From assembly GCF_002305895.1 (NCBI RefSeq), contig NZ_CP022203.1, positions 5,124,501-5,188,500 on the forward strand: DNA of 64,000 bases, written 5' to 3'. Positions 1 through 64,000 of the stretch are shown piece by piece. Numbering within the stretch: position 1 is the first letter of the stretch; each line of letters starts with the position of its first letter. Source of the stretch: Corallococcus macrosporus DSM 14697. GTDB taxonomy: Bacteria; Myxococcota; Myxococcia; Myxococcales; Myxococcaceae. The notes beneath the pieces were generated by a model. That model searched no databases, was not told where the DNA came from, and saw only the letters and a program-made list of their open reading frames with translations. The translations under genes and the position numbers were made by a program.

Positions 1-251
1 CGGTTGTGGTGCCAGAGCCGGTCCTGGATGGCGATGCCGCTGAGCACGGCCTGGGTGGGCGACTCAAAGGTGACGAGGTACGCGTCCCCGATGGACTTGA
101 CGATGCGCCCGCCAAACGCCTTGAACAACGGCGCCAGCAGGGCCTCGTGGACCTGGAGCAGGCGCTGGTTCTCCTCCAGCGTCTGCCGGCTGGTCCGCTC
201 GGTGAAGCCCTTGATGTCGGTGAAGACGATGGCGAGGTTGGCGGTCTTCAA
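1..251 (-). CDS. adenylate/guanylate cyclase catalytic domain protein, partial (runs off the left edge)
   Basis: Class III nucleotide cyclase domain that would convert ATP or GTP to a cyclic nucleotide. The visible N-terminus reads LAIVFTDIKGFTERTS, the metal-binding Asp segment that opens this domain, followed by GGRIVKSIGDAYLVTFES, the second conserved block around Gly-Asp. About 83 codons are present and the rest lies beyond the window edge. The start is taken as TTG at 251, because no ATG or GTG lies in frame after the upstream TPR gene ends and the domain begins at once. It follows that TPR gene by about 70 bp on the same strand, so the two may be co-transcribed. Substrate preference and any C-terminal sensor cannot be seen. 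Confidence 0.8.
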   Translation of the reverse strand, partial: MKTANLAIVFTDIKGFTERTSRQTLEENQRLLQVHEALLAPLFKAFGGRIVKSIGDAYLVTFESPTQAVLSGIAIQDRLWHHN

Positions 252-319
252 AGCCCGCGCAGTGTATGCGCCACCGTCGAGCGTGCAATCGCAACTGCGT
301 ACCGCGTGGCCGCCTGCTG

Positions 320-1048
320 TCAGCGACGTGATGGTTTGAGCTCACGCATGCGGCGCTTCGGCGGCGCCTCCAGCGACGCCCGCACCTTCTCCGCGAGCCT
401 CGGCCGGCCCGTGCGCGCGTAGAAGTCGGCGAGCCGCCGGAGGACCAGGGCGCTGGTCGGCTGGAGCCCTCGCGCGGCCAGCAGCTCCTTCTCCGCGTCC
501 AGCGGGCGCTCCTGCTTCTCCAGCACCTCCGCGAGCTGGAGGCGCACCTGCACCCACTCCGGCTTCAGCCGCGCCAGGTAGCGGAGGTGCAGCTCCGACT
601 TGAGCAGGTCCCCCAGGTCCAGCCAGAGCGTGCCGAGCCGGAAGCGGGCCTCCTCGTAGGAGGCGCGGAGCTGCACGGCCCGCTCGTACGCCTGGACGGC
701 CTGCCGGCGGTCACCCCGCTCCTCCCACAACAACCCCCGCAGATACCAGGCGCGGGGATTATGGGGAGCCTGCTGGAGGGCGGCGGCCAGATGGGCCTCC
801 GCCTGCTCCAGCGCGCCGCCCGTCTTCAGCAGGAGCCGGGCCATCTCCAGCCGGGGCAGCTCCCACGCGGGTTGGGCCCGCACCAGGGACTCCAGCGCGG
901 CCAGGGCCCCTGCGTCATCTCCTGCCGCTTCGAGGGCCAGTGCGTCCGGGAGCGTCACCGCCGTCCGGGATGATGGCGGTGTCAGGGCGGAAGGCTCCGC
1001 CGCGTCAGTCGCGCCCGCCAGCAAGGCCACCAGGAGGACCCACCTCAT
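320..1048 (-). CDS. secreted or periplasmic TPR-repeat protein
   Basis: A 242-residue protein with an N-terminal hydrophobic signal (MRWVLLVALLAGATDAAE, likely cleaved near residue 17). TPR repeats follow from about residue 35 to 225, for example the stretch NPRAWYLRGLLWEERGD and the paired helices after it. TPR arrays are protein-interaction scaffolds, so the partner is unknown. The C-terminus is basic (KRRMRELKPSRR). It diverges from mutS2, with about 65 bp between the two starts, and lies just upstream of the partial cyclase gene. The ATG at 1048 is chosen because it begins the signal peptide. A much longer open frame runs on over mutS2 in antisense, but it has no protein character. Confidence 0.75.
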   Translation of the reverse strand: MRWVLLVALLAGATDAAEPSALTPPSSRTAVTLPDALALEAAGDDAGALAALESLVRAQPAWELPRLEMARLLLKTGGALEQAEAHLAAALQQAPHNPRAWYLRGLLWEERGDRRQAVQAYERAVQLRASYEEARFRLGTLWLDLGDLLKSELHLRYLARLKPEWVQVRLQLAEVLEKQERPLDAEKELLAARGLQPTSALVLRRLADFYARTGRPRLAEKVRASLEAPPKRRMRELKPSRR

Positions 1049-1114
1049 GTGTGGCTGATAGCAGAGCCGACCCGGGCGCCTCAATAGATCCTCTTGACGG
1101 CCGAACGGCCGCGC

Positions 1115-3529
1115 ATGAAACCCATGACCGTGCAGATATCGCAAAGAACGCTGGAAGACCTGGGCTTCGCGGACGTGCTCCGCGCGCTGGCGCAACGTTG
1201 CAGGACGGAGCCTGGCAGAGAGCGGGTGCTCGCCCGGCCCTTCCTGGACACTCCCGAGGCGGTGACGGAGGCCCTGGCGCTGGTCGCCGAGGCCCGCGCC
1301 CTGTCCCAGGAGCAGTTCTCCCTCCCCCTGGGCGGCGTGACGGACCTGCGCACGCCCGTGGGCCATGCCGCCAAGGGCGGCATGCTGGAGCCCCGCCAGC
1401 TCATCGACGCGGCGCAGCTCCTCTTCGCCTTCGTCCGCACCCGCGAGGCCCTGGACGAGCGCAAGGCCCGCGTCCCCCGGCTGGTGGAGCTCTCCCGCCG
1501 GATGCCCGCCCTGGAGGCGCTGGCCCGCCGCATCGACCAGTGTTTCGAACCGGACGGTGAAATTTCCGACCGCGCCAGCCCGGAGCTCCGTGAGGCGCGT
1601 GACAGGGCGCGCGGCCTGCACCGGCGCATCAAGTCCCGCCTGGACGAGCTGCTCCACGACGAGGCCTTCACGACCAGGCTGCGCGAGAACTACTACACGA
1701 TCCGCAACGGGCGTTACGTGGTGCCGGTGGTGGCCAACTACCGCTCGGAGGTGGACGGCATCGTCCACAACGCCAGCCAGACGGGCCAGACGCTCTTCAT
1801 GGAGCCCCAGGCCATGGTGGGCCTGGGCAACGACCTGGCCATCGCGCAGTCCGAGGTCCTGGAGGAGGAGCGCAAGGTGCTCCAGGCGCTGAGCGACCAG
1901 TTGGGGCGCGAGTCGGAGCGCATCCTCGAAGGCATCGACGCCGTCGCGGAGCTGGACGAGGTCGAGTCCGTGGCCATCCTGTCCGCCGACCTGGGCGCGA
2001 CCACGCCCGAGTTCGCCGGGGTGACGGACCTGCAGCTCCACCAGCTGCGCCACCCGCGCCTGGTGCTCAGGGGCGCGGAGGTCGTGGCCAACGACGTGAC
2101 GCTCACGGGCGACGCCAAGGCGCTGGTCGTCTCCGGCCCCAACGCGGGCGGCAAGACGGTGACGCTGACGGGCGTGGGGCTCTGCTCGCTGATGCTGCGC
2201 GCCGCCCTGCCGATTCCGGTGGCGGAAGGCTCGCGGATGCCGCTGTACCGCTCCGTCCACTCCACCGTGGGTGACGCGCAGAACCTGGAGCAGGGCCTGT
2301 CCACGTTCAGCGCGCACGTGGTGATGCTGCGCGACATCATCGAGGCCGCGGGCGAAGGCTCGCTGGTCCTCATCGATGAAATCGCCGCGGACACCGACCC
2401 TCGCGAGGGCGCGGCCATCGCCATCGCCGTCCTGGAGGAGTTGATGGCCAAGGGCGTGGTCGTGCTCGTCACCACGCACCTGGAGGAGCTGAAGGCCCTG
2501 GCCCACATGGACCCGCGCTTCCTCAACGCGCGCGTGGGCTTCGACTCCAAGCGCATGGCCCCCACCTACCGGCTGCAGATTGGCGCGGCGGGCCAGTCGT
2601 CGGCCATTGAAATGGCGGCGCGCGTGGGCCTGCCGCGGAACGTCTGCGAGCGCGCCCGCGAGCTCTCCGTCAACGCCGGCGGCCCGCTGTCGAAGGCGCT
2701 GGCGGCGGCGGAAGAGGAGCGGCGCAGGCTCTCCGAGGAGTTGGAGAAGGCCCGCGTGGCGGCCCAGGAGGCCGAGGCGCTCCGGGCCGACCTGGAGAAG
2801 CAGAAGCAGACCTTCGAGCGCGAGCGCCGCGCGAAGATGATGCAGTTCAACGAGGACGTGCACGCGGCCAGCGAGCACGCGGCGGCGGAGGTGCAGAAGC
2901 TGCTGGTGAAGCTGCGCGCGGAGCAGAACGAGAAGGCGCTGGCCGAGGCCCGGCAGCAGCTCCAGCAGCGCGCGGACGAGGCGCAGAAGCGCGCCCTGGC
3001 CGCCAAGGCGGAGCTGTTCCAGGTGGAGGCCCCCGGCCCCGCGAACCTGAAGGTGGGCGCCTGGGTGCATCACTCGGGGCTGAACCGCGACGTCGAAATC
3101 CTGGAGCTGGTGGACAGCCACGCGGTGGTGTCCGCGGGTGGCGCGCTGAAGATGCGCGTGCCCACCACGGAGCTGTCGGGCGCGCGCACGCGCAAGCCGC
3201 AGCAGGCGAAGTTCCCGGAGCGTCAGAAGCAGGACGCGGCGCTCAAGCGCGCGGCCTCCGCGGCCCCCTCCGAGGTGGAGGCCACGAACTTCCGCTGCGA
3301 CGTGCGCGGTATGCGCGCGGACGACGCGCTGGCGGAGCTGGAGTCCTTCCTGGACCGCGGCATGCGGAGCGGTGAAGAGGCCGCCCTGGTCATCCACGGC
3401 CACGGCACGGGGGCGCTCAAGCAGGCCATCCGTGACTACCTGTCCGCCTCGCCGTACATCCGCATGTACCGGCCGGGTGAGGGCCACGAGGGCGGCGACG
3501 GCGTGACGGTGGTCTCCCTGCGCGCGTAG
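1115..3529 (+). CDS. mutS2: endonuclease MutS2
   Basis: MutS2 is a MutS-family ATPase with a C-terminal Smr nuclease domain. It acts on branched DNA, and in some species on stalled ribosomes. The sequence shows the Walker A motif GPNAGGKT near residue 340, the Walker B motif LIDEIAADTDP near residue 420, and a long charged coiled coil at about 530-640. The Smr domain follows at about 720-804, with the signature VIHGHGTGALKQAIRDYL. The length of about 804 residues is normal. Possible starts are TTG 1094, ATG 1115 and ATG 1124; none has a strong ribosome-binding site. ATG 1115 is a compromise, and ATG 1124 (MTVQISQRTLEDLGF) fits the family N-terminus equally well. Confidence 0.95.
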   Translation: MKPMTVQISQRTLEDLGFADVLRALAQRCRTEPGRERVLARPFLDTPEAVTEALALVAEARALSQEQFSLPLGGVTDLRTPVGHAAKGGMLEPRQLIDAAQLLFAFVRTREALDERKARVPRLVELSRRMPALEALARRIDQCFEPDGEISDRASPELREARDRARGLHRRIKSRLDELLHDEAFTTRLRENYYTIRNGRYVVPVVANYRSEVDGIVHNASQTGQTLFMEPQAMVGLGNDLAIAQSEVLEEERKVLQALSDQLGRESERILEGIDAVAELDEVESVAILSADLGATTPEFAGVTDLQLHQLRHPRLVLRGAEVVANDVTLTGDAKALVVSGPNAGGKTVTLTGVGLCSLMLRAALPIPVAEGSRMPLYRSVHSTVGDAQNLEQGLSTFSAHVVMLRDIIEAAGEGSLVLIDEIAADTDPREGAAIAIAVLEELMAKGVVVLVTTHLEELKALAHMDPRFLNARVGFDSKRMAPTYRLQIGAAGQSSAIEMAARVGLPRNVCERARELSVNAGGPLSKALAAAEEERRRLSEELEKARVAAQEAEALRADLEKQKQTFERERRAKMMQFNEDVHAASEHAAAEVQKLLVKLRAEQNEKALAEARQQLQQRADEAQKRALAAKAELFQVEAPGPANLKVGAWVHHSGLNRDVEILELVDSHAVVSAGGALKMRVPTTELSGARTRKPQQAKFPERQKQDAALKRAASAAPSEVEATNFRCDVRGMRADDALAELESFLDRGMRSGEEAALVIHGHGTGALKQAIRDYLSASPYIRMYRPGEGHEGGDGVTVVSLRA

Positions 3530-3545
3530 GCGCGGACGCAGCGCC

Positions 3546-4013
3546 TCAGGACGCGGCAAGGTGCTCGGCGAGCACGCCGTCCAGGGCCTGGGCCTGGAGC
3601 TTCACGTCGGGGTTCGGGTCCATCAGGGCCTTCGCCGTGTGGACCCGGGCCTGGGCCGCGTCCGTCTTCGCCAGGGCCATGGCCATGAACAGGTGCCCCC
3701 GGGTGTCGTCGGGGTGCGCCTGGAGCACGGGGGTGAGGACCTGCACGGCGCGTGCGTCCTCCTCCCGCTCCAGCAGCGCCATGGCCAGGTCATACGCCGG
3801 GCCAGGCTCCGCGGGGGCCCGCGCATTGGCGTGTTCCAGGAGTTCCACGGAACGCACGCGCTCGCCGGCCAGGTCCAACGCCCGAGCCAGCCCGTGCATC
3901 ACCGTCACGTCGCCGGGGGACTTGCGCAGCGCCTCTTCCAGCAGACGGCGGCCCTCCGCCACATCCCCTGCGTCCAACCGGGCCATTCCGTCGCGATAAA
4001 GGTCCGTTCCCAC
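3546..4013 (-). CDS. small cytoplasmic TPR-repeat protein
   Basis: A 155-residue protein made almost entirely of TPR-like helical pairs (LYRDGMARLDAGDVAEGRRL, then three further repeats). It has no signal peptide or membrane segment. The start is GTG at 4013, supported by an AGGAG ribosome-binding site five bases upstream. The open frame extends further upstream, but that part overlaps the opposing gene and has no protein character. It converges on mutS2 with a 16 bp gap. Its partner is unknown; a scaffold or adaptor role is the family expectation only. Confidence 0.75.
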   Translation of the reverse strand: MGTDLYRDGMARLDAGDVAEGRRLLEEALRKSPGDVTVMHGLARALDLAGERVRSVELLEHANARAPAEPGPAYDLAMALLEREEDARAVQVLTPVLQAHPDDTRGHLFMAMALAKTDAAQARVHTAKALMDPNPDVKLQAQALDGVLAEHLAAS

Positions 4014-4113
4014 TGAGTTCTCCTGGCACCACGCGGTGCGTCGGTGATTTCCACGCAACTTCAAGTCTACAAACTGCGACAAACTGAGAGGAAGCTTTCC
4101 CCCGGACCTCATC

Positions 4114-4707
4114 ATGCTCGTTCGAAACGCCCCCGTCTCGGCCCGCCGGCCGGCGAACTCCACCTCGGAGTCGCCCGCAGCGGAAAAGCCCAACGCCACC
4201 GCCGTCCCCGCGGCCATCCACCAGAAGGACTCGTTCAGCAACACGACGACGGCGCTCCAGCGCACGGCGAAGGTGGGCGCGGCCCCCGCGGGCGACCACG
4301 GCAAGCTGATGATGGAGTACCTGACCGGCGCGCGGCCGCCTCCGGCGGACTTCGAGCAGGTCATCGGCTACAAGCCCTACGCCATCCAGACGCCGCACGG
4401 CCAGCGCATGCAGGACCCGCTGGGCTACGCCTCCGTCCCGCTGAAGATCGGCCCGGACAAGGAGTTCGACCCCGCGGCCAAGACGCACGACTACGGGTAC
4501 GACCTGCTGCGCTACTTCGACAAGAAGGGCACGCCGCTCGGCCCCGATGCGCGCAAGGCCGCCGACGCCCTCTTCCGCAAGGACATGTTCGACTACGCGA
4601 ACGACCAGAAGGGCTTCCTGGACCGCGTGAAGTACCGCTCCTGGGCGCAGATCTACGCCACCGCGGTGGAGCTGAACTCGGTGCGCCAGGGCAACGGCCC
4701 TCCGTGA
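4114..4707 (+). CDS. prokaryotic phospholipase A2-like protein
   Basis: A 197-residue protein not clearly assigned to a named family by eye. Residues 119-130 read DPAAKTHDYGYD, which resembles the His-Asp catalytic segment (HDxxY) of secreted bacterial and fungal phospholipases A2. The later stretch RKAADALFRKDMFDYA fits the second conserved helix carrying the supporting Asp. The disulfide cysteines of the well-studied Streptomyces enzyme are absent; the protein has no Cys at all. The first 50 residues are Ser/Ala/Pro rich and no classical signal peptide is visible. If the match is right, it would hydrolyse glycerophospholipids at sn-2 with calcium. A strong hairpin follows the stop codon. 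Confidence 0.5.
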   Translation: MLVRNAPVSARRPANSTSESPAAEKPNATAVPAAIHQKDSFSNTTTALQRTAKVGAAPAGDHGKLMMEYLTGARPPPADFEQVIGYKPYAIQTPHGQRMQDPLGYASVPLKIGPDKEFDPAAKTHDYGYDLLRYFDKKGTPLGPDARKAADALFRKDMFDYANDQKGFLDRVKYRSWAQIYATAVELNSVRQGNGPP

Positions 4708-4734
4708 ACCCCGCGTAGGTTCCCCGGAGCGCGC

Positions 4735-4769
4735 GGCGCGGAGAGCCCTCTCCGCGCCGTTCGTCGTTT

Positions 4770-4770
<1 letters not shown>
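4735..4770. terminator. rho-independent terminator between convergent genes
   Basis: A perfect 10-bp stem, GGCGCGGAGA with TCTCCGCGCC, closes on the loop GCCC. It is followed by GTTCGTCG and four T residues at 4767-4770. It sits between the phospholipase-like gene (+) and the sigma-54 regulator (-). The T run favours termination of the plus-strand transcript. Confidence 0.7.
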
Positions 4771-6122
<1,352 letters not shown>

Positions 6123-6125
6123 GGT

Positions 6126-7448
6126 TCAGGCTCCCTTCGCCGGGACGGTGAGACGGAACTCCGCGCCGCCGCTGGCATGGCTGCGCGCGCTCACCGTGCC
6201 GCCATGCAGCTCGACGATGCGGCGGGTGATGGCCAGCCCCAGGCCCACGCCGCGCACGCGTCCGGTGACGAAGGGCTCGAAGATGCGCTGCTCCTCCCCT
6301 GTGGCGATGCCGGGCCCATGGTCCTTCACTGTGAACACCAGCGACGCGTCCTGCCGCTCCACGCGGGCCTCCACGCGGTGGCCTTCGGGGCTGGCCTGCA
6401 CGGCGTTGCGCAGGACGTTCTCCAGCGCCTGCTGCAACCGCCCCGCGTCCATGGGCCAGGGGGTGCGCTCCGAAAGGTAGCGGGCCTCCACCCGGGCCGC
6501 GCCCGTGCTCTCCACCGCCGCGCGCAGCACGTCGTTGGGGTCCGCCTCCACGCGGCGCAGCTCGCCGCTGGCCACGAAGCCCAGCAAGTCATTCATCAAC
6601 TGCTCCAGCCGCACGGCCTCCGACACCACCCGGTCCGCCTTGGGCGCCAGGACGGCGTCACGCTCCACGCGCTCGGCCAGGAGCTGCGCGTGCCCCTTGA
6701 GCGAGGCCAGGGGGTTGCGCAGCTCGTGCGCCAGCACCGCGGACATGGTGCCCAGGGCCGCCAGCCGCCGGCCCCGCTCCAGCTCCTCCGACAACGCCTC
6801 GCGCTGCGCCAGCGAACGGGAGAAGGCGAAGGCCAGCACCAGGATGCCCACGCACGAGGCCACCGCCACGCCCAGCAGCCGCTGCGAGCGCGACTCCAGC
6901 GCCAGCGCGGTCAGCGGCTCGAACTCGTAGACCATCCGCAACTGCTTGCGCGGCGCCTGGGCCTCCTCCTGCGCCGACAGCGCCCGCAGCTCCTGCCGCG
7001 TCAGGGGGCCGTGGGCCGGACGGGGACGGCGGATGCGGTGGACCAGCCGCGCACGCGCGCCTTCGACCACCAACGGAGAGGACTCCTGGAAGAGGAGGCG
7101 CCCGAGCTTCCCCTCCCCGGCCGAGGCCAGCACCTGGTCATCGTCCATGACGGCCACGTAGCGCAGGCCCCCCTCCCGGTGGGACGCCAGGAAGGCGTCC
7201 AGCGCGGAGGGCCCCGGCAGGCCCTCCGCGTCCCGGAAGGCCTCGAAGCCGGCCACCATGATGACGTTGGCCATGCCCCGGGCCACCAGGGCGGAGGACT
7301 CCAGCGCGGTGCTCCGGATGAACAACGCCGCCGACATCAGCACCGCGCACATGAGGACCGCCGCCACCCAGGGCGCCCGGGGTCCAAGCGGCCGCCACCA
7401 GGGAGCGCCGCTCATCGCCGACCTCCGCCGCGGGGACTCCAACTCCAT
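6126..7448 (-). CDS. sensor histidine kinase, membrane-bound, partner of the adjacent NtrC-type regulator
   Basis: A 440-residue kinase. A transmembrane segment ([17 protein letters not shown]) is followed by a periplasmic sensor of about 170 residues, a second membrane segment ([19 protein letters not shown]), then HisKA with [14 protein letters not shown] and the HATPase boxes [16 protein letters not shown] and GVGLGLAI. It should autophosphorylate on the H-box His and pass phosphate to the regulator that follows it. Two starts are equally good: ATG 7448 and ATG 7415 each have GGAGG six bases upstream. The longer one is used here. The sensor domain matches no family that I recognise, so the signal is unknown. 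It diverges from an efflux operon. Confidence 0.9.
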
Positions 7449-7484
7449 CGCACACCTCCACAGGCTGCGAACTCTGCATGCGGC

Positions 7485-7499
7485 GTGCGGAATCCGCAC
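7485..7499. promoter_or_regulatory. palindromic site 1 (GTGCGGAATCCGCAC)
   Basis: A perfect 15-base palindrome around a central base. It lies 37 bp upstream of the kinase ATG and about 345 bp upstream of the sigma-54 promoter. An identical 13-base core recurs at 7754-7766. Probably a regulator-binding site, possibly autoregulatory. Confidence 0.6.
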
Positions 7500-7752
7500 C
7501 CTCTTCCGTGAGTGCCGCGCGCCGCACGCGCCGGGGTTCGTCCAAGCAGCACAGGGGGCATGGGGGATTCTCCCGGGGGATGGAGGGCGGCCACACGGCC
7601 GCTGGCAGGGCGAAGGGGCGGGCTCCCGACGGCGGCGCGCCCCCATGGCGCCCAGGCGCTGTGCAATCACGAGGCCGGGGCCGCTGCTGAGGCTCGCGCG
7701 CGGGGCGCCAGGGGAAGGCCCACCGCGTTCGTGCGGGAATGGCCGGCGGCGC

Positions 7753-7767
7753 ATGCGGAATCCGCAC
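7753..7767. promoter_or_regulatory. palindromic site 2 (core TGCGGAATCCGCA)
   Basis: The same 13-base core as site 1, centred about 70 bp upstream of the -24 element at 7830. That is a typical distance for a bacterial enhancer bound by an NtrC-type activator. Its centre is 20 bp from site 3, close to two helical turns, which suits cooperative dimers. Confidence 0.65.
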
Positions 7768-7772
7768 TCGCG

Positions 7773-7787
7773 CTGCGGTTCCCGCAG
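7773..7787. promoter_or_regulatory. palindromic site 3 (CTGCGGTTCCCGCAG)
   Basis: The same TGCGG-N3-CCGCA architecture with a different centre (TTC). It is centred about 50 bp upstream of the -24 element. Together with site 2 it forms a tandem enhancer candidate. Confidence 0.6.
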
Positions 7788-7829
7788 CCCCGGCGCCCCT
7801 TTCCCTCCACATTTCCAGAGGTTGGAGCG

Positions 7830-7845
7830 TGGCAAGGCAAATGCA
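7830..7845 (+). promoter_or_regulatory. sigma-54 (-24/-12) promoter of the efflux operon
   Basis: The sequence TGGCAAGGCAAATGCA keeps the invariant GG and GC with the required ten-base spacing, and matches the consensus at most other positions. The predicted transcription start is near 7856, only a few bases before the first ATG of the TolC-family gene at 7861. Either the message has almost no leader, or translation starts at a later ATG (7906). Confidence 0.7.
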
Positions 7846-7860
7846 GTGGCCCTGCTTGCG

Positions 7861-9201
7861 ATGAAAAACGCACAGACACCGTGGTGGAAGCGGCAACCCT
7901 ACCGGATGACGGCCCTGGCCCTGGGCATCCTCGGGCTGGTGACGGTCCCCGGCGTGGGTCTGGCGCAGGAAACAACGTCGATGAAGCGCGTCTCCCTGGA
8001 GGAGGCCATCGCGCGGGCGATGAAGACGAGCCCCCAGGTGGCGCAAGCGGCGGGCTCCGTCACCAACACCGCGGCGGCGGAGCGCAGCGCGTTCGGCGCC
8101 TACCTGCCGAACCTGACGGCAAACGCGAACAGCTCGCTGGCCAGCAGCCAGCGCCTGGACCCGAACACCGGCCTGGTGTTCAACGCGCCCAGTGACACGT
8201 ACAGCGCCGGCCTGTCGGCCTCGTGGAACGTCTTCACCGGCGGCCAGCGCGGCGCCAACAGCCGGCAGGCGCAGGCGCGCTCCAGCGCGGCCCGGGCCGT
8301 CCTGATTGCCCAGCGCGCGTCCGCGGTGCTCGACGTGGAGCGCTCCTACTACGAGGTCCTCCGCGCGGGCGGACTGGAGGAGGTCGCCCTGTCCCGCATC
8401 GAGCGGGCGAAGCAGAACGCGGAGGCGGCGGAGCGGCGGCTCGCGGTGGGCTCGGCGACGCGCTCCGACGTCCTGCGTGCGAAGTACGACCTCACCTCCG
8501 CGCAGGAGGCCCTCCTCTCCGCGCAGACCCAGCACGCCGCCGCGGCGCTGTCGCTGGGCCGGCTCATTGGCGAGGACGGCCCGGTGGACGCCCAGCCCCT
8601 GGAGGCCGGGGACGAGGCGCCGTTCGCGCTCACCGACGAGGCGCTGACGGATGAAATCACCGCCCAGGCGCCCTCCATCCAGGCGGCGGAGGCGGACCTG
8701 CGGGCGGCGGAGGCCAGCGTGAAGGCGGCGAAGTCCTCCTACCTGCCCACGGTCCGGCTGTCGGGCGGTTATGACTGGTTCAATGACGAGCCCGCGTTCA
8801 ACGGAGGCCGCACGAGCTGGTCCGTCCGGCTGGGCCTCGCCTACCCCCTCTTCGACGGCTTCGTGCGCGAGGAGCGCGTGACGACGGCGCGGACGCAGTC
8901 CTCCGTGGCGCAGGCCACGCTGGCGGACACCCGGCGCGCGGTGCGCTCCAGCGTGGGGACGTCCCTGAACCAGCTCAAGCTGGCGTCGAACCGCATCGCC
9001 CTGGCCACGGAGTCCGTCTCGGTGGCGCAGGAGGACCTGAAGGTGCAGCAGGAGCGCTACAAGCTGGGCGCCACCACCATCATCGAGCTGCTGACGTCCC
9101 AGGAGAACCTGGTGTCGGCGGAGATCAACCTGGTGGCCTCCCGCTTCGACTACCGGATTGCGCGCGCGGAGCTGGAAGCGCTCGCGGGGAGGTCGCTGTG
9201 A
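7861..9201 (+). CDS. TolC-family outer membrane efflux protein
   Basis: A 446-residue outer-membrane channel component of a tripartite exporter. A signal sequence ([21 protein letters not shown]) ends near residue 36. Two OEP repeats of long alpha-helical hairpins then run through the protein, including the [19 protein letters not shown] and [20 protein letters not shown] helices typical of the family. The first ATG (7861) has no ribosome-binding site and sits right after the predicted sigma-54 start point. ATG 7906, which would give 431 residues, is an alternative. It overlaps the next gene by four bases (GTGA), so it belongs to one operon with the ABC and MFP genes. Confidence 0.9.
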
Positions 9202-9944
9202 GCACGTCCACCAACCCCCAGCCGCAGGCGGGCGCGGGCCCGGCGCGGGACATCTCCGACGTGGTCATCCGCGTGGAGGGCCTGCGCAAGGACTACACGA
9301 TGGGCTCCGAGGTGGTGCGCGCCCTGCGCGGCGTGGACCTCACCATCCGCCGCAACGAATACGTGGCCGTCATGGGCCCGTCCGGCTCCGGCAAGTCCAC
9401 CTTCATGAACCTCATCGGCTGCCTGGACGTGCCCAGCGACGGGCAGTACTGGCTCAACGGCCAGCCGGTGGCGGGCATGACGGAGAACGCGCTGGCCCGC
9501 ATCCGCAACCGCGAGCTGGGCTTCGTGTTCCAGAGCTTCAACCTGCTGCCCCGCGCCTCCGCGTTGGACAACGTGGCCCTGCCGCTCATCTACGCGCGCA
9601 TCCCCAAGAAGGAGCGGCGCGAGCGCGCGGCGGCCATGCTGGACAAGGTGGGCCTGGGCGCGCGCAAGGACCACCGGCCCAACGAGCTGTCCGGTGGTCA
9701 GCGCCAGCGCGTGGCCATTGCCCGCGCGCTGGTGACGCAGCCGGCGCTGCTGCTGGCGGACGAGCCCACGGGCGCGCTGGACAGCCGCACGGGCGAGGAG
9801 ATCATGGCGCTCTTCGGCGAGCTGCACGGCCAGGGGCAGACGCTGATGCTCGTCACCCACGAGTCGGACATCGCGGCGCATGCGCGGCGGGTGCTGTTCC
9901 TGAAGGACGGCGTCATCGAGCGGGACGAGCGGAATCGGGACTGA
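9198..9944 (+). CDS. ABC transporter ATP-binding protein (MacB/LolD-type)
   Basis: A 248-residue nucleotide-binding subunit. It shows Walker [10 protein letters not shown] near residue 58, Q-loop [14 protein letters not shown] signature LSGGQRQR, Walker [13 protein letters not shown] and the switch His in LVTHE. The [11 protein letters not shown] form is typical of the MacB/LolD branch, which exports macrolides, peptides or lipoproteins by a mechanotransmission mechanism. Unlike MacB itself, ATPase and permease are separate genes here. The GTG start overlaps the TolC gene by four bases. It would pair with the permease encoded 1.5 kb downstream. Confidence 0.93.
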
Positions 9945-9989
9945 ATTTTCGCCACGCGCGCAGCGTGGAACAAGGTACGGGAGGTCGTC

Positions 9990-11444
9990 GTGAGCAAGAC
10001 CAGGAAGTGGATCATCTCCGGCAGCGCGGCGCTCCTGCTTGGCGCGGGGGCGTACGTCACCCAGCGCGGCGAGGAGCCCCAGACGCAGGAGCGCTCGGCC
10101 GCGGTGGCGGTGGCGGAGCGCCGGGATATGGAGGTGGTGGCGGAGTCCGCGGGCCTGGTGGAGCCGCTCCGGGTGGTGGAGGTGAAGTCCAAGGCCTCTG
10201 GCGAGGTGCTCAAGGTCCACTTCGACACGGGTGACACCGTGGCCAAGGGCACGCTGCTGGCGGAGATCGAGCCGCGCGACGTGCAGAACGCGCTGGCGCA
10301 GGCCCAGGCCGACCTGGACTCCGCGCGGGTGCGGCTGAACACCACGGAGGCCCAGCGCGCGCGCATGGAGACGCTGCGCAAGGACGGCTACGTGACGCAG
10401 CAGGAGTACGAGACGGCGGTGGACGCGTCCGCCACGGCGCGGGCGGCGAAGGTGCGCGCGGAGACGAACCTGCAGCTCGCGCGGGAGCGCAGCCGCGACG
10501 TCACCATCATCGCCCCCAGCCCTGGCACCATCCTGGAGCGGACCATCCAGCCGGGCGTCATCATCGCCTCCGCCACCAACAACGTGTCCGGCGGCACCGC
10601 GCTGTTCAAGATGGCGGACCTGTCGGTGATGCAGGTGCGCGCCAAGGTGGACGAGACGGACGTCGGGCAGATCAAGCCCGGCCAGACGGCACGCGTCACC
10701 ATGGAGGCCTACCCGGACCGCACCTTCATCGGTGAGGTGGTGAAGATCGAACCGCAGGCGCTGGTGGAGCAGAACGTGACCCTCTTCCCGGTGCTGGTGC
10801 GCCTGGAGAACAAGAACGGCCTGCTGCGCCCGGGCATGAACGCGGAGGTGGCCATTGAAATCTCCCGCCGCCGCAACGCCATCACCGTGCCCAACACCGC
10901 GGTGGTGGGGGTGCGCGAGGCCCGGACCGCGGCCGCCGCGGTGGGCGTGTCCGAGGAGACGATGCGCGCGGTGATGCGGCCGCCGGGCGCGCCGAGCCAG
11001 CCGGCCGCGCCGTCCGGAGCGACGACGGTGTCCGCCGTGGGTGAAGCAGGCGCGGGCGCCACCGCCGCGGTGGCCAGCGGCAACGGGCCGGGCGCGGACG
11101 CGGTGCCCGCCCGGGGGCCGGAGTCCATGGGTGAAGGCCAGGGCGGCGCGGGCGCGGGCCGCGCGGGCCGCCGGATGCGCGAGGCCTCCCAGGGCACGGG
11201 GGACACGCGGCAGGGCGTCGTCTTCGTGCAGGGCCCCACGGGGCCGCAGCCCCGGCGCGTCACCCTGGGCCTGAGCGACTGGGAGAGCACGGAGGTGGTG
11301 AGCGGCCTGGAGGAAGGCGAGCAGGTGGTGCTCATCTCGGTGGCGAAGCTCCAGCAGCAGCAGCAGCAGCGCACCGAGCGGATGCGCCAGATGACGGGCG
11401 GCGTGATTCCCGGCGCGAGCGGCCGCCCGCGGGGCCCGCGCTAG
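9990..11444 (+). CDS. efflux RND/ABC periplasmic adaptor (MacA/HlyD family)
   Basis: A 484-residue membrane-fusion protein linking the inner-membrane ABC complex to the TolC-type channel. A membrane anchor (WIISGSAALLLGAGAYV) is followed by the lipoyl/barrel-sandwich half around ASGEVLKVHFDTGDTVAKG, an alpha-helical hairpin, the second lipoyl half, and a beta-barrel domain (VRAKVDETDVGQIKPGQ). An unusual Gly/Ala/Arg-rich insert of about 90 residues (about 325-415) interrupts the membrane-proximal domain, and a glutamine run (QQQQQQ) sits near the C-terminus. The start is GTG 9990, 45 bp after the ATPase gene. The insert is low-complexity and probably disordered. Confidence 0.9.
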   Translation: MSKTRKWIISGSAALLLGAGAYVTQRGEEPQTQERSAAVAVAERRDMEVVAESAGLVEPLRVVEVKSKASGEVLKVHFDTGDTVAKGTLLAEIEPRDVQNALAQAQADLDSARVRLNTTEAQRARMETLRKDGYVTQQEYETAVDASATARAAKVRAETNLQLARERSRDVTIIAPSPGTILERTIQPGVIIASATNNVSGGTALFKMADLSVMQVRAKVDETDVGQIKPGQTARVTMEAYPDRTFIGEVVKIEPQALVEQNVTLFPVLVRLENKNGLLRPGMNAEVAIEISRRRNAITVPNTAVVGVREARTAAAAVGVSEETMRAVMRPPGAPSQPAAPSGATTVSAVGEAGAGATAAVASGNGPGADAVPARGPESMGEGQGGAGAGRAGRRMREASQGTGDTRQGVVFVQGPTGPQPRRVTLGLSDWESTEVVSGLEEGEQVVLISVAKLQQQQQQRTERMRQMTGGVIPGASGRPRGPR

Positions 11445-11474
11445 TTCCACGTCAAGGAAGGAGGAGGACACGTC

Positions 11475-12680
11475 ATGGGTGAAATCATCCGGGTCGCATT
11501 CGATGCGGTCCTCGCCAACAAGCTGCGCTCGCTGCTGACCATGCTGGGCATCGTCATCGGCATCGCGGCGGTCATCACCATGGTCGCGCTGGGTGAAGGC
11601 GCGCAGCGCTCGGTGGCGCAGCGGCTCCAGGGGCTGGGCACCAACGTCCTCACGGTGCGCCCGGGCCAGTCCTTCACTGGCGGCATGATTCGCGCCCAGG
11701 CGTCGATGACCATCGACGACGCGGAGGCCCTGCGGGAGAACCCGCGCCACATCCAGGCCGTGGCGCCGGAGATCGAGTCGCGCTTCCAGGTGGAGTACGG
11801 CGCGAAGAACGCGAACCTGTCCGTGGTGGGCACCTGGCCGGACTACTTCAAGGTCAACCAGGGGCAGGTCACCGACGGGCGGCTCTTCACGGACGCGGAG
11901 GACAAGGGCCGCCGCCGGGTGGTGGTGCTGGGCGCGCTGGCGGGGGCCCAGTTGGGCCTGACGGACACCGCGGCGCTGGTGGGCGAGTCCATCCGCATCC
12001 GCGGCATCCCGTTCCAGGTCATCGGGGTGCTGGCGGAGAAAGGCGCCCAGGGCTTCAACAACCCGGACGAGAGCCTCTACATCCCCCTGTCCACCGCGCA
12101 GTTCCGCGTCATGGGCAGCGACCGCATCCGCTCCATCGCCGTGCAGGCCGTGAGCGACACGTCCATGGACGACGCGATGGCGGAGATCGACCAGAAGCTC
12201 CGGCGCGAGCACCGGCTGCGGCCGGAGCAGCCCGCGGACTTCAACATCCGCGACCAGGCCTCGCTGCTCAGCACCATGCAGGAGACGACGCAGACGTTCT
12301 CCCTGCTGCTGGCCGGCATCGCCGCCATCTCCCTGTTGGTGGGAGGCATTGGCATCATGAACATCATGCTGGTGTCGGTGACGGAGCGCACGCGCGAGAT
12401 TGGCCTGCGCAAGGCCCTGGGCGCCACGGGCATGGACATCATGCTCCAGTTCCTCGTGGAGTCGCTGGTGCTGTGCCTGGCGGGCGGCACGCTGGGCCTG
12501 CTGCTGGGCATGGGCGGCGCGGCGATGCTCCAGCGCATGGCCGGGTGGACGGTGGTGGTGGCGCCCGAGGCCATCATCGTGGCCATCGCCTTCTCCGCGA
12601 CGGTGGGGGTCTTCTTCGGCATCTGGCCGGCGCGGCGCGCGGCGAGCCTCGCGCCCATCGAATCCCTCCGCTACGAGTAG
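11475..12680 (+). CDS. ABC transporter permease (MacB/FtsX type)
   Basis: A 401-residue permease with the MacB topology. One N-terminal membrane helix (LRSLLTMLGIVIGIAAVITM) is followed by a large periplasmic domain (about residues 45-265). Three C-terminal membrane helices then form the FtsX domain, with the conserved GIMNIMLVSVTERTREIGLR stretch and the ending ARRAASLAPIESLRYE. It completes the TolC-ATPase-MFP-permease exporter. The substrate cannot be read from sequence; related systems move macrolides, lipopeptides or siderophores out of the periplasm. AAGGAGGAGG precedes the ATG. Confidence 0.92.
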   Translation: MGEIIRVAFDAVLANKLRSLLTMLGIVIGIAAVITMVALGEGAQRSVAQRLQGLGTNVLTVRPGQSFTGGMIRAQASMTIDDAEALRENPRHIQAVAPEIESRFQVEYGAKNANLSVVGTWPDYFKVNQGQVTDGRLFTDAEDKGRRRVVVLGALAGAQLGLTDTAALVGESIRIRGIPFQVIGVLAEKGAQGFNNPDESLYIPLSTAQFRVMGSDRIRSIAVQAVSDTSMDDAMAEIDQKLRREHRLRPEQPADFNIRDQASLLSTMQETTQTFSLLLAGIAAISLLVGGIGIMNIMLVSVTERTREIGLRKALGATGMDIMLQFLVESLVLCLAGGTLGLLLGMGGAAMLQRMAGWTVVVAPEAIIVAIAFSATVGVFFGIWPARRAASLAPIESLRYE

Positions 12681-12825
12681 CCAGGGCCGCGACGCCGGGC
12701 GCCTGCCCGTCCGCCGAGCTGGCGGCGGACACGGCGCCCGGACCCAGGTCCGGCCGGGCCTCCCCTTCCTGGCGGGCACTGCACAGCGTGCAGATGTTTG
12801 CAGGCCCTACACGAGGAGAGAAGGC

Positions 12826-13383
12826 ATGGCGGACGGCAAGCGGATTGCGTGCATCGTGGGCAACGGCTTCGAGGACTCCGAGCTCCGGATTCCCTATGAC
12901 ACGCTGAAGAAGGAGGGCCACGAGGTGGTCCTCATCGGCAAGAAGGCGGGCGAGGAGGTCAAGGGCAAGCAAGGCAAGGAGACGTTCCGCGTGGAGAAGG
13001 GCATCGACGACGTCCAGGTGCAGGACTTCGACATGCTGCTCATCCCCGGCGGCCACTCCCCCGACAACCTCCGGGCCGACGAGCGCTTCGTCCAGTTCGT
13101 GAAGGCGTTCGACGACCGCGGCAAGCTCATCGCGGCGGTGTGCCATGGGCCTCAGCTCTTCATCTCCGCGGGCATCCTGGACGGGCGGACGCTCACCGCG
13201 TGGACGACGATTCAGCATGACCTGAAGCGCATCCCCAACGTCCAGGTGAAGGACGAGGCCGTGGTGCGCGACGCGAACTGGATCACCAGCCGCAAGCCGG
13301 ATGACCTCCAGGACTTCAGCCGGGCCATCGTCGAGGACCTGAAGAGCGCGAGGGCCTCCGAGGGACAGGAAGCGCGCACCTGA
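12826..13383 (+). CDS. DJ-1/PfpI family protein
   Basis: A 185-residue protein of the type 1 glutamine amidotransferase-like fold. The nucleophile elbow AVCHGPQ places Cys at residue 106 followed by His 107, and Glu 19 lies in the N-terminal segment that normally hydrogen-bonds the Cys. The family includes the intracellular protease PfpI and the glyoxalase/deglycase YhbO. LLIPGGHSPDNLR is the typical central motif. The open frame continues upstream through the end of the permease gene, but GAGGAGAG just before ATG 12826 fixes the start. It lies 145 bp after the efflux operon and may be separately transcribed. Confidence 0.9.
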   Translation: MADGKRIACIVGNGFEDSELRIPYDTLKKEGHEVVLIGKKAGEEVKGKQGKETFRVEKGIDDVQVQDFDMLLIPGGHSPDNLRADERFVQFVKAFDDRGKLIAAVCHGPQLFISAGILDGRTLTAWTTIQHDLKRIPNVQVKDEAVVRDANWITSRKPDDLQDFSRAIVEDLKSARASEGQEART

Positions 13384-13391
13384 CGGGGCGT

Positions 13392-13946
13392 CTACTTCCG
13401 GCCGCCGAGGATGTGCTGGAGGAGCTGACGTGAGATGTGCAGCAGCTTCGCGGCCCCGCGGACGCTCCCAGCGGACTTCGCCAGGGCCTCGTCCACCAGC
13501 GTATCGCGGACGAGGCTCTCGAAGCCGTGCAACGGCACCCGCCCCGCGCTCGCTCGCAGCGCGGTGACCAGGTCGGGGGGGCGCGCCAGCGTCTCCAGCC
13601 ACACGGCCTCCAGCCGCGCGAGGTCGAGCGGTTTGGGGAGGAAGGCGCGCACGCCTCCCTGCGCCAGTTGGAAGGCCTGCTCCGCCGTCGCTGACCCGCT
13701 GATGGCGATGACGTGTGGCAGCGGCTCCAACGCGCACAGCGGCGCCAGCAGCTCGGTGCTGTCCCCATCCGGAAGGCTGACATCCAGGATGACGGCGTCC
13801 GGCGCGTCCTGCTGAAGGACGTGACGCGCCGCAGCGAGCGTCGTCACGTGGGTGCACCGCTCGACGCGAGCGCGCAACGCGGCCTCAATCGCGCGCGCCA
13901 GACGCGTGGCGTCCTCGACCACCAGGAGATGTCGGACCTCCCCCAC
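13392..13946 (-). CDS. response regulator with C-terminal Fis-type helix-turn-helix
   Basis: About 184 residues. The receiver domain (HLLVVEDATRLA; phospho-acceptor Asp in AVILDVSLPDGDS; Lys in FLPKPLDL) occupies residues 1-120. A short Fis-like helix-turn-helix closes the protein (AKSAGSVRGAAKLLHISRQL). There is no AAA+ domain, so it cannot activate sigma-54 polymerase; it resembles RegA/PrrA-type regulators. The start is uncertain: GTG 13946 and TTG 13955 are both in frame, and neither has a clear ribosome-binding site. It diverges from a histidine kinase whose ATG is only about 20 bp away, and is probably its partner. Confidence 0.8.
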   Translation of the reverse strand: MGEVRHLLVVEDATRLARAIEAALRARVERCTHVTTLAAARHVLQQDAPDAVILDVSLPDGDSTELLAPLCALEPLPHVIAISGSATAEQAFQLAQGGVRAFLPKPLDLARLEAVWLETLARPPDLVTALRASAGRVPLHGFESLVRDTLVDEALAKSAGSVRGAAKLLHISRQLLQHILGGRK

Positions 13947-13965
13947 CCATGGCAATTTAACATGG

Positions 13966-15297
13966 ATGCCTGAGAGTCCTCGACCGCTGGCGTTCGAGCA
14001 GATGGCGCAGCGCGTGCTGCTCAACGCCTCGAATGAGGGCGAGGCGCTGGTCAGCGGGGTCCGGATTGTCTTCTGCGGACTGATTCTGACCCGCTTCCTG
14101 GTGCTGGGCGGAGTCCACGCCGAGGGCGGAGCGGCGGCGGCATGGCTCCAGCTCCCCCTGTTGCTGGGCAGCATCGCCGTGTCAGCGGCAGCGAGGTGGG
14201 CGGCCCGGCGGCGGCGCTTCGGTGCGGGGCTGCTCGTGACGTCCACGGTGCTGGACGCCGTGGTCGCCCACGTGTCCCTCCTCTCCACCGTGCTCTGGCA
14301 CGGCCCCCACTACACGGGCTTGCTGCGAATGCCAGACCCCGCGGCGGCCATCGCGGTGGCGTTCATCACCGCGCTCCGGCTGTCGCCCGCCGCCGCTTGG
14401 ATTGGGACGGCGGCCAACCTCCTGTTGATGGCGGGTCTGACGTCGCTCGACCTCCACGTCAATGCCGGGAAGGCCACCTACGGGATGAAGGAGCTGATGC
14501 TCCTGTTCATCTTCATCGGCAGCGCGGGTGTCTTGGCTTCGGTGCTTTGTGGTATCGCGCGGCGGCTGGTGCTCGAAGCTGGCACCGCGAGCGCCCACAT
14601 CGAGCGCGCGCGCACCAACCTGCGCGCGCTGCTGCGCGAGCACCACGACGTGCGCACGCTGCTGTCCGCGGCGCGGCTGCGCGCCGACCTCCTCCACCGC
14701 GACCCGCTGGACGCCAGTGCGCCAGGCCATGCGAGCGCCCTGGTCCAGGACCTCGGGGACTTGAGCGGCTTCATCGAAAGCGTGAAGACCCGGGCGCTGG
14801 GCGAGCTGACCCTGATTGAAGATGCGACGGCGGTGAACATGGGCGCCACGCTGCGCCAGGCGGTGGAGGTCGTCCAGGTGAGGTTTCCCCAGGTCCGGTT
14901 CGAGTTGGGAGGCGCGGCGCTGACGCGTGCCTCCGCCAACGACCTCAGCGTCCGGATTGTCGGCGGAGCGCGCGGGCTCACCCACGTGGTCACCAACCTG
15001 TGCGTGAACGCCTGTGAGGGCGATGGCCAGCAAGGCGCGCGCACGGTTCGCATCCGTGTGGAGCCAGAGCCCGCGCGGCACCGCGTCCTGCTCAGCGTGC
15101 GTGACGACGGACCCGGCTTCCGGCCGGGGCTGTTGGAGGGACACCGGCCCCGGGGCGGTACGACCAAGGCCGAGGGGACCGGGCTGGGCATGCTCCTGGT
15201 GAGCGGCCTCGTCGAGGCGAGCGGCGGCGCTCTACACGCCTGGAACCCGCCTGAGGGAGGCGCGCAGGTCGAAGTCACTCTGCCCACCAGCGCATAG
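13966..15297 (+). CDS. membrane-bound histidine kinase, probable partner of the divergent regulator
   Basis: A 443-residue protein with about six membrane helices in residues 30-200, a layout like RegB/PrrB redox kinases. The dimerisation segment contains REHHDVRTLLSAARL (His 226/227), a plausible phosphorylation site although not a classical HExxNP box. The ATPase domain is clear: NLCVNACEGDG, DDGPGFRPG and GTGLGMLL. It is transcribed divergently from the Fis-type response regulator, which mirrors RegB/RegA pairing. The tail overlaps the convergent DUF4105 gene by 23 bases. The redox-sensing Cys of RegB is not evident, so the signal remains open. Confidence 0.82.
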   Translation: MPESPRPLAFEQMAQRVLLNASNEGEALVSGVRIVFCGLILTRFLVLGGVHAEGGAAAAWLQLPLLLGSIAVSAAARWAARRRRFGAGLLVTSTVLDAVVAHVSLLSTVLWHGPHYTGLLRMPDPAAAIAVAFITALRLSPAAAWIGTAANLLLMAGLTSLDLHVNAGKATYGMKELMLLFIFIGSAGVLASVLCGIARRLVLEAGTASAHIERARTNLRALLREHHDVRTLLSAARLRADLLHRDPLDASAPGHASALVQDLGDLSGFIESVKTRALGELTLIEDATAVNMGATLRQAVEVVQVRFPQVRFELGGAALTRASANDLSVRIVGGARGLTHVVTNLCVNACEGDGQQGARTVRIRVEPEPARHRVLLSVRDDGPGFRPGLLEGHRPRGGTTKAEGTGLGMLLVSGLVEASGGALHAWNPPEGGAQVEVTLPTSA

Positions 15298-16591
15298 GTC
15301 CGCGGGCGCCTCCCTTCAAGCCGGGAGCGGGCCCCACCGCGAAGGGCGGCACGGACGGCCGGCGCAACCGCCAGGCGTGAGCGAGTCCCAGCCCGAGGTT
15401 CGCCACCAGAAACAAGGCCATGGGCCCGCGGTTGTCCTGATCGAACGCGGGCAAGAGCTTGAGCGCCACCGCCAGCACCGAGCCCGCGACGAGCAGCCAG
15501 ACACATCGGCGCGCCCAGCGCTCCGCGCGCTCGCCGCCAAACATCATGAGGACGCCCAACGGAAGCAGCCCGAAGGCGAGCGGATTGGCCAGCAGCAAGT
15601 TCTCGTTGCGCTGCATGACGTCGAGTCTGGAGAACACCATCAGGCCACACAGCGCCATGCCGGCCGCGCCGAGCGTGAGCCCGAACACAGCGTGATAGAG
15701 GCCGAAGAGGATCCGGAACGCCGGCCGCGTGCCACGCCCGCGCAGGAACGCGAGGAGGACGGCGAGAACCGCGCCTCCAGCGCCAGGCCCCCAGGTGACG
15801 CCCCCTGCCCCGCCAGCGCCGGGAGGAACGGACACGGAGGGGGACGGGGGCGAGGCCCCCTCGCGCGCCACCAGCAGGGTGCGCCCGCCGAAGCCATCCA
15901 CGACGGACACGCCCTCGAGCAACCTCGCGAGCTCCCGAGGCAGGAAGGCCTCCTCCCACTGGGTCGCGGGCGCGTCCACGTCGTCATTCAGCCATAACAT
16001 CAGGAGCCACTCAGCCACCGGATGCGAATGAACATAGGGTTGGAGCAGCGCTCGCTGGGTGCCTCGCGCCGGCGCAGTCAACGCCTGCCGGAGCGCGCCC
16101 CCCAAGGCCTCATCAAGGACATCCCGCACCCGCGTCGCGCAGTTGTCCCTGAGCGGGTGATAGGCATACTCCCTTGATGCGGGCAGGACGTCATGCTCCA
16201 GCCGCGCCAGGAGCCGCTGGCGCTGCGCAACCGTGAGCGCGAGCTCCTGCACGCCAATGGACCGCGCCAGCGCGCGGTACAACAGGAAGGTCCGCTCCAC
16301 GGACAGGCGCGCCGCCCAGAATGTCGGCCGCCCCAGGAGGAAGGGAACCGGCCCGCCATTCCCGATGGACGTGGTGCCATAGCTGTAGAGGAACCCCGTG
16401 CCCAGGCGCGTGTCCTCGACCCACAGCGCGCTGTGCCCGAAGCGCTGGTGCAGGTCCGCGCCGGGGCCAATGGTCACCAGCCGGACGCGCAGGGCCTCGG
16501 GATGACCGCCATAGCCCTCGGGTGGGGGCGCGGCCAACGCCGCCGCGGGGAACAGGGCCACGACCAGGATGAGCACCGCGTGTCTCGCCAT
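15275..16591 (-). CDS. DUF4105 (Lnb-like) membrane protein
   Basis: A 438-residue protein. A signal peptide (AVLILVVALFPAAALAAPP) leads into a periplasmic domain resembling DUF4105: VRLVTIGPGADLHQRFGHSALWV and the later DNCATRVRDVLDEAL, whose conserved His and Cys suggest a papain-like (NlpC/P60-related) active site. After a Pro/Gly linker come about five membrane helices (residues 275-430). Families of this layout are annotated only as domains of unknown function; a cell-wall or lipid-linked role is speculation. The MARHAVLI start (16591) is chosen over an upstream ATG because it begins the signal peptide. Confidence 0.75.
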   Translation of the reverse strand: MARHAVLILVVALFPAAALAAPPPEGYGGHPEALRVRLVTIGPGADLHQRFGHSALWVEDTRLGTGFLYSYGTTSIGNGGPVPFLLGRPTFWAARLSVERTFLLYRALARSIGVQELALTVAQRQRLLARLEHDVLPASREYAYHPLRDNCATRVRDVLDEALGGALRQALTAPARGTQRALLQPYVHSHPVAEWLLMLWLNDDVDAPATQWEEAFLPRELARLLEGVSVVDGFGGRTLLVAREGASPPSPSVSVPPGAGGAGGVTWGPGAGGAVLAVLLAFLRGRGTRPAFRILFGLYHAVFGLTLGAAGMALCGLMVFSRLDVMQRNENLLLANPLAFGLLPLGVLMMFGGERAERWARRCVWLLVAGSVLAVALKLLPAFDQDNRGPMALFLVANLGLGLAHAWRLRRPSVPPFAVGPAPGLKGGARGPMRWWAE

Positions 16592-16750
16592 CCCGGAGCA
16601 ATGCCTCACGCCAGCGGAGTCAGGGCAGTGCAAGAAGATTGGCAGTGTTCACGCGAAGCGCGTCAAGGCAGGGTGCCTGTCGGCTCGCGGGCCTCGCGCA
16701 CCGAGCCAATGACACACACCCGACTCCAAACCCGCAGGGAGCCGTCCCAT

Positions 16751-17272
16751 ATGAACACGACCCGCACCCCCAACACGTATTCCAGGCGCTTCGTCGCCGC
16801 CCTCTCGGCCACCCTGGCCCTGGCCATGCTCGTCATGACCCCGGGCCAGGCACACGCCGTGGATGGTGATCGGCTGGTGACGCATCTGCGTATCCGCATC
16901 ATCACGGGCAGCGACGATCTCCGGCAGGCGAGCAACGCCTTCGCCGAGTTCAGCTACACGGCGCTCGATGGACGCTACGTTTCCGTCAGCCAGAACATGA
17001 ACTACGGCGCGAACTGGCCCAACGGTTCGACGCGCACCGTGGAGATGGAGCTGCCCGCGAACGTCCTCTACAAGAACATGAACGAGTTCGCGATCCGGTT
17101 TCAATCCGGCCAATCCAACCCGTTCGAGACCGGTGATAACTGGAACCTGAATGACATCCGGGTCAGCGTCGTCCTCGACGACGGCACCGAGACCGTCGTC
17201 GTGCAGGACTCGGGCAACCCCTACCACCGATTCAAGAGCGACGTGAACACCCGGCGCGCCTGGGCGCTCTGA
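16751..17272 (+). CDS. secreted beta-sandwich protein with TGSDDLR...DNWNL motif
   Basis: A 173-residue exported protein. A signal peptide with a basic start (SRRFVAALSATLALAMLVM) probably ends at AHA, residue 36. The mature part reads RIRIITGSDDLRQASNAFAE and later GDNWNLNDIRV, a motif pair that recurs in small secreted domains of actinobacteria and myxobacteria, where I recall versions such as TGGDDLRGG...DNWNLD. The function is unknown; a carbohydrate-binding or PLAT-like beta sandwich would fit. An alternative ATG lies at 16709. Ordinary codon use and no neighbour hint at a pathway. Confidence 0.65.
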   Translation: MNTTRTPNTYSRRFVAALSATLALAMLVMTPGQAHAVDGDRLVTHLRIRIITGSDDLRQASNAFAEFSYTALDGRYVSVSQNMNYGANWPNGSTRTVEMELPANVLYKNMNEFAIRFQSGQSNPFETGDNWNLNDIRVSVVLDDGTETVVVQDSGNPYHRFKSDVNTRRAWAL

Positions 17273-17299
17273 GGTCACCGCGGGAGCGCCTGGCCGGCG

Positions 17300-18055
17300 T
17301 CAGGTCCCTCCCCGCTCGAAGGCGCCCACGTCCCGGTAGTACCGCTCCACCTGCGCCTGGGTCGACTCCTGGGTATAGACCTCCGGGCGCGGGTGCTCGA
17401 TGACGTCGAGGAGGACCTCCGCGGCATCCTCGACGCGCTGAGCGCCCGGCAACGCGCGTGAGTCCGGCCCGCCGCCCAGGGCGTTGTCTCCGAAAGGCGT
17501 GGCGACCACGCCGGGCATCACCACCGTCACGGTGATGCCCGGGTGCGTCTCACGCAGCTCCTGCCGCAGGCACGCGCTGAGCGCGTTGAGCGCGTGCTTC
17601 GCTGCGCTGTACGCCGACCGGTGCGGCACGATGGGCAGCCGTCCGAGGGTGCTGGAGACGTTCACCACCTGCCCCGCGTCTCGCGCCTGGAAGTGCGGCA
17701 GCACCGCCTGCATGCCGTAGAGCGCGCTGTTCACGTTGTCGCGCCACATGGCCTCCAGGTCCGCGTCGGTGAGCTCCGCCACGGAGCGGGTGATGCCCCG
17801 GCCCGCGTTGTTCACCCAGACGTCGATGCGGCCGAAGCGAGCGAGCGCCGCGTCGCGGAGCCGCTCCATGTCCGCGCGCCGCGTCGCGTCCGTGACCACC
17901 GCGAGCGCGTCGGGCCCGCACCGCGCGGCCACCGCTTCGAGCTCCGCCTTCCGGCGCGCGGCCAGCACCAGCCGGGCCCCCTTCTCGGCCGCCTGCCACG
18001 CCAGCTCCGCGCCGATGCCACTGCTCGCCCCGGTGATGACGATGACCTTGTCCAT
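17300..18055 (-). CDS. SDR-family NAD(P)-dependent oxidoreductase
   Basis: A 251-residue short-chain dehydrogenase. It shows the cofactor motif TGASSGIG at residues 8-15, NNAG, the structural Ser in VNVSSTLGRL and the catalytic pair YSAAK. The early basic residue in AARRKAELEAV favours NADP(H). The long C-terminal segment (EVYTQESTQAQVERYY) resembles classical SDRs that act on ketones or acyl intermediates, but the substrate cannot be assigned. It stands alone, convergent with the secreted protein gene and divergent from the metallophosphoesterase gene. Confidence 0.9.
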   Translation of the reverse strand: MDKVIVITGASSGIGAELAWQAAEKGARLVLAARRKAELEAVAARCGPDALAVVTDATRRADMERLRDAALARFGRIDVWVNNAGRGITRSVAELTDADLEAMWRDNVNSALYGMQAVLPHFQARDAGQVVNVSSTLGRLPIVPHRSAYSAAKHALNALSACLRQELRETHPGITVTVVMPGVVATPFGDNALGGGPDSRALPGAQRVEDAAEVLLDVIEHPRPEVYTQESTQAQVERYYRDVGAFERGGT

Positions 18056-18202
18056 GTCCGCGCTCCTCCCTGAGTGACACTGCCACGCGCGCCTCTATCA
18101 GGGGCTCCGCCCCCTCGCGAGCGCGTCCGCCAGCCGCCGCCCCTGCCCCACGCGCGATGGCCGGCCCGTGTTACCTTGCGGCTTCTTCCCCACCCTGCCC
18201 CC

Positions 18203-19417
18203 ATGCCGCTGCGACTCTTCTCCTTTTCGATGCTCATCGGGCTCGGCGCGCTGCTGGGCCACCTGTACCTGTACCGCCGGCTCGTGCGGCCGCTGGTGCA
18301 GGGCCGCTGGCCCCGCCTGATGGCCCTGGGCGTGCTCGTCGCGATGACGGGCGTCCTGGGGTTCCGGCGCACCGTGCTGGACCTGCTCCCCGAGAGCGCC
18401 GAGGGCCTGCTCAACATGGCGATGTACACGTGGATGGGCGTGGCGCTCTGCCTCGTCATCGCCCTGCTCGTGACGGACGTGGGCCGGGGGCTCGCGGCCC
18501 TGGCGCGCCGGCTGCGGCCCGCCGCCCGGCCCGAGGCCCCCCTGCCCGCCCCGGCGGCATCCGCCAGCAGCCCCAACGTGGACGAGGAGCGGCGACGCTT
18601 CCTGGGCCAGGCCGTGGCGGGCGGCGCCTTCGTCGCGGGCGGCGGGCTGGCCTCCTACGGGAGCTGGCGTGCCTTCTCCCCGCCGCTCGTCACCGAGGTG
18701 GCGGTCAAGGTGCCCAAGCTGCCCAGGGCGCTGGACGGGCTCAGCATCGTGCAGCTCACCGACATCCACGTGGGCCACTTCATCCAGCGCAAGTACATGG
18801 ACGCGCTGGTCCAACAGGCCAACGCGCTGCGCCCCGACCTGTTCGCCATCACCGGCGACCTGGTGGACGGCGACGTGGCCTCGCTCGGCGGACATGTCTC
18901 CGCGCTGGCCGCGTTGAAGTCCCGCTACGGCAGTTACTTCGTCACCGGCAACCACGACTACTACTCCGGCGACGAGGCGTGGACCGCGTTCCTGGAGTCG
19001 CTGGGCATCGAGGTGCTGCGCAACCGGCACGTGCGCATCGGCGACGCGGGGGCCTCCCTGGACCTGGTGGGCGTGGACGACTGGAGCGGCGGCCGGCGGC
19101 GCAACAAGCAGGGCTACGACCTGGACCAGGCGCTCGCGGGGAGGGACCCGGACCGCGCCGCGGTGCTGCTGGCCCACCAGCCGGCGAACTTCAAGGTGGC
19201 GGCCGAGCGCGGCGTGGACCTCCAGATTTCAGGGCACACCCACGGCGGCCAGCTCGCGCCCATGACGTTCCTCATCAGCCTGGCCTGGGAGCACTCCGCC
19301 GGGCTGTACGGCCACGGTGACTCCAGCATCTACGTCAGCCGAGGCTGCGGCTTCTGGGGCCCGCCCATGCGCGTGGGCAGCCCTCCTGAAATCGTGAAGC
19401 TCGTGCTGACGGCATGA
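18203..19417 (+). CDS. membrane-anchored metallophosphoesterase
   Basis: A 404-residue protein. Three to four N-terminal membrane helices (residues 1-105) precede a twin-arginine-like segment (ERRRFLGQAVAGGAFVAGGG, about 132-151). A calcineurin-like phosphoesterase domain follows with all metal motifs: DIHVGH, GDLVDGD, GNHDYY and SGHTHGGQ. The closest described relatives are YaeI/YkuE-type phosphodiesterases of the cell envelope, and the arginine motif supports an outward-facing catalytic domain. The natural substrate is unknown. ATG 18203 is chosen because it starts the first membrane helix. Confidence 0.9.
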   Translation: MPLRLFSFSMLIGLGALLGHLYLYRRLVRPLVQGRWPRLMALGVLVAMTGVLGFRRTVLDLLPESAEGLLNMAMYTWMGVALCLVIALLVTDVGRGLAALARRLRPAARPEAPLPAPAASASSPNVDEERRRFLGQAVAGGAFVAGGGLASYGSWRAFSPPLVTEVAVKVPKLPRALDGLSIVQLTDIHVGHFIQRKYMDALVQQANALRPDLFAITGDLVDGDVASLGGHVSALAALKSRYGSYFVTGNHDYYSGDEAWTAFLESLGIEVLRNRHVRIGDAGASLDLVGVDDWSGGRRRNKQGYDLDQALAGRDPDRAAVLLAHQPANFKVAAERGVDLQISGHTHGGQLAPMTFLISLAWEHSAGLYGHGDSSIYVSRGCGFWGPPMRVGSPPEIVKLVLTA

Positions 19418-19565
19418 CGCACCCGGACGTCCGGTGTGCGCCCCGCCCGTCTCCCAGGAGGCAGGCGTGCGGGCGACAGGCCCGGGCGGCCCGAGTTCAG
19501 GTATGCTCCGCGCCGAATCAGGACCCGTGAGGGCGGGTCCTCCAAGAATCTCGAAAGGCACAGAT

Positions 19566-20354
19566 ATGAAGCGCCTGGGAAAAGTCGGTCTGGTGGTCGG
19601 CGCGCTCGCGCTGGGTGGCATGGCCGTGGGTTGCAAGGCTGAGGACGACACCGCGAAGAAGCACCGCATCGCCGGCTCCAACCACCTGAGCAAGAAGGAG
19701 TACAAGGAGGCCGCCGCGGCCTATGCCCTGTCGCTCCAGGCGGACCCCAAGCAGGAGAAGGTCTGGGAGAAGAAGGCCTTCGCCCACATGCAGCTCGGGC
19801 AGATGAACGAGGCCGCCGAAGCCGTCCTGAAGATGGGCGAGATGAAGACGGAGCCCGCGGAGAAGGCGGAGCTCTACCGGACGCTGGCCAGCATGTACAT
19901 GACGGGCGGCACCACCGAGGAGGCCGAGAAGTACTTCAACGAGGCCCTCAAGCTGGAGCCGAAGGACGAGGCGTCGCTGGGGTGGATCGCGGAGATCTAC
20001 GCGCAGCGCGGCGGCGCCCGCTCCATGGGTGCGCCCATCATCAAGGAGTCCCTGGAGAAGTCGCTCAGCTATTACGACCAGGTCATCGCCATCAACCCGA
20101 ACTCCGCCAACACGTACCTCAACAAGCGCGTGGTGATGGGCCGGCTGATGGAGTTCGAGCGGCAGCAGAAGGAGATGGCGCTGTCCGAGGCCACGGAGAA
20201 CGCGAAGGACAAGGCCATCGTCGCCGAGGCGACCGCCCGCGCCGAGGAGCACCAGAAGCGCATGGACGAGTACCAGGTGCAGTTCGCGGAGATGACGAAG
20301 AAGTTCGGTGAGGCACAGAAGGCCGCGAAGGCGCAGGCGGCCGAGGCGAAGTAA
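19566..20354 (+). CDS. TPR-repeat lipoprotein with coiled-coil tail
   Basis: A 262-residue protein. The N-terminus MKRLGKVGLVVGALALGG ends in a lipobox-like AVGC, so Cys 23 is probably lipidated. TPR repeats occupy residues about 30-190, and a charged helix (about 190-262) ends in an Ala/Lys/Glu-rich tail likely to form a coiled coil. Such lipoproteins often act as envelope scaffolds. The gene has its own terminator downstream and appears monocistronic. ATG 19566 is chosen for the signal peptide. Confidence 0.75.
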   Translation: MKRLGKVGLVVGALALGGMAVGCKAEDDTAKKHRIAGSNHLSKKEYKEAAAAYALSLQADPKQEKVWEKKAFAHMQLGQMNEAAEAVLKMGEMKTEPAEKAELYRTLASMYMTGGTTEEAEKYFNEALKLEPKDEASLGWIAEIYAQRGGARSMGAPIIKESLEKSLSYYDQVIAINPNSANTYLNKRVVMGRLMEFERQQKEMALSEATENAKDKAIVAEATARAEEHQKRMDEYQVQFAEMTKKFGEAQKAAKAQAAEAK

Positions 20355-20381
20355 TCACCGTCAGCCTGCTGAACAGGACGC

Positions 20382-20423
20382 AGGGGCCTGGGACCGCGAG
20401 CCGGTTCCGGGCCCTTCGTCTTT
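20382..20423 (+). terminator. rho-independent terminator after the TPR lipoprotein gene
   Basis: AGGGGCCTGGGACC and GGTTCCGGGCCCTT form a long imperfect stem around a seven-base loop. It is followed by CGTCTTT. It lies 27 bp after the stop codon. Confidence 0.65.
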
Positions 20424-20570
20424 CAGCCACGCCGCGCTGCTGAACGCGTGGGCACGAAGCGGCGACGAAGCCCCCCACCGCGCTCACCAGGTGCCGGTGA
20501 CAGACTTCCGCCTTCCGGGTGTTCCCTTCGTCGCGACGTCGAGGACGTCCGGAACCCAGGGAGTGAAGAG

Positions 20571-21314
20571 ATGCACATCGCGAAGTCAGGAGGATGGGTG
20601 GGAACCGCGCTGCTCGCGGTGGCCCTTGCGGCGTGCTCCACCGGCCCCTTCGTGGACGGCAATGGTCAGAGGACGGAGAGCGAGCGGGACACGCCCGCCT
20701 TCGAAGAGGTGCACGTAGGGGATGGCGTCGAGGCCACCGTCGTGGTGGAGCCTGACCAGCCCGCCCGCGTCATCGTCGAAGGTGACAGCAACCTCGTGGA
20801 GTTGCTGCGGACCGAGGTCAAGCCTGGAGCGAGGCTCCGGGTCTACTTCCGCGAGGAGGACGTCGGCCATTGGGAGTCCGTCCATCCCCTTCGCGTCCGC
20901 ATCACCGTGCCGACGTTGAAGTCGTTTCGGCGCTCGGGTGGGGGCGCCAGTGACTTGAGCGGGCGCATCGACGTCCCGGCCTTCCTGCTCACCGCGAGCG
21001 GTGGTGGCACCATCCGGGCGCGGGGGTTCGTGACGGAGCGCCTGACGCTGGAGACCAGTGGTGGCACGGAGACCACGCTGGAAGGTCAGGCCACCCGCCT
21101 GGACAGCGAGATGTCCGGGGGTGGCCGGCTCTTCGCCACGGGCCTCCAGACGCGCGACGCACGGCTGGAATCCAGTGGAGGCGGCACCTCCGAGGTGCAG
21201 GTCTCCGATACGCTCCGCGTCGAAGCCTCGGGCGGCGCGGACATCCGCATCATCGGCGCGCCCACCGTCGTCGACCGGGACCTCTCCGGTGGGTCGCGGC
21301 TCCACTTCGACTAG
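20571..21314 (+). CDS. DUF2807 (head GIN domain) lipoprotein
   Basis: A 247-residue lipoprotein. The signal sequence (GTALLAVALAACS) has a good lipobox, with Cys at residue 22. The rest is a right-handed beta-helix-like repeat of Ser/Gly-rich turns (SGGGASDLSG, SGGGTIRARG, SGGTETTLEG, SGGGRLFATG, SSGGGTSEV, SGGADIRII), the signature of the putative auto-transporter adhesin head GIN domain. The biochemical role of the family is unknown; adhesion or envelope stress has been suggested. GTGAAGAG just precedes ATG 20571. Confidence 0.85.
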   Translation: MHIAKSGGWVGTALLAVALAACSTGPFVDGNGQRTESERDTPAFEEVHVGDGVEATVVVEPDQPARVIVEGDSNLVELLRTEVKPGARLRVYFREEDVGHWESVHPLRVRITVPTLKSFRRSGGGASDLSGRIDVPAFLLTASGGGTIRARGFVTERLTLETSGGTETTLEGQATRLDSEMSGGGRLFATGLQTRDARLESSGGGTSEVQVSDTLRVEASGGADIRIIGAPTVVDRDLSGGSRLHFD

Positions 21315-21342
21315 CGCGAGCGCGCCAGCCTGGGCGCCTGGC

Positions 21343-21561
21343 TCAGCGGCGCCGTCGGCCTCCGCCCGCAAGCATCATCAGGAGCCCGCCCGCCAGCGCG
21401 GCACCGCCTCCCGCGAGATACAGCGTGGTGCGGTCCGTGTTCCGGCCGGTGAACAACTCCGTGGCCCGCTCCGCGAGCGAGTCACGGGCCTTCAGCCCCG
21501 ACCAGAGCAACACGGCGCCCGCGATGGCGAGCATGACACCCAGCAGCCGGACGAAGCTCAC
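21343..21561 (-). CDS. small DUF3185-family membrane protein
   Basis: A 72-residue protein with two membrane helices (LLGVMLAIAGAVLLWSGL and LYLAGGGAALAGGLLMMLA) flanking a conserved LFTGRNTDRT loop, and an Arg-rich C-terminus. This matches the small DUF3185 inner-membrane family, which has no known function. GTG start at 21561 with AGGAGG five bases upstream. It lies 48 bp downstream of the RNase R gene on the same strand. Confidence 0.75.
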   Translation of the reverse strand: MSFVRLLGVMLAIAGAVLLWSGLKARDSLAERATELFTGRNTDRTTLYLAGGGAALAGGLLMMLAGGGRRRR

Positions 21562-21574
21562 GTTGCCTCCTGAA

Positions 21575-21605
21575 GACGCGGCCCTCCAGCAAGGCGGGCC
21601 GCGTC
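21575..21605 (-). terminator. GC-rich hairpin after the RNase R gene
   Basis: A perfect 10-bp stem, GACGCGGCCC with GGGCCGCGTC, around an 11-base loop, directly after the RNase R stop. There is no T run, so it may be a partial terminator or an mRNA-stabilising structure ahead of the DUF3185 gene. Confidence 0.45.
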
Positions 21606-21609
21606 GGTC

Positions 21610-24600
21610 TCAGCGCTTCTTGCTCCCGGAAGGCCCCTGCTTCTTCGCGGCGCCCGACGCCTTCGCCTGCTTCGCGGCGCCCGACGCCTTCGCCTGCTTC
21701 GCGGCGCCCGACGCCTTCGCCTGCTTCGCGGGCACCTTCACCTGGGCCTTCGGCACAGCAGCCTTCTTCGTGGGCACCTTCACCGGGGCCTTCGGCGCGG
21801 CGGCCTCCTTCGAGGACACCTTTACTTGGGCCTCCGGCGCAGCAGCCTTCTTCGTGGGCACCTTCACCGGGGCCTTCGGCGCGGCGGCCTCCTTCGAGGA
21901 CACCTTTACCTGGGCCTCCGGCGCAGCAGCCTTCTTCGCGGGCGCACCTACCGTCGCCTTCGACGTAACGGCCTTCTTCGCGGGCACATTTACCGTCGCC
22001 CTCGACGCAGTGGCCTGCTTCGCGGGAACCTGCACCTGGGCCTCCGGCGCAGCAGCCTTCTTCGCGGGCGCACTTACCGTCGCCTTCGACGTAACGGCCT
22101 TCTTCGCGGGCACATTTGCCGTCGCCCTCGACGCAATGGCCTGCTTCGCAGACACCTTTACCTGGGCCTCCGGCGCAGCAGCCTTCTTCGCGGGCGCACT
22201 TACCGTCGCCTTCGACGTAACGGCCTTCTTCCCGGGCGTACTTACCGCCGCCGTTCCCGCAGCCTTCTTCGCGGGAACCTGCACCTGGGCCTTCCGCGCA
22301 GCCTTCTTCCCGGGCGTACTTACCGCCGCCGTTCCCGCAGCCTTCTTCGCGGGCGTACTTACCGCCGCCGTTCCAGCAGCCTTCTTCGCGGGCGCACTTA
22401 CCGCCGCCTTCACTCCAGCGGCCTTCTTCGCGGGCGCACTTACCGCCGCCTTCGCTCCAGCAGCCGTGGCGGCCTGCGTGGGAGCCGCATTCTTGTCCTT
22501 GGCATTCCTGCTGGCACCCTCCCCGACCTCCTGTCGAGGCGGAGTTCGCTCGGCCTTCAGCGCCGCCGACTTCACCTCGGCAGCCTGCCCCTTCTGAGCC
22601 GGAGCCTCATTCGCTGGCTCGGCGGCCTTGGGCCTGTCGACGCGGGTGGGCGCGGACGAAACGGGCCCCTCCGCCACTGGCGTGGGAGCCGCTGGCTCGG
22701 CCTTGACGTGGGCGGGCGCGAGCACGCGCGCGGGTGCTTCAACGCGTGCCTCGGGCTGAGGACGCGGCGGTTCCATCGAGAAGGCCTGCTCGTCCTCAGG
22801 CGGAGGGCGTGGAGGCTCCATCGAGAAGGCCTTGCCGTCCTCGGACGGGGGCCTGGGCTTGGGCGCGGGGTACCGAGGCCCGGGTCCGCCCTGTGGCTTC
22901 TGCTTCGCGTGCGGCCGGCCAGGTCCCGCGCCGCGGGTATCGGCCCCACCGTGCCGCTGAGCGGCCAGCGCGCGAATCCGGTCGAAGCCGGGGTGTGGAG
23001 ACCGGGCCCCCTCCTCGCCCGTGGGCACCTCCCACGGAGCGGGCGCGGACGGCGCTTCAGGCGGCCGTGGTGCGGCTGTCTCGGCGACGGGCGCCGCGAC
23101 GGGCGGCTCCGGGCGGATGAACGTCCTGCGCTTGGACCACGCCGGTGACTCGGTCGGCTGCGTGCCCTGTCCCTCGGGAGCCCTGGGTGGGAAGCGCGGC
23201 TCATTCCGGTGAGGCGCGGCCTCCTCGCGACGACCATCGCGAGAGAACCGCCCACGCGGACGTCCCGCGTCCATCTCCTCACGAGTCCCTTGAGAAGGCC
23301 CCCGGCCCGCGGCTTCGCGTTCCCGGCGCCCCGGGCGCTGCTCGCGCTGTTCCCGCCGTCCGCCCCGCTCGCGATGAGAAGGCGCCTCGGCCATCCACGC
23401 CTGACGCCGGTGCGGCTGCGCACCCGCCGTCCCGGCGCGACTCAGTGGCGCCTCGCCCTCGAACTGGAGCGCTTCGAAGTCGATCTTCTTCGCCGTCACG
23501 TTCACGGACGTCAGCCGCACGCGCAGCTTCTGCCCCACCCGCACGCGGCGGCCATTCGCGTACACCAGGGAGTGCGTCAGCTTGTCCAGCTTCGCGCCGG
23601 GCCCCAGCGTCTCCGCCTTCACCAGGCCTTCGACGTGCTCCTCGTCCAGCTCGACGAAGAAGCCGAAGTCGGTGATGGCCGCCACCGTGGCGGCGAACTC
23701 CTCGCCCACGCGGTCCTTCATCATCAGGCACGCGTAGAAGGACACCACCTCCCGCTCCACCTGCATCGCCGCGCGCTCGCGCTCGGAGCACTGCGCGGCC
23801 ATGTCCTCGAGCTGGTCCTCCTCGCGCTCCAGCATCGACGGTGAAGGCTTGCGGCCCCGCCGGGCCCAGTGCGCCTTGAGCAGCCGGTGCACCAACAGGT
23901 CCGGGTAGCGCCGGATGGGCGACGTGAAGTGCAGGTAGTGCTCGGCGGCCAGGCCGTAGTGGCCCACGCGCGACGACGTGTAGATGGCCTGCATCATGGA
24001 GCGCAGCAGGAGCTGGTTCAGGGCTCGCTGCTCCGGGTGCCCCTGGAGCTGGCTGATGAAGGCATCCAGCTCCTTCGACGCCACGCCGTCCTCGACGCGC
24101 ATCTTGAAGCCATAGGCCTCCGCCAGCGCCGCGAAGGTGGCCAGCTTCTCCGGGTCCGGTTCGCCGTGGAACCGGTACACCGTGGGCAGGCCCTCGTCCT
24201 GGAAGAACATGGCCACCGCCTCGTTGGCGGCGAGCATGCACTCCTCGATGAGCCGGTGGCTGTCCTTGCGCTCGCGCTTGTCCATGCGCTCGGGCAGGCC
24301 GTCCTCGCCCAGGACCACCTTGTGCTCGGGCAGGTCGAAGTCGATGGCGCCCCGCTCCTTGCGCATCTTCATCAGCGCGCGGGCCAGCGCCATCAGCCGC
24401 TCGAAGTGGGGCTTGAGCGCGTTGCGGTGCGGCACGTCCTTGCCGTCGAGGACGTCCTGCACCTCGTTGTACGTGCACCGCGCCGCGCTGCGCATCACCG
24501 CCGGGTACAAGTCATGGGATTGGCGGTGGCCGCGGCGGTCGTACGTCATGTCCGCCACCATGCACAGCCGGTCCTCGTCCGGGCGCAGGGAGCAGATGCC

Positions 24601-25869
24601 GTTGCTCAGCCGCTCCGGAAGCATGGGCAGCACCCGGTCCGGCAGGTACACGGACGTGGCCCGGCGCAGCGCCTCCGTGTTGAGCGCGCTGCCCTCCCAC
24701 ACGTAGTGCGACACGTCCGCGATGGCCACCACCAGCCGCCACCCGTCCGGCCGGTCCTCCACGTAGACGGCGTCGTCGAAGTCGCGGGCGTCCTCACCGT
24801 CGATGGTGATGAGCGGCATCGCGCGAAGGTCGCGCCGCTGCTCGCCGCGGGCCTCCTCGTCCGACACCCGCACCGCGTAGCGGTCCGCCTCGCTCATGAC
24901 CTCCGGCGGGAACTCGTCGGAGAAGCCCTGCGAGTAGGCGACGCCCAGCACCTCCGCGCCCGGCGTTCCAGGCTTGCCCAGGGAGCCGGCCACCTCGCCG
25001 TGCAGGCCCCGGTCCGGATCCAACATCTGGGCGCCGATGCCCAGTTGGACCTTCACCAGGTCACCCTCGCGCGCCATCTGCGTCAGCGGCACGCGGATGG
25101 GGCCCGGCAGGCTGGAGTCCGTGGGGTACACCACCGCGTAGCGGCCCTTCACCACGTAGGTGCCCACCGCCAGCTCGCGGCGGCGCTGCACCACGCGGAC
25201 GAGCCGGCCCTCCAGGCGAGGAGGCCTCCCGGAGACGGCCACCACCACCCGGTCATTGTCGAGCGCGCGCTGCGCCTCGTGCGGCGGCAGGAAGACGTTG
25301 TCCCCCTCCCCCGACGACGGGTGCACGAAACCGAAGCCGTCACGGTGGACGTGGAGGATGCCTTCCAGCAGGTCCTGTCCCTCGGCCTCGCTGAAGCGCC
25401 CGCGGCGGCCGGGCCGCTCCGCCCGCTCCCGCCGGAAGCCACCTCCCTGCTTCGGGGCCCCCCGGCGCTCACGCCCTGGGCCGCGCTCCTGCCAGCCCGA
25501 GCCCTTGCCGCGCGCGTCCCCTTCCTGCCGGCGGGCCGCATAGCCCCCGGGCCCCACGCGGGGAGGCGTGTGCCGCGCGCCTCGGCCGGAGGCGCCGTCG
25601 CGGAAGCCACCAGCGGTCCGCTGACGCCACGCCTCAGGAGCACCCGGCTCCCGGGCGCGCGCGTCGGCCTCGCGCCGCGAGGGCTGCCGGGGCACGAAGC
25701 GCTTGCCTTCCTTGAGGATGTCGCCCTGGCGGACGAGCTCGCGCAGGGTGCGCTTGAGCTCTGTCTGCTGTCCAGGGTGCAGGCCCGCGAGCCGGAGAAG
25801 CTCTTTGATGCCCAGCGGGTGGTCTGCTTCTGCGAGGAGCTGCTTGAGGAGATCTGGAGAAAGGCTCAC
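21610..25869 (-). CDS. rnr: ribonuclease R with long Lys/Ala-rich C-terminal tail
   Basis: A processive 3'-to-5' exoribonuclease that degrades structured RNA. Order of parts: an N-terminal winged helix (MSLSPDLLKQLLAEADHPLG), an Arg/Gly-rich linker at about 60-165, cold-shock domains, the RNB catalytic domain with the metal-binding motif DGEDARDFDDAV, and an S1 domain (FGFFVELDEEHVEGLVKAE). The protein is 1419 residues long, against about 800 for Escherichia coli RNase R. The excess is a Pro/Ala/Lys tail from about residue 780, whose last 400 residues are histone-H1-like PAKKA repeats. The tail is in frame with no interruption. Tail function is unknown; RNA or DNA binding is plausible. Confidence 0.93.
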   Translation of the reverse strand: MSLSPDLLKQLLAEADHPLGIKELLRLAGLHPGQQTELKRTLRELVRQGDILKEGKRFVPRQPSRREADARAREPGAPEAWRQRTAGGFRDGASGRGARHTPPRVGPGGYAARRQEGDARGKGSGWQERGPGRERRGAPKQGGGFRRERAERPGRRGRFSEAEGQDLLEGILHVHRDGFGFVHPSSGEGDNVFLPPHEAQRALDNDRVVVAVSGRPPRLEGRLVRVVQRRRELAVGTYVVKGRYAVVYPTDSSLPGPIRVPLTQMAREGDLVKVQLGIGAQMLDPDRGLHGEVAGSLGKPGTPGAEVLGVAYSQGFSDEFPPEVMSEADRYAVRVSDEEARGEQRRDLRAMPLITIDGEDARDFDDAVYVEDRPDGWRLVVAIADVSHYVWEGSALNTEALRRATSVYLPDRVLPMLPERLSNGICSLRPDEDRLCMVADMTYDRRGHRQSHDLYPAVMRSAARCTYNEVQDVLDGKDVPHRNALKPHFERLMALARALMKMRKERGAIDFDLPEHKVVLGEDGLPERMDKRERKDSHRLIEECMLAANEAVAMFFQDEGLPTVYRFHGEPDPEKLATFAALAEAYGFKMRVEDGVASKELDAFISQLQGHPEQRALNQLLLRSMMQAIYTSSRVGHYGLAAEHYLHFTSPIRRYPDLLVHRLLKAHWARRGRKPSPSMLEREEDQLEDMAAQCSERERAAMQVEREVVSFYACLMMKDRVGEEFAATVAAITDFGFFVELDEEHVEGLVKAETLGPGAKLDKLTHSLVYANGRRVRVGQKLRVRLTSVNVTAKKIDFEALQFEGEAPLSRAGTAGAQPHRRQAWMAEAPSHRERGGRREQREQRPGRREREAAGRGPSQGTREEMDAGRPRGRFSRDGRREEAAPHRNEPRFPPRAPEGQGTQPTESPAWSKRRTFIRPEPPVAAPVAETAAPRPPEAPSAPAPWEVPTGEEGARSPHPGFDRIRALAAQRHGGADTRGAGPGRPHAKQKPQGGPGPRYPAPKPRPPSEDGKAFSMEPPRPPPEDEQAFSMEPPRPQPEARVEAPARVLAPAHVKAEPAAPTPVAEGPVSSAPTRVDRPKAAEPANEAPAQKGQAAEVKSAALKAERTPPRQEVGEGASRNAKDKNAAPTQAATAAGAKAAVSAPAKKAAGVKAAVSAPAKKAAGTAAVSTPAKKAAGTAAVSTPGKKAARKAQVQVPAKKAAGTAAVSTPGKKAVTSKATVSAPAKKAAAPEAQVKVSAKQAIASRATANVPAKKAVTSKATVSAPAKKAAAPEAQVQVPAKQATASRATVNVPAKKAVTSKATVGAPAKKAAAPEAQVKVSSKEAAAPKAPVKVPTKKAAAPEAQVKVSSKEAAAPKAPVKVPTKKAAVPKAQVKVPAKQAKASGAAKQAKASGAAKQAKASGAAKKQGPSGSKKR
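21640..22480. repeat. in-frame degenerate tandem repeats encoding the PAKKA tail of RNase R
   Basis: Repeats of about 45-60 bases encode units such as PAKKAVTSKATVSA and PAKKAAAPEAQVQV. At the 3' end of the gene three near-identical 24-base units (about 21655-21730) encode AKQAKASG three times. The array is likely to vary in length between strains through slippage or unequal recombination. Confidence 0.8.
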
Positions 25870-25977
25870 GGTGGGGTCGCGGCTCGGCCGCTACGGGAAC
25901 GGGTAAGCCCGAAGCGGCCGGACGGGAACCCCCCGGCGACCGGCCGCCCCCCCGGAACCTGCTCCGGGCGGCGACCC

Positions 25978-27369
25978 TCAGGGCTTGACCGTGACGTTGA
26001 TCTTGAAGGTGCGGTCCACCAGGCCGGGCGACAGCGCCTTGGCCAGGAAGAACTCCACCTCGAAAGTGCCCGGGTTGCGCGGGGTGAAGAAGAACTCGCG
26101 CGTGCCGGGACCGTCCTCGGGCGCGGGCTCGAAGTTGGCCTCGCGCAGGCCCACGCGCTTGGCCACCGTGGGCTCGATGGCCCACGTGAAGCCGGGCTGC
26201 TCGGGCAGGCGCACGGTGAGGCCGTGGTTGAGGCGCACGTCCACTGACGTGGGGACCTCCCCCTCGATGTGCACCAGCTCCATCTCGTCGCGCGACACGG
26301 CGCGCGCCTCGGACGGACGCGGCTCCACGTTCTCCGCCGCGATGCGGCCACCCCAGCCGGACGTCTTGTCGACGACGCCCTGCACCTGGAGCGTGTGGCC
26401 CACGTGCTTGCGCAGGGGCTTGCCCGCGGCCTTGCCCTCGATGATGAAGGACACCTGCTGGCGCGTGCCGCCGTTGGACACGACGAGCACGAACTCCTCG
26501 CCCGTCATCTCCAGGTTGCCACGCACCCCCGCGAAGCCCTTGATGCCCGCGCCCATGCCGGCCGCCGTCACCATGGAGACCTCACCGGGCGACAGGTAGC
26601 GCAGCCGCTCCTCCGTCTCCGCCGGGGCGGCCTCCACCGCCTCGGCGTCCGGCTTCTTCGCCGAGTACTTGCGCACGTCCACCACGCCGCCGTGGTTGGT
26701 CGTCTTGCGGATGAGGCCGCTGACGGAGACCTTGTGGTCCACGTAGGCCGGGAGGACCTCCTGATCCGGGCCCTGCAAGAGGAAGGTCAGCTCGCGCTTG
26801 TCGCGGCCCACGACCACCAGGTGCGGCAGGTCGTTGGTGACGACCAGGCGGCCCTTGAGGCTCCCCTCGCCCGTGACGCCGCGGCCTTCACCGGCCGTCA
26901 GGAGCTGCTCCATCTCACGCTTGGTGAGGGGATCACCCGGAGGCGGGAGCTTGGTGGCGCGGGGACGGGGCCGTTCCACCGGCGGAGCGACGGGGACCGC
27001 GCTCGCCTTCGCCGTCTTGGCGCCCGCGGCGGCCTTCGCGGCGGGAGGCGCCTTCGAGGGAGGGGCCTTCGCCGGAGGCGCCTTGGGGGCCTTCGCGGCG
27101 GGGGCGGCCTTGGCGGCCGAGGCCGTCTTCCCAGCGGGGGCGGCCTTCTTCGCGGTGGCCTTCTCCTGCGCGGCCTTCTTCACCGCGCCCTTGGCCCCCT
27201 TCGTGACGTCCGATGCCGCCTTCGCCAATTTCGTCGCCGCCTTCGCCACCCGTTTGGAGGCGTTCTTGATCAGGTCCAGCCGGGCAGCGGAGTCCTTCTT
27301 CGCAGCGGGCTTTGCGCCAGCCTTGCCAGCGGGAGTCGTCTTCTTGGCCCCGGACTTGGGCTTGGCCAT
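25978..27369 (-). CDS. histone H1-like protein with C-terminal beta-sandwich domains
   Basis: A 463-residue protein. Residues 1-130 are Lys/Ala/Pro-rich (AGAKPAAKK, SKRVAKAATKLAKAASD, APPAKAPPSKAPP), typical of eukaryote-like histone H1 tails in myxobacteria. From about residue 150 there are two related globular segments, each with a conserved GWGG/HGGVVDV-type turn. The C-terminal part, with PGFTWAIEPTVAKRVG and GTREFFFTPRNPGTFEVEFF, resembles a chagasin-like (I42) inhibitor fold by pattern only. DNA binding by the tail is likely; the globular function is open. A clear promoter with an overlapping operator lies upstream. ATG 27369 follows AAGGAGA. Confidence 0.75.
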   Translation of the reverse strand: MAKPKSGAKKTTPAGKAGAKPAAKKDSAARLDLIKNASKRVAKAATKLAKAASDVTKGAKGAVKKAAQEKATAKKAAPAGKTASAAKAAPAAKAPKAPPAKAPPSKAPPAAKAAAGAKTAKASAVPVAPPVERPRPRATKLPPPGDPLTKREMEQLLTAGEGRGVTGEGSLKGRLVVTNDLPHLVVVGRDKRELTFLLQGPDQEVLPAYVDHKVSVSGLIRKTTNHGGVVDVRKYSAKKPDAEAVEAAPAETEERLRYLSPGEVSMVTAAGMGAGIKGFAGVRGNLEMTGEEFVLVVSNGGTRQQVSFIIEGKAAGKPLRKHVGHTLQVQGVVDKTSGWGGRIAAENVEPRPSEARAVSRDEMELVHIEGEVPTSVDVRLNHGLTVRLPEQPGFTWAIEPTVAKRVGLREANFEPAPEDGPGTREFFFTPRNPGTFEVEFFLAKALSPGLVDRTFKINVTVKP

Positions 27370-27444
27370 CGACGCAGTCTCCTTGAGAGTTCCCGTGTCC
27401 TTTCAACGGGTTGGCGACCCACCCAGAGGGCAGGCAAGCCTCGC

Positions 27445-27484
27445 GATCACCGTTGCTTGTAACGGTGATCAGGTAGGCTGTCAA
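27445..27484 (-). promoter_or_regulatory. sigma-70-type promoter with overlapping palindromic operator for the H1-like gene
   Basis: On the minus strand TTGACA (27484-27479) is followed 17 bases later by TACAAG (27461-27456), predicting a start near 27448. A perfect inverted repeat, GATCACCGTT-N6-AACGGTGATC (27445-27470), covers the -10 element and the start point. This is the position expected of a repressor operator. The leader to the ATG is about 80 bases. Confidence 0.7.
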
Positions 27485-27564
27485 ACTAACACTTGATTAT
27501 CCCACGGACTTTGTTCGCGAACAGGAGCCGAGCCACAGGGCCATGGCATGGCTATAAGCCGAGC

Positions 27565-28797
27565 ATGAACGACTCCGCCACATTGCGACCGGAGGAAGAT
27601 GCCCGGTCGCAGATCCTGGCCCTGTGCGCGCCCCTCCCCTCCGAGTGGCTCCCCCTGGATGACGCCCTGGGGCGGGTGCTCGCCGAGGACGTGACGGCGC
27701 AGCGCACGCTCCCCCCCTGGGACAACTCGGCCATGGACGGCTACGCGGTGCGCAGCGCCGACCTGGGCGGCCCCCTGCCCGTCCGGCTCGACGTCGGGGA
27801 GACCCTCTACGCCGGCGGGACGCCGCAGCGCCCCCTGGTGGCCGGCGTGTGCGCCCGCATCATGACGGGCGCCCCGCTCCCGGAGGGCGCGGACGCGGTG
27901 GTGATGCGCGAGCGCACCCGGCCGGCCGTACGGGGCGGCGCGGATCAGGTCGACGTGCTGGAGGCGGCAAGGCCGGGCCAGTTCGTCCGGCCCCGGGGCG
28001 AGGATGCCCGGGAAGGGCAGTTGCTGCTGGCGCGCGGCACCCCGCTGGGCATCCCCGAGCTGGGCCTGCTCTGGGCCCAGGGCCGGCAGGCCGTGCCCGT
28101 GGCTCGCGCGCCGAGGGTGGCCATCCTCTCCACCGGCGATGAGCTGTGCCACGCGGACGAGCCTCCCAACGGCCGCATCGTGGACACCAACGCCCCGTCA
28201 CTGGCGCTGGCCGTCCGCCGCGCGGGCGGCGTCCCCACGTTGCTGGGCATCGCCCGGGATACGCGGGACGCGGTGGCGGCCGCGCTGTCCGGGCTGGAGG
28301 GGTTCGACGTGGTCCTCACCAGCGCTGGCGTGTCCGTGGGTGAGCGCGACTACGTGAAGGAGGTCCTGGCCGCGCTGGGCGTGGAGCAGCACTTCTGGCG
28401 CGTCGCCATCAAGCCGGGAAAGCCGCTGCTCGTGGGCCGGCGCGGGGCCACGCTGTTCTTCGGACTTCCGGGCAATCCCACGTCATCCCTGGTGACCTTC
28501 GAGCTCTTCGTGCGCCCTGCCCTTCGCCGGCTGCTCGGGCACTCGCAGGTGGCGCCCGGACGCGTGCCCGGTCGCCTGGAGGGCCGGCTCACCAAGCCCG
28601 CGGGGCTGGCCCACTTCGTCCGCGTCACGGCCGCCTGGCGAGAAGGCAACCTGTGGGCCCGTCCGCTGGCGACACAAACGTCCGGTGTCCTGCGTTCAGC
28701 CACGGCGGCCACCCACCTGCTGCACTTCCCCCGCGAAGCCAGCAGCTTGTCGGAGGGGGACACGGTAGAACTGCTCCCGCTCTCATGGGTGGCCTGA
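27565..28797 (+). CDS. moeA: molybdopterin molybdenumtransferase MoeA
   Basis: A 410-residue enzyme that inserts molybdate into adenylated molybdopterin, the last step of molybdenum cofactor synthesis. It shows the N-terminal PPWDNSAMDGYAVRSADL block and GARIMTGAPLPEGADAVVM-like sequence. The central MoaB/MogA-type fold has LSTGDEL and TSAGVSVGERDYVKE, and the C-terminus carries FGLPGNPTSSLVTFELFVRP. The length fits the family. ATG 27565 is chosen because it begins the conserved N-terminal helix. The moaA gene lies 22 kb away in this window, so the pathway genes are scattered. Confidence 0.95.
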   Translation: MNDSATLRPEEDARSQILALCAPLPSEWLPLDDALGRVLAEDVTAQRTLPPWDNSAMDGYAVRSADLGGPLPVRLDVGETLYAGGTPQRPLVAGVCARIMTGAPLPEGADAVVMRERTRPAVRGGADQVDVLEAARPGQFVRPRGEDAREGQLLLARGTPLGIPELGLLWAQGRQAVPVARAPRVAILSTGDELCHADEPPNGRIVDTNAPSLALAVRRAGGVPTLLGIARDTRDAVAAALSGLEGFDVVLTSAGVSVGERDYVKEVLAALGVEQHFWRVAIKPGKPLLVGRRGATLFFGLPGNPTSSLVTFELFVRPALRRLLGHSQVAPGRVPGRLEGRLTKPAGLAHFVRVTAAWREGNLWARPLATQTSGVLRSATAATHLLHFPREASSLSEGDTVELLPLSWVA

Positions 28798-28914
28798 GGA
28801 ACAAAGGACGCCGCGAAGCATCCTCGTGGTGGGCTCGTGTTCAAAAGTTCGAGCCCGCCTTGACTTGCGAACCTGAGGACTCCAAACAGGGGCCCGCATC
28901 TGGAGAGATTCAAC

Positions 28915-29589
28915 ATGTCGGATATTCGGTCACCTCAGGTCCTTCCGACCCGAAAGCCCACGCAGCATCTGGAGCGCTTCTCCGAAGCGGACATTCCGAC
29001 GGAGCGCGGCACGCTGCGGACCATCGTCTTCCGGGACAAGCGCAACGGCCGCGAGCACGTGGCGCTCGTGGTGGGACAGGTGTCCGGCGATGAGGGCGTG
29101 CCGGTCCGCATCCACTCCGAGTGCCTCACCAGCGAGGTCTTCGGCAGCCTGAAGTGCGACTGCCGTGAGCAGTTGGACCGCTCACTGGACTTCATCGCCC
29201 AGGCGGGTCAGGGCGTCGTCCTCTACCTGCGGCAGGAGGGGCGCGGCATCGGCCTGGGGAACAAGATCAAGGCCTATGCGCTCCAGGCCAAGGGCCTGGA
29301 CACCTACGAGGCCAACCGGCAGCTCGGGTTCGCGGACGACCTGCGCACCTATGACATCGCGGCGGAGATGCTGCGGAGCCTGGACGTGCGCTCGGTGGAC
29401 CTGATGACGAACAACCCGCTGAAGATCGCGGGCATGGTCGAAGAAGGCATCCCCGTGCGGCGTCGAATCCCTTCCCGGACCGAGCACAATCCGCATAACG
29501 TCGACTACCTGAGGACGAAGCGCGAGCGTACGGGGCACCTGATTGAGCTCTTCGCCGAGGACGACGACACGGAAGCCAAGGCAGGCTGA
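28915..29589 (+). CDS. ribA: GTP cyclohydrolase II (RibA)
   Basis: A 224-residue zinc enzyme that opens GTP in the first step of riboflavin synthesis. Zinc ligands are visible in SECLTSEVFGSLKCDC (three Cys), the catalytic region is YLRQEGRGIGLGNKI, and ANRQLGFADDLRTY and LMTNNPLKI are diagnostic. It stands alone without the DHBP synthase domain often fused to it. ATG 28915 follows GGAGA. The 3' end overlaps the next open frame by 47 bases in a different phase. Confidence 0.95.
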   Translation: MSDIRSPQVLPTRKPTQHLERFSEADIPTERGTLRTIVFRDKRNGREHVALVVGQVSGDEGVPVRIHSECLTSEVFGSLKCDCREQLDRSLDFIAQAGQGVVLYLRQEGRGIGLGNKIKAYALQAKGLDTYEANRQLGFADDLRTYDIAAEMLRSLDVRSVDLMTNNPLKIAGMVEEGIPVRRRIPSRTEHNPHNVDYLRTKRERTGHLIELFAEDDDTEAKAG

Positions 29590-30472
29590 GAAGCCCCCCG
29601 CGCGGCGGCGCAACACCGTCGCGCGCAACCAGGCCCGCGTACCCTTCGAGGTGCGCTTCTGGGGCGTGCGCGGCTCCATCCCCTCCCCCGGGGCTCGCAC
29701 CCAGCGCTACGGGGGCAACACCCCGTGCGTGGAGGTCCGCTGCGGTGAGGAGCTGCTCATCTTCGACCTGGGCACGGGCGCGCGGGCCCTGGGACACGCC
29801 CTGCTGGCGAAGAAGCAGCCGGTGAAGGGCTCCATCTTCATCTCGCACTACCACTATGACCATCTGCAGGGGCTGCCCTTCTTCGGCCCCATGTTCCTGC
29901 CCACCAGCACGCTGACCATCTACGGGCCGTCACGGCACGGGCAGTCGGTGAAGCAGCTCCTCAGCGGGCAGATGGTGCCGCCGTACTTCCCGGTGACGGC
30001 GGACGGCGTGTTCCGGGCGCGGCTCTCGTACACGGACCTGGCCGCCACGCAGACGCTGGAGCTGGGCCCGGCGACGGTGCGCACCATCGAGCTGAACCAC
30101 CCGGGCGGCAACCTGGGCTACCGCGTGGAGTGCCAGGGCCGCTCGGTGGTGTATGCCACCGACCTGGAGCACGGCACCGACATGGACGCCGCCTTCTACG
30201 ACTTCGCCCGGGACGCGGACGTCCTCATCTACGACGCCATGTACACCGAGGACGAGTACCACGGGCGCACCGGGCCGGCGCGCACCGGCTGGGGCCACTC
30301 CACCTGGCAGGCCGCGGTGCGCGCGGCGGACGAGGCCGGCGTGAAGAAGCTGGTGCTCTTCCACCACGACCCGTCCCGCGACGACGCCGGCATGGACCGG
30401 CTGCTGCGTCAGGTGCGCAAGCACCGCCCGGACGCCATCGCCGCCCGGGAGTCGCTGGTCCTCAAGCTGTAG
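29543..30472 (+). CDS. MBL-fold metallo-hydrolase
   Basis: A protein of up to 309 residues with the metallo-beta-lactamase fold. The core begins at VRFWGVRGSIPSPG and contains the metal-binding motif SHYHYDHLQG. Further metal ligands probably lie in ELNHPGGN, YATDLEH and LFHHDPSRDD. The GVRGSIPxPG opening is typical of cyclic-nucleotide phosphodiesterase-like or phosphoribosyl-phosphodiesterase-like MBL proteins, so a phosphodiester substrate is likely. The start is uncertain: TTG 29543 overlaps ribA, while GTG 29651 would begin right at the domain. Neither has a strong ribosome-binding site. Confidence 0.85.
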   Translation: MSSSPRTTTRKPRQAEKPPARRRNTVARNQARVPFEVRFWGVRGSIPSPGARTQRYGGNTPCVEVRCGEELLIFDLGTGARALGHALLAKKQPVKGSIFISHYHYDHLQGLPFFGPMFLPTSTLTIYGPSRHGQSVKQLLSGQMVPPYFPVTADGVFRARLSYTDLAATQTLELGPATVRTIELNHPGGNLGYRVECQGRSVVYATDLEHGTDMDAAFYDFARDADVLIYDAMYTEDEYHGRTGPARTGWGHSTWQAAVRAADEAGVKKLVLFHHDPSRDDAGMDRLLRQVRKHRPDAIAARESLVLKL

Positions 30473-31553
30473 GGCCCGTCCCCGCCACCGCGCGCTTCAC
30501 CGTCTCCCGCAGGCCCCGGAAGGGCAACCGCTCCAGGGCCGTGGGCACGTCCACCCATTCGAAGGTGTCATGCTCGGCGCCCAGGCGCACGTCCGCGTCC
30601 GGCGGCACCTGGACGGCGAAGCCGTGCTCCTCCACCAGCCTGGGGGGCAACGCGTCCCCCAGGGCGAAGGCGTGGCGGTAGGTCAGGTCCACCAGCGGCG
30701 CGCGCAGGCCCGTCTCCTCCTCCAGCTCCCTCGCGGCGGCCCGCGCGGGCGACTCCCCCGCTTCGAGCCGTCCCGTGAGGACCTGCCAGAAGCCCCCGCG
30801 CTCCGGACGGCGCCGCACGAGCAGCACCCGCGCCTCCGGGCCATGGCCCTTCACCACGGCGATGCTCACCGTCCGCATGGGCTCCGGCGCATCCACGCGC
30901 TCGCTGTCGAACACGGCGCAGAAGCTGTCGGCGATGGCGTCCTCCACCTCGGCCATGGGGAGCGCGCGGCCCAGCTCGCGCTGCATCGACGTGACGCCCG
31001 CCTCGCGGATGCCACAGGGGACGATGAGCTGGAAGTGGTCCAGGTTCGTGTTCACGTTGAGCGCGAAGCCGTGCGTGGTGAGCCAGCGGGACAGGTGCAC
31101 GCCAATGGCGGCCACCTTGCGCGCGTCGGGTGCACCCTCTTCGCCAATCCAGACGCCGGGCCACTTGGGGATGGGCCCCGCGGTGATGCCCCACCGGGCC
31201 AGCACCTGCATGACGGAGCGCTCCACGTCGCGCACGTAGCGGCGCACGTCGCGCCGGTCCTCCGGCAGCAGGAACAGGGGGTAGCCCACGAGCTGACCGG
31301 GGCCGTGGTAGGTGACGTCGCCTCCACGGTTGGTCTCGAAGACCTCGGCGCCCTCCTGTGCCAACCGCGCGTCGCTGGCGACGATGTTCTCGCGCTTCGC
31401 GGCGCGGCCCAGCGTGAGGATGGGCGGGTGCTCCAGGAGCAGCAGCACATCGCCGGAGAGCCCCTCGCGGCGGGACTCGCTGAAGAGGCGCATCAGCTCG
31501 AGCCCGTCCTCGTACTCCACGCGGCCCAGCCGGTAGACGGTGATGGTGTTCAT
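30462..31553 (-). CDS. lipB: octanoyltransferase LipB fused to a NUDIX hydrolase domain
   Basis: A 363-residue bifunctional-looking protein. Residues 1-220 are LipB, which moves octanoyl from acyl carrier protein to lipoyl domains: RGGDVTYHGPGQLVGYP, catalytic Lys in KVAAIGVHLSRW, catalytic Cys in PCGIREAGVTSM. Residues about 228-363 are a NUDIX domain with a complete box, GRLEAGESPARAAARELEEE then TGL, so it should be active on a nucleoside diphosphate derivative. There is no stop or frameshift between the domains. ATG 31553 overlaps the preceding gene by four bases (ATGA). The cluster also holds E2, lipA and E3, which supports the LipB role. Confidence 0.9.
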   Translation of the reverse strand: MNTITVYRLGRVEYEDGLELMRLFSESRREGLSGDVLLLLEHPPILTLGRAAKRENIVASDARLAQEGAEVFETNRGGDVTYHGPGQLVGYPLFLLPEDRRDVRRYVRDVERSVMQVLARWGITAGPIPKWPGVWIGEEGAPDARKVAAIGVHLSRWLTTHGFALNVNTNLDHFQLIVPCGIREAGVTSMQRELGRALPMAEVEDAIADSFCAVFDSERVDAPEPMRTVSIAVVKGHGPEARVLLVRRRPERGGFWQVLTGRLEAGESPARAAARELEEETGLRAPLVDLTYRHAFALGDALPPRLVEEHGFAVQVPPDADVRLGAEHDTFEWVDVPTALERLPFRGLRETVKRAVAGTGPTA

Positions 31554-33331
31554 GACGTTCGCTTCCTTCGGGCCTTCCGCGCGGACGCGGCCTTCTCGGT
31601 GGGGGCCAGGCTCCACGTCCCCGTGGGCACCCGGTTGAGGAGGGCGTGCAGCTCATGTCCCGCACGGGGGGAGCGCCCGGCCTCCTGGGCCAGCGCCGCG
31701 AGCACGTCCTCGGCGACGGAGACCGCGGGCGCGCGCGCGGCCAGGCGCTGACGGGCGATCTCCATGAATTCAGCGTGGGTGGGAACCTGGAGCGGCAGGA
31801 GCACCTGCACGTGCTCCAGGAGGTCCGTGGGCACGGCGCCGCGGACCGCCTGGCTCAGCGCCGCGGTGGTGAGCACTGGAGCGCTCCGCACTTCGTCGCG
31901 CAGTGTGAGGCCACGGGCCTCCGAGCCCAGACCTCGCGCGCCCAGCACGACCGCAGGCCGATGGTCCCGGGCCAGGAAGGCTCGCAGCGCCGCGTGCGCC
32001 GCGGCGTCCAGCCGCTCCACGTCCTCCACCAGCAGGACGCGTGAGGTGCCGGACCCATCCAGGTCCGCGACGGCGGTGATGACGCCCACGCCCTCCCGCT
32101 GGAGCTGCTGGAACCAGACGCTCTTGCCGCTACCCTCGGGCCCGACGACGAGGAGACACCGCGCCTGGGCCTCCAGCGACTGCGTCAGCAGTGCCTGCGT
32201 GGCCTGCTGCCCCACGAGCCCCATGACGGGCTCCGCGGGCCGCTCCGTCCGCGACACCACTGGCGGAGGCTTCGGGGCGACGTCGCCCAGCAGGGACTGC
32301 GACTCGTTGAGGCAGCTCTTGCAGATGAACGCGCCCGCGGGACCGGCGACCAGGTCCCCCGTGTCCGTGCGCGGCCGGCAGCAGAAGGAGCACCAGGCGT
32401 CGAGCGCCGCGTCCGCGCGCGTGGGCCCGCGCTCGATGAGCCGTGCTTCCCTGCGTCGCCTGGGCGGCGCCGCTCCGAGCGCGTCGGCGCTCTGCGGCGT
32501 GCCGTCATCCAGGGCCCCCGCCCGTGGCGAAGGCCGTGGCGTCGCGAACTCCGCGGCGCCCGGCAGCTCCCGGTCACCCGCGGCATCCTGGAGCGCTCCC
32601 TGCGTGGCGCGCTCCGCCAAGGGCGTGGACGCGGACGGAACGTCCGTTCCGGGCACTGCGACGACGCTGGACTCCGGCTGAGGCCTGGCGCCGGACGGAA
32701 CGTTCATTCCGGGCGCCCATGCAGAGACGGACGCCACCGGCGCCATGGCTGCGGACGGAACGTTCATTCCGGACAGCACCACGCCCCAGCCCGGCGCGGA
32801 CGCACTGTCGCCCTGCCCCCCCGCGCTCGCGCTGGGTTGCGAGCCTGGAACCTCGCCGTCATCGACCTCGCCGGCGACGCGCGCGAGCTGCGCTTCGAGC
32901 CGCTGGGAATCCTCCGCGGCCTCCGTCTCGATGACCCAGGACGGGGCAGCACCCGCGGGCGTGTCGTCACCCGCGACCAGGGCCGCCTCGCGCAGCGCAT
33001 CCTCGATGAGCCGCTGGCGGTGGACGACCTCCGGCAGGAGCTCGGCGTCCAGCCCGGACGCGGGCACCCCCGCTTCGCCGTCCAATTCCGGCCCATGCCG
33101 GGCGCGCGCGGGCTCCGGCATCCACTCCAGCCGGTTCACCGCATCCGCGATGTCCGCGCGGCTGCCGTCCAGACGCTGCGCATGCCGCAGCAACTGCAAC
33201 GCGCGGGACGGGTTGCCCGACTGGCGATACAGCTCCGCCGCCTTCTGGAGGCACTCCACGGCGCGGGCTACGTCCCCCTGTGTCTCGGCGGACTGCGCGG
33301 CGCGGATCAGCTCGCGAGGGTTCTCAGCCAT
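31550..33331 (-). CDS. TPR, ClpX-type zinc finger and P-loop ATPase domain protein
   Basis: A 593-residue protein that I do not recognise as a named family. Residues 5-65 form TPR-like helices (RELIRAAQSAETQGD). About 70-330 is Ala/Pro-rich and includes three GMNVPS-like repeats. About 345-380 is a zinc finger with two CxxC pairs (WCSFCCRP and CKSCL) like the N-terminus of ClpX. The last 200 residues hold Walker A GPEGSGKS and a Walker B-like VLLVEDVERLD, like DnaA/ClpX-class AAA ATPases. It lies between the E2 gene and lipB and is translationally coupled to lipB. A chaperone or regulatory ATPase role is an inference. Confidence 0.7.
   Translation of the reverse strand: MAENPRELIRAAQSAETQGDVARAVECLQKAAELYRQSGNPSRALQLLRHAQRLDGSRADIADAVNRLEWMPEPARARHGPELDGEAGVPASGLDAELLPEVVHRQRLIEDALREAALVAGDDTPAGAAPSWVIETEAAEDSQRLEAQLARVAGEVDDGEVPGSQPSASAGGQGDSASAPGWGVVLSGMNVPSAAMAPVASVSAWAPGMNVPSGARPQPESSVVAVPGTDVPSASTPLAERATQGALQDAAGDRELPGAAEFATPRPSPRAGALDDGTPQSADALGAAPPRRRREARLIERGPTRADAALDAWCSFCCRPRTDTGDLVAGPAGAFICKSCLNESQSLLGDVAPKPPPVVSRTERPAEPVMGLVGQQATQALLTQSLEAQARCLLVVGPEGSGKSVWFQQLQREGVGVITAVADLDGSGTSRVLLVEDVERLDAAAHAALRAFLARDHRPAVVLGARGLGSEARGLTLRDEVRSAPVLTTAALSQAVRGAVPTDLLEHVQVLLPLQVPTHAEFMEIARQRLAARAPAVSVAEDVLAALAQEAGRSPRAGHELHALLNRVPTGTWSLAPTEKAASARKARRKRTS
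32631..32772. repeat. three 22-base repeats spaced exactly 60 bases apart, in frame
   Basis: Near-identical copies of CGGACGGAACGTTCATTCC start at about 32631, 32691 and 32751. The first copy has CGTCCGTT in the centre. The 60-base period equals 20 codons and encodes repeats ending in GMNVPSxA or GTDVPSAS inside the zinc-finger ATPase gene. Each unit also contains an inverted repeat, CGGAA...TTCCG. Confidence 0.75.
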
Positions 33332-33470
33332 ACGGCGTGAGCCTAACCGGCTCGGGGCACCCGCGCGCGGCCCTCGAACGAGGTCCCCGCCGCCAGGCGC
33401 TCCCCGGCCCGGCCCCAGGGCCACCACGCCCCTTCACGGTCAGGGGCGTGGACCTGCCACGGCGCTCACC

Positions 33471-34736
33471 TCACGCCATGGCCAGGAACAGCAGGTCCGG
33501 CTTCTCCAGGTACTTGATGATCTCGTACGTGAAGTCCGCCGCCACCGAGCCGTCGATGACGCGGTGGTCGCACGACAGCGACAGGTTCATCATGTCGCGC
33601 ACGACGACCTGGTCACCCACCACCGCAGGGCGCTTCTTCAGGCGGTGCACGCCGAGGATGCCCACCTCGGGGTGGTTGATGATGGGCGTGGCGAACAGGC
33701 CGCCGCTCTGCCCCAGCGAGCTGATGGTGAAGGTGCCGCCCGTCAGCTCCTCCATCTTCAGCTTGCGGTCCCGCGCGGCGGCGCCCAGGCGGGCCGTCTC
33801 GCGCGCCAGCTCCCCAAGCGTCAGCCGGTCCGCGTTCTTCACCACCGCCACGGTGAGGCCGTCCGGCGTGGCCGCCGCCATGCCGATGTTGAACTCGCCG
33901 CGGACCACCAGCTCCTGCCTGGCCTCGTCGAAGTTCGCGTTCAGGTGCGGGAACTTCTTCAGCGCAGCCACCGTCGCCTTGATGATGAACGGCAGGTAGT
34001 TGAGCTTGAGGTTCTCCCCGGCCGCCGCGAGCTGCGCGTTCAGCCGCGCGCGCAGGGCCACCAGGTCCGTGGCGTCCACTTCCTCCACGAAGGCGAAGTG
34101 CGGCGCGGTGAACTTCGACCGCACCATCTTCTCCGCGATCTTCTTGCGCAGGCCCCGAAGCGGGATGCGCTCATCCGAAGCGCCCGAGCTGACCGGGGGC
34201 GCCGCGGGGCGCGCCTGCTGCGCGGCCGGAGCCGCCACCACGTTCTTCTCGCCACCCTCCAGCGCCGCCACCACGTCCGCCTTCGTCACGCGGCCCTGCG
34301 GCCCGGTGCCGGGAATCGCCGACAGGTCCAGGCCGTGCTCGCGCGCCATCCGCCGCGTCACCGGCGTGGCCAGCACCTTGGACGACGAGGCAGGCGCCCC
34401 CCCGCCATTGCCACCCGCCGCGGGCGCGGCGGCCACGGGCGCCGCCGCCGGCGCGCTCGCCTCACCATGGCCACCGGCCTGCGCCGGCGCGTCACCCTCG
34501 ACCTCCAGCGTGACGAGGAGCTGGTGCACCTTCGCCATGTCCCCTTCCTTGCCATGCGTCTGCACGACACGGCCCGCCTTGGGCGCGGGGACGGTGACGG
34601 TGGCCTTGTCCGTCATCACCTCGGCGAGCACCTGGTCTTCCTTGACGGAATCCCCCGCCTTCACGTGCCACTTCACCAACTCACCCTCCATCACGCCTTC
34701 ACCGAGGTCGGGGAGCTTGAATTCGAAGATCGCCAT
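33471..34736 (-). CDS. 2-oxoacid dehydrogenase E2 (dihydrolipoyl acyltransferase)
   Basis: A 421-residue E2 core enzyme. The N-terminal lipoyl domain carries the lipoylated Lys in TDKATVTV near residue 44. Ala/Pro linkers flank the peripheral-subunit-binding domain (VTRRMAREHGLDLSAIPGTG). The catalytic acyltransferase domain ends with LSLSCDHRVIDGSVAADF. It transfers an acyl group from lipoamide to coenzyme A. Whether the complex uses pyruvate or branched-chain ketoacids cannot be decided, because no E1 gene is in the window. LipA, LipB and E3 genes flank it. Confidence 0.93.
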   Translation of the reverse strand: MAIFEFKLPDLGEGVMEGELVKWHVKAGDSVKEDQVLAEVMTDKATVTVPAPKAGRVVQTHGKEGDMAKVHQLLVTLEVEGDAPAQAGGHGEASAPAAAPVAAAPAAGGNGGGAPASSSKVLATPVTRRMAREHGLDLSAIPGTGPQGRVTKADVVAALEGGEKNVVAAPAAQQARPAAPPVSSGASDERIPLRGLRKKIAEKMVRSKFTAPHFAFVEEVDATDLVALRARLNAQLAAAGENLKLNYLPFIIKATVAALKKFPHLNANFDEARQELVVRGEFNIGMAAATPDGLTVAVVKNADRLTLGELARETARLGAAARDRKLKMEELTGGTFTISSLGQSGGLFATPIINHPEVGILGVHRLKKRPAVVGDQVVVRDMMNLSLSCDHRVIDGSVAADFTYEIIKYLEKPDLLFLAMA

Positions 34737-34796
34737 GGGGTCGTCTTTCCGGGAAGCAGGGGTGTGGGGTCAAGCCATGAATCAGGGCGCCGTGGC

Positions 34797-35726
34797 TCAG
34801 CCGAGCCGCTCGAGCCGCTCGCGCTCCATCAGGCCCTTCATGAAGAACTCAGCGGCCCGGTAGCTGGACCGCACCAGCGGACCGGACGCCACGTAGAGGA
34901 AGCCGTAGGACTCGGCCAGCGCCTTGTACGCCTCGAACTGGGCGGGCGTGACGAAGCGCTCCACGCGCAGGTGGTACTGCGACGGCTGCAGGTACTGGCC
35001 CAGCGTCAGCACGTCCACGCCCACGTCGCGCAGGTCCTTGAACGTCTGCTCCAGCTCCGCGTCCGTCTCCCCCAGGCCCACCATGACGGACGTCTTGGTG
35101 TACAGGCCCTCGGGGCGGCGCTTGAGGTACTCCAGCACGCGCAGGGACTGGCGGTAGTGGGCGCGCCGGTCGCGCACCGTCGGCGTCAGCCGCTCCACCG
35201 TCTCCACGTTGTGCGCCACCACGTGGGGCTTTGCCTCCGCCACGGTGGTCAGGTCCTTCTCCACGCCCTTGAAGTCCGGGATGAGCACCTCAACGATGGT
35301 GCGCGGGCTCTCCCGGCGCAGCTCGCGGATGGCGGAGGCGAAGTGGCTGGCGCCGCCGTCCGGCCGGTCATCCCGGTTCACGGACGTGACGACGATGTAC
35401 TCCAGGTTCATCTCCTTCACCGCCTGGGCCAGATGGATGGGCTCCATCGGATCCAGCGGCGGAGGCGCGCCGACCTTCACGTGGCAGAAGCGGCACGCGC
35501 GCGTGCACACCTCGCCCATGAGCATGACCGTGGCGGTGCCACCACCCCAGCACTCGGCGATGTTCGGGCAGCGGGCCTCTTCGCACACCGTGGCCAGCTT
35601 CGTCCGCTTCACGATGGCTTTGACGCGCTCGTAGCCATCTCCGTGCGGGAGCCGCACCTTCAGCCACTCCGGCTTGCGGGTGGTCTCAGTCACCTGGGGG
35701 AGAGGGAACCGGTCGGGAGTCGCCAT
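34797..35726 (-). CDS. lipA: lipoyl synthase LipA
   Basis: A 309-residue radical SAM enzyme that inserts two sulfurs into protein-bound octanoyl groups. The auxiliary cluster motif is CEEARCPNIAECW (Cys spaced CX4CX5C) and the radical SAM motif is CTRACRFC. Other conserved blocks are VTSVNRDDRPDGGA, VMVGLGET and LTLGQYLQPS. It sits 60 bp upstream of the E2 gene whose lipoyl domain it would modify. Confidence 0.97.
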   Translation of the reverse strand: MATPDRFPLPQVTETTRKPEWLKVRLPHGDGYERVKAIVKRTKLATVCEEARCPNIAECWGGGTATVMLMGEVCTRACRFCHVKVGAPPPLDPMEPIHLAQAVKEMNLEYIVVTSVNRDDRPDGGASHFASAIRELRRESPRTIVEVLIPDFKGVEKDLTTVAEAKPHVVAHNVETVERLTPTVRDRRAHYRQSLRVLEYLKRRPEGLYTKTSVMVGLGETDAELEQTFKDLRDVGVDVLTLGQYLQPSQYHLRVERFVTPAQFEAYKALAESYGFLYVASGPLVRSSYRAAEFFMKGLMERERLERLG

Positions 35727-35918
35727 GGATCGCGGGCCTTCTATGGGTTGGACGGAGGACGTTCAAGCGGAAGCCACTGACGCGAGGCGTCAGCATCCAC
35801 CAGCCGTCCGCCAGTTGTCGCCTCTTCTCTAATGCCCTCGCCGCCCGGGGACAGTCCGGGCGCGGGGCCACCGCCGGGCAGCCAGGGGACCGTCGCCTCG
35901 CGTGGCGGCGGGAGCCGG

Positions 35919-35958
35919 AAAAACGAGGGGCCGTCCTCGGCGCACCGGGACGGCCCCT
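35919..35958 (-). terminator. rho-independent terminator of the E3 (lpd) gene
   Basis: A perfect 11-bp stem, AGGGGCCGTCC (35926-35936) with GGACGGCCCCT (35948-35958), around an 11-base loop. On the minus strand it ends in a T-rich run (complement of AAAAA at 35919-35923). It lies 27 bp past the lpd stop codon. Confidence 0.8.
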
Positions 35959-35984
35959 GGAACCTCAGGCGAGGCGTCCGCCGC

Positions 35985-37382
35985 CTAGAAGTGGCGCGGG
36001 TGACCCAGCGTGGCCTCGGCGCCCTCGTGCACGATCTCCGACAGCGTCGGGTGCGCGTGGATGGTGTTGGCCAGCTCCTCGGTGGTGATCTCCAGCTTCA
36101 GCGCGACGCACGCCTCGGCCAGCAGCTCCGTCGCGTGCGGCCCGATGATGTGCACGCCGAGGACCTCGTCGTACTTCCGGTCCGACACGATCTTGATCAT
36201 GCCGGTGGCCTCGTTGGAGATGGCGGCCTTCGTCACGGCGCCCATCGGCGCGATGCCCACCTTGACGTCGTAGCCGCGCTCCTTGGCCTTCTTCTCCGTC
36301 AGGCCCACCGAGGCGACCTCGGGGTAGCAGTACGTGGCCGACGGCGTCAGGTCGTAGTTGATGGGCTGCGGGCTCTTCCCGGCGATGTGCTCCACCGCCA
36401 CCACGCACTCCGCGCTCGCCATGTGCGCCAGCATCGGCGTGGGGATGATGTCGCCCACGGCGTAGACGTTCGGCTCGGAGGTGCGGAGCATCGAGTCGAC
36501 CTTGATGTAGCCGCGCTCGGACTTGATGCTCGTCTTGTCCAGGCCCACGTCCTCGGTGACGGGCGAGCGGCCCACCGCCGACAGGAGGATCTCCGCCTCC
36601 AGCGTCTTGGTCTCGTTGCCCACCTTCATGGTGACGCGCACGCCGTCCGCCGTGTGCTCGACCTTCTCCACCGCGGAGCCGGTGTGCACGTCGATGCCGC
36701 GGCGCTTGAAGATCTTCTCCAGCTCCTTGGAGATGTCCGCGTCCTCGATGGGGAGCAGCGCGGGCATGTACTCCACGATGGCCGTCTTGCTGCCCACGTG
36801 GTTGAACACGGAGGCGAACTCGCAGCCGACCGCGCCGGCGCCCAGCACGATGATGCTCTTGGGGACGCGGTCGATCTGCAGGATGGAGTCGCTGTTCAGG
36901 ACCCGCTTGTGGTCCACCGGGACGTTGGGCAGGGACTTGGGCACCGAGCCCGTGGCGATGATGATGTTCTTCGCCTCCAGGACCTGCTTGGAGCCGTCCT
37001 CGGCGGTGACCTCCACCTTGCCCTTGCCGGCGATGCGGCCGTGGCCCTTCACCACCGTCACCTTGTTCTTCTTCATCAAGAAGTCGATGCCGTTGGCACC
37101 CTTGGTGACCACCTTGTCCTTGTGCTTCATCGCGTTGGGCCAGTTGATGGCCGGGCTGCTCACGTCGATGCCGAAGTCGGCCGCCTCGCGGACGTGGTGG
37201 AACAGCTCCGCGGTCCACAGCAGGGACTTGGTCGGGATGCAGCCGCGGTGGAGGCAGGTGCCGCCCAGCCGCTTGTCCTTCTCGATGATGGCCGTCTTCA
37301 GGCCGAGCTGACCCGCGCGAATGGCGCCCACGTAGCCGCCAGGGCCCGAACCGATGATCACCACGTCGAACGTCTCAGCCAC
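35985..37382 (-). CDS. lpdA: dihydrolipoyl dehydrogenase (E3)
   Basis: A 465-residue flavoenzyme that reoxidises dihydrolipoamide with NAD+. FAD-binding GSGPGGYVGAIRAGQLG starts near residue 11. The redox disulfide is in GGTCLHRGCIPTKS, the NAD-binding motif is GAGAVGCEFASVF, and the catalytic His-Glu pair is in IHAHPTLSEIVHE. GTG 37382 is preceded by GGAGG five bases upstream; the longer open frame has no such site. It serves the same complex as the E2 gene 1.2 kb away. Confidence 0.97.
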   Translation of the reverse strand: MAETFDVVIIGSGPGGYVGAIRAGQLGLKTAIIEKDKRLGGTCLHRGCIPTKSLLWTAELFHHVREAADFGIDVSSPAINWPNAMKHKDKVVTKGANGIDFLMKKNKVTVVKGHGRIAGKGKVEVTAEDGSKQVLEAKNIIIATGSVPKSLPNVPVDHKRVLNSDSILQIDRVPKSIIVLGAGAVGCEFASVFNHVGSKTAIVEYMPALLPIEDADISKELEKIFKRRGIDVHTGSAVEKVEHTADGVRVTMKVGNETKTLEAEILLSAVGRSPVTEDVGLDKTSIKSERGYIKVDSMLRTSEPNVYAVGDIIPTPMLAHMASAECVVAVEHIAGKSPQPINYDLTPSATYCYPEVASVGLTEKKAKERGYDVKVGIAPMGAVTKAAISNEATGMIKIVSDRKYDEVLGVHIIGPHATELLAEACVALKLEITTEELANTIHAHPTLSEIVHEGAEATLGHPRHF

Positions 37383-37462
37383 GCACGCCTCCGTAATTAT
37401 TGCGGATGGAACCCGGTGGGGCTGATAACCCCCGGTCCCGGTTGGAATCAAGGAGTTTGCTC

Positions 37463-38587
37463 GTGCGCCGTTTCCCGCTCCGAACCGTCCTCTTGATGTT
37501 GGTCGCGCTCATCGCCTTCGGACGCCTGTGGTGCGTGACGCACCCGGAGGAAGCGCCCAGCCCGCCTCCAGAGCGCCTGACCCGGGCCCCGGGCGGCCCC
37601 GGCCCCGCCGCCGCCCCAGAGTGCCGCACGCTGGAGCGGGCCCTGGAGAGCGCCCTCCGCGCGCCCCAGGACGCACAGGTCCAGGAGAGCGCCCGCGGGC
37701 GGCTCGACGCATGCGGTCAGCCGCCGGTCCGCGCCTGCGCGCTGGGGCCGGCCCTGGATGCCCGGTCGCCCTTATCCGAGGGAGAAGCCACGCCGCTTCG
37801 TGGCCTGCTCGCCACGCTGTGCGAGCGCTGCCCCGCGGCCGTCAATCCGTGCGCCCAGGCCGTGGGCCAGGCCCTGCTGAGCGCTGCCGTGGGGCCGAAC
37901 GTCGACGCCGCGAGCGCCCGCTGGAACCTGGCGCACGCGGGGGCAGGCACGGGAGGGGCCTGCGCCTCGCTCGTCCAGTTGGGGCTCGCGCCCGCGGCCC
38001 AATCGGGCATCACCGTGCGGCCCCCCGTGCGCTCGCTCGTCGGGGAGCTGGCGCCGCTGTGTTCGCGGGCGGGGCACCTGGATGACGCGCTGCTGCGCGC
38101 GGCGGCGGCGAACCTGGTGGCGCCAACGCCCTCGCTGGTGGCCCTGGCCGCGGCCCCCACACCCCCGGAGACGGGCCCGGTGGAGCCGGACCGCACCGAG
38201 GGCACGGAGCCCGGCCACCAGGCGTTCGACCGGGATGAGCACACGGGCGTCGCGGTGGGCATGGCGCTCCGGGGCGAGCGCTGGGAGGCCGACGGCGCGC
38301 TGCGCGCGAGCTATGCGCCCACGCTGAAGCAGCTCGTGTCGGTGAGCGTCCGCGCCACGGGCCCGGGGACGGTGCGAGCCATCGTCCGGACGCCACAGGG
38401 CGTCGGGCTGAAGGACCCGGAGAAGGGCTTCGCCTTCGTCAACCCCACCGTGTGCCGCTTCAACGGCACGGGCCAGTGGGAGCAGTGCCCGCTCCCGGTG
38501 CCGCTGCGCGACGTGGACGCGGTGAGCGTCTTCCCCGAGCGCGCGGACACCGAGTTGAAGGAGCTGGAGGTCCACGGCGCCCGGTGA
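37463..38587 (+). CDS. membrane-anchored protein of unknown function
   Basis: A 374-residue protein that I do not recognise. One N-terminal membrane helix (VLLMLVALIAFGRLW) follows a basic start (RRFPLR), then a Pro/Ala-rich linker. A Cys-rich middle region (residues about 55-170, with Cys in CRTLE, DACGQPP, RACALG, CERCP and NPCAQ) suggests extracytoplasmic disulfides. A C-terminal domain of about 120 residues ends with two further Cys and a beta-rich pattern. GTG 37463 is supported by AGGAG seven bases upstream. It diverges from lpd, with 80 bp between starts. Confidence 0.6.
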   Translation: MRRFPLRTVLLMLVALIAFGRLWCVTHPEEAPSPPPERLTRAPGGPGPAAAPECRTLERALESALRAPQDAQVQESARGRLDACGQPPVRACALGPALDARSPLSEGEATPLRGLLATLCERCPAAVNPCAQAVGQALLSAAVGPNVDAASARWNLAHAGAGTGGACASLVQLGLAPAAQSGITVRPPVRSLVGELAPLCSRAGHLDDALLRAAAANLVAPTPSLVALAAAPTPPETGPVEPDRTEGTEPGHQAFDRDEHTGVAVGMALRGERWEADGALRASYAPTLKQLVSVSVRATGPGTVRAIVRTPQGVGLKDPEKGFAFVNPTVCRFNGTGQWEQCPLPVPLRDVDAVSVFPERADTELKELEVHGAR

Positions 38588-38601
38588 AGGCGCCGCGACC
38601 G

Positions 38602-39051
38602 TCAGACGAGGAGGCCGCGCTCCCTGGCCAGGGTGAAGAGGGGCGCGGCGTCCTTCTTCAGCACCGCGCTCACGTCCTTGATGATGGAGTCACCCGACTT
38701 CGCGACCGACAGGAAGTTGTCGAAGGTGCGGGTGAGGATGAGCACGCCCGAGATGATGACGCGCTGGAGGTTGTGCTGCAGGTCGGTGCCCTCATAGATG
38801 AGCCACGCCTGCTCCACGCACGTCCGGCGGGCATCCATGAGGAACTGGTTGAGCACGGTGCGCTCGTTCGCGTCGGGCACCTTCGACTTCGAGCTCACCG
38901 ACCCCACGTAGATGAGGTTCGTGTTGAGCCGCGAAGCCGCCTCCTGCATCTGCGCCAGCACCAGCGTCACGTCCTCCTTCGTCGGAGGATTCTCCCAGCG
39001 GGAGAAGATGACTCGGTCGATGATCTCCGCTTTGTAGGTCGGGCCGTTCAC
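38602..39051 (-). CDS. unrecognised small protein, possible STAS/SpoIIAA-like fold
   Basis: A 149-residue cytoplasmic protein. The pattern AEIIDRVIFSRWENPPTKED, then a conserved strand LIYVGSV, then DARRTCVEQAWLIYEGTDL and VIISGVLILTRTF, is an alternating beta/alpha layout. It resembles a family I have seen repeatedly in myxobacteria, often compared with SpoIIAA/STAS proteins. The function is unknown. GTG 39051 has GGAGG four bases upstream. It is monocistronic and convergent with the gene at 37463. Confidence 0.55.
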   Translation of the reverse strand: MNGPTYKAEIIDRVIFSRWENPPTKEDVTLVLAQMQEAASRLNTNLIYVGSVSSKSKVPDANERTVLNQFLMDARRTCVEQAWLIYEGTDLQHNLQRVIISGVLILTRTFDNFLSVAKSGDSIIKDVSAVLKKDAAPLFTLARERGLLV

Positions 39052-39316
39052 GATGCCTCCGGTGAGGCGAGCGCCTGACCGGCACCCGCCCGGCTTTCCA
39101 CGCTGCCGTGCGGTCGGATCTGTAGCAGGAACACTCCATTCGTTGAAGGGCACGACACCTGAACCGGAATTCATTTCGCCGGCGCCACGGCGTCACCCTG
39201 CAGCCGCGACGGACAAATCCACTCGGGGCGACTCTGACTCTCAGGGAAAACACGTATAGAGCGGCGACATCTCCAGGATTCGCCGGATTGTGTTGCGTGT
39301 CGAACGCGCGGGTTGA

Positions 39317-39925
39317 TCAGCGCGCGGCGCGACGGGCGAGGACGGCCTTCACGTCGTCGAGCGTGAGCCCCAGCGGCCGGACGGCGACGAGCACGTGGTA
39401 GAGCAGGTCCGCCGCCTCCTCCACGGCGCGCCGTGGATCCGCGTCCGCGCACGCCGTCACCAGCTCCGCGGCCTCCTCCCCCAGCTTCTTCAAGCGCAGG
39501 TTGCGGTCGTCCATCAGGCGGCGCGTGTAGCTCGGCGGTGCGTCACCGGACGGGGGCTCGGGCGCGGCGCGCCGCGCGAGCGTGTCATCCAACGCGGCCA
39601 GCGCGTCCCATCGCCCCGGGCCGAAGCAGGTCTCCTCCCCGGTGTGACACGCGGGGCCCGCCTTCTCCACGCGCGCGAGCACCGCGTCGCCGTCACAGTC
39701 CGCGCGGAGCGCCACCACGCGCTGCACGTTTCCGCTGGTGGCGCCCTTGTGCCACAAGCCGCGCGTGCGCGAACGGTAGTGCATCTCCCCCGTGGCCAGC
39801 GTGCGCTCCAACGCTTCACGGTCCGCGTGCGCCACCATCAGCACGTCACCGGTGCGCGCGTCCTGGGTGACCACCGTCACCATGCCGTTGCCCTTGGTGA
39901 AGTCGAGCGAGTCCAGGTCGAGCAT
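39317..39925 (-). CDS. hisI: phosphoribosyl-AMP cyclohydrolase / phosphoribosyl-ATP pyrophosphatase (HisIE)
   Basis: A 202-residue bifunctional enzyme for histidine steps 2 and 3. The HisI half (residues 1-115) shows [19 protein letters not shown] and the metal ligands in RADCDGDAV and CHTGEETCF. The HisE half (about 130-202) shows [14 protein letters not shown] and [12 protein letters not shown]. It is the last gene of the his operon. ATG 39925 overlaps the hisN stop by four bases (ATGA) and follows GGAGG. Confidence 0.96.
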
Positions 39926-40704
39926 CAGCGAGCCTCCACGGCGCCCAGCCGCTCCCGCACCACGCGAGCCAGCGCCGCGTTGGTGGCGATTCCGTTTCCT
40001 CCAAACGCGGTGCGCTTGCCGGTCCAGTCGGTGAACACGCCGCCGGCCTCCTCGATGATGGGCTGGAGGGCCGCCCCGTCCCAGGGCGACAGCAGCTCGT
40101 CCACCATGACCTCCGCGCGGCCGGTGGCCACCAGCAGGTAGCCGTAGCAATCCCCCCACGTCCGGTCCACGGCGGCGTCCCGCGCGAGCGCGCGCCAGGC
40201 GGCGCCTCGCTCCGGGTACACCGGGAAGCGTTCATCGGTGGACAGCACCACGGCCCGAGCCAGCTCCGCCTGCGTGGACACGCGCGTGGGTTGGTCATTC
40301 CAGAAGCAGCCCTGCCCCGGCGCCGCCACCAGCAGCTCGCCCACCGCGGGGAAGTACGCGGCCCCCACGAGGACGCGCTCGCCTTCCGCCAGCGCCACCA
40401 GCGTGCCCCACAGCGGGACGCCGCGGATGAACGTCTTCGTCCCGTCAATGGGGTCCAGAATCCAACGGCGCCTCGCGCCCGGGCGCGTCTCACCGAACTC
40501 CTCGCCCAGGATGCCGTCCTCCGGGAAGCGCGCCTCCAGCCATTCCCGCGCGCGCGACTCCGCCGTGCGGTCCGCCACCGTCACCGGGGAGCCGTCCGAC
40601 TTGGTGTCCACCGCGATGCCCGCGCGGAAGAAGCCCAGCGCCACGTCCCCCGCCGTCCGCGCCAGCTCGGCGGCGGCCTGCATCAGATTGCCCGCGTTCG
40701 TCAC
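39925..40704 (-). CDS. hisN: histidinol-phosphatase HisN (inositol monophosphatase family)
   Basis: A 259-residue magnesium phosphatase. It carries the IMPase signatures [17 protein letters not shown] and [17 protein letters not shown] and the N-terminal GEEFGE metal site. In isolation it could be an inositol or CysQ-type phosphatase. Its place inside the his operon, and the fact that the HisB here has only the dehydratase domain, make histidinol-phosphate the likely substrate. GTG 40704 overlaps hisF by four bases. Confidence 0.9.
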
Positions 40705-41465
40705 GTCACGCTCCGGATGTGAAGGCCGCTCTCGCGGAGCAGCGATTTGATGGCGCCCACCGTGGTGAGGCCGTCGTGCAGGATGCCCGCGACCAGCGCC
40801 GCGTCGGCGCCGCCCTCGTGGAACGCGTCGCGGACGTGCGCCGCGTCACCCGCCCCGCCCGAGGCGATGACGGGCACGTCCACCGCCTCCGAGACGGCCC
40901 GCGTCAGCGCCACGTCGTAGCCCCGGCGCGCGCCGTCCCGGTCGATGCTGGTGAGCAGCACCTCCCCCGCCCCTCGCGCCACGCACTCACGGGCCCAGGC
41001 CACCGCGTCCAGGTCCGTGGGCTTCCGGCCCCCGTGGGTGTAGACGCGCCAGCGGTCGCCGTCCCGCTTCGCGTCGATGCTGGCCACCACGCACTGCGCG
41101 CCGAAGCGCTCCGCGCAGGCGGTGAGCAAGGCCGGGTTGGCCACCGCCGCGGAGTTGATGCTCACCTTGTCCGCGCCCGCCCGCAGCGCCCGGCCCACGT
41201 CCTCCACGGTGCGCACGCCGCCGCCGACGGCCAGCGGGATGAAGAGCTGCTCCGCGGTGCGCCGCACCAGCTCCCACAAGGTGCCGCGCTCCTCGGCGCT
41301 GGCCGAGATGTCGAGGAACGTCACCTCATCCGCGCCCTCCGCCTCGTAGCGCCGGGCCAGCGCCACCGGGTCGCCCACGTCGCGGAGCCCCTCGAACTGG
41401 ACGCCCTTCACCACGCGCCCGCCCTTCACGTCCAGGCAGACGACGAGCCGCCGCGTGAGCATCAC
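40701..41465 (-). CDS. hisF: imidazole glycerol phosphate synthase cyclase subunit HisF
   Basis: A 254-residue TIM barrel that forms imidazole-glycerol phosphate and AICAR using ammonia from HisH. Motifs: RLVVCLDVKGGRVVKGV with the catalytic Asp, VGGGVRTVED, VVASIDAKRDGD, GEVLLTSIDRDG with the second catalytic Asp, and VPVIASGGAGD. It overlaps hisB by four bases (ATGA). Confidence 0.97.
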   Translation of the reverse strand: MMLTRRLVVCLDVKGGRVVKGVQFEGLRDVGDPVALARRYEAEGADEVTFLDISASAEERGTLWELVRRTAEQLFIPLAVGGGVRTVEDVGRALRAGADKVSINSAAVANPALLTACAERFGAQCVVASIDAKRDGDRWRVYTHGGRKPTDLDAVAWARECVARGAGEVLLTSIDRDGARRGYDVALTRAVSEAVDVPVIASGGAGDAAHVRDAFHEGGADAALVAGILHDGLTTVGAIKSLLRESGLHIRSVT

Positions 41466-41998
41466 TTCACCTCCAGGGCCACGGAGCCCTTCATGCTGAA
41501 CACCGAACCCGAGTCCACCATGGCGTCCCGCAGCGCCAGGCCCAGCGCCTTGAAGGCCGCCTCCGTCGCGTGGTGGCTGTCCTTTCCGCGCAGCACCCGC
41601 AGGTGCAGCGTCACGCGGGCGTGCTCGCAGAACGAGCGCATCCAGTGCTCGTAGAGCCGGTTCTTCAGCGGGCCCTGGTAGTAGAAGCGGCCGCCCGCAT
41701 CCAGGCAGGCCTGCACCAGCGCGTCGTCCATGGGGATGGTGCGCTCGGCGAAGCGCGCGGCCGTGGCCGGAATCACCCGCTGCACCGCGGTGCCCAGCGT
41801 AATCGCCACGTCCTCCATCACATGGTGCGTGAGGTCCCCTCGCGCGCGCAGCGTCAGGTCCAGCCCCGCGTAGCGCGCGAAGGTGGCCAGCATGTGGTCG
41901 AAGAACTTCAGCCCCGTGTCCACCTGCGTGGCGCCCTTGCCCGGCGTCACCTCCACGTGGACCTGCGTCTCCTTCGTCTCACGAATGACAGTGGTCAT
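41462..41998 (-). CDS. hisB: imidazoleglycerol-phosphate dehydratase HisB
   Basis: A 178-residue monofunctional dehydratase, without the N-terminal phosphatase domain of enteric HisB. Metal-binding His clusters are visible in FFDHMLATFARY, LTHHVMEDVAI and GKDSHHATEA. Unusually it lies downstream of hisH and hisA instead of between hisC and hisH. ATG 41998 overlaps hisA by four bases. Confidence 0.97.
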   Translation of the reverse strand: MTTVIRETKETQVHVEVTPGKGATQVDTGLKFFDHMLATFARYAGLDLTLRARGDLTHHVMEDVAITLGTAVQRVIPATAARFAERTIPMDDALVQACLDAGGRFYYQGPLKNRLYEHWMRSFCEHARVTLHLRVLRGKDSHHATEAAFKALGLALRDAMVDSGSVFSMKGSVALEVK

Positions 41999-42711
41999 CC
42001 CGCGAACTCCCGAGCGACTGCGCTCGCATCCAGTCTTCCGGTGTACAGCGCCATGCCAATGACGGCCCCGTAGGCCCCCGCCGCCGCCAGTGCCCTCAGG
42101 TCCTCCAACGTCGTCACGCCGCCGGAGGCGTACAGGCGGTGCCGGCTGGTGCTCGCCACCTCCCGCATCAGCGGCAGGTCCACGCCCGACAACTGCCCCT
42201 CCTTGTGGACGGCCGTCACCAGCAGGCCGCCCAGCGGCAGCGGCTCGAAGGCCGCCAGCACGTCCCGGATGTCGCGGCGGCTGCCTTCCGTCCAGCCGCG
42301 CGTCACCACCTCGCGCCCCTTCACGTCCGCGGCCACCACCACCCGGCCGGGATAGCGGCTCGCGACGTCCGCCAGCCAGGCGCCGTCCTCGATGGCGCGG
42401 GTGCCCACCACCGCGCACGCGGCCCCGCCCGACAAGACGGCCTCCACCCGGTCGGAGTCGCGCACGCCGCCGCCCACGGTGAAGGTGAGGCCCCGCTCGT
42501 AGGCGGTGAGCCGGAAGATGGCGTCCGCGTTGGAGCCCTTGCCCAGCGCCGCGTCCAGGTCCACGACGTGGAACGCGCTGAACCCGTGCGCGCGCCACTG
42601 CTTCAGCGCCTCCAGCGGATCATCCACGCGGACCCTCTCCGCCGCGTAGGAGCCGCCCACGAGCTGGACGCACGCGCCCTCGCGCAGGTCGATGGCGGGA
42701 ATCGCAATCAC
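41995..42711 (-). CDS. hisA: ProFAR isomerase HisA
   Basis: A 238-residue TIM barrel that isomerises ProFAR to PRFAR, homologous to HisF. Motifs: AIPAIDLREGACVQLVGG with the catalytic Asp, FHVVDLDAALG, VGGGVRDSDRV and YASGGVTTLEDL. GTG 42711 is preceded by GGAGG and overlaps hisH by four bases (GTGA); the longer open frame upstream lies inside hisH. Confidence 0.96.
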   Translation of the reverse strand: MIAIPAIDLREGACVQLVGGSYAAERVRVDDPLEALKQWRAHGFSAFHVVDLDAALGKGSNADAIFRLTAYERGLTFTVGGGVRDSDRVEAVLSGGAACAVVGTRAIEDGAWLADVASRYPGRVVVAADVKGREVVTRGWTEGSRRDIRDVLAAFEPLPLGGLLVTAVHKEGQLSGVDLPLMREVASTSRHRLYASGGVTTLEDLRALAAAGAYGAVIGMALYTGRLDASAVAREFAG

Positions 42712-43301
42712 GACGCCACCTCCTGGAGGAAGGCCTGGACGAAGCGCACGCCCACCGCGGAGGACTTCTCCGGGTGGAACTGCACGCCCACCACCCGGCC
42801 TCTGCGCACCGCCGCCGGGAAGCGGTCCTCCTCGTGCGTCGTCCACCCCGTCACCACCGAGGAATCCTCGGCGCGGCAGACGAAGCTGTGCGCGTAGTAC
42901 ACGGTGTCCAGCCGGGCGCCCGCCAACGTGCGGTCACCCTCCACCTGGTTCCAACCCATCTCCGGCACCCGCCTCGCCCCGAGCCGCGTCACCCGCCCCG
43001 CGAAGTACCCCAGGCCGGCGCCCTCGCCCTCGTCGCTGCCCTCAAAAAGCAACTGCATGCCCAGGCAGATGCCCAGGCACGCCAGGCCCCGCTCCAGCGC
43101 GGCGCGCATGGCCTCGCGTCCGGGCTCGAGCCGTGCCACCGCGGCCCCGAAGGCCCCCACGCCCGGAAGCACCAACACGTCGGTGTCCAGCGCGCGCAAG
43201 GGGTCCTCCTGCACGCGCACCTCCGCGCCCGGCGCCGTGGCCAGGGCCTTGACCAGGGAGTGGAGGTTGCCCGCGCCGTAGTCGAACAAGGTGACTCTCA
43301 T
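42708..43301 (-). CDS. hisH: imidazole glycerol phosphate synthase glutaminase subunit HisH
   Basis: A 197-residue class I glutamine amidotransferase that supplies ammonia to HisF. The nucleophile Cys is in LACLGICLGMQLLFEGSDEG, the catalytic His-Glu pair in VGVQFHPEKSS, and the start reads VTLFDYGAGNLHSL. It overlaps hisC by four bases. Confidence 0.97.
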   Translation of the reverse strand: MRVTLFDYGAGNLHSLVKALATAPGAEVRVQEDPLRALDTDVLVLPGVGAFGAAVARLEPGREAMRAALERGLACLGICLGMQLLFEGSDEGEGAGLGYFAGRVTRLGARRVPEMGWNQVEGDRTLAGARLDTVYYAHSFVCRAEDSSVVTGWTTHEEDRFPAAVRRGRVVGVQFHPEKSSAVGVRFVQAFLQEVAS

Positions 43302-44335
43302 CGCAATGCCTCCCTCAGCGCCGTCAGCGCTGTCTCCATCAAGGGCCAGGGCCCCACGCCGATTCGAAGCGCGTCCCCCACGCCCGTCAGCGCCTGGAAG
43401 GCCCGCACGTTCACGTCCCGCTCCCGCATCCGCTCCGCCACCGCCAGCGCGCCTGGCACTGGCACCATCAGGAAGTTGGCCGCCGAACGCAGCGGCGAGA
43501 GCCCCAGCGCCAGGAGCTCGCCACGCAGCCGCTCACGGCAGGCGACGGCCTCCTCGGCGCGGGCGCGCACCCAGTCCCCGTCCTCCGCCAGCACCGACAC
43601 GGCCACGGCCTCCCCGACGCTCGTCAGCTTGTAGGGCCCCCGCGCCTTCTCCACTTCCGCCACCAGCTCCGGCGCTCCGACGCCCCAGCCCACCCGCAAC
43701 CCCGCCAGCCCGAAGGCCTTGGAGAAGGTGCGGGTCACCAGCACGTTGGGCCGCGTTCGCCCCAGGTCGAGGAAGTCCATCCCCGGCGCGAAGTCCGCAT
43801 AGGCCTCGTCGATGATGACGATGCCCGCTGCGCCATCCACCACGCGCTCCACCGCCGGACGCGACAGCGCGGTGCCCGTGGGGTTGTTGGGCGAGCACAG
43901 GTAGATGACCCTGGCCTTCGTCGCGAGCAGCGCCTCCGCGTCCACGTCGAAGTCCGGCGTCAGCGGGACGGGCACCGCCCGGAGCCCGTTCACCTTCGCG
44001 AACAGCGGCACCATGACGAAGGTCGGGTCCTGGAAGGCCAGCGTGTCTCCAGGTTCCATGAAGGCGCGCAGCGCCGAGTCGATGACGTCATCGGAGCCGC
44101 ACCCCGTCGTCACCGACTCGGGCGGAACGCCGGCCCGCGTCGCGAGCGCGCGGCGCAGGTCCGGCGCGTAGCCCCGGGGGTAGCGCGACACGTCCTGCGC
44201 CGTCTCCCGCAGCACGCGCTGAGCCGAGGGCGGGACGCCATGGAGGTTCGTGTTGTCACTCAGGTCCACCCGGCACGGCCGCTTCGACGGCGCGTACAGC
44301 GGGATGTCCCGGTAGGAGGGCCGCCGGGGAATCAT
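43298..44335 (-). CDS. hisC: histidinol-phosphate aminotransferase HisC
   Basis: A 345-residue fold-type I PLP enzyme. Conserved blocks: LSDNTNLHGVPPSA, GCGSDDVID, LCSPNNPTGT, IIDEAYADFA, and the PLP Lys in TRTFSKAFGLAGLRVGW. ATG 44335 overlaps the hisD stop by four bases. A longer open frame upstream is only the antisense-like continuation inside hisD. Confidence 0.96.
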   Translation of the reverse strand: MIPRRPSYRDIPLYAPSKRPCRVDLSDNTNLHGVPPSAQRVLRETAQDVSRYPRGYAPDLRRALATRAGVPPESVTTGCGSDDVIDSALRAFMEPGDTLAFQDPTFVMVPLFAKVNGLRAVPVPLTPDFDVDAEALLATKARVIYLCSPNNPTGTALSRPAVERVVDGAAGIVIIDEAYADFAPGMDFLDLGRTRPNVLVTRTFSKAFGLAGLRVGWGVGAPELVAEVEKARGPYKLTSVGEAVAVSVLAEDGDWVRARAEEAVACRERLRGELLALGLSPLRSAANFLMVPVPGALAVAERMRERDVNVRAFQALTGVGDALRIGVGPWPLMETALTALREALR

Positions 44336-45642
44336 GTCCGCCCCCAGGCGCGCGCGGCGTCCGCGTGCGCGAAGAGCCCCTCGCTGTCCGCCAGGCGCCC
44401 CACGTCCTCCGCCAGCGACGCCGCGGCCGCCGGCGCCACGCGCTGGTAGGTGGTCCACCGGTAGAAGTCGAGCAGGTTGAGCCCCGAGTACGCCCGCGCC
44501 AGCCCCGCGGTGGGCAGCACGTGGTTGGAGCCCGTCATGTAGTCGCCAAAGGCCACCGACGAGCGCTCGCCCAGGAAGACGGTGCCCGCGTTGCGGACCC
44601 GCCGCAGGTCGTCCTGGGCGGACGCCGTGGCGATGAGCAGGTGCTCCGGCGCGAAGTCCGCGACGAAGGGCCACGCTTCTTCCAGGGACGCCACGGTCAA
44701 CACCGCGCCGCGCGAGCCCAGCGCCGAGGTGACGATCTCCCACCGCTTCGCGCGCTCGGCCTGTCGCTCCACCTCCTGGGCGATGGCGTCCGCCAGCGCG
44801 TCCCCCAGCGCCAGCGTCACACAGGCCGCCTCCGGGTCATGCTCCGCCTGGGCGAGCATCTCCCGCGCCACCGCGGCCGGATCCGCCGTGCCATCCGCCA
44901 CCACCAGGATTTCACTGGGGCCCGCGGGCGCCTCGATGGCCACCGCGCCCACCACCTGGAGCTTGGCCTCGGCCACGTAGGCGTTGCCCGGGCCCACGAT
45001 GCGGTCCACGCGGGGCACGCTCTCCGTGCCATGGGCCATGGCCGCCACCGCGCCCGCGCCGCCCAGGGCGAAGACGCGGTCCGCGCCCGCCAGGGACGCC
45101 GCCGCCAGCACGCTGGGGTGCGGCAACCCGTCCGGCCCCGGCGGCGAGCACACGATGACCTCCCCCACCCCAGCCACCTTCGCGGGCACCACGCCCATCA
45201 GCACGCTGCTGGGGTACACCGCGCGGCCTCCAGGTGCGTACACGCCCACGCGGCCCAAGGGGTCGGGCCGCCGCCCCACGAGCACGCCCGGCTCTGTCTC
45301 AACCTCCACCAACCGCGGCTTCTGCGGCGCGTGCGCCAGGGCGATGTTCCGCGCGGCCCGAGCCAGCGCCTCCCGCACGGCGGGCTCCAGCGCGGCGAGC
45401 GCCGCCGCACAGGCCTCCCTGGGCACCTCCAGCGCCTTCAGCTCCACGCGGTCGAACTGCCGCGCGAGGTCGAAGAGCGCCTTGTCCCCATCCGCGCGGA
45501 CCCGGGCGATGAGCTCGCGCACACGCAGCGCGACGCGCGCGTCGGAGCCACTGGCCCTATCCAACAGCCGCTGGCGGTCCTCCCGTGAGAGCCCGGACAG
45601 CGGACCGCGGTACCTCAACGTCGACGATGCGAGGAGCGCCAT
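44332..45642 (-). CDS. hisD: histidinol dehydrogenase HisD
   Basis: A 436-residue zinc enzyme performing the last two oxidations to histidine. The signature region IVGPGNAYVAEAKLQVVG and the segments GPSEILVVADGTADP, LAQAEHDPEA and FGDYMTGSNHVLPTAG, with Gln and His zinc ligands, are all present. ATG 45642 overlaps hisG by four bases. Confidence 0.97.
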   Translation of the reverse strand: MALLASSTLRYRGPLSGLSREDRQRLLDRASGSDARVALRVRELIARVRADGDKALFDLARQFDRVELKALEVPREACAAALAALEPAVREALARAARNIALAHAPQKPRLVEVETEPGVLVGRRPDPLGRVGVYAPGGRAVYPSSVLMGVVPAKVAGVGEVIVCSPPGPDGLPHPSVLAAASLAGADRVFALGGAGAVAAMAHGTESVPRVDRIVGPGNAYVAEAKLQVVGAVAIEAPAGPSEILVVADGTADPAAVAREMLAQAEHDPEAACVTLALGDALADAIAQEVERQAERAKRWEIVTSALGSRGAVLTVASLEEAWPFVADFAPEHLLIATASAQDDLRRVRNAGTVFLGERSSVAFGDYMTGSNHVLPTAGLARAYSGLNLLDFYRWTTYQRVAPAAAASLAEDVGRLADSEGLFAHADAARAWGRT

Positions 45643-46502
45643 CACGCCATCAACCTTTCGATGCGGGTGACGAGGATGCCCTCGCAGCCCAGGGCCTTCA
45701 GCGCGTTGATGGTGCGGTAGATGGTCTTCGCCGGCACCACCGCGTGCACCGCCACGAAGTCCCCGCCATCCAGCACGTCCACCACGGTGGGCCCATTGAG
45801 GCCCGGCAGGACTTCTCGCACGCGGATGAGCGCCTCCCTTGGCACGTTGGCCATCAGGTAGCGCTTGCCGCGCGCCGCCAGCACCGAGCCCAGGGCCTGC
45901 GTCAGCTCGTCCAGCTTCCGCTGCGCGTCCGCGGAGTTGCCCTTGCAGGCCACCAGCCGCGCGCTGGACTCCAGCACCGTGGCCACCTCGCGCAGGCCGT
46001 TCATCTTCAGCGTGGAGCCCGTGGACGTGAGGTCCACGACGATGTCCGCGATGCCCAGGTGCGGGGCGATCTCCGCCGCGCCCGACACCGGCACCACCGC
46101 CACCGGCTGCCCCCGCTTCGCGAAGTACTCCTGCGTGAGCCGGGGGAAGCAGGACGCCACCCGCATCCCGGCCTTCACCTCCGCTGGTGACGCGAGGCCG
46201 CTCTCCTCCCGCGCCGCCACCACCAGGCGGCACCTGCCGAACTCCAGGTCCATCAGCAGGTCCAGCTCGCGGCCGGCCTCGCACACCAGGTCCCATCCGG
46301 TGACGCCCGCGTGCGCGGCGCCGTCGGCCACGAACTCCGGGATGTCCTGGGCGCGGACGAAGATGGCTTCGAACTCGCCGCCCAGGGACGCGGTGAGCGC
46401 GCGCTCGCCCCGGGCGCGCACCTCCAGCCCCGCGTCATTGAACAGCTCCCGGACCTCGTCCGAGAGGCGGCCTTTGTTGGGCAGTGCAATCTTCAGCAGC
46501 AT
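45642..46502 (-). CDS. hisG: ATP phosphoribosyltransferase HisG (long form)
   Basis: A 286-residue enzyme that commits ATP and PRPP to histidine synthesis. It begins MLLKIALPNKGRLSDEV, and the PRPP loop is DIVVDLTSTGSTLKMNGL. The extra C-terminal ACT-like domain (about 215-286, NGPTVVDVLDGGDFVAVHAV) marks the long, histidine-inhibited form that needs no HisZ. It is the first gene of the operon, and a His-rich leader peptide and attenuator lie directly upstream. Confidence 0.97.
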   Translation of the reverse strand: MLLKIALPNKGRLSDEVRELFNDAGLEVRARGERALTASLGGEFEAIFVRAQDIPEFVADGAAHAGVTGWDLVCEAGRELDLLMDLEFGRCRLVVAAREESGLASPAEVKAGMRVASCFPRLTQEYFAKRGQPVAVVPVSGAAEIAPHLGIADIVVDLTSTGSTLKMNGLREVATVLESSARLVACKGNSADAQRKLDELTQALGSVLAARGKRYLMANVPREALIRVREVLPGLNGPTVVDVLDGGDFVAVHAVVPAKTIYRTINALKALGCEGILVTRIERLMA

Positions 46503-46546
46503 GGGAGGACCTTCGGGACAGCGAGGGGACAGACGGCGCGGAAACG

Positions 46547-46577
46547 AAAAAAGGCCCGTCCTGGGGGGACGGGCCTT
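46547..46577 (-). terminator. his operon attenuator (rho-independent terminator)
   Basis: On the minus strand AAGGCCCGTCC, loop CCCCA and GGACGGGCCTT are followed by a six-T run. The 11-bp stem is perfect. It lies between the leader-peptide stop (46611) and hisG (46502). Its 5' arm with flank (CGAAGGCCCGTC) can instead pair with GACGGG-A-CC-G-TTCG inside the leader peptide gene (46639-46652), a candidate antiterminator. Confidence 0.85.
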
Positions 46578-46610
46578 CGGTCGCTGCGGCAGGTGCCGAG
46601 GTGGGTGCGT

Positions 46611-46703
46611 CTAGCGTCTCACCCAGGCATGCGCATGGCGAACGGTCCCGTCGGGGCCGAGCCGATGATGCGCATGGTGATGGTGAAGGGACGCGAAGAG
46701 CAT
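46611..46703 (-). CDS. hisL: his operon leader peptide (His-rich)
   Basis: A 30-codon open frame reading MLFASLHHHHAHHRLGPDGT and then VRHAHAWVRR, with eight His codons, six of them in codons 7-13. It ends 34 bases before the terminator stem. This is the classical architecture of a ribosome-mediated attenuator. When His-tRNA is scarce the ribosome should stall in the HHHHAHH run, freeing the antiterminator segment at codons 18-22. No ribosome-binding site is visible before ATG 46703, and the predicted transcription start is almost at the ATG, so a leaderless start is possible. Confidence 0.85.
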   Translation of the reverse strand: MLFASLHHHHAHHRLGPDGTVRHAHAWVRR

Positions 46704-46710
46704 CGCAGCA

Positions 46711-46739
46711 TGAGTAGCGACAAAGCGCCCCGCCGTCAA
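46711..46739 (-). promoter_or_regulatory. candidate promoter of the his operon
   Basis: TTGACG (46739-46734) is followed 17 bases later by TACTCA (46716-46711) on the minus strand. The -35 match is strong and the -10 weak. Predicted start is near 46704, next to the leader-peptide ATG. Confidence 0.4.
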
Positions 46740-46803
46740 CCGGGCCCGGGGCGGGGCCCGCGCGGCGCTTGCAAACACCCGCGCGGGCGAGCAGGAAGCG
46801 CCC

Positions 46804-47922
46804 ATGCGAGTCTCGGACGTCATCATCGTGGGTGGGGGCATCATGGGCTGCGGCATCGCGCTGCGGCTGCGGCAGGCGGGGGTGCGCGTCACCGTGCTGG
46901 AGCGGTCCATCCCGGGCGCGGAGGCCTCCAGCGCGGCGGCGGGGATGCTGGCGCCCCAGATGGAGTCCGACGGCCCTGGCGCCTTCCTCGACCTGTGCCT
47001 GCGAAGCCGCGGCCTCTACCCCGCCTTCGCCGCCGAGCTGCGCGAGCTGTCCGGCGTGGACGTGGCCTACCGGCCCTGCGGCATCCTCAAGGTCGCCTTC
47101 GACGAGGCCGGCCTGCACCACCTGGACGCCACGGTGGCGTGGCAACGCGGACTGGGGCTCCGGGCGGAGCTGCTCGACGGCGCCTCGGCCCGGGCCCTGG
47201 AGCCCCGCCTCTCCGCGAAGGCCGTGGGCGCCGCCCACTTCCCGGATGATCACCAGTTGGACAACCGGCTCCTGGTGCGCGCGCTGACCATGGCCGCCGC
47301 CCGGGTGGGCGCGGAGTTCCGCACCGGCCATGTGCGCGGCGTCGCGCAGGAGGGCGGACGCGCGGTGGGCGTGGACCTGGACGGCGAGCTGCTTCGCGCC
47401 GACGCGGTGGTGGTGGCCGCGGGCTCCTGGTCCGCGATGGTCCACGGCGCGGGCGTGGAGGCCCGGGCGGTGCGGCCCGCGCGCGGGCAGATGGTTCAAT
47501 TCCAGACACGCCTGCCGCTGCTGGAGCGCGTCCTCGTGTCCGCGAAGGGCTACCTGGTCCCCCGCGCGGACGGGCGCGTCATCGCCGGCAGCACCATGGA
47601 GATGGTGGGCTTCGACAAGCAGGTGACGGCGGCGGGCCTGGCCCGCATCCTGGACATGGCCCTGGAGCTGTGCCCGGAGCTGGGTCCGGCCCCGGTGACG
47701 GAGACCTGGGCGGGCTTCCGCCCCTGGACGGAGGACCAGCGCCCCTACCTGGGCGAAGGCCCGGTGCCCGGCCTCTTCCTGGCCACGGGGCACTTCCGCA
47801 ACGGCATCCTCCTGGCGCCCATCACCGCGAAGCTCGTCACGCAGGCCGTGCTGGGTGAGCGCCCCACGGTGGACCTGGCCCCCTTCCGCTACGACCGCGC
47901 GCGGCCCCAACCCCGCGCCTGA
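46804..47922 (+). CDS. thiO: glycine oxidase ThiO (FAD-dependent)
   Basis: A 372-residue D-amino-acid-oxidase-fold enzyme that oxidises glycine to the imine used in thiazole synthesis. FAD motif VIIVGGGIMGCGIALRLRQ is at the N-terminus, followed by GAEASSAAAGMLAPQ, which is typical of ThiO. RPARGQMVQF and the C-terminal GHFRNGILLAPITAKL also fit. It stands alone, divergent from the his operon. ThiC lies 5 kb away, which supports the thiamine role. AGGA precedes ATG 46804. Confidence 0.9.
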   Translation: MRVSDVIIVGGGIMGCGIALRLRQAGVRVTVLERSIPGAEASSAAAGMLAPQMESDGPGAFLDLCLRSRGLYPAFAAELRELSGVDVAYRPCGILKVAFDEAGLHHLDATVAWQRGLGLRAELLDGASARALEPRLSAKAVGAAHFPDDHQLDNRLLVRALTMAAARVGAEFRTGHVRGVAQEGGRAVGVDLDGELLRADAVVVAAGSWSAMVHGAGVEARAVRPARGQMVQFQTRLPLLERVLVSAKGYLVPRADGRVIAGSTMEMVGFDKQVTAAGLARILDMALELCPELGPAPVTETWAGFRPWTEDQRPYLGEGPVPGLFLATGHFRNGILLAPITAKLVTQAVLGERPTVDLAPFRYDRARPQPRA

Positions 47923-48130
47923 GTGCCTCCGATGTCCAGGGGCGGGAAGACGCCACGGGCCCCTCCGGACGCAGGTGTCACGACACGCGCCCCGGGGGCC
48001 TTCCCCCTCTCTGGGAGCACGGGCGAACGGGCGGGCGGTCCCGCCGCGGGCTCCGAGCGGGAAAAGGGGGGCTGCCCGCCCGCCTGTCCCCCTACCTCCA
48101 GGGGGCGGCTCCCCAAGACGCCCTCCGAAC

Positions 48131-48151
48131 GATCAGCCGTGAAAGCTGATC
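48131..48151 (+). other. hairpin-forming element upstream of the HD-GYP gene
   Basis: GATCAGC and GCTGATC form a perfect 7-bp stem around the loop CGTGAAA, followed by the AT-richer stretch CGGTGCTAAATTCCCG. It lies in a 250-bp gene-free stretch that otherwise shows only GC-rich sequence. It could be an operator, or part of a structured RNA leader. It matches no riboswitch class I can name with confidence. Confidence 0.4.
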
Positions 48152-48173
48152 CGGTGCTAAATTCCCGTACTCG

Positions 48174-49448
48174 TTGGCCAATGAAACCCGGAAACCTCTA
48201 GAATCGCTCGCCGTGGAAGCCATCCCCCCTGCCCCACCCCGAATCCTCATCGTCGATGATGACGACTCCGTACGCGACGTCATCTCCGTCCTGCTGCGTG
48301 AGGAAGGCTACAACTGCGTCGTCGCCAACGGGGCCGAGATGGCCCTGGACCTGGCGGGCGAGGAGGAGACGCCGCTCGTCATCAGCGACATGAAGATGCC
48401 GGGCAAGGACGGCCTCTGGCTCCTGGAGAACCTGCGCGAGCGGCTCCCCGACACCTCCGTCATCATGCTCACCGGCTACGGCGACACCGAGTCCGCCGTG
48501 GACTGCCTGCGCCGCGGGGCCGTGGACTACCTGCTCAAGCCCCCCAAGCTCACCGACCTCATCCGCGCCATCGAGCGCGCGCTGGCCAAGCGGCGCATCG
48601 AGATGGCCCGCAAGCGCTACCAGAAGAAGCTGGAGCGGAAGGTCCGGGACAGGACGGCCGAGCTGCGCAGCGCCCTGCGGGACATCGCCAACACGTACCA
48701 GAACACGCTGCTGGCCCTCGTCGCCGCCCTGGACGCGCGCGAGCACGAGACGAGCGACCACTCCCAGCGCGTGGTCAGCTACACGTCCGCCATCGCCACC
48801 CGCATGGGCATCCAGGGCAAGGAGCTGGAGGAGATTGGACGCGGCGCGCTGCTGCACGACATCGGGAAGATTGGCGTGCCGGACGCGGTGCTCCTCAAGC
48901 CGGGAAAGCTGACGCCGGACGAGTGGCTGGAGATGCGCAAGCACCCGGACATCGGCTTCCAGATGATCCAGGCCATTCCGTTCCTGGACACGCCCGCCTC
49001 CATCGTCCTGTCGCACCAGGAGCGCTGGGACGGCGCGGGCTACCCGCGCAACCTCCAGCGGCAGGAGATCCACATCGGCGCGCGCATCTTCGCGGTGGCG
49101 GACACGCTGGACGCCATGACGAGTGACCGGCCGTACCGCAAGGGCACGACGTTCACCAACGCCATCCAGGAGATCAAGCGCTGCGCCAACACGCAGTTCG
49201 ACCCGGAGGTCGTGCGTGCGTTCCTCGACATTGGCGAGGAGGGGCTGATCCGCATCAAGCAGGAGATGGCGACGAAGAAGCTCCAGCTCCCGCAGGCCGA
49301 GCAGGACGCGAATGACGCCGAGGCGGAGCTGGCGCGGCTCACGGACCTGGATGACGAAGTGGACGGCGCCACGCCCGGCCGCTCCGCCGCCGACGATGAC
49401 GAGGCCAAGCCCGCCGTCGTTCGTTCAGCGGCTGGCAACAAGGGGTGA
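48174..49448 (+). CDS. response regulator with HD-GYP cyclic-di-GMP phosphodiesterase domain
   Basis: About 424 residues. The receiver domain (ILIVDDDDSVRDV, phospho-acceptor Asp in VISDMKMPGKDG, Lys in LLKPPK) is followed by a coiled linker and an HD-GYP domain. The domain shows HDIGKIGVPD near residue 225 and HQERWDGAGYP near residue 285, with the ADTLDAMTSDRPYRK block. It should hydrolyse cyclic di-GMP or cGAMP in response to phosphorylation. An acidic tail of about 60 residues is probably disordered. The start is TTG 48174 or GTG 48213; neither has a clear ribosome-binding site. The stop codon overlaps a possible moaA GTG start. Confidence 0.9.
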   Translation: MANETRKPLESLAVEAIPPAPPRILIVDDDDSVRDVISVLLREEGYNCVVANGAEMALDLAGEEETPLVISDMKMPGKDGLWLLENLRERLPDTSVIMLTGYGDTESAVDCLRRGAVDYLLKPPKLTDLIRAIERALAKRRIEMARKRYQKKLERKVRDRTAELRSALRDIANTYQNTLLALVAALDAREHETSDHSQRVVSYTSAIATRMGIQGKELEEIGRGALLHDIGKIGVPDAVLLKPGKLTPDEWLEMRKHPDIGFQMIQAIPFLDTPASIVLSHQERWDGAGYPRNLQRQEIHIGARIFAVADTLDAMTSDRPYRKGTTFTNAIQEIKRCANTQFDPEVVRAFLDIGEEGLIRIKQEMATKKLQLPQAEQDANDAEAELARLTDLDDEVDGATPGRSAADDDEAKPAVVRSAAGNKG

Positions 49449-49504
49449 GCCTGGCGGGAAGAGATGACCCGTCCAAGGGCGGCTGTTATGAGGACAGGCC
49501 CGCC

Positions 49505-50509
49505 GTGACGACTCCTGCTCCACAGCCGCCGCCCTCCGTGCTGGCGCCGCCCCTGCTGGACGCGCAGGGGCGGCGGATGACGTACCTGCGGCTGAGCATC
49601 ACCGACCGGTGCAACTTCCGGTGCAGCTACTGCTCGCCCGCCTCGTGGGGTGGCAAGCGGGATTTGCTGGGCGCCGAGGAGCTGGAGCGCATCACCTCCG
49701 TCTTCGCCCGCATGGGCATCCGCCGCGTGCGGCTGACGGGCGGTGAGCCGCTGATCCGCCCGGACATCCTCGACATCGCCCGGCGCATCGCGGCCGTGCC
49801 CGGCATCCAGCACCTGGCCATCACCAGCAACGCCAGCCACCTGGAGCGGCTCGCCGCGCCGCTGCGCGAGGCCGGCGTCACCCAGCTCAACCTGAGCCTG
49901 GACACCCTCTCCGCGGAGACGTTCCGCCGCATCTCCAAGCAGGGCGACATCGGCGCCGTCATGCGCGGCCTCGACGCGGCGGCCCGCGCCGGCTACGCGT
50001 CCCTCAAGCTCAACGTCGTCGTCCTGCGCGGCGTGAATGACGAGGAGGCGCCGGCCCTGGTGGCCTACGCGCACGCGCGCGGCTTCACGCCCCGCTTCAT
50101 CGAGCTGATGCCCTTCGGCCAGGGCACCCCGGTGCCCACCGCGGAGCTGGTGGAGCGGCTCCAGGCCTCCGGGCTGCCCCTGACGCCCGAGCCCGACGAC
50201 ACGGGAGACGCGTCCGGGCCGGCCCGCTACTGGCGCGCGCCCGAGGGCCGCGTGGGCTTCATCTCCCCGCTCACCCAGAACTTCTGCGGAAGCTGCAACC
50301 GGGTGCGCGTGGCGTCCAATGGAGACCTGCGGAGCTGTCTCGGTGGACGCGCGCAGGCGCCGCTGCACCAGCTCATCCGCGGCGGCGCCAGTGACGTGGA
50401 GCTGGCCGTGGCCATCCGCCGCGCCCTGGGCGACAAGCCGGAAGGCCACCGCTTCACCGAGCCCGGCAACGGCGCCACCCTGCTGTCCATGATGGGGATT
50501 GGCGGCTGA
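49505..50509 (+). CDS. moaA: GTP 3',8-cyclase MoaA
   Basis: A radical SAM enzyme starting molybdenum cofactor synthesis from GTP; 334 residues from GTG 49505. The radical SAM motif is CNFRCSYC, the substrate-side cluster has Cys in NFCGSCNRVRV and later SCLGG, and the C-terminus ends in Gly-Gly. TGGEPLIRPD and LNLSLDTLS are also typical. GTG 49445 would add 20 poorly conserved residues and overlap the previous gene by four bases (GTGA). The N-terminus (MTTPAPQPPPS) favours 49505. Confidence 0.94.
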   Translation: MTTPAPQPPPSVLAPPLLDAQGRRMTYLRLSITDRCNFRCSYCSPASWGGKRDLLGAEELERITSVFARMGIRRVRLTGGEPLIRPDILDIARRIAAVPGIQHLAITSNASHLERLAAPLREAGVTQLNLSLDTLSAETFRRISKQGDIGAVMRGLDAAARAGYASLKLNVVVLRGVNDEEAPALVAYAHARGFTPRFIELMPFGQGTPVPTAELVERLQASGLPLTPEPDDTGDASGPARYWRAPEGRVGFISPLTQNFCGSCNRVRVASNGDLRSCLGGRAQAPLHQLIRGGASDVELAVAIRRALGDKPEGHRFTEPGNGATLLSMMGIGG

Positions 50510-50517
50510 AGAAACGA

Positions 50518-50552
50518 CGGGCGGGCCCGCGCCTTCGCGCCTGGCCCGCCCG
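50518..50552 (-). terminator. GC-rich hairpin between convergent moaA and DUF4870 genes
   Basis: CGGGCGGGCC and GGCCCGCCCG form a perfect 10-bp stem around a 15-base loop. The minus-strand transcript would continue TCGTTTCTTC, so termination of the DUF4870 gene is more likely than of moaA. Confidence 0.55.
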
Positions 50553-50591
50553 GGTGCTCCTCGGCCCCAGCCCGAGGGGCTGGGGAATGCC

Positions 50592-50981
50592 CTACTTCAC
50601 CAGCCGGATGTTGACCGGGTACTTGTAGAGCTGCCCCTCGTTCGCCTTCAGGCCCGCGATGATGGCGAAGACGATGGCCACGACGCCGACGATGGGCAGC
50701 AGGACCAGCCCGATGCCGACGCACGCCGTGATGGCGCTGACGAAGGCCGCGATGAACATCGTGATCTGGAAGTTCAGCGACTCCACCGCGTGAGCGCGGA
50801 CGAAGGAGGACTCCTTGCCCTTCGTCAGCATCAACACCAGCGGCACGGCGAAGCCCAGGCCCACGAAGTTGGCCAGGATGGTGCCCATGTGCGCGAGCAG
50901 ACCCATCGTCTTCTCATCCTGGGTCGGCATCGGCGTGCCACTGACGAATGAACCGAGCTGTTCCTGCGGCGGAGTCTCCAT
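50592..50981 (-). CDS. DUF4870-family membrane protein
   Basis: A 129-residue protein. After a short polar N-terminus (METPPQEQLGSFVSG) come three to four hydrophobic segments (GTILANFVGLGFAVPLVLML, ITMFIAAFVSAITACVGIG, LVLLPIVGVVAIVFAIIAG). The DEKTMGLLAHMGTIL and VRAHAVESLNFQI stretches match the DUF4870/Tic20-like small membrane family. The function is unknown. ATG 50981 follows GAGGGG. Confidence 0.85.
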   Translation of the reverse strand: METPPQEQLGSFVSGTPMPTQDEKTMGLLAHMGTILANFVGLGFAVPLVLMLTKGKESSFVRAHAVESLNFQITMFIAAFVSAITACVGIGLVLLPIVGVVAIVFAIIAGLKANEGQLYKYPVNIRLVK

Positions 50982-51096
50982 TGAAATCCCCTCGAGAGAT
51001 GGCGCGGGCGCGCATACCGCGCCCTTCGGGATCCACCATGACACGCACCTGCGCTGATTGTCACGTCCAGGACAGGTGATCTGACGGGTCACCCGC

Positions 51097-55237
<4,141 letters not shown>

Positions 55238-55354
55238 GTTTCCCTCCCCGCCTGCACGGCACCACGGTACGAACGCGGCGTCCCGGAAGAAGCACTCGCG
55301 CGGCATGCGGGTTGAAGGGGCACTGCCTGCTCTGGTTTCGGCGGAGGTGAGCCC

Positions 55355-55852
55355 GTGACGAACGTGACCATCACTGAGTACGAAACGCGCCTCTATTGGC
55401 AGGGGGAGCGCGGCGCCGTGCTGACGAGCGACCGCGCGCCGCCCGTGCCCATTGGCCGTCCACTGAGCGGGCAGGACAGCGTGGCGGTGGGCCCCTGGTC
55501 CCCCGAGGCCCTGCTGGTGGGCGCGGTGGAGGGGCGCACCCTGCTGGCGTTCCTGGAGCAGGCGCGGGAGGCGGACGTGCGCGTGCTCTTCTACCAAAGC
55601 TCCGCGGTGGCCCGCGTCGTGTGCGGCGCGGACGGGCCGCCGCACCTCACCGACCTCATCGTGCGCCCGCACGTGGCGGTGGCCACCGAGGCCGACGCGG
55701 AAGCCGTCCGCCTCATCTTCTCCGAGCTCCCCTCGCACTGCTTCCCCAGCTCCGTCATCCACATCACTCCGCGCATCGAACCGGTGGTCGAAGCGTGGCA
55801 CGCTCGCCTCAATGGCCCGGGCGTGCCAGCCGTGACAGCCCCCGCATCCTGA
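55355..55852 (+). CDS. OsmC-like protein lacking the first catalytic Cys
   Basis: A 165-residue protein matching the OsmC/Ohr fold: TRLYWQGERGAVLTSDR, then GPWSPEALLVGAVEGRTLLAFLEQ and a second region with RLIFSELPSHCFPSSVIH. OsmC enzymes use a Cys pair to reduce organic hydroperoxides. Here the first position, normally Cys in the helix after the SPEALL motif, appears to be Gly or Arg, while the second (SHCFPSS) is kept. It may be non-catalytic or use another residue. GTG 55355 follows GGAGG. Confidence 0.75.
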   Translation: MTNVTITEYETRLYWQGERGAVLTSDRAPPVPIGRPLSGQDSVAVGPWSPEALLVGAVEGRTLLAFLEQAREADVRVLFYQSSAVARVVCGADGPPHLTDLIVRPHVAVATEADAEAVRLIFSELPSHCFPSSVIHITPRIEPVVEAWHARLNGPGVPAVTAPAS

Positions 55853-55879
55853 CCCGACAGCAAAGGCCCCACCTCCCCC

Positions 55880-57295
<1,416 letters not shown>

Positions 57296-57324
57296 CGGGC
57301 CGGCGTCCTGCTATCGTGCCTCGG

Positions 57325-58506
57325 ATGCGATTGCTTTCGAGGCGCGCCTCGGTTCACCGGGGCAACGTGCTGCTGCGTGTCCTGGTCCTGGGGGTGAGCG
57401 GCATCCTGCTGCTCGCCGTCCTCGCCATGGTGGCGTTCCAGCTCTGGGCCCAGCGGAAGCATGGCCCCGCCATCCAGGCGTTCAGGGATGATGTCACGTC
57501 GCAGGTGGACTTCTTCTGTGAGCAACAGGCCCTGCTCGGCAAGGAGCCGTGGTTTCACGAACCACGGGCCGCGGGCGATGCGGGCCCGCTGCTCAATGAT
57601 TGGCTCCGCGTGGCGTCCGGTCCGCCTGACCTCGGAGAGTCCCCGCTCCGGCTCCCGAGACACCTGCTGTTGTTACAGAAGTCCCTGGGCCCGGATGACT
57701 GGGTGACGTCAGACCTGGTCATGTCCAGCCTGGACTTTGGTTGGATGCGCCAACTTCATGCCTTTGATTACTGGAACGCCATTCCCCAAGCGTCCATCCC
57801 GCCGGACCATCGCTACTACATAACGGCCGCGCCCCTTCTGGAATTCTCGCTCCTGGTGCTCTGGTCGAAGCTCCGGCTCCGATATGCGATTGAGCAGGGC
57901 ACATCGCTCGAAGCCGTGCGGGATGTCCGCCAAATCGCATGGCTGGCGTACCGCACGGATACGCAGGTGGGCGGCATGTTCGCCATTGAACTGCTCAAGC
58001 TCGAAGGCAAGCTGCACGCGTCGATGGAGAACCCGCCTCCCGACTGGCGACCGATGAGCCCTGAACAACTGAAGCGCTTCACCGCCCTTCTGGAGTCCGC
58101 TCCGGCCTATTCGAGCATCGCCACACCCGCGGAGGTCGGCCGGAAGGCGCGCGCGTGTGAGCCGGCCATCGGCCGCTGTATCGGCCTGGTGGAAGCAGCA
58201 GCGCTCAACCGGTACCTGGAGCCCATCGCGAAGGATGCGTACCGGGCTGAGTACCTGGCGCTCAAGGCAAACAACGGCGTAGGCACCTGCCCTACGGATT
58301 TGCTGGCAACCATCTGGGAGCAGGGCATTACGATCGACGAGCCTCTGACAATCCATGGCCATGGCGCGGAAGACTATCGTCCTCTACCGGCGCGGCTGCT
58401 CCCAACGCGCGCCATCAAGATGCCCCTCACCCTTGAGGTACTGGCATCCATGCTGCGAGGCCCCGACAAACTCCGAGCCCTCAAGGACGTGCCGCCCACG
58501 CCTTAG
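57325..58506 (+). CDS. orphan membrane-anchored protein of unknown function
   Basis: A 393-residue protein that I do not recognise. One membrane helix (VLGVSGILLLAVLAMVAFQLW) follows a basic N-terminus. The rest looks alpha-helical and extracytoplasmic, with Tyr/Trp-rich stretches (FGWMRQLHAFDYWNAI, PDHRYYITAAP) and two pairs of Cys near the C-terminal half (RACEPAIGRCIG). GC content and codon use look lower than the neighbours, which hints at later acquisition. It is followed by the BlaI/BlaR1 operator region. ATG 57325 is preferred to 57316. Confidence 0.6.
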   Translation: MRLLSRRASVHRGNVLLRVLVLGVSGILLLAVLAMVAFQLWAQRKHGPAIQAFRDDVTSQVDFFCEQQALLGKEPWFHEPRAAGDAGPLLNDWLRVASGPPDLGESPLRLPRHLLLLQKSLGPDDWVTSDLVMSSLDFGWMRQLHAFDYWNAIPQASIPPDHRYYITAAPLLEFSLLVLWSKLRLRYAIEQGTSLEAVRDVRQIAWLAYRTDTQVGGMFAIELLKLEGKLHASMENPPPDWRPMSPEQLKRFTALLESAPAYSSIATPAEVGRKARACEPAIGRCIGLVEAAALNRYLEPIAKDAYRAEYLALKANNGVGTCPTDLLATIWEQGITIDEPLTIHGHGAEDYRPLPARLLPTRAIKMPLTLEVLASMLRGPDKLRALKDVPPTP

Positions 58507-58537
58507 CAAGGTCAATGCCTTCCCGAGGCCGACATCT

Positions 58538-58551
58538 ACGACGAGCGTCGT
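58538..58551. promoter_or_regulatory. BlaI-type operator 1 (ACGACGAGCGTCGT)
   Basis: A perfect palindrome apart from the central two bases, with the same half-site (ACGAC) as operator 2. The two centres are 22 bp apart, which puts both dimers on the same face of the helix. Confidence 0.75.
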
Positions 58552-58579
58552 TGACTCTTACGACGCCCGTCGTAATACT
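58551..58579 (+). promoter_or_regulatory. blaI promoter with the second operator inside its spacer
   Basis: TTGACT (58551-58556) and AATACT (58574-58579) are 17 bases apart. Predicted start is near 58586, essentially at ATG 58587, so the message may be leaderless; no ribosome-binding site is present. Confidence 0.6.
58558..58575. promoter_or_regulatory. BlaI-type operator 2 (TTACGACGCCCGTCGTAA)
   Basis: A perfect 18-base palindrome with arms TTACGACG and CGTCGTAA. It occupies most of the promoter spacer, so bound repressor would block RNA polymerase. The layout of two dyads before blaI matches described BlaI/MecI operators, although the half-site sequence differs (TACGAC). Confidence 0.8.
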
Positions 58580-58586
58580 CCGCGAC

Positions 58587-58982
58587 ATGACCACCCACGC
58601 CCAACCGCAGCCGACGCGGGCCGAGCTGGCCATCCTCCGTGTGCTCTGGAAGCAGGGCCCCAGCACCGTCCGGCAGGTGCATGAGCGGATGCGGGGCACC
58701 CAGGACAAGGACACCGGCTACACCACGGTGCTCAAGCTCCTCCAGAACATGACGGAGAAGGGCATCGTCCAGCGGGACGAGAGCGAGCGGACCCACGTCT
58801 ACGAAGCCGCCATCAGCGAGACGCGCACCCAGCGCGACCTCCTGCGCGACTTGATGGACCGGGCCTTCGGGGGGTCTGCCACGTCGGTGGTGGCCCAGGC
58901 GTTGTCCATGAAGCGCGCCTCCGCCGAGGAGCTGGCGGAGATTCGCAGGCTGCTCGACGCACACGAAAAGCGGGGGAAATGA
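58587..58982 (+). CDS. BlaI/MecI-family transcriptional repressor
   Basis: A 131-residue winged-helix repressor. QPQPTRAELAILRVLWKQGP, then STVRQVHERMRG, then DTGYTTVLKLLQNMTEKGIV are the standard BlaI/MecI DNA-binding helices, and the C-terminal helices (RDLLRDLMDRAFGGSA) form the dimerisation region. In the family, the BlaR1/MecR1 protease triggers cleavage of the repressor on sensing a signal. It overlaps the BlaR1-like gene at ATGATG. Two operators lie just upstream, so it should repress its own operon. Confidence 0.92.
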   Translation: MTTHAQPQPTRAELAILRVLWKQGPSTVRQVHERMRGTQDKDTGYTTVLKLLQNMTEKGIVQRDESERTHVYEAAISETRTQRDLLRDLMDRAFGGSATSVVAQALSMKRASAEELAEIRRLLDAHEKRGK

Positions 58983-60895
58983 TGGACGCGCGTTATCTCC
59001 ACGCCCTGGAGCAGGCCCTGCTCGGCTTCCTGTGGCAGGGCGCGGTGGTGGCCCTGGCGGTCGCGGGCCTCCTGTCCCTGACGCCGCAGCGCGCCGCGCG
59101 GACGCGCTACGCCACCGCGTGCCTGGGGCTGGTGGCCATGGCCGCGCTGCCGGTGGTGACGTTCCTCGCCGCGCTGGAGGAGGCCACCCGCGCCCTGTCG
59201 TCCGGCGCCTTGGAGTCCCTGCCCCACGTCAGCGTGCTGACGGCGGTCTCCGCGGAGACCGCGGCCCTGGCGGACCGCCCCTGGACGGAGGCGCTCCGCC
59301 CCTGGCTGCTGCCGGCGTGGTGCTGCGGCGTGCTGCTGCTCTCCGCCCGGACCGTGCTCGCCTGGCTCGTCACCCACCGGATGGCCCGGAACGGCACGCA
59401 GGCCCCGGCGGCGCCGTGGCGAGCGGCGCTGGCGCAGGCGCTGGGCCGCGTCCGCATGTCCCGCCCGGTGCGCCTGCTGGCCTCAGCGCGCGTCGACGTC
59501 CCCATGGTCATCGGCCTGTGGCGCCCCCTCATCCTCGTGCCGGCGGGCGCCATCACCGGGCTCACCGCCGCGCAGTTGGAGGCCATCCTCGCCCACGAGC
59601 TGGCCCACATCCGGCGCCACGACTACCTGGTCAACCTGCTCCAGTCGTTCGTGGAGACCCTGCTCTTCTACCACCCCGCCGTCTGGTGGCTGTCCCAGCG
59701 CATCCGCGAGGAGCGCGAGCACTGCGCGGATGACCTGGCCGTCCAGTGCTGCGGAGACGCCGTGCTGTACGCGCGCGCCCTGGCCCGCATCGAGGAGCTG
59801 CGCCTGGCGCCGTCCCCCCACCCCGCCCTGGGCGTGGGTGACGGCGCCCTGCTGACACGCGTGCGCCGGCTGCTCGCCGTGCCCGAGGGCGTCACCCCGC
59901 GCCGGTCCTGGCGGCTCGCCAGCGGGTTGGGCAGCGCGGTGCTCGCCGTGGCCCTGGGGACGTCGCAGCTCCCGGAGACCGCTCACGCGAACGCGCCGGT
60001 GAACCCGCCGCTCCACGCGGAAGACGCGCCCCTCGCCTCGCAGGCCCTCCTGGCCAGCGCCGCCCCGATGCACCACCTGCTCGTGGCCCCGGAGACCTTC
60101 TCCGCCCAGGCCCGGAAGGCGCCGCAGCCCATCGAGCGCCCCAGGGCGCCCGCCGACCCCCGGCCGGCGCGCGCGCCGAAGCCGCGTCCCGCCGCGCCCG
60201 CGCCCCTGCTCATCCCGGACACGGGGACGATTGGCCGCACGGAGCTGTCGCGGGTGCCCTACTCGCTCGACGATGAGCCCGCCGCGACGGGCGTGGCCGG
60301 AGCGGCCGCCCCGCGGGAGCTGGAGGACGCCCTGGCCGAGGCCGCGTCCTCGCACGCCGACGAGCACGCCAGCGAGCTGCCCCGGGTGGTGGTCTCCGCG
60401 CCCGCTCCGGAGCGCGCCTCCGCGTTCGTCGCCGCCTTCAAGGCCATGCGGGCGCCGGCCCTCGTCAAGGCGCTGCGGCCCGGCATCACCCCGCCCCGGT
60501 TCGTCTCCGGCGAGCGCATCCACCTGCCCAACATCGCCTACGGGCTCCAGTCGCAGTTCGGCGGCTTCCCGAAGGGCGCGGTGGTGGCCCGCTGCATCAT
60601 CACCGCGAAGGGCTCCGTCACCGACTGTCAGCCCCTCCAGGGCCTGCGCGGCCTGGAGGAAGGCGTCATCCGCACGCTCTCCACCTGGCGCTATGAGCCC
60701 GCCCTGCTCAACGGCAGGCCCGTGGCGGTGCGCTACGTGTTCGACGTCTGGTTCACCAAGGACCCCGGCGCCGGCACGAGCGAGTCCCGGCAGCTCGCGG
60801 GGCTCGACCTCTCCGACGTGGTGAGCGCCGCGGAGCCGGAGGCGTGCGAGGACTGCGACGCCTTCGAGTTCCACAGCCCGACGGCGCAGCGGTAG
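58979..60895 (+). CDS. BlaR1/MecR1-type M56 metallopeptidase with C-terminal TonB-like domain
   Basis: A 638-residue membrane protease. Membrane helices (residues about 15-60 and 90-135) flank a soluble domain with HELAHIRRHD (zinc site, near residue 205) and the downstream EHCADD. After another helix near 320, a Pro/Ala-rich linker (about 340-490) leads to a TonB C-terminal-like domain (VVARCIITAKGSVTDCQPLQ ... VIRTLSTWRYEPALLNGRPV). It lacks the penicillin-binding sensor of classical BlaR1. It probably cleaves or inactivates the BlaI-type repressor encoded just upstream, in response to an unknown signal. Confidence 0.88.
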   Translation: MMDARYLHALEQALLGFLWQGAVVALAVAGLLSLTPQRAARTRYATACLGLVAMAALPVVTFLAALEEATRALSSGALESLPHVSVLTAVSAETAALADRPWTEALRPWLLPAWCCGVLLLSARTVLAWLVTHRMARNGTQAPAAPWRAALAQALGRVRMSRPVRLLASARVDVPMVIGLWRPLILVPAGAITGLTAAQLEAILAHELAHIRRHDYLVNLLQSFVETLLFYHPAVWWLSQRIREEREHCADDLAVQCCGDAVLYARALARIEELRLAPSPHPALGVGDGALLTRVRRLLAVPEGVTPRRSWRLASGLGSAVLAVALGTSQLPETAHANAPVNPPLHAEDAPLASQALLASAAPMHHLLVAPETFSAQARKAPQPIERPRAPADPRPARAPKPRPAAPAPLLIPDTGTIGRTELSRVPYSLDDEPAATGVAGAAAPRELEDALAEAASSHADEHASELPRVVVSAPAPERASAFVAAFKAMRAPALVKALRPGITPPRFVSGERIHLPNIAYGLQSQFGGFPKGAVVARCIITAKGSVTDCQPLQGLRGLEEGVIRTLSTWRYEPALLNGRPVAVRYVFDVWFTKDPGAGTSESRQLAGLDLSDVVSAAEPEACEDCDAFEFHSPTAQR

Positions 60896-60922
60896 CGCCC
60901 ACCCAGCCGCCGTGGGCCGAGG

Positions 60923-62029
60923 CTAGCCCGCCAGCGGCAACCGGAGGATGAAGCGGGCGCCCCCACCGGGCGCCGTGTCCACCTCCAGCGTGCCACCGTG
61001 CTGCGTCACGATGGCATGGACGATGGACAGCCCCAGGCCCGAGCCCTGGGCCTTCGTGGTGAAGAAGGGCTCGAAGATGCGGTCCCTCACCTCCTGGGGG
61101 ACGCCCGGGCCGCTGTCATCCACGGTGAGCCAGACGCGCCCGCCTTCGTGCCCCGCCGCCAGCGTGACGTGGCCTCCCGCGGGCGTGGCCTCCAGCGCGT
61201 TGAGGCACAGGTTGATGAGCACCTGACGCAGCCGCTCCTCCTCGCCCGCCACCGAGGGCACGGGGGCCTCTCGCGGCGTCAGCTCCAGCGACACCCTGCG
61301 GGACGCGGCCTGACCGCTCAGCAGGTCCACCACCCGCCGCAGCAGCTCGTTCACGTCCACGGAGGCGGGGCGGAACTCGCGGGGCCGCGCGAACTGGAGG
61401 AAGTCCTCCAGGATGTGGTCCAGGCGGCGGATTTCATCGCGCACCAGCAGCAGCGGCTCCAGCAGGGGCGCCTGCTGGCCATCCGGCAGCCGCCGCACGC
61501 GCCGCTCCAGGACGGAGAGCTGGAGCGCCGCCGCGTTGAGCGGGTTGCGAATCTCGTGGGACAGGCCGGCCGTCATCGTCCCCACCGCCGCCAGCTTCTC
61601 CGTGACTTGCGCTCGCCGCGCCAGCTCGCGCTTCTCCGCGTGCAGGCGCACCTGCCGCATCGCCTGCTCCAGCGTCAGCAGCAGCTCCTGCGGCGCGCAC
61701 GGCTTCATCAGGTAGGCGCACGCCCCCGCTCGGACCGCGGCCACCGCCGTCTCCAGCGTGGCGAAGCCCGTGAGCAGCACCACCTCCGAGTCCGGCGACG
61801 CGGCCTTCAGCTCGGCGGCCAGCGCCGTGCCGTCGCCATCCGGCAGGCGCAGGTCCACCAGCGCCACGTCGAAGCCGTCGCGGGCCCGCGCATGCGCGGC
61901 CTTGCAACTGGACGCGCCCCGGACGGCGTAGCCCGCATCCCCGAGCAACTCCTCGAGGTTGTCCAGGAAGGCCGCGTTGTCATCCACCACCAGGACGGAC
62001 GGGAGGGACGGAGGCGTGGGCTCGCTCAT
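60923..62029 (-). CDS. receiver-histidine kinase hybrid protein
   Basis: A 368-residue soluble protein. Residues about 10-125 are a receiver domain ([13 protein letters not shown], phospho-acceptor Asp in [13 protein letters not shown], Lys in LMKPCA). Then come HisKA with [14 protein letters not shown] and the HATPase boxes [20 protein letters not shown] and GSGLGLSIV. The receiver precedes the kinase, so it may be a response-regulated kinase. It is the last of three coupled signalling genes and overlaps the two-receiver gene by four bases (ATGA). Confidence 0.9.
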
Positions 62030-62739
62030 GGGGCGTGGGAGGGCCGCGCCGCATGCACCGTTTCCAGCACCTGCAGCAGCGCGCCCGGGTCGAAGGGTTT
62101 GGAGAAGACGCCCGTGGCTTCGCCGAGCGGCGCCGCGTCGGGATAGGCTGTGATGACGAACACGGGCAGGCGCGGGAAGCGCGCGCGCAGCCGCCGCAGG
62201 GCCTCACCGTCCGGCCCCCCGGGCACACGCAGGTCCACGAGCGCCGCGAAGGGCTGCGCGCAGAGGATGCGGTCCGCGTCCAGCACCGAGGCCGCCGTCA
62301 CGCAGGAGAAGCCGCGCCCGCGCAGCAGCTCGGCCAGGTTGTCGCTCAGCGCCGGGTCGTCCTCCACCAGCACCACCAGGCCATCCCGGCGGGCACCGGA
62401 CAGCAGCGCCACCAGCGTGGGGATGGGCACCGGCTTGGGCAGCACCGCGAGCAGCCCTTCACGCCGGGCCGTCTCCAGGTCGTCCTGGCGCGGATAGGCG
62501 GTGATGACCACGGCGGCCAGGCCCGGGTCCACGCGGCGGAGGTGGCGCACCGCGTCCGCGCCGCTCATGCCGGGCATGCGCATGTCCGTCAGCAGCGCGT
62601 CGAAGCGCGTGGTGCTCGCCAGGCGCACGGCCTCGTCCCCGCTGGTGACGACGGTGGCCTCATCCCCGGCGTCGCGAAGAATCTCCGCGAGGTTCTCCGC
62701 GAAGGCCCGGTTGTCATCCAGCAGGAGGTACTGGCGCAT
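62026..62739 (-). CDS. tandem two-receiver response regulator
   Basis: A 237-residue protein made only of two receiver domains. The first shows [25 protein letters not shown] and VLPKPV. The second shows [26 protein letters not shown] and VFSKPF. Both keep the acidic pair, phospho-acceptor Asp and Lys. There is no output domain, so it probably acts as a phosphate shuttle or sink between the two kinases that flank it. The start overlaps the globin kinase gene by 26 bases. Confidence 0.9.
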
Positions 62740-63904
62740 GCGTCTCCTCCGAGGCGATGAGGGGAAGGCAAATCACGAAGCGCGCCCCCACGCCGGGACG
62801 GGGGACATACGTGATGCCGCCGCCGTGCCGCTCCAGGATGCGCTTGACCAGCGGCAGCCCCAGCCCGATGCCGCGCGCCTTCGTCGTCATCAACGGCTCG
62901 AAGAGGCGGCGGCGGATGACGTCGCTGACGCCCGGACCGGAGTCCTCCAGGACCAGCTCCACCATCCCCGGCTCGCGCGTGGCGGCGGACAGCGCCACCG
63001 TCCCGCCCGTCTCCTCCAGCGCCTGCACCGCGTTGTCCAGCAGGTTCACGAACACCTGCCGGAGCTGCCCCGCGTCGCCCTGCACCGCGGGCAGTGACGC
63101 CAGGCCCTCCTCGCTCACGGCCACCGAGTCCGGCCGCTGCACGGCCTTGAGCGCCTCCTGCCAGACCTCGTCCAGCCAGACCTCCTGCCGGTGCAGGGGC
63201 CGGTCCCGGATCATGTCCAGCAGGTCGGAGACGATGCGGTTGGCGATGCCCACCTGGTCGCCGATGCGGTCCAGGTGCTTGGTGGTGCGCTCGTCCACCG
63301 CGCCCGGACGTCCGCGGAGGATGTAGAGCGACGTCTCGATGACGCCCAGCGGGTTGCGCAGCTCATGGCCGATGGAGCCCACGAGCTGGCCGAAGGTGGA
63401 CAGCCGCTCGCTGCGGGCCTGCTGCGCCAGCAGGTCCTCCCGGTACGTGTGGAGCATGATGGCCAGCTCCAGGTCCAATATCTTCCCCAACGCCTTGCGC
63501 GCGTCGCGGAGCGCGTCGGGCTGCTCCAGGTAGGCGGCGTCGATGAGGCCGTTGAACTCCTGCCGTAGCACGTTCATCGCGCCGAACATGTAGTGCTGCG
63601 GCAAGGCGATTCGCACGTGCATGCGGCCAATGCGGCAGCGCAGCGCGTAGTAGGCCTCGTCCCACGGCCCCCGGAGGAGCTGGTCCATCCACCCCTGCAG
63701 GGTGCCTCGCAGGTGGCCCACCTGGCTCTCCCCGCCTTCGAGCGCCTGACGCGCCCCCTCATGCTCCAGGATGCGGTCGTAGAAGACGCGGGCGATGCGT
63801 GGGAAGTGGGGCTTCGCGGTGGCATGCAAGGCCACGAGGGCCTGCTCGTCGGCCGAGCTGAAGCCCACGTACCGCTTCAATTCCTCGAACAAGGTTTCCG
63901 CCAT
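62714..63904 (-). CDS. globin-coupled sensor histidine kinase
   Basis: A 396-residue soluble kinase. Residues about 1-155 form a protoglobin (globin-coupled sensor) domain. The pattern [20 protein letters not shown], with His 96 as the likely heme ligand, and the surrounding helices are diagnostic. HisKA follows with [15 protein letters not shown], then HATPase boxes [19 protein letters not shown] and GIGLGLPLV. It should sense oxygen or another heme ligand and start a phosphorelay with the two-receiver and receiver-kinase proteins downstream. Confidence 0.88.
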
Positions 63905-64000
63905 GTGTCCTGGGGTAAGAGCCTATCCGCGCTGAACGCCTGGGAGCAGGAACTTCCTCCCCCGCCTCGCAGGAGCACTGCACCCCGCCCAGGCGCCACC

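Follow-up and report, generated by a model that had tools for sequence, protein, structure and literature searches.

The closest known systems to the locus described here are ZraSR of Escherichia coli and NmpRSTU and CorSR of Myxococcus xanthus. In E. coli, ZraSR/ZraP comprises a kinase and an NtrC-type regulator divergent to a sigma-54-driven envelope target, with autoregulation. NmpR of M. xanthus is an NtrC-like protein that activates the divergent sigma-54 promoter of its own operon via the tandem dyads S1 and S2, which have the form GCGCA-N5-TGCGC with 14-bp gaps; the NmpRSTU regulon serves oxygen utilisation (PMC11841059). CorSR couples a kinase to a sigma-54 NtrC-like regulator of copper-tolerance genes with putative sigma-54 promoters, and its genes belong to the copper operon curA (MXAN_3413-3421), which also encodes a P1B ATPase and a multicopper oxidase (PMC3707914). 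Sigma-54 is reported to be essential in M. xanthus, and a 2025 survey predicted sigma-54 control of FtsX-like permeases. Nla28, which has an RND/ABC efflux target, has the published half-site CT(C/G)CG(C/G)AG, which differs from the TGCGG-N3-CCGCA palindrome that is the subject of this study. We found no literature on sigma-54 control of MacAB and no paper that assigns the binding sites described below. The type of circuit is already known.

Genes of the locus and comparison with known systems

We analyzed a window of 64,000 nucleotides from Corallococcus macrosporus DSM 14697. On its reverse strand, an NtrC-family response regulator (positions 4770 to 6122), with a receiver domain, a sigma-54 AAA+ domain carrying GAFTGA, and a Fis-type helix-turn-helix (HTH) (PF00072, PF00158, and PF02954), adjoins its presumed cognate membrane sensor histidine kinase (6126 to 7450; Pfam HisKA and HATPase_c). 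On the forward strand, a single operon encodes a TolC-family outer membrane efflux protein (7861 to 9201; identified from its translation and Pfam OEP), an ABC ATPase resembling the MacB nucleotide-binding domain and LolD (9198 to 9944; Pfam ABC_tran, best NCBIfam models MacB and LolD), a periplasmic adaptor of the MacA/RND_mfp type (9990 to 11444; TIGR01730 above cut-off), and a MacB-type permease with MacB_PCD and FtsX domains (11475 to 12680; PF12704 and PF02687). All the parts of a MacAB-TolC exporter, namely, TolC, a MacA-type adaptor, and MacB-type permease domains, are therefore present, but the ATPase and the permease, which are fused in E. coli MacB, are separate proteins here.

Regulator orthologs in 26 genomes of the same genus are 87 to 97% identical, and each of the 24 genomes of the genus in the comparison retains the block of kinase/regulator and exporter genes. 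By tblastn, the kinase gene lies beside the regulator in 23 of 24 same-genus relatives; in the remaining one (L057), the fast-evolving kinase had no match. A scan of genome contigs gave relatives of 40 to 51% only.

The locus resembles ZraSR in its divergent arrangement, and ZraS is, with AtoS, the best NCBIfam resemblance of the kinase, below cut-off. However, the target of E. coli ZraSR is a periplasmic chaperone rather than an exporter, and its operator is different. Like CorSR, the locus pairs a kinase with a sigma-54 NtrC-like regulator, but CorSR lies within the copper operon, whereas the C. macrosporus pair is divergent to a MacAB-TolC-type locus. The regulator lies outside any curA-like operon, and Pfam searches of its neighbourhood, six genes in all, revealed neither a copper ATPase nor an oxidase. 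The plan of NmpRSTU is the same, with an NtrC-family regulator, tandem dyads, and a divergent sigma-54 promoter; the differences are a TGCGG-N3-CCGCA dyad, 7-bp gaps, and an exporter as the target. A search of positions 7451 to 7860 for GCGCA-N5-TGCGC with 0 or 1 mismatches found none, which speaks against membership in the NmpR regulon.

Elsewhere in the window, GCGCAATGCCTGCGT and GCGCAAACCTTGCGC, separated by a 14-bp gap at 53192 to 53235, agree with the S1/S2 pair published for NmpR of M. xanthus. Encoded nearby, at ~55892 to 57235, is an NtrC-type regulator 48% identical to the one at 4770 to 6122. This region is possibly the NmpRSTU locus.

Paired palindromes and sigma-54 elements in the divergent intergenic region

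The first-pass annotation of this DNA had described three TGCGG-N3-CCGCA palindromes upstream of the exporter operon, two of them with a common 13-base core and a third of the same architecture. Inspection of the sequence and a pattern scan bore this out, with exact matches at 7486 to 7498 (site 1; centre AAT), 7754 to 7766 (site 2; centre AAT), and 7774 to 7786 (site 3, TGCGGTTCCCGCA; centre TTC). Sites 1 and 2 both read TGCGGAATCCGCA and share 14 bases if the following C is included (TGCGGAATCCGCAC). Sites 2 and 3 are, as claimed, 20 bp apart and some 50 to 70 bp upstream of a -24/-12 element, their centres being 71 and 51 bp upstream of the -24 GG of TGGCAAGGCAAATGCA. A fourth, degenerate palindrome that had been missed, site 1' (TGCGAACTCTGCA, 7466 to 7478), lies 20 bp from site 1, so the locus has two pairs, each with 20-bp spacing. 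The annotation had assigned all three of its sites to the exporter; this is supported for the site 2/3 pair, whereas site 1, 36 bp from the kinase start codon, is half of the second pair.

The 8.97-Mb genome has 21 exact copies of the palindrome. Given this number, the clustering of three of them within 301 bp at the exporter locus is not due to chance. When the whole genome was searched for palindrome pairs with 20-bp spacing, allowing up to 3 mismatches, four places came up: the two pairs of the exporter locus, with 0 and 2 mismatches, and two other places with 3 mismatches each. Double sites with 0 to 2 mismatches at this spacing are thus confined to the exporter locus (n = 2), and the site 2/3 pair is the only strict pair in the genome at any spacing from 19 to 24 bp. 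The remaining exact copies (n = 18) and the one-mismatch copies (n = 9) all lack a nearby sigma-54 element with a score of at least 18, and most of them fall within coding sequence. We rejected a genome-wide regulon in C. macrosporus for these two reasons; as far as sequence can tell, the motif in this genome is a near one-locus operator.

The predicted sigma-54 promoter of the exporter operon is TGGCAAG-N4-ATGCA (TGGCAAGGCAAATGCA) at 7830 to 7845 on the forward strand. On the reverse strand, a -24/-12-like element that the first-pass annotation had not noted, CGGCCTCGTGATTGCA at 7662 to 7677, faces the kinase/regulator operon; its -24 half is poor, with GGCC instead of GGCAC. We conclude that this element is probably a separate sigma-54 promoter for the kinase and regulator genes. 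The 64-kb window contains 14 matches to the -24/-12 pattern, compared with 27 expected, so the exporter match is significant because it is conserved and would not be significant alone in one genome. Sites 1 to 3 and the exporter promoter were fixed in advance, by the earlier annotation, whereas site 1' and the reverse-strand element were found on looking.

An alignment of the intergenic region between the divergent operons, covering 25 genomes, was scored column by column for invariance; the genomes are related, and the counts are consequently not independent. The share of invariant columns is 62 to 100% in sites 1, 1', and 2 and in the two -24/-12 elements, compared with 8.5% where the region has no named feature; these five are its most conserved stretches and stand out as islands. 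Site 1 with its next base (7486 to 7499) is invariant in 14 of 14 columns, and TGCGAACTCTGCAT (site 1' and its next base, 7466 to 7479) is invariant in 13 of 14; site 1' and the reverse-strand element are also among the stretches of lowest entropy. Site 2, the main half of the exporter-side pair, is invariant in 12 of 13 columns, one base being changed (TGCGAAATCCGCA) in 3 of the 25 genomes. Both -24/-12 elements have 10 of 16 invariant columns and keep GG-N10-GC in all 25 genomes. The exporter element reads TGGCA-N7-TGCA throughout, with a spacer free to vary, and the reverse-strand element, despite its weak -24 half, keeps TTGCA throughout. Site 3 is the least conserved (3 of 13 columns), being exact in the close clade and degenerate or lost in much of the genus, where the exporter promoter may consequently function with a single good site.

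Site 2 stands exactly 76 bp from the exporter -24 element in 25 of 25 genomes, even though the intergenic gap itself measures anything from 392 to 659 bp, whereas its distance to the reverse-strand promoter varies. The exporter side thus has the tandem dyads at helical spacing expected of an enhancer, with site 3 present in only some of the genomes. A moderately conserved ATTTC...GGTTG block at 7812 to 7825, between the enhancer pair and the promoter, forms a weaker island; its resemblance to a degenerate IHF-type site in some relatives is only suggestive, and in the window the block is degenerate.

Distribution of the motif in other genera

Outside the genus, regulator orthologs that are 60 to 69% identical are present in six genomes of the same family and in one genome of another family (G039). 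No exporter lies beside the regulator at any of the six such loci examined (L070 and L088 to L092), two of which, L070 and L092, end near a contig edge. Nevertheless, at three of them, from two other genera of the family (L088, L089, and L091), a pair with 20- to 22-bp spacing precedes the kinase with no such pump adjoining, and a TGGAACG- or CGGAACG-N4-TTGCT element follows 64 to 77 bp after the pair. The locus from another family (L070) has a 20-bp pair near the kinase start, one copy being exact, and a weak second pair that precedes a TGGAACA-N4-TTGCA element facing a divergent gene. At L070 and at L120, a further ortholog locus with paired sites, no good sigma-54 element points toward the kinase, and at L090 the regulator has no exact site next to it. 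Gene calls in these and other genomes were made in this analysis.

As a blind test, we searched 145 genomes at the level of DNA only and found an exact 22-bp pair in one of them (G104); the 7.5-kb contig that carries it then proved to encode a regulator 69% identical to that of C. macrosporus. In four regulator-bearing genomes (G041, G052, G080, and G082), we examined nine distant loci with the core. All nine are intergenic, and eight are paired at 21 to 23 bp; two of the nine (L114 and L118) are orthologous to each other. An outward-facing sigma-54 element scoring at least 18, in an ad hoc weighting with a maximum of 21, is present at seven of the nine, compared with 3.2% of random positions and with none of eight control copies, from genomes without an ortholog and from the LysR locus described below. 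Hence, the association of the palindrome with sigma-54 promoters that the first-pass annotation had proposed to look for genome-wide is confined to a single locus in C. macrosporus and holds for most copies in other regulator-bearing genera. The recognition-helix signature LGIGxRTLYxKL is common to the regulator orthologs and differs in two paralogs of 50%. Judged by this distribution, the palindrome tracks the regulator rather than the pump.

Pairs near sigma-54 elements occur together with regulator orthologs and not in their absence. The exception to this co-occurrence is a set of core pairs at 21 to 22 bp in three genomes of another family (L097, 4001 to 4034; L125, 2001; L126, 2001), which lie near a small YggX-like gene and have no sigma-54 elements. 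These pairs are probably a separate system.

Genes near the pairs in other genera mostly encode exported proteins, among them large lipoproteins (L114/L118), a PAN-domain protein (L116), an astacin-like protein (L117), a PKD/sulfotransferase-like lipoprotein (L096), and YHYH proteins (L113, and L120, where the gene is next to the kinase). This content suggests, as a lead, that the regulator responds to an envelope or metal-related signal. At L112 (1018 to 3533), a YHYH lipoprotein and a multicopper oxidase are encoded divergently across one pair with two facing sigma-54 elements. This layout is the same as that of the C. macrosporus window, with different cargo.

Two other groups of copies were set aside. 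Core-like copies, two or three at 21-bp spacing, precede an RND-pump outer-membrane gene at L093, L094, L100, L102, and L104 (core copies with a 21-bp period at L093 4915, L094 4296, and L104 3855). We rejected this gene as a second efflux target, since the copies at L094 and L104, judged by eye, fit in-frame 7-residue repeats (ADSAPG-like) within the N-terminal linker of the encoded protein. An exact core also occurs next to a LysR-type gene that diverges from an MFS transporter gene (L003, 1501 to 1560; L098, 3950; L107, 4001). This locus has further TGCG..TTCCGCA repeats, found in relatives too, and looks like a separate LysR operator; its copies have no sigma-54 element, and we treated them as unrelated.

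Proposed circuit and competing explanations

We conclude that the NtrC-family regulator very probably recognises the pairs and, through sigma-54, turns on the exporter genes and probably those of its own operon as well. The first-pass annotation had joined the enhancer pair, the sigma-54 promoter, and the divergent cognate regulator in the same way, and the conservation in 25 genomes, the fixed spacing, and the tracking of regulator orthologs by the motif all support that assignment. In the proposed circuit, TGCGGAATCCGCA would be the operator of the adjacent regulator at 4770 to 6122. The membrane kinase would sense an envelope or extracellular signal and phosphorylate the regulator. Dimers of the phosphorylated protein would then bind sites 2 and 3, two dyads that share one face of the helix at a distance of 20 bp or about two turns, form oligomers, and engage sigma-54 polymerase at 7830 to 7845, switching on the operon for TolC, the ABC ATPase, the MacA-like adaptor, and the MacB-like permease. 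The same pair probably also serves the weaker reverse promoter at 7662 to 7677, giving autoactivation of the kinase and regulator. The second pair (7466/7486), 22 to 42 bp before the kinase start codon and downstream of 7662 to 7677, would lie in the predicted kinase leader, so feedback that limits autoactivation is one possible role; alternatively, the pair may serve another kinase promoter.

The palindromes could instead be operators of another factor, such as an unlinked TetR-, MarR-, or LysR-type efflux regulator, that represses or co-regulates the exporter while the NtrC-type regulator binds elsewhere. Simple dyads this long are typical of such repressors, the 7466/7486 pair stands beside a start codon as repressor sites do, and an exact core copy is present at the LysR/MFS locus. 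However, no TetR-, MarR-, or LysR-type regulator is divergent to the pump, and the motif follows NtrC-type orthologs to loci without a pump, where the pairs are 42 to 77 bp from sigma-54 elements. The 20- to 23-bp pairing likewise fits an enhancer-binding protein, and we consider a role for another factor unlikely. It is less likely again that the regulator binds the pairs mainly to autoregulate its own operon, with the exporter under a different enhancer-binding protein. The conserved neighbouring target in other genera is indeed the kinase operon and not the exporter, but it is the exporter promoter, rather than the reverse promoter, that stands at a constant distance from site 2 in 25 genomes, and the exporter operon is divergent to the regulator in all aligned genomes.

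We also considered whether the sites act in RNA, as short TGCGG/CCGCA hairpins in the kinase or exporter leader. Neither predicted transcript would include sites 2 and 3, which are upstream of the two start points, although the 7466/7486 pair would be in the kinase leader if transcription starts from 7662 to 7677. Each site could form a 5-bp stem with a 3-nt loop, but the centre AAT, which would be the loop, is invariant, and the alignment has no compensatory changes, as expected for contact between protein and DNA. Action in RNA is therefore scarcely credible. Activation by the NtrC-family regulator through the pairs remains the preferred explanation.

A broader reading, which we offer tentatively, is that one orthologous NtrC-type regulator, paired TGCGGAATCCGCA dyads, and sigma-54 may form a previously undescribed envelope-response regulon of myxobacteria. 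The regulon would control secreted proteins in some genera (YHYH, multicopper oxidase, and PKD/sulfotransferase-like proteins) and would have been redirected in this genus to a MacAB-TolC-type exporter with its operator unchanged. The analysis assigns a binding motif and likely direct targets, by sequence alone, to one of the many myxobacterial enhancer-binding proteins, and it links sigma-54 to a MacAB-TolC-type exporter. It also offers a ready test of how an operator can be retained while the genes under it differ between genera.

The predicted sigma-54 start point of the exporter operon is at ~7856, ~5 nt before the conserved tolC ATG at 7861 (window positions 7845 to 7863). At this distance, the tolC message in this clade may be near-leaderless. 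Relatives in another clade have ~50 bp more before the tolC ATG, with AACGGGACAAGG preceding the ATG.

Follow-up and report, generated by a model that had tools for sequence, protein, structure and literature searches.

The histidine operon of Corallococcus macrosporus DSM 14697 is very probably governed by a ribosome-mediated transcription attenuator whose leader peptide is translated from a leaderless mRNA. The element was analyzed within a window of 64,000 nucleotides (the whole stretch of DNA under study), and the coordinates of its parts are provided in Table 1.

From the open reading frame, the promoter spacing, the conserved competing structures, and the operon, all of which were read from sequence and comparison, we infer where transcription starts, that the leader is translated, that the ribosome stalls, and how the system responds to histidine, as follows. 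RNA polymerase would start at or next to the leader ATG, and a ribosome would load on the 5' end at once. When charged tRNA-His is scarce, the ribosome would stall at codons 7-13, thereby blocking the 1:2 hairpin and freeing region 2 to pair with region 3 as the antiterminator; the terminator would then not form, and transcription would proceed from hisG onwards. When histidine is plentiful, the ribosome would move over region 2, the 3:4 terminator would fold, and transcription would stop before hisG. In the absence of a ribosome, 1:2 would form and termination would ensue as well.

Table 1. Features of the predicted histidine attenuator and its operon (window positions).
Feature	Position	Strand	Basis and details
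-35 element TTGACG of the leader promoter	46734..46739	-	Sequence; first T 36 nt ahead of the leader start codon
-10 element TACTCA	46711..46716	-	Sequence; 17-nt spacer, 7 nt to ATG
Leader peptide ORF	46611..46703	-	Translation; 30 codons plus TAG; MLFASLHHHHAHHRLGPDGTVRHAHAWVRR; HHHHAHH at codons 7-13
1:2 (anti-antiterminator) hairpin, His codons with HAHAWV-coding segment	46618..46687	-	Minimum free energy fold of the leader; -33.7 kcal/mol alone
2:3 antiterminator	46568..46652	-	-39.8 kcal/mol for 46652-46565
3:4 intrinsic terminator hairpin, GAAGGCCCGTCC-CCCCA-GGACGGGCCTTT	46550..46578	-	Terminator scan; -22.7 kcal/mol
Terminator U run	46547..46552	-	Sequence
hisG, first gene of the operon	45642..46502	-	TIGR00070, 211 bits, above cut-off
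hisD, hisC, hisH, hisA, hisB, hisF, hisN, hisIE (after hisG)	39317..45641	-	NCBIfam matches of ORFs in 39317-46296; start positions approximate

The histidine operon and the leader promoter

As judged from NCBIfam profile matches, the genes downstream of the leader constitute a his operon on one strand with hisG leading. A gene encoding a ThiO-like glycine oxidase (46804-47922, plus strand) is divergent from the leader, and the his promoter lies inside the gap of ~100 nt between the two. Elsewhere in the window, a TPP riboswitch (53021-53128, minus strand; RF00059, 70.9 bits) is positioned in the upstream part of a long open reading frame, 51097-54093, the later part of which looks like thiC. 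A pattern search of the genome for His leaders returned the present site and one other match, in which no leader was recognised when the match was simply read through. In a simple scan, no Trp, branched-chain, or His leaders were found near the trpE, ilvB, and hisS homologues of the same genome.

The -10 hexamer of the leader promoter is poor, and a strict sigma-70 consensus scan did not report the promoter because TACTCA is without the final T. By promoter geometry, the predicted transcription start is at or adjoining 46703. Among 85 non-redundant leaders, which are not phylogenetically independent, a strict TTGAC is located 33-41 nt ahead of the start codon in 73, from three phyla, and in 67 when the start was chosen without the promoter. 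As controls, 1411 other start-like codons from these sequences gave 3 such cases, and 55 hisG starts gave none. When promoter distance was used to pick the in-frame start, 81/85 leaders had a -35 element resembling TTGAC or TTGC whose first base lies 34-40 nt ahead of that start. The most frequent geometry consists of a spacer of 17 and a gap of 7 nt to the codon, and thus +1 falls on the start codon. SD-like motifs accompany only two of the 85 leader starts versus 8/32 hisG starts. Given the TTGAC spacing in the leaders versus that in the background and at hisG, the leader mRNA is apparently leaderless, with its predicted start at the first codon of the peptide. The preliminary description, made from the letters of this DNA alone, had suggested such a start, and comparative promoter spacing now backs it strongly.

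It is improbable that the same attenuator is preceded by an ordinary 5' UTR, with transcription starting further upstream and the TTGACG spacing being misleading. The negative strict scan would suit such an arrangement, as would one Spirochaetota His leader (L030), an apparently leadered exception that carries an AAGGAG motif and has its TTGAC at -74. Against it stand the -33 to -41 spacing shared by leaders of three phyla and the near absence of SD-like motifs at their starts.

The leader peptide and the competing RNA structures

The 30-codon frame with eight His codons, HHHHAHH included, had been noted at the outset, and translation confirms it. When the 301-nt region was shuffled 20,000 times, six His in seven codons never arose. 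In an alignment of 62 distinct leaders, the minority letters in His codons 7-10 number 75 at position 3 versus 1 at position 1 and 20 at position 2; the position-2 changes mostly convert His to Pro. The lengths of the leader ORFs in this set differ by multiples of three. Such third-position variation, combined with multiple-of-three lengths, points at the sequence level to a His run that is translated rather than to conserved DNA. Note that in one metagenome-assembled Archangium leader a one-base deletion shifts the frame after HHHHAHH and leaves the His run intact; this is either a sequencing error or a tolerated change.

The preliminary description had further identified an 11-bp terminator with a U run and a segment, GACGGG-A-CC-G-UUCG, able to pair with the 5' arm of that terminator. 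Both features were recovered: the terminator stem is composed of 12 pairs (11 Watson-Crick and one G-U), and the segment (46652-46639) pairs with CGAAGGCCCGUC (46579-46568) at -16.8 kcal/mol. Two points had been missed: the His codons themselves give rise to a competing hairpin (1:2), and GACGGG is just the base of an antiterminator of ~85 nt. The latter is formed by the pairing of GACGGGACC...UGCGCAUGCC...GGGUG with CACCC...GGCA...CGCA..GGCCCGUC, which accounts for the conserved CACCCA..GGCA..TGCCGCAG stretch located 3' of the stop codon. Folding of the whole leader yields z = -5.15 relative to shuffles. The terminator is paired in every aligned relative, with two pairs changed on both sides. 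The antiterminator core is invariant within the Myxococcaceae, such that conservation there says little, and in the covariation test for this family the 1:2 and 2:3 pairings display a small excess over shuffles.

The dependence of these structures on the ribosome was modeled by placing a ribosome codon by codon on the leader, with footprints of 12, 14, and 16 nt, and computing the sequestration of region 3. Sequestration peaks at ~0.73 while the A site lies within codons 7-13. It falls to nearly 0 around codon 16, a position from which the ribosome covers GACGGG, and amounts to about 0.3-0.4 both at the stop codon and in the absence of a ribosome. The choice of footprint has little effect on the profile. 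Upon refolding of the nascent RNA, the 2:3 antiterminator forms once the ribosome front covers leader nt 30-51. In the model, the permissive ribosome window coincides with HHHHAHH, and the antiterminator is mutually exclusive with the terminator, its formation depending on where the ribosome stands.

For 29 Myxococcaceae-type leaders, the mean sequestration is 0.38 with no ribosome, 0.64 with the ribosome at the His codons, and 0.34 at the stop. In the Gemmatimonadota, region 3 is sequestered without a ribosome almost as much as on stalling, and hence a 1:2 arm is not evident there. Once region 4 has been made, the terminator reaches 0.97-0.98 at equilibrium in every ribosome state. The switch must consequently act kinetically, during transcription, as attenuators usually do.

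Conservation in relatives and history of the operon

His-rich leaders, together with terminators, are present at 71/71 Myxococcaceae hisG loci with a HisG of the present type. They also precede hisG in the Gemmatimonadota (24/30 and 31/50, or 55/80 sampled loci), in three distant Myxococcota lineages (L107, L108, and L111), and in four Spirochaetota records (L029-L032), some of the calls outside the Myxococcaceae being weak, for example L214. The leader is absent from the other sampled Spirochaetota hisG loci and from several Gemmatimonadota loci in which hisG follows closely after another ORF. The terminator search used here located a terminator in 83 of the 85 non-redundant leaders. The preliminary description had proposed looking for the His run and the stem pairing in relatives, and both are kept there. 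One record labelled Comamonas sp. KCTC 72670 (L003) contains a Myxococcus-type hisG, 93% identical, along with the leader, and is probably a mislabelled assembly.

Covariation inside the Myxococcaceae was too weak to decide on the pairing, and thus a cross-species test was employed in which every leader segment was scored against every terminator arm. Pairing is better between a leader segment and the terminator arm of its own locus than across species (permutation test, p = 5e-5). Co-change of segment and arm is exemplified by L206, L210, L223, L111, and L108; the own-arm preference is absent in some divergent loci (L098, L099, L129, and L217). Single-sequence pairing tests with per-species shuffles, which are underpowered in GC-rich DNA, reached p<=0.05 in 20/83. 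The mutual exclusivity of the structures, as originally proposed, is thus upheld in silico by both the ribosome-position folding and the own-arm test. Five Gemmatimonadota loci (L233, L234, L236, L237, and L238) have a different terminator arm (CGCCGGC...) and His leaders with leaderless spacing before hisG; they perhaps represent a second lineage of the switch.

These comparisons also bear on the role of the peptide. The strong conservation of the peptide within the Myxococcaceae would be in keeping with a functional small protein, metal-binding for instance, with a terminator that merely trims transcription, but this is very unlikely: the residues outside the His run differ widely between lineages and track the need for RNA pairing, the leader is always upstream of hisG with the terminator in between, and the pairing co-evolves. 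A chance ORF ahead of an ordinary terminator with no regulation, of a kind abundant in GC-rich DNA, can be dismissed in light of the shuffles, the retention of the leader at every family locus, and the synonymous third-position change. Attenuation by a translating ribosome is, accordingly, the reading preferred here.

Among 66 HisG proteins placed in a tree, those of the Myxococcaceae and relatives are nested inside the Gemmatimonadota, apart from other Myxococcota HisG, and the joint clade has a support of 99/96. Leaders of the Myxococcaceae and Gemmatimonadota share the peptide pattern HHHAHH..GP(D/T/S)G and the arm GGCCCGTC. Taken together, the tree, the shared pattern, and the shared arm suggest that the his operon and its attenuator moved jointly between phyla. 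The Myxococcaceae may have received both from a Gemmatimonadota-like donor, the direction and the donor being inferred. An independent invention of the leader in myxobacteria was also considered, and the HisG tree argues against it.

The evidence is evenly poised, in our estimation, on a broader proposal: that the leaders form a class of His attenuator of their own, leaderless since ancient times, rooted in the Gemmatimonadota and passed with the operon to the Myxococcaceae. Transcription starting at the start codon would then be part of the mechanism, with the first ribosome and RNA polymerase coupled already at nucleotide 1, and similar leaders would have arisen or persisted in other Myxococcota and in the Spirochaetota.

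Comparison with known systems

The leader is matched by no Rfam model. Rfam family RF00514 (His_leader) has no match in the window at the gathering threshold or in 46450-46850 at E<=10. No T-box riboswitch was matched either; the window yields TPP only at gathering, and 46450-46850 yields none at E<=10. Three leader peptides matched 0 families in Pfam and NCBIfam, peptides so short being hard for profile HMMs. A search of the openly readable literature returned no report of a His attenuator for the Myxococcota or Gemmatimonadota. In the accessible portions of the literature, His attenuators are described from gammaproteobacteria and some Firmicutes (PMC9413887, PMC4833913, PMC2965389). The preliminary description had offered the present one as perhaps independently evolved or little-described; the second term is in accord with these reports and with the missing RF00514 match, whereas the first is at odds with the Gemmatimonadota-like donor suggested by the HisG tree. 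A comparative study of histidine operons in Actinobacteria revealed no conserved upstream RNA structure (PMC1262725), and a broad Rfam survey suggested that amino-acid attenuator motifs are possibly gammaproteobacterial in origin with very few transfers (PMC3766115).

Here a His attenuator is predicted at the majority of hisG loci sampled from one phylum and at all same-type loci of a family in another; RNA libraries have missed it because it pairs through a different sequence. It also looks like an instance in which an operon and its RNA switch crossed from one phylum to another together. The near-fixed distance from promoter to start codon makes it testable whether leaderless initiation contributes functionally to attenuation by tying the ribosome to the polymerase as soon as the first nucleotide is made.

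Leaderless leader peptides are known from other amino-acid operons. The transcripts of trpL in Sinorhizobium meliloti (PMC7298713) and of the trp, leu, and ilv leaders, among several in Streptomyces, of Streptomyces lividans (PMC8079986) likewise begin at the start codon of the leader peptide in an attenuator of amino-acid genes. They differ in being Trp, Leu, or branched-chain leaders of other phyla, and no His version appears in the available text of these papers. The His attenuators of the Bacillus cereus group, the C. difficile group, and Erysipelotrichales also combine a short His-codon peptide with a terminator and an antiterminator before his genes (PMC9413887; hisS/hisZ leaders, PMC2965389). 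They belong to other lineages and contain three to five consecutive His codons, and the accessible parts of these sources make no mention of leaderlessness.

The hisL leader of E. coli and Salmonella (RF00514) similarly has a series of His codons in a peptide encoded ahead of the his operon, with a competing terminator and antiterminator (PMC9413887, PMC3896937). In contrast to hisL, the leader described here is predicted to be leaderless, splits its His codons as HHHHAHH, employs an unrelated pairing sequence without a match to RF00514, and resides in a host outside the gammaproteobacteria. Judged from its sequence, the present attenuator is best called a leaderless variant that lies outside RF00514 and that, on paper, works like the His attenuator of E. 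coli.
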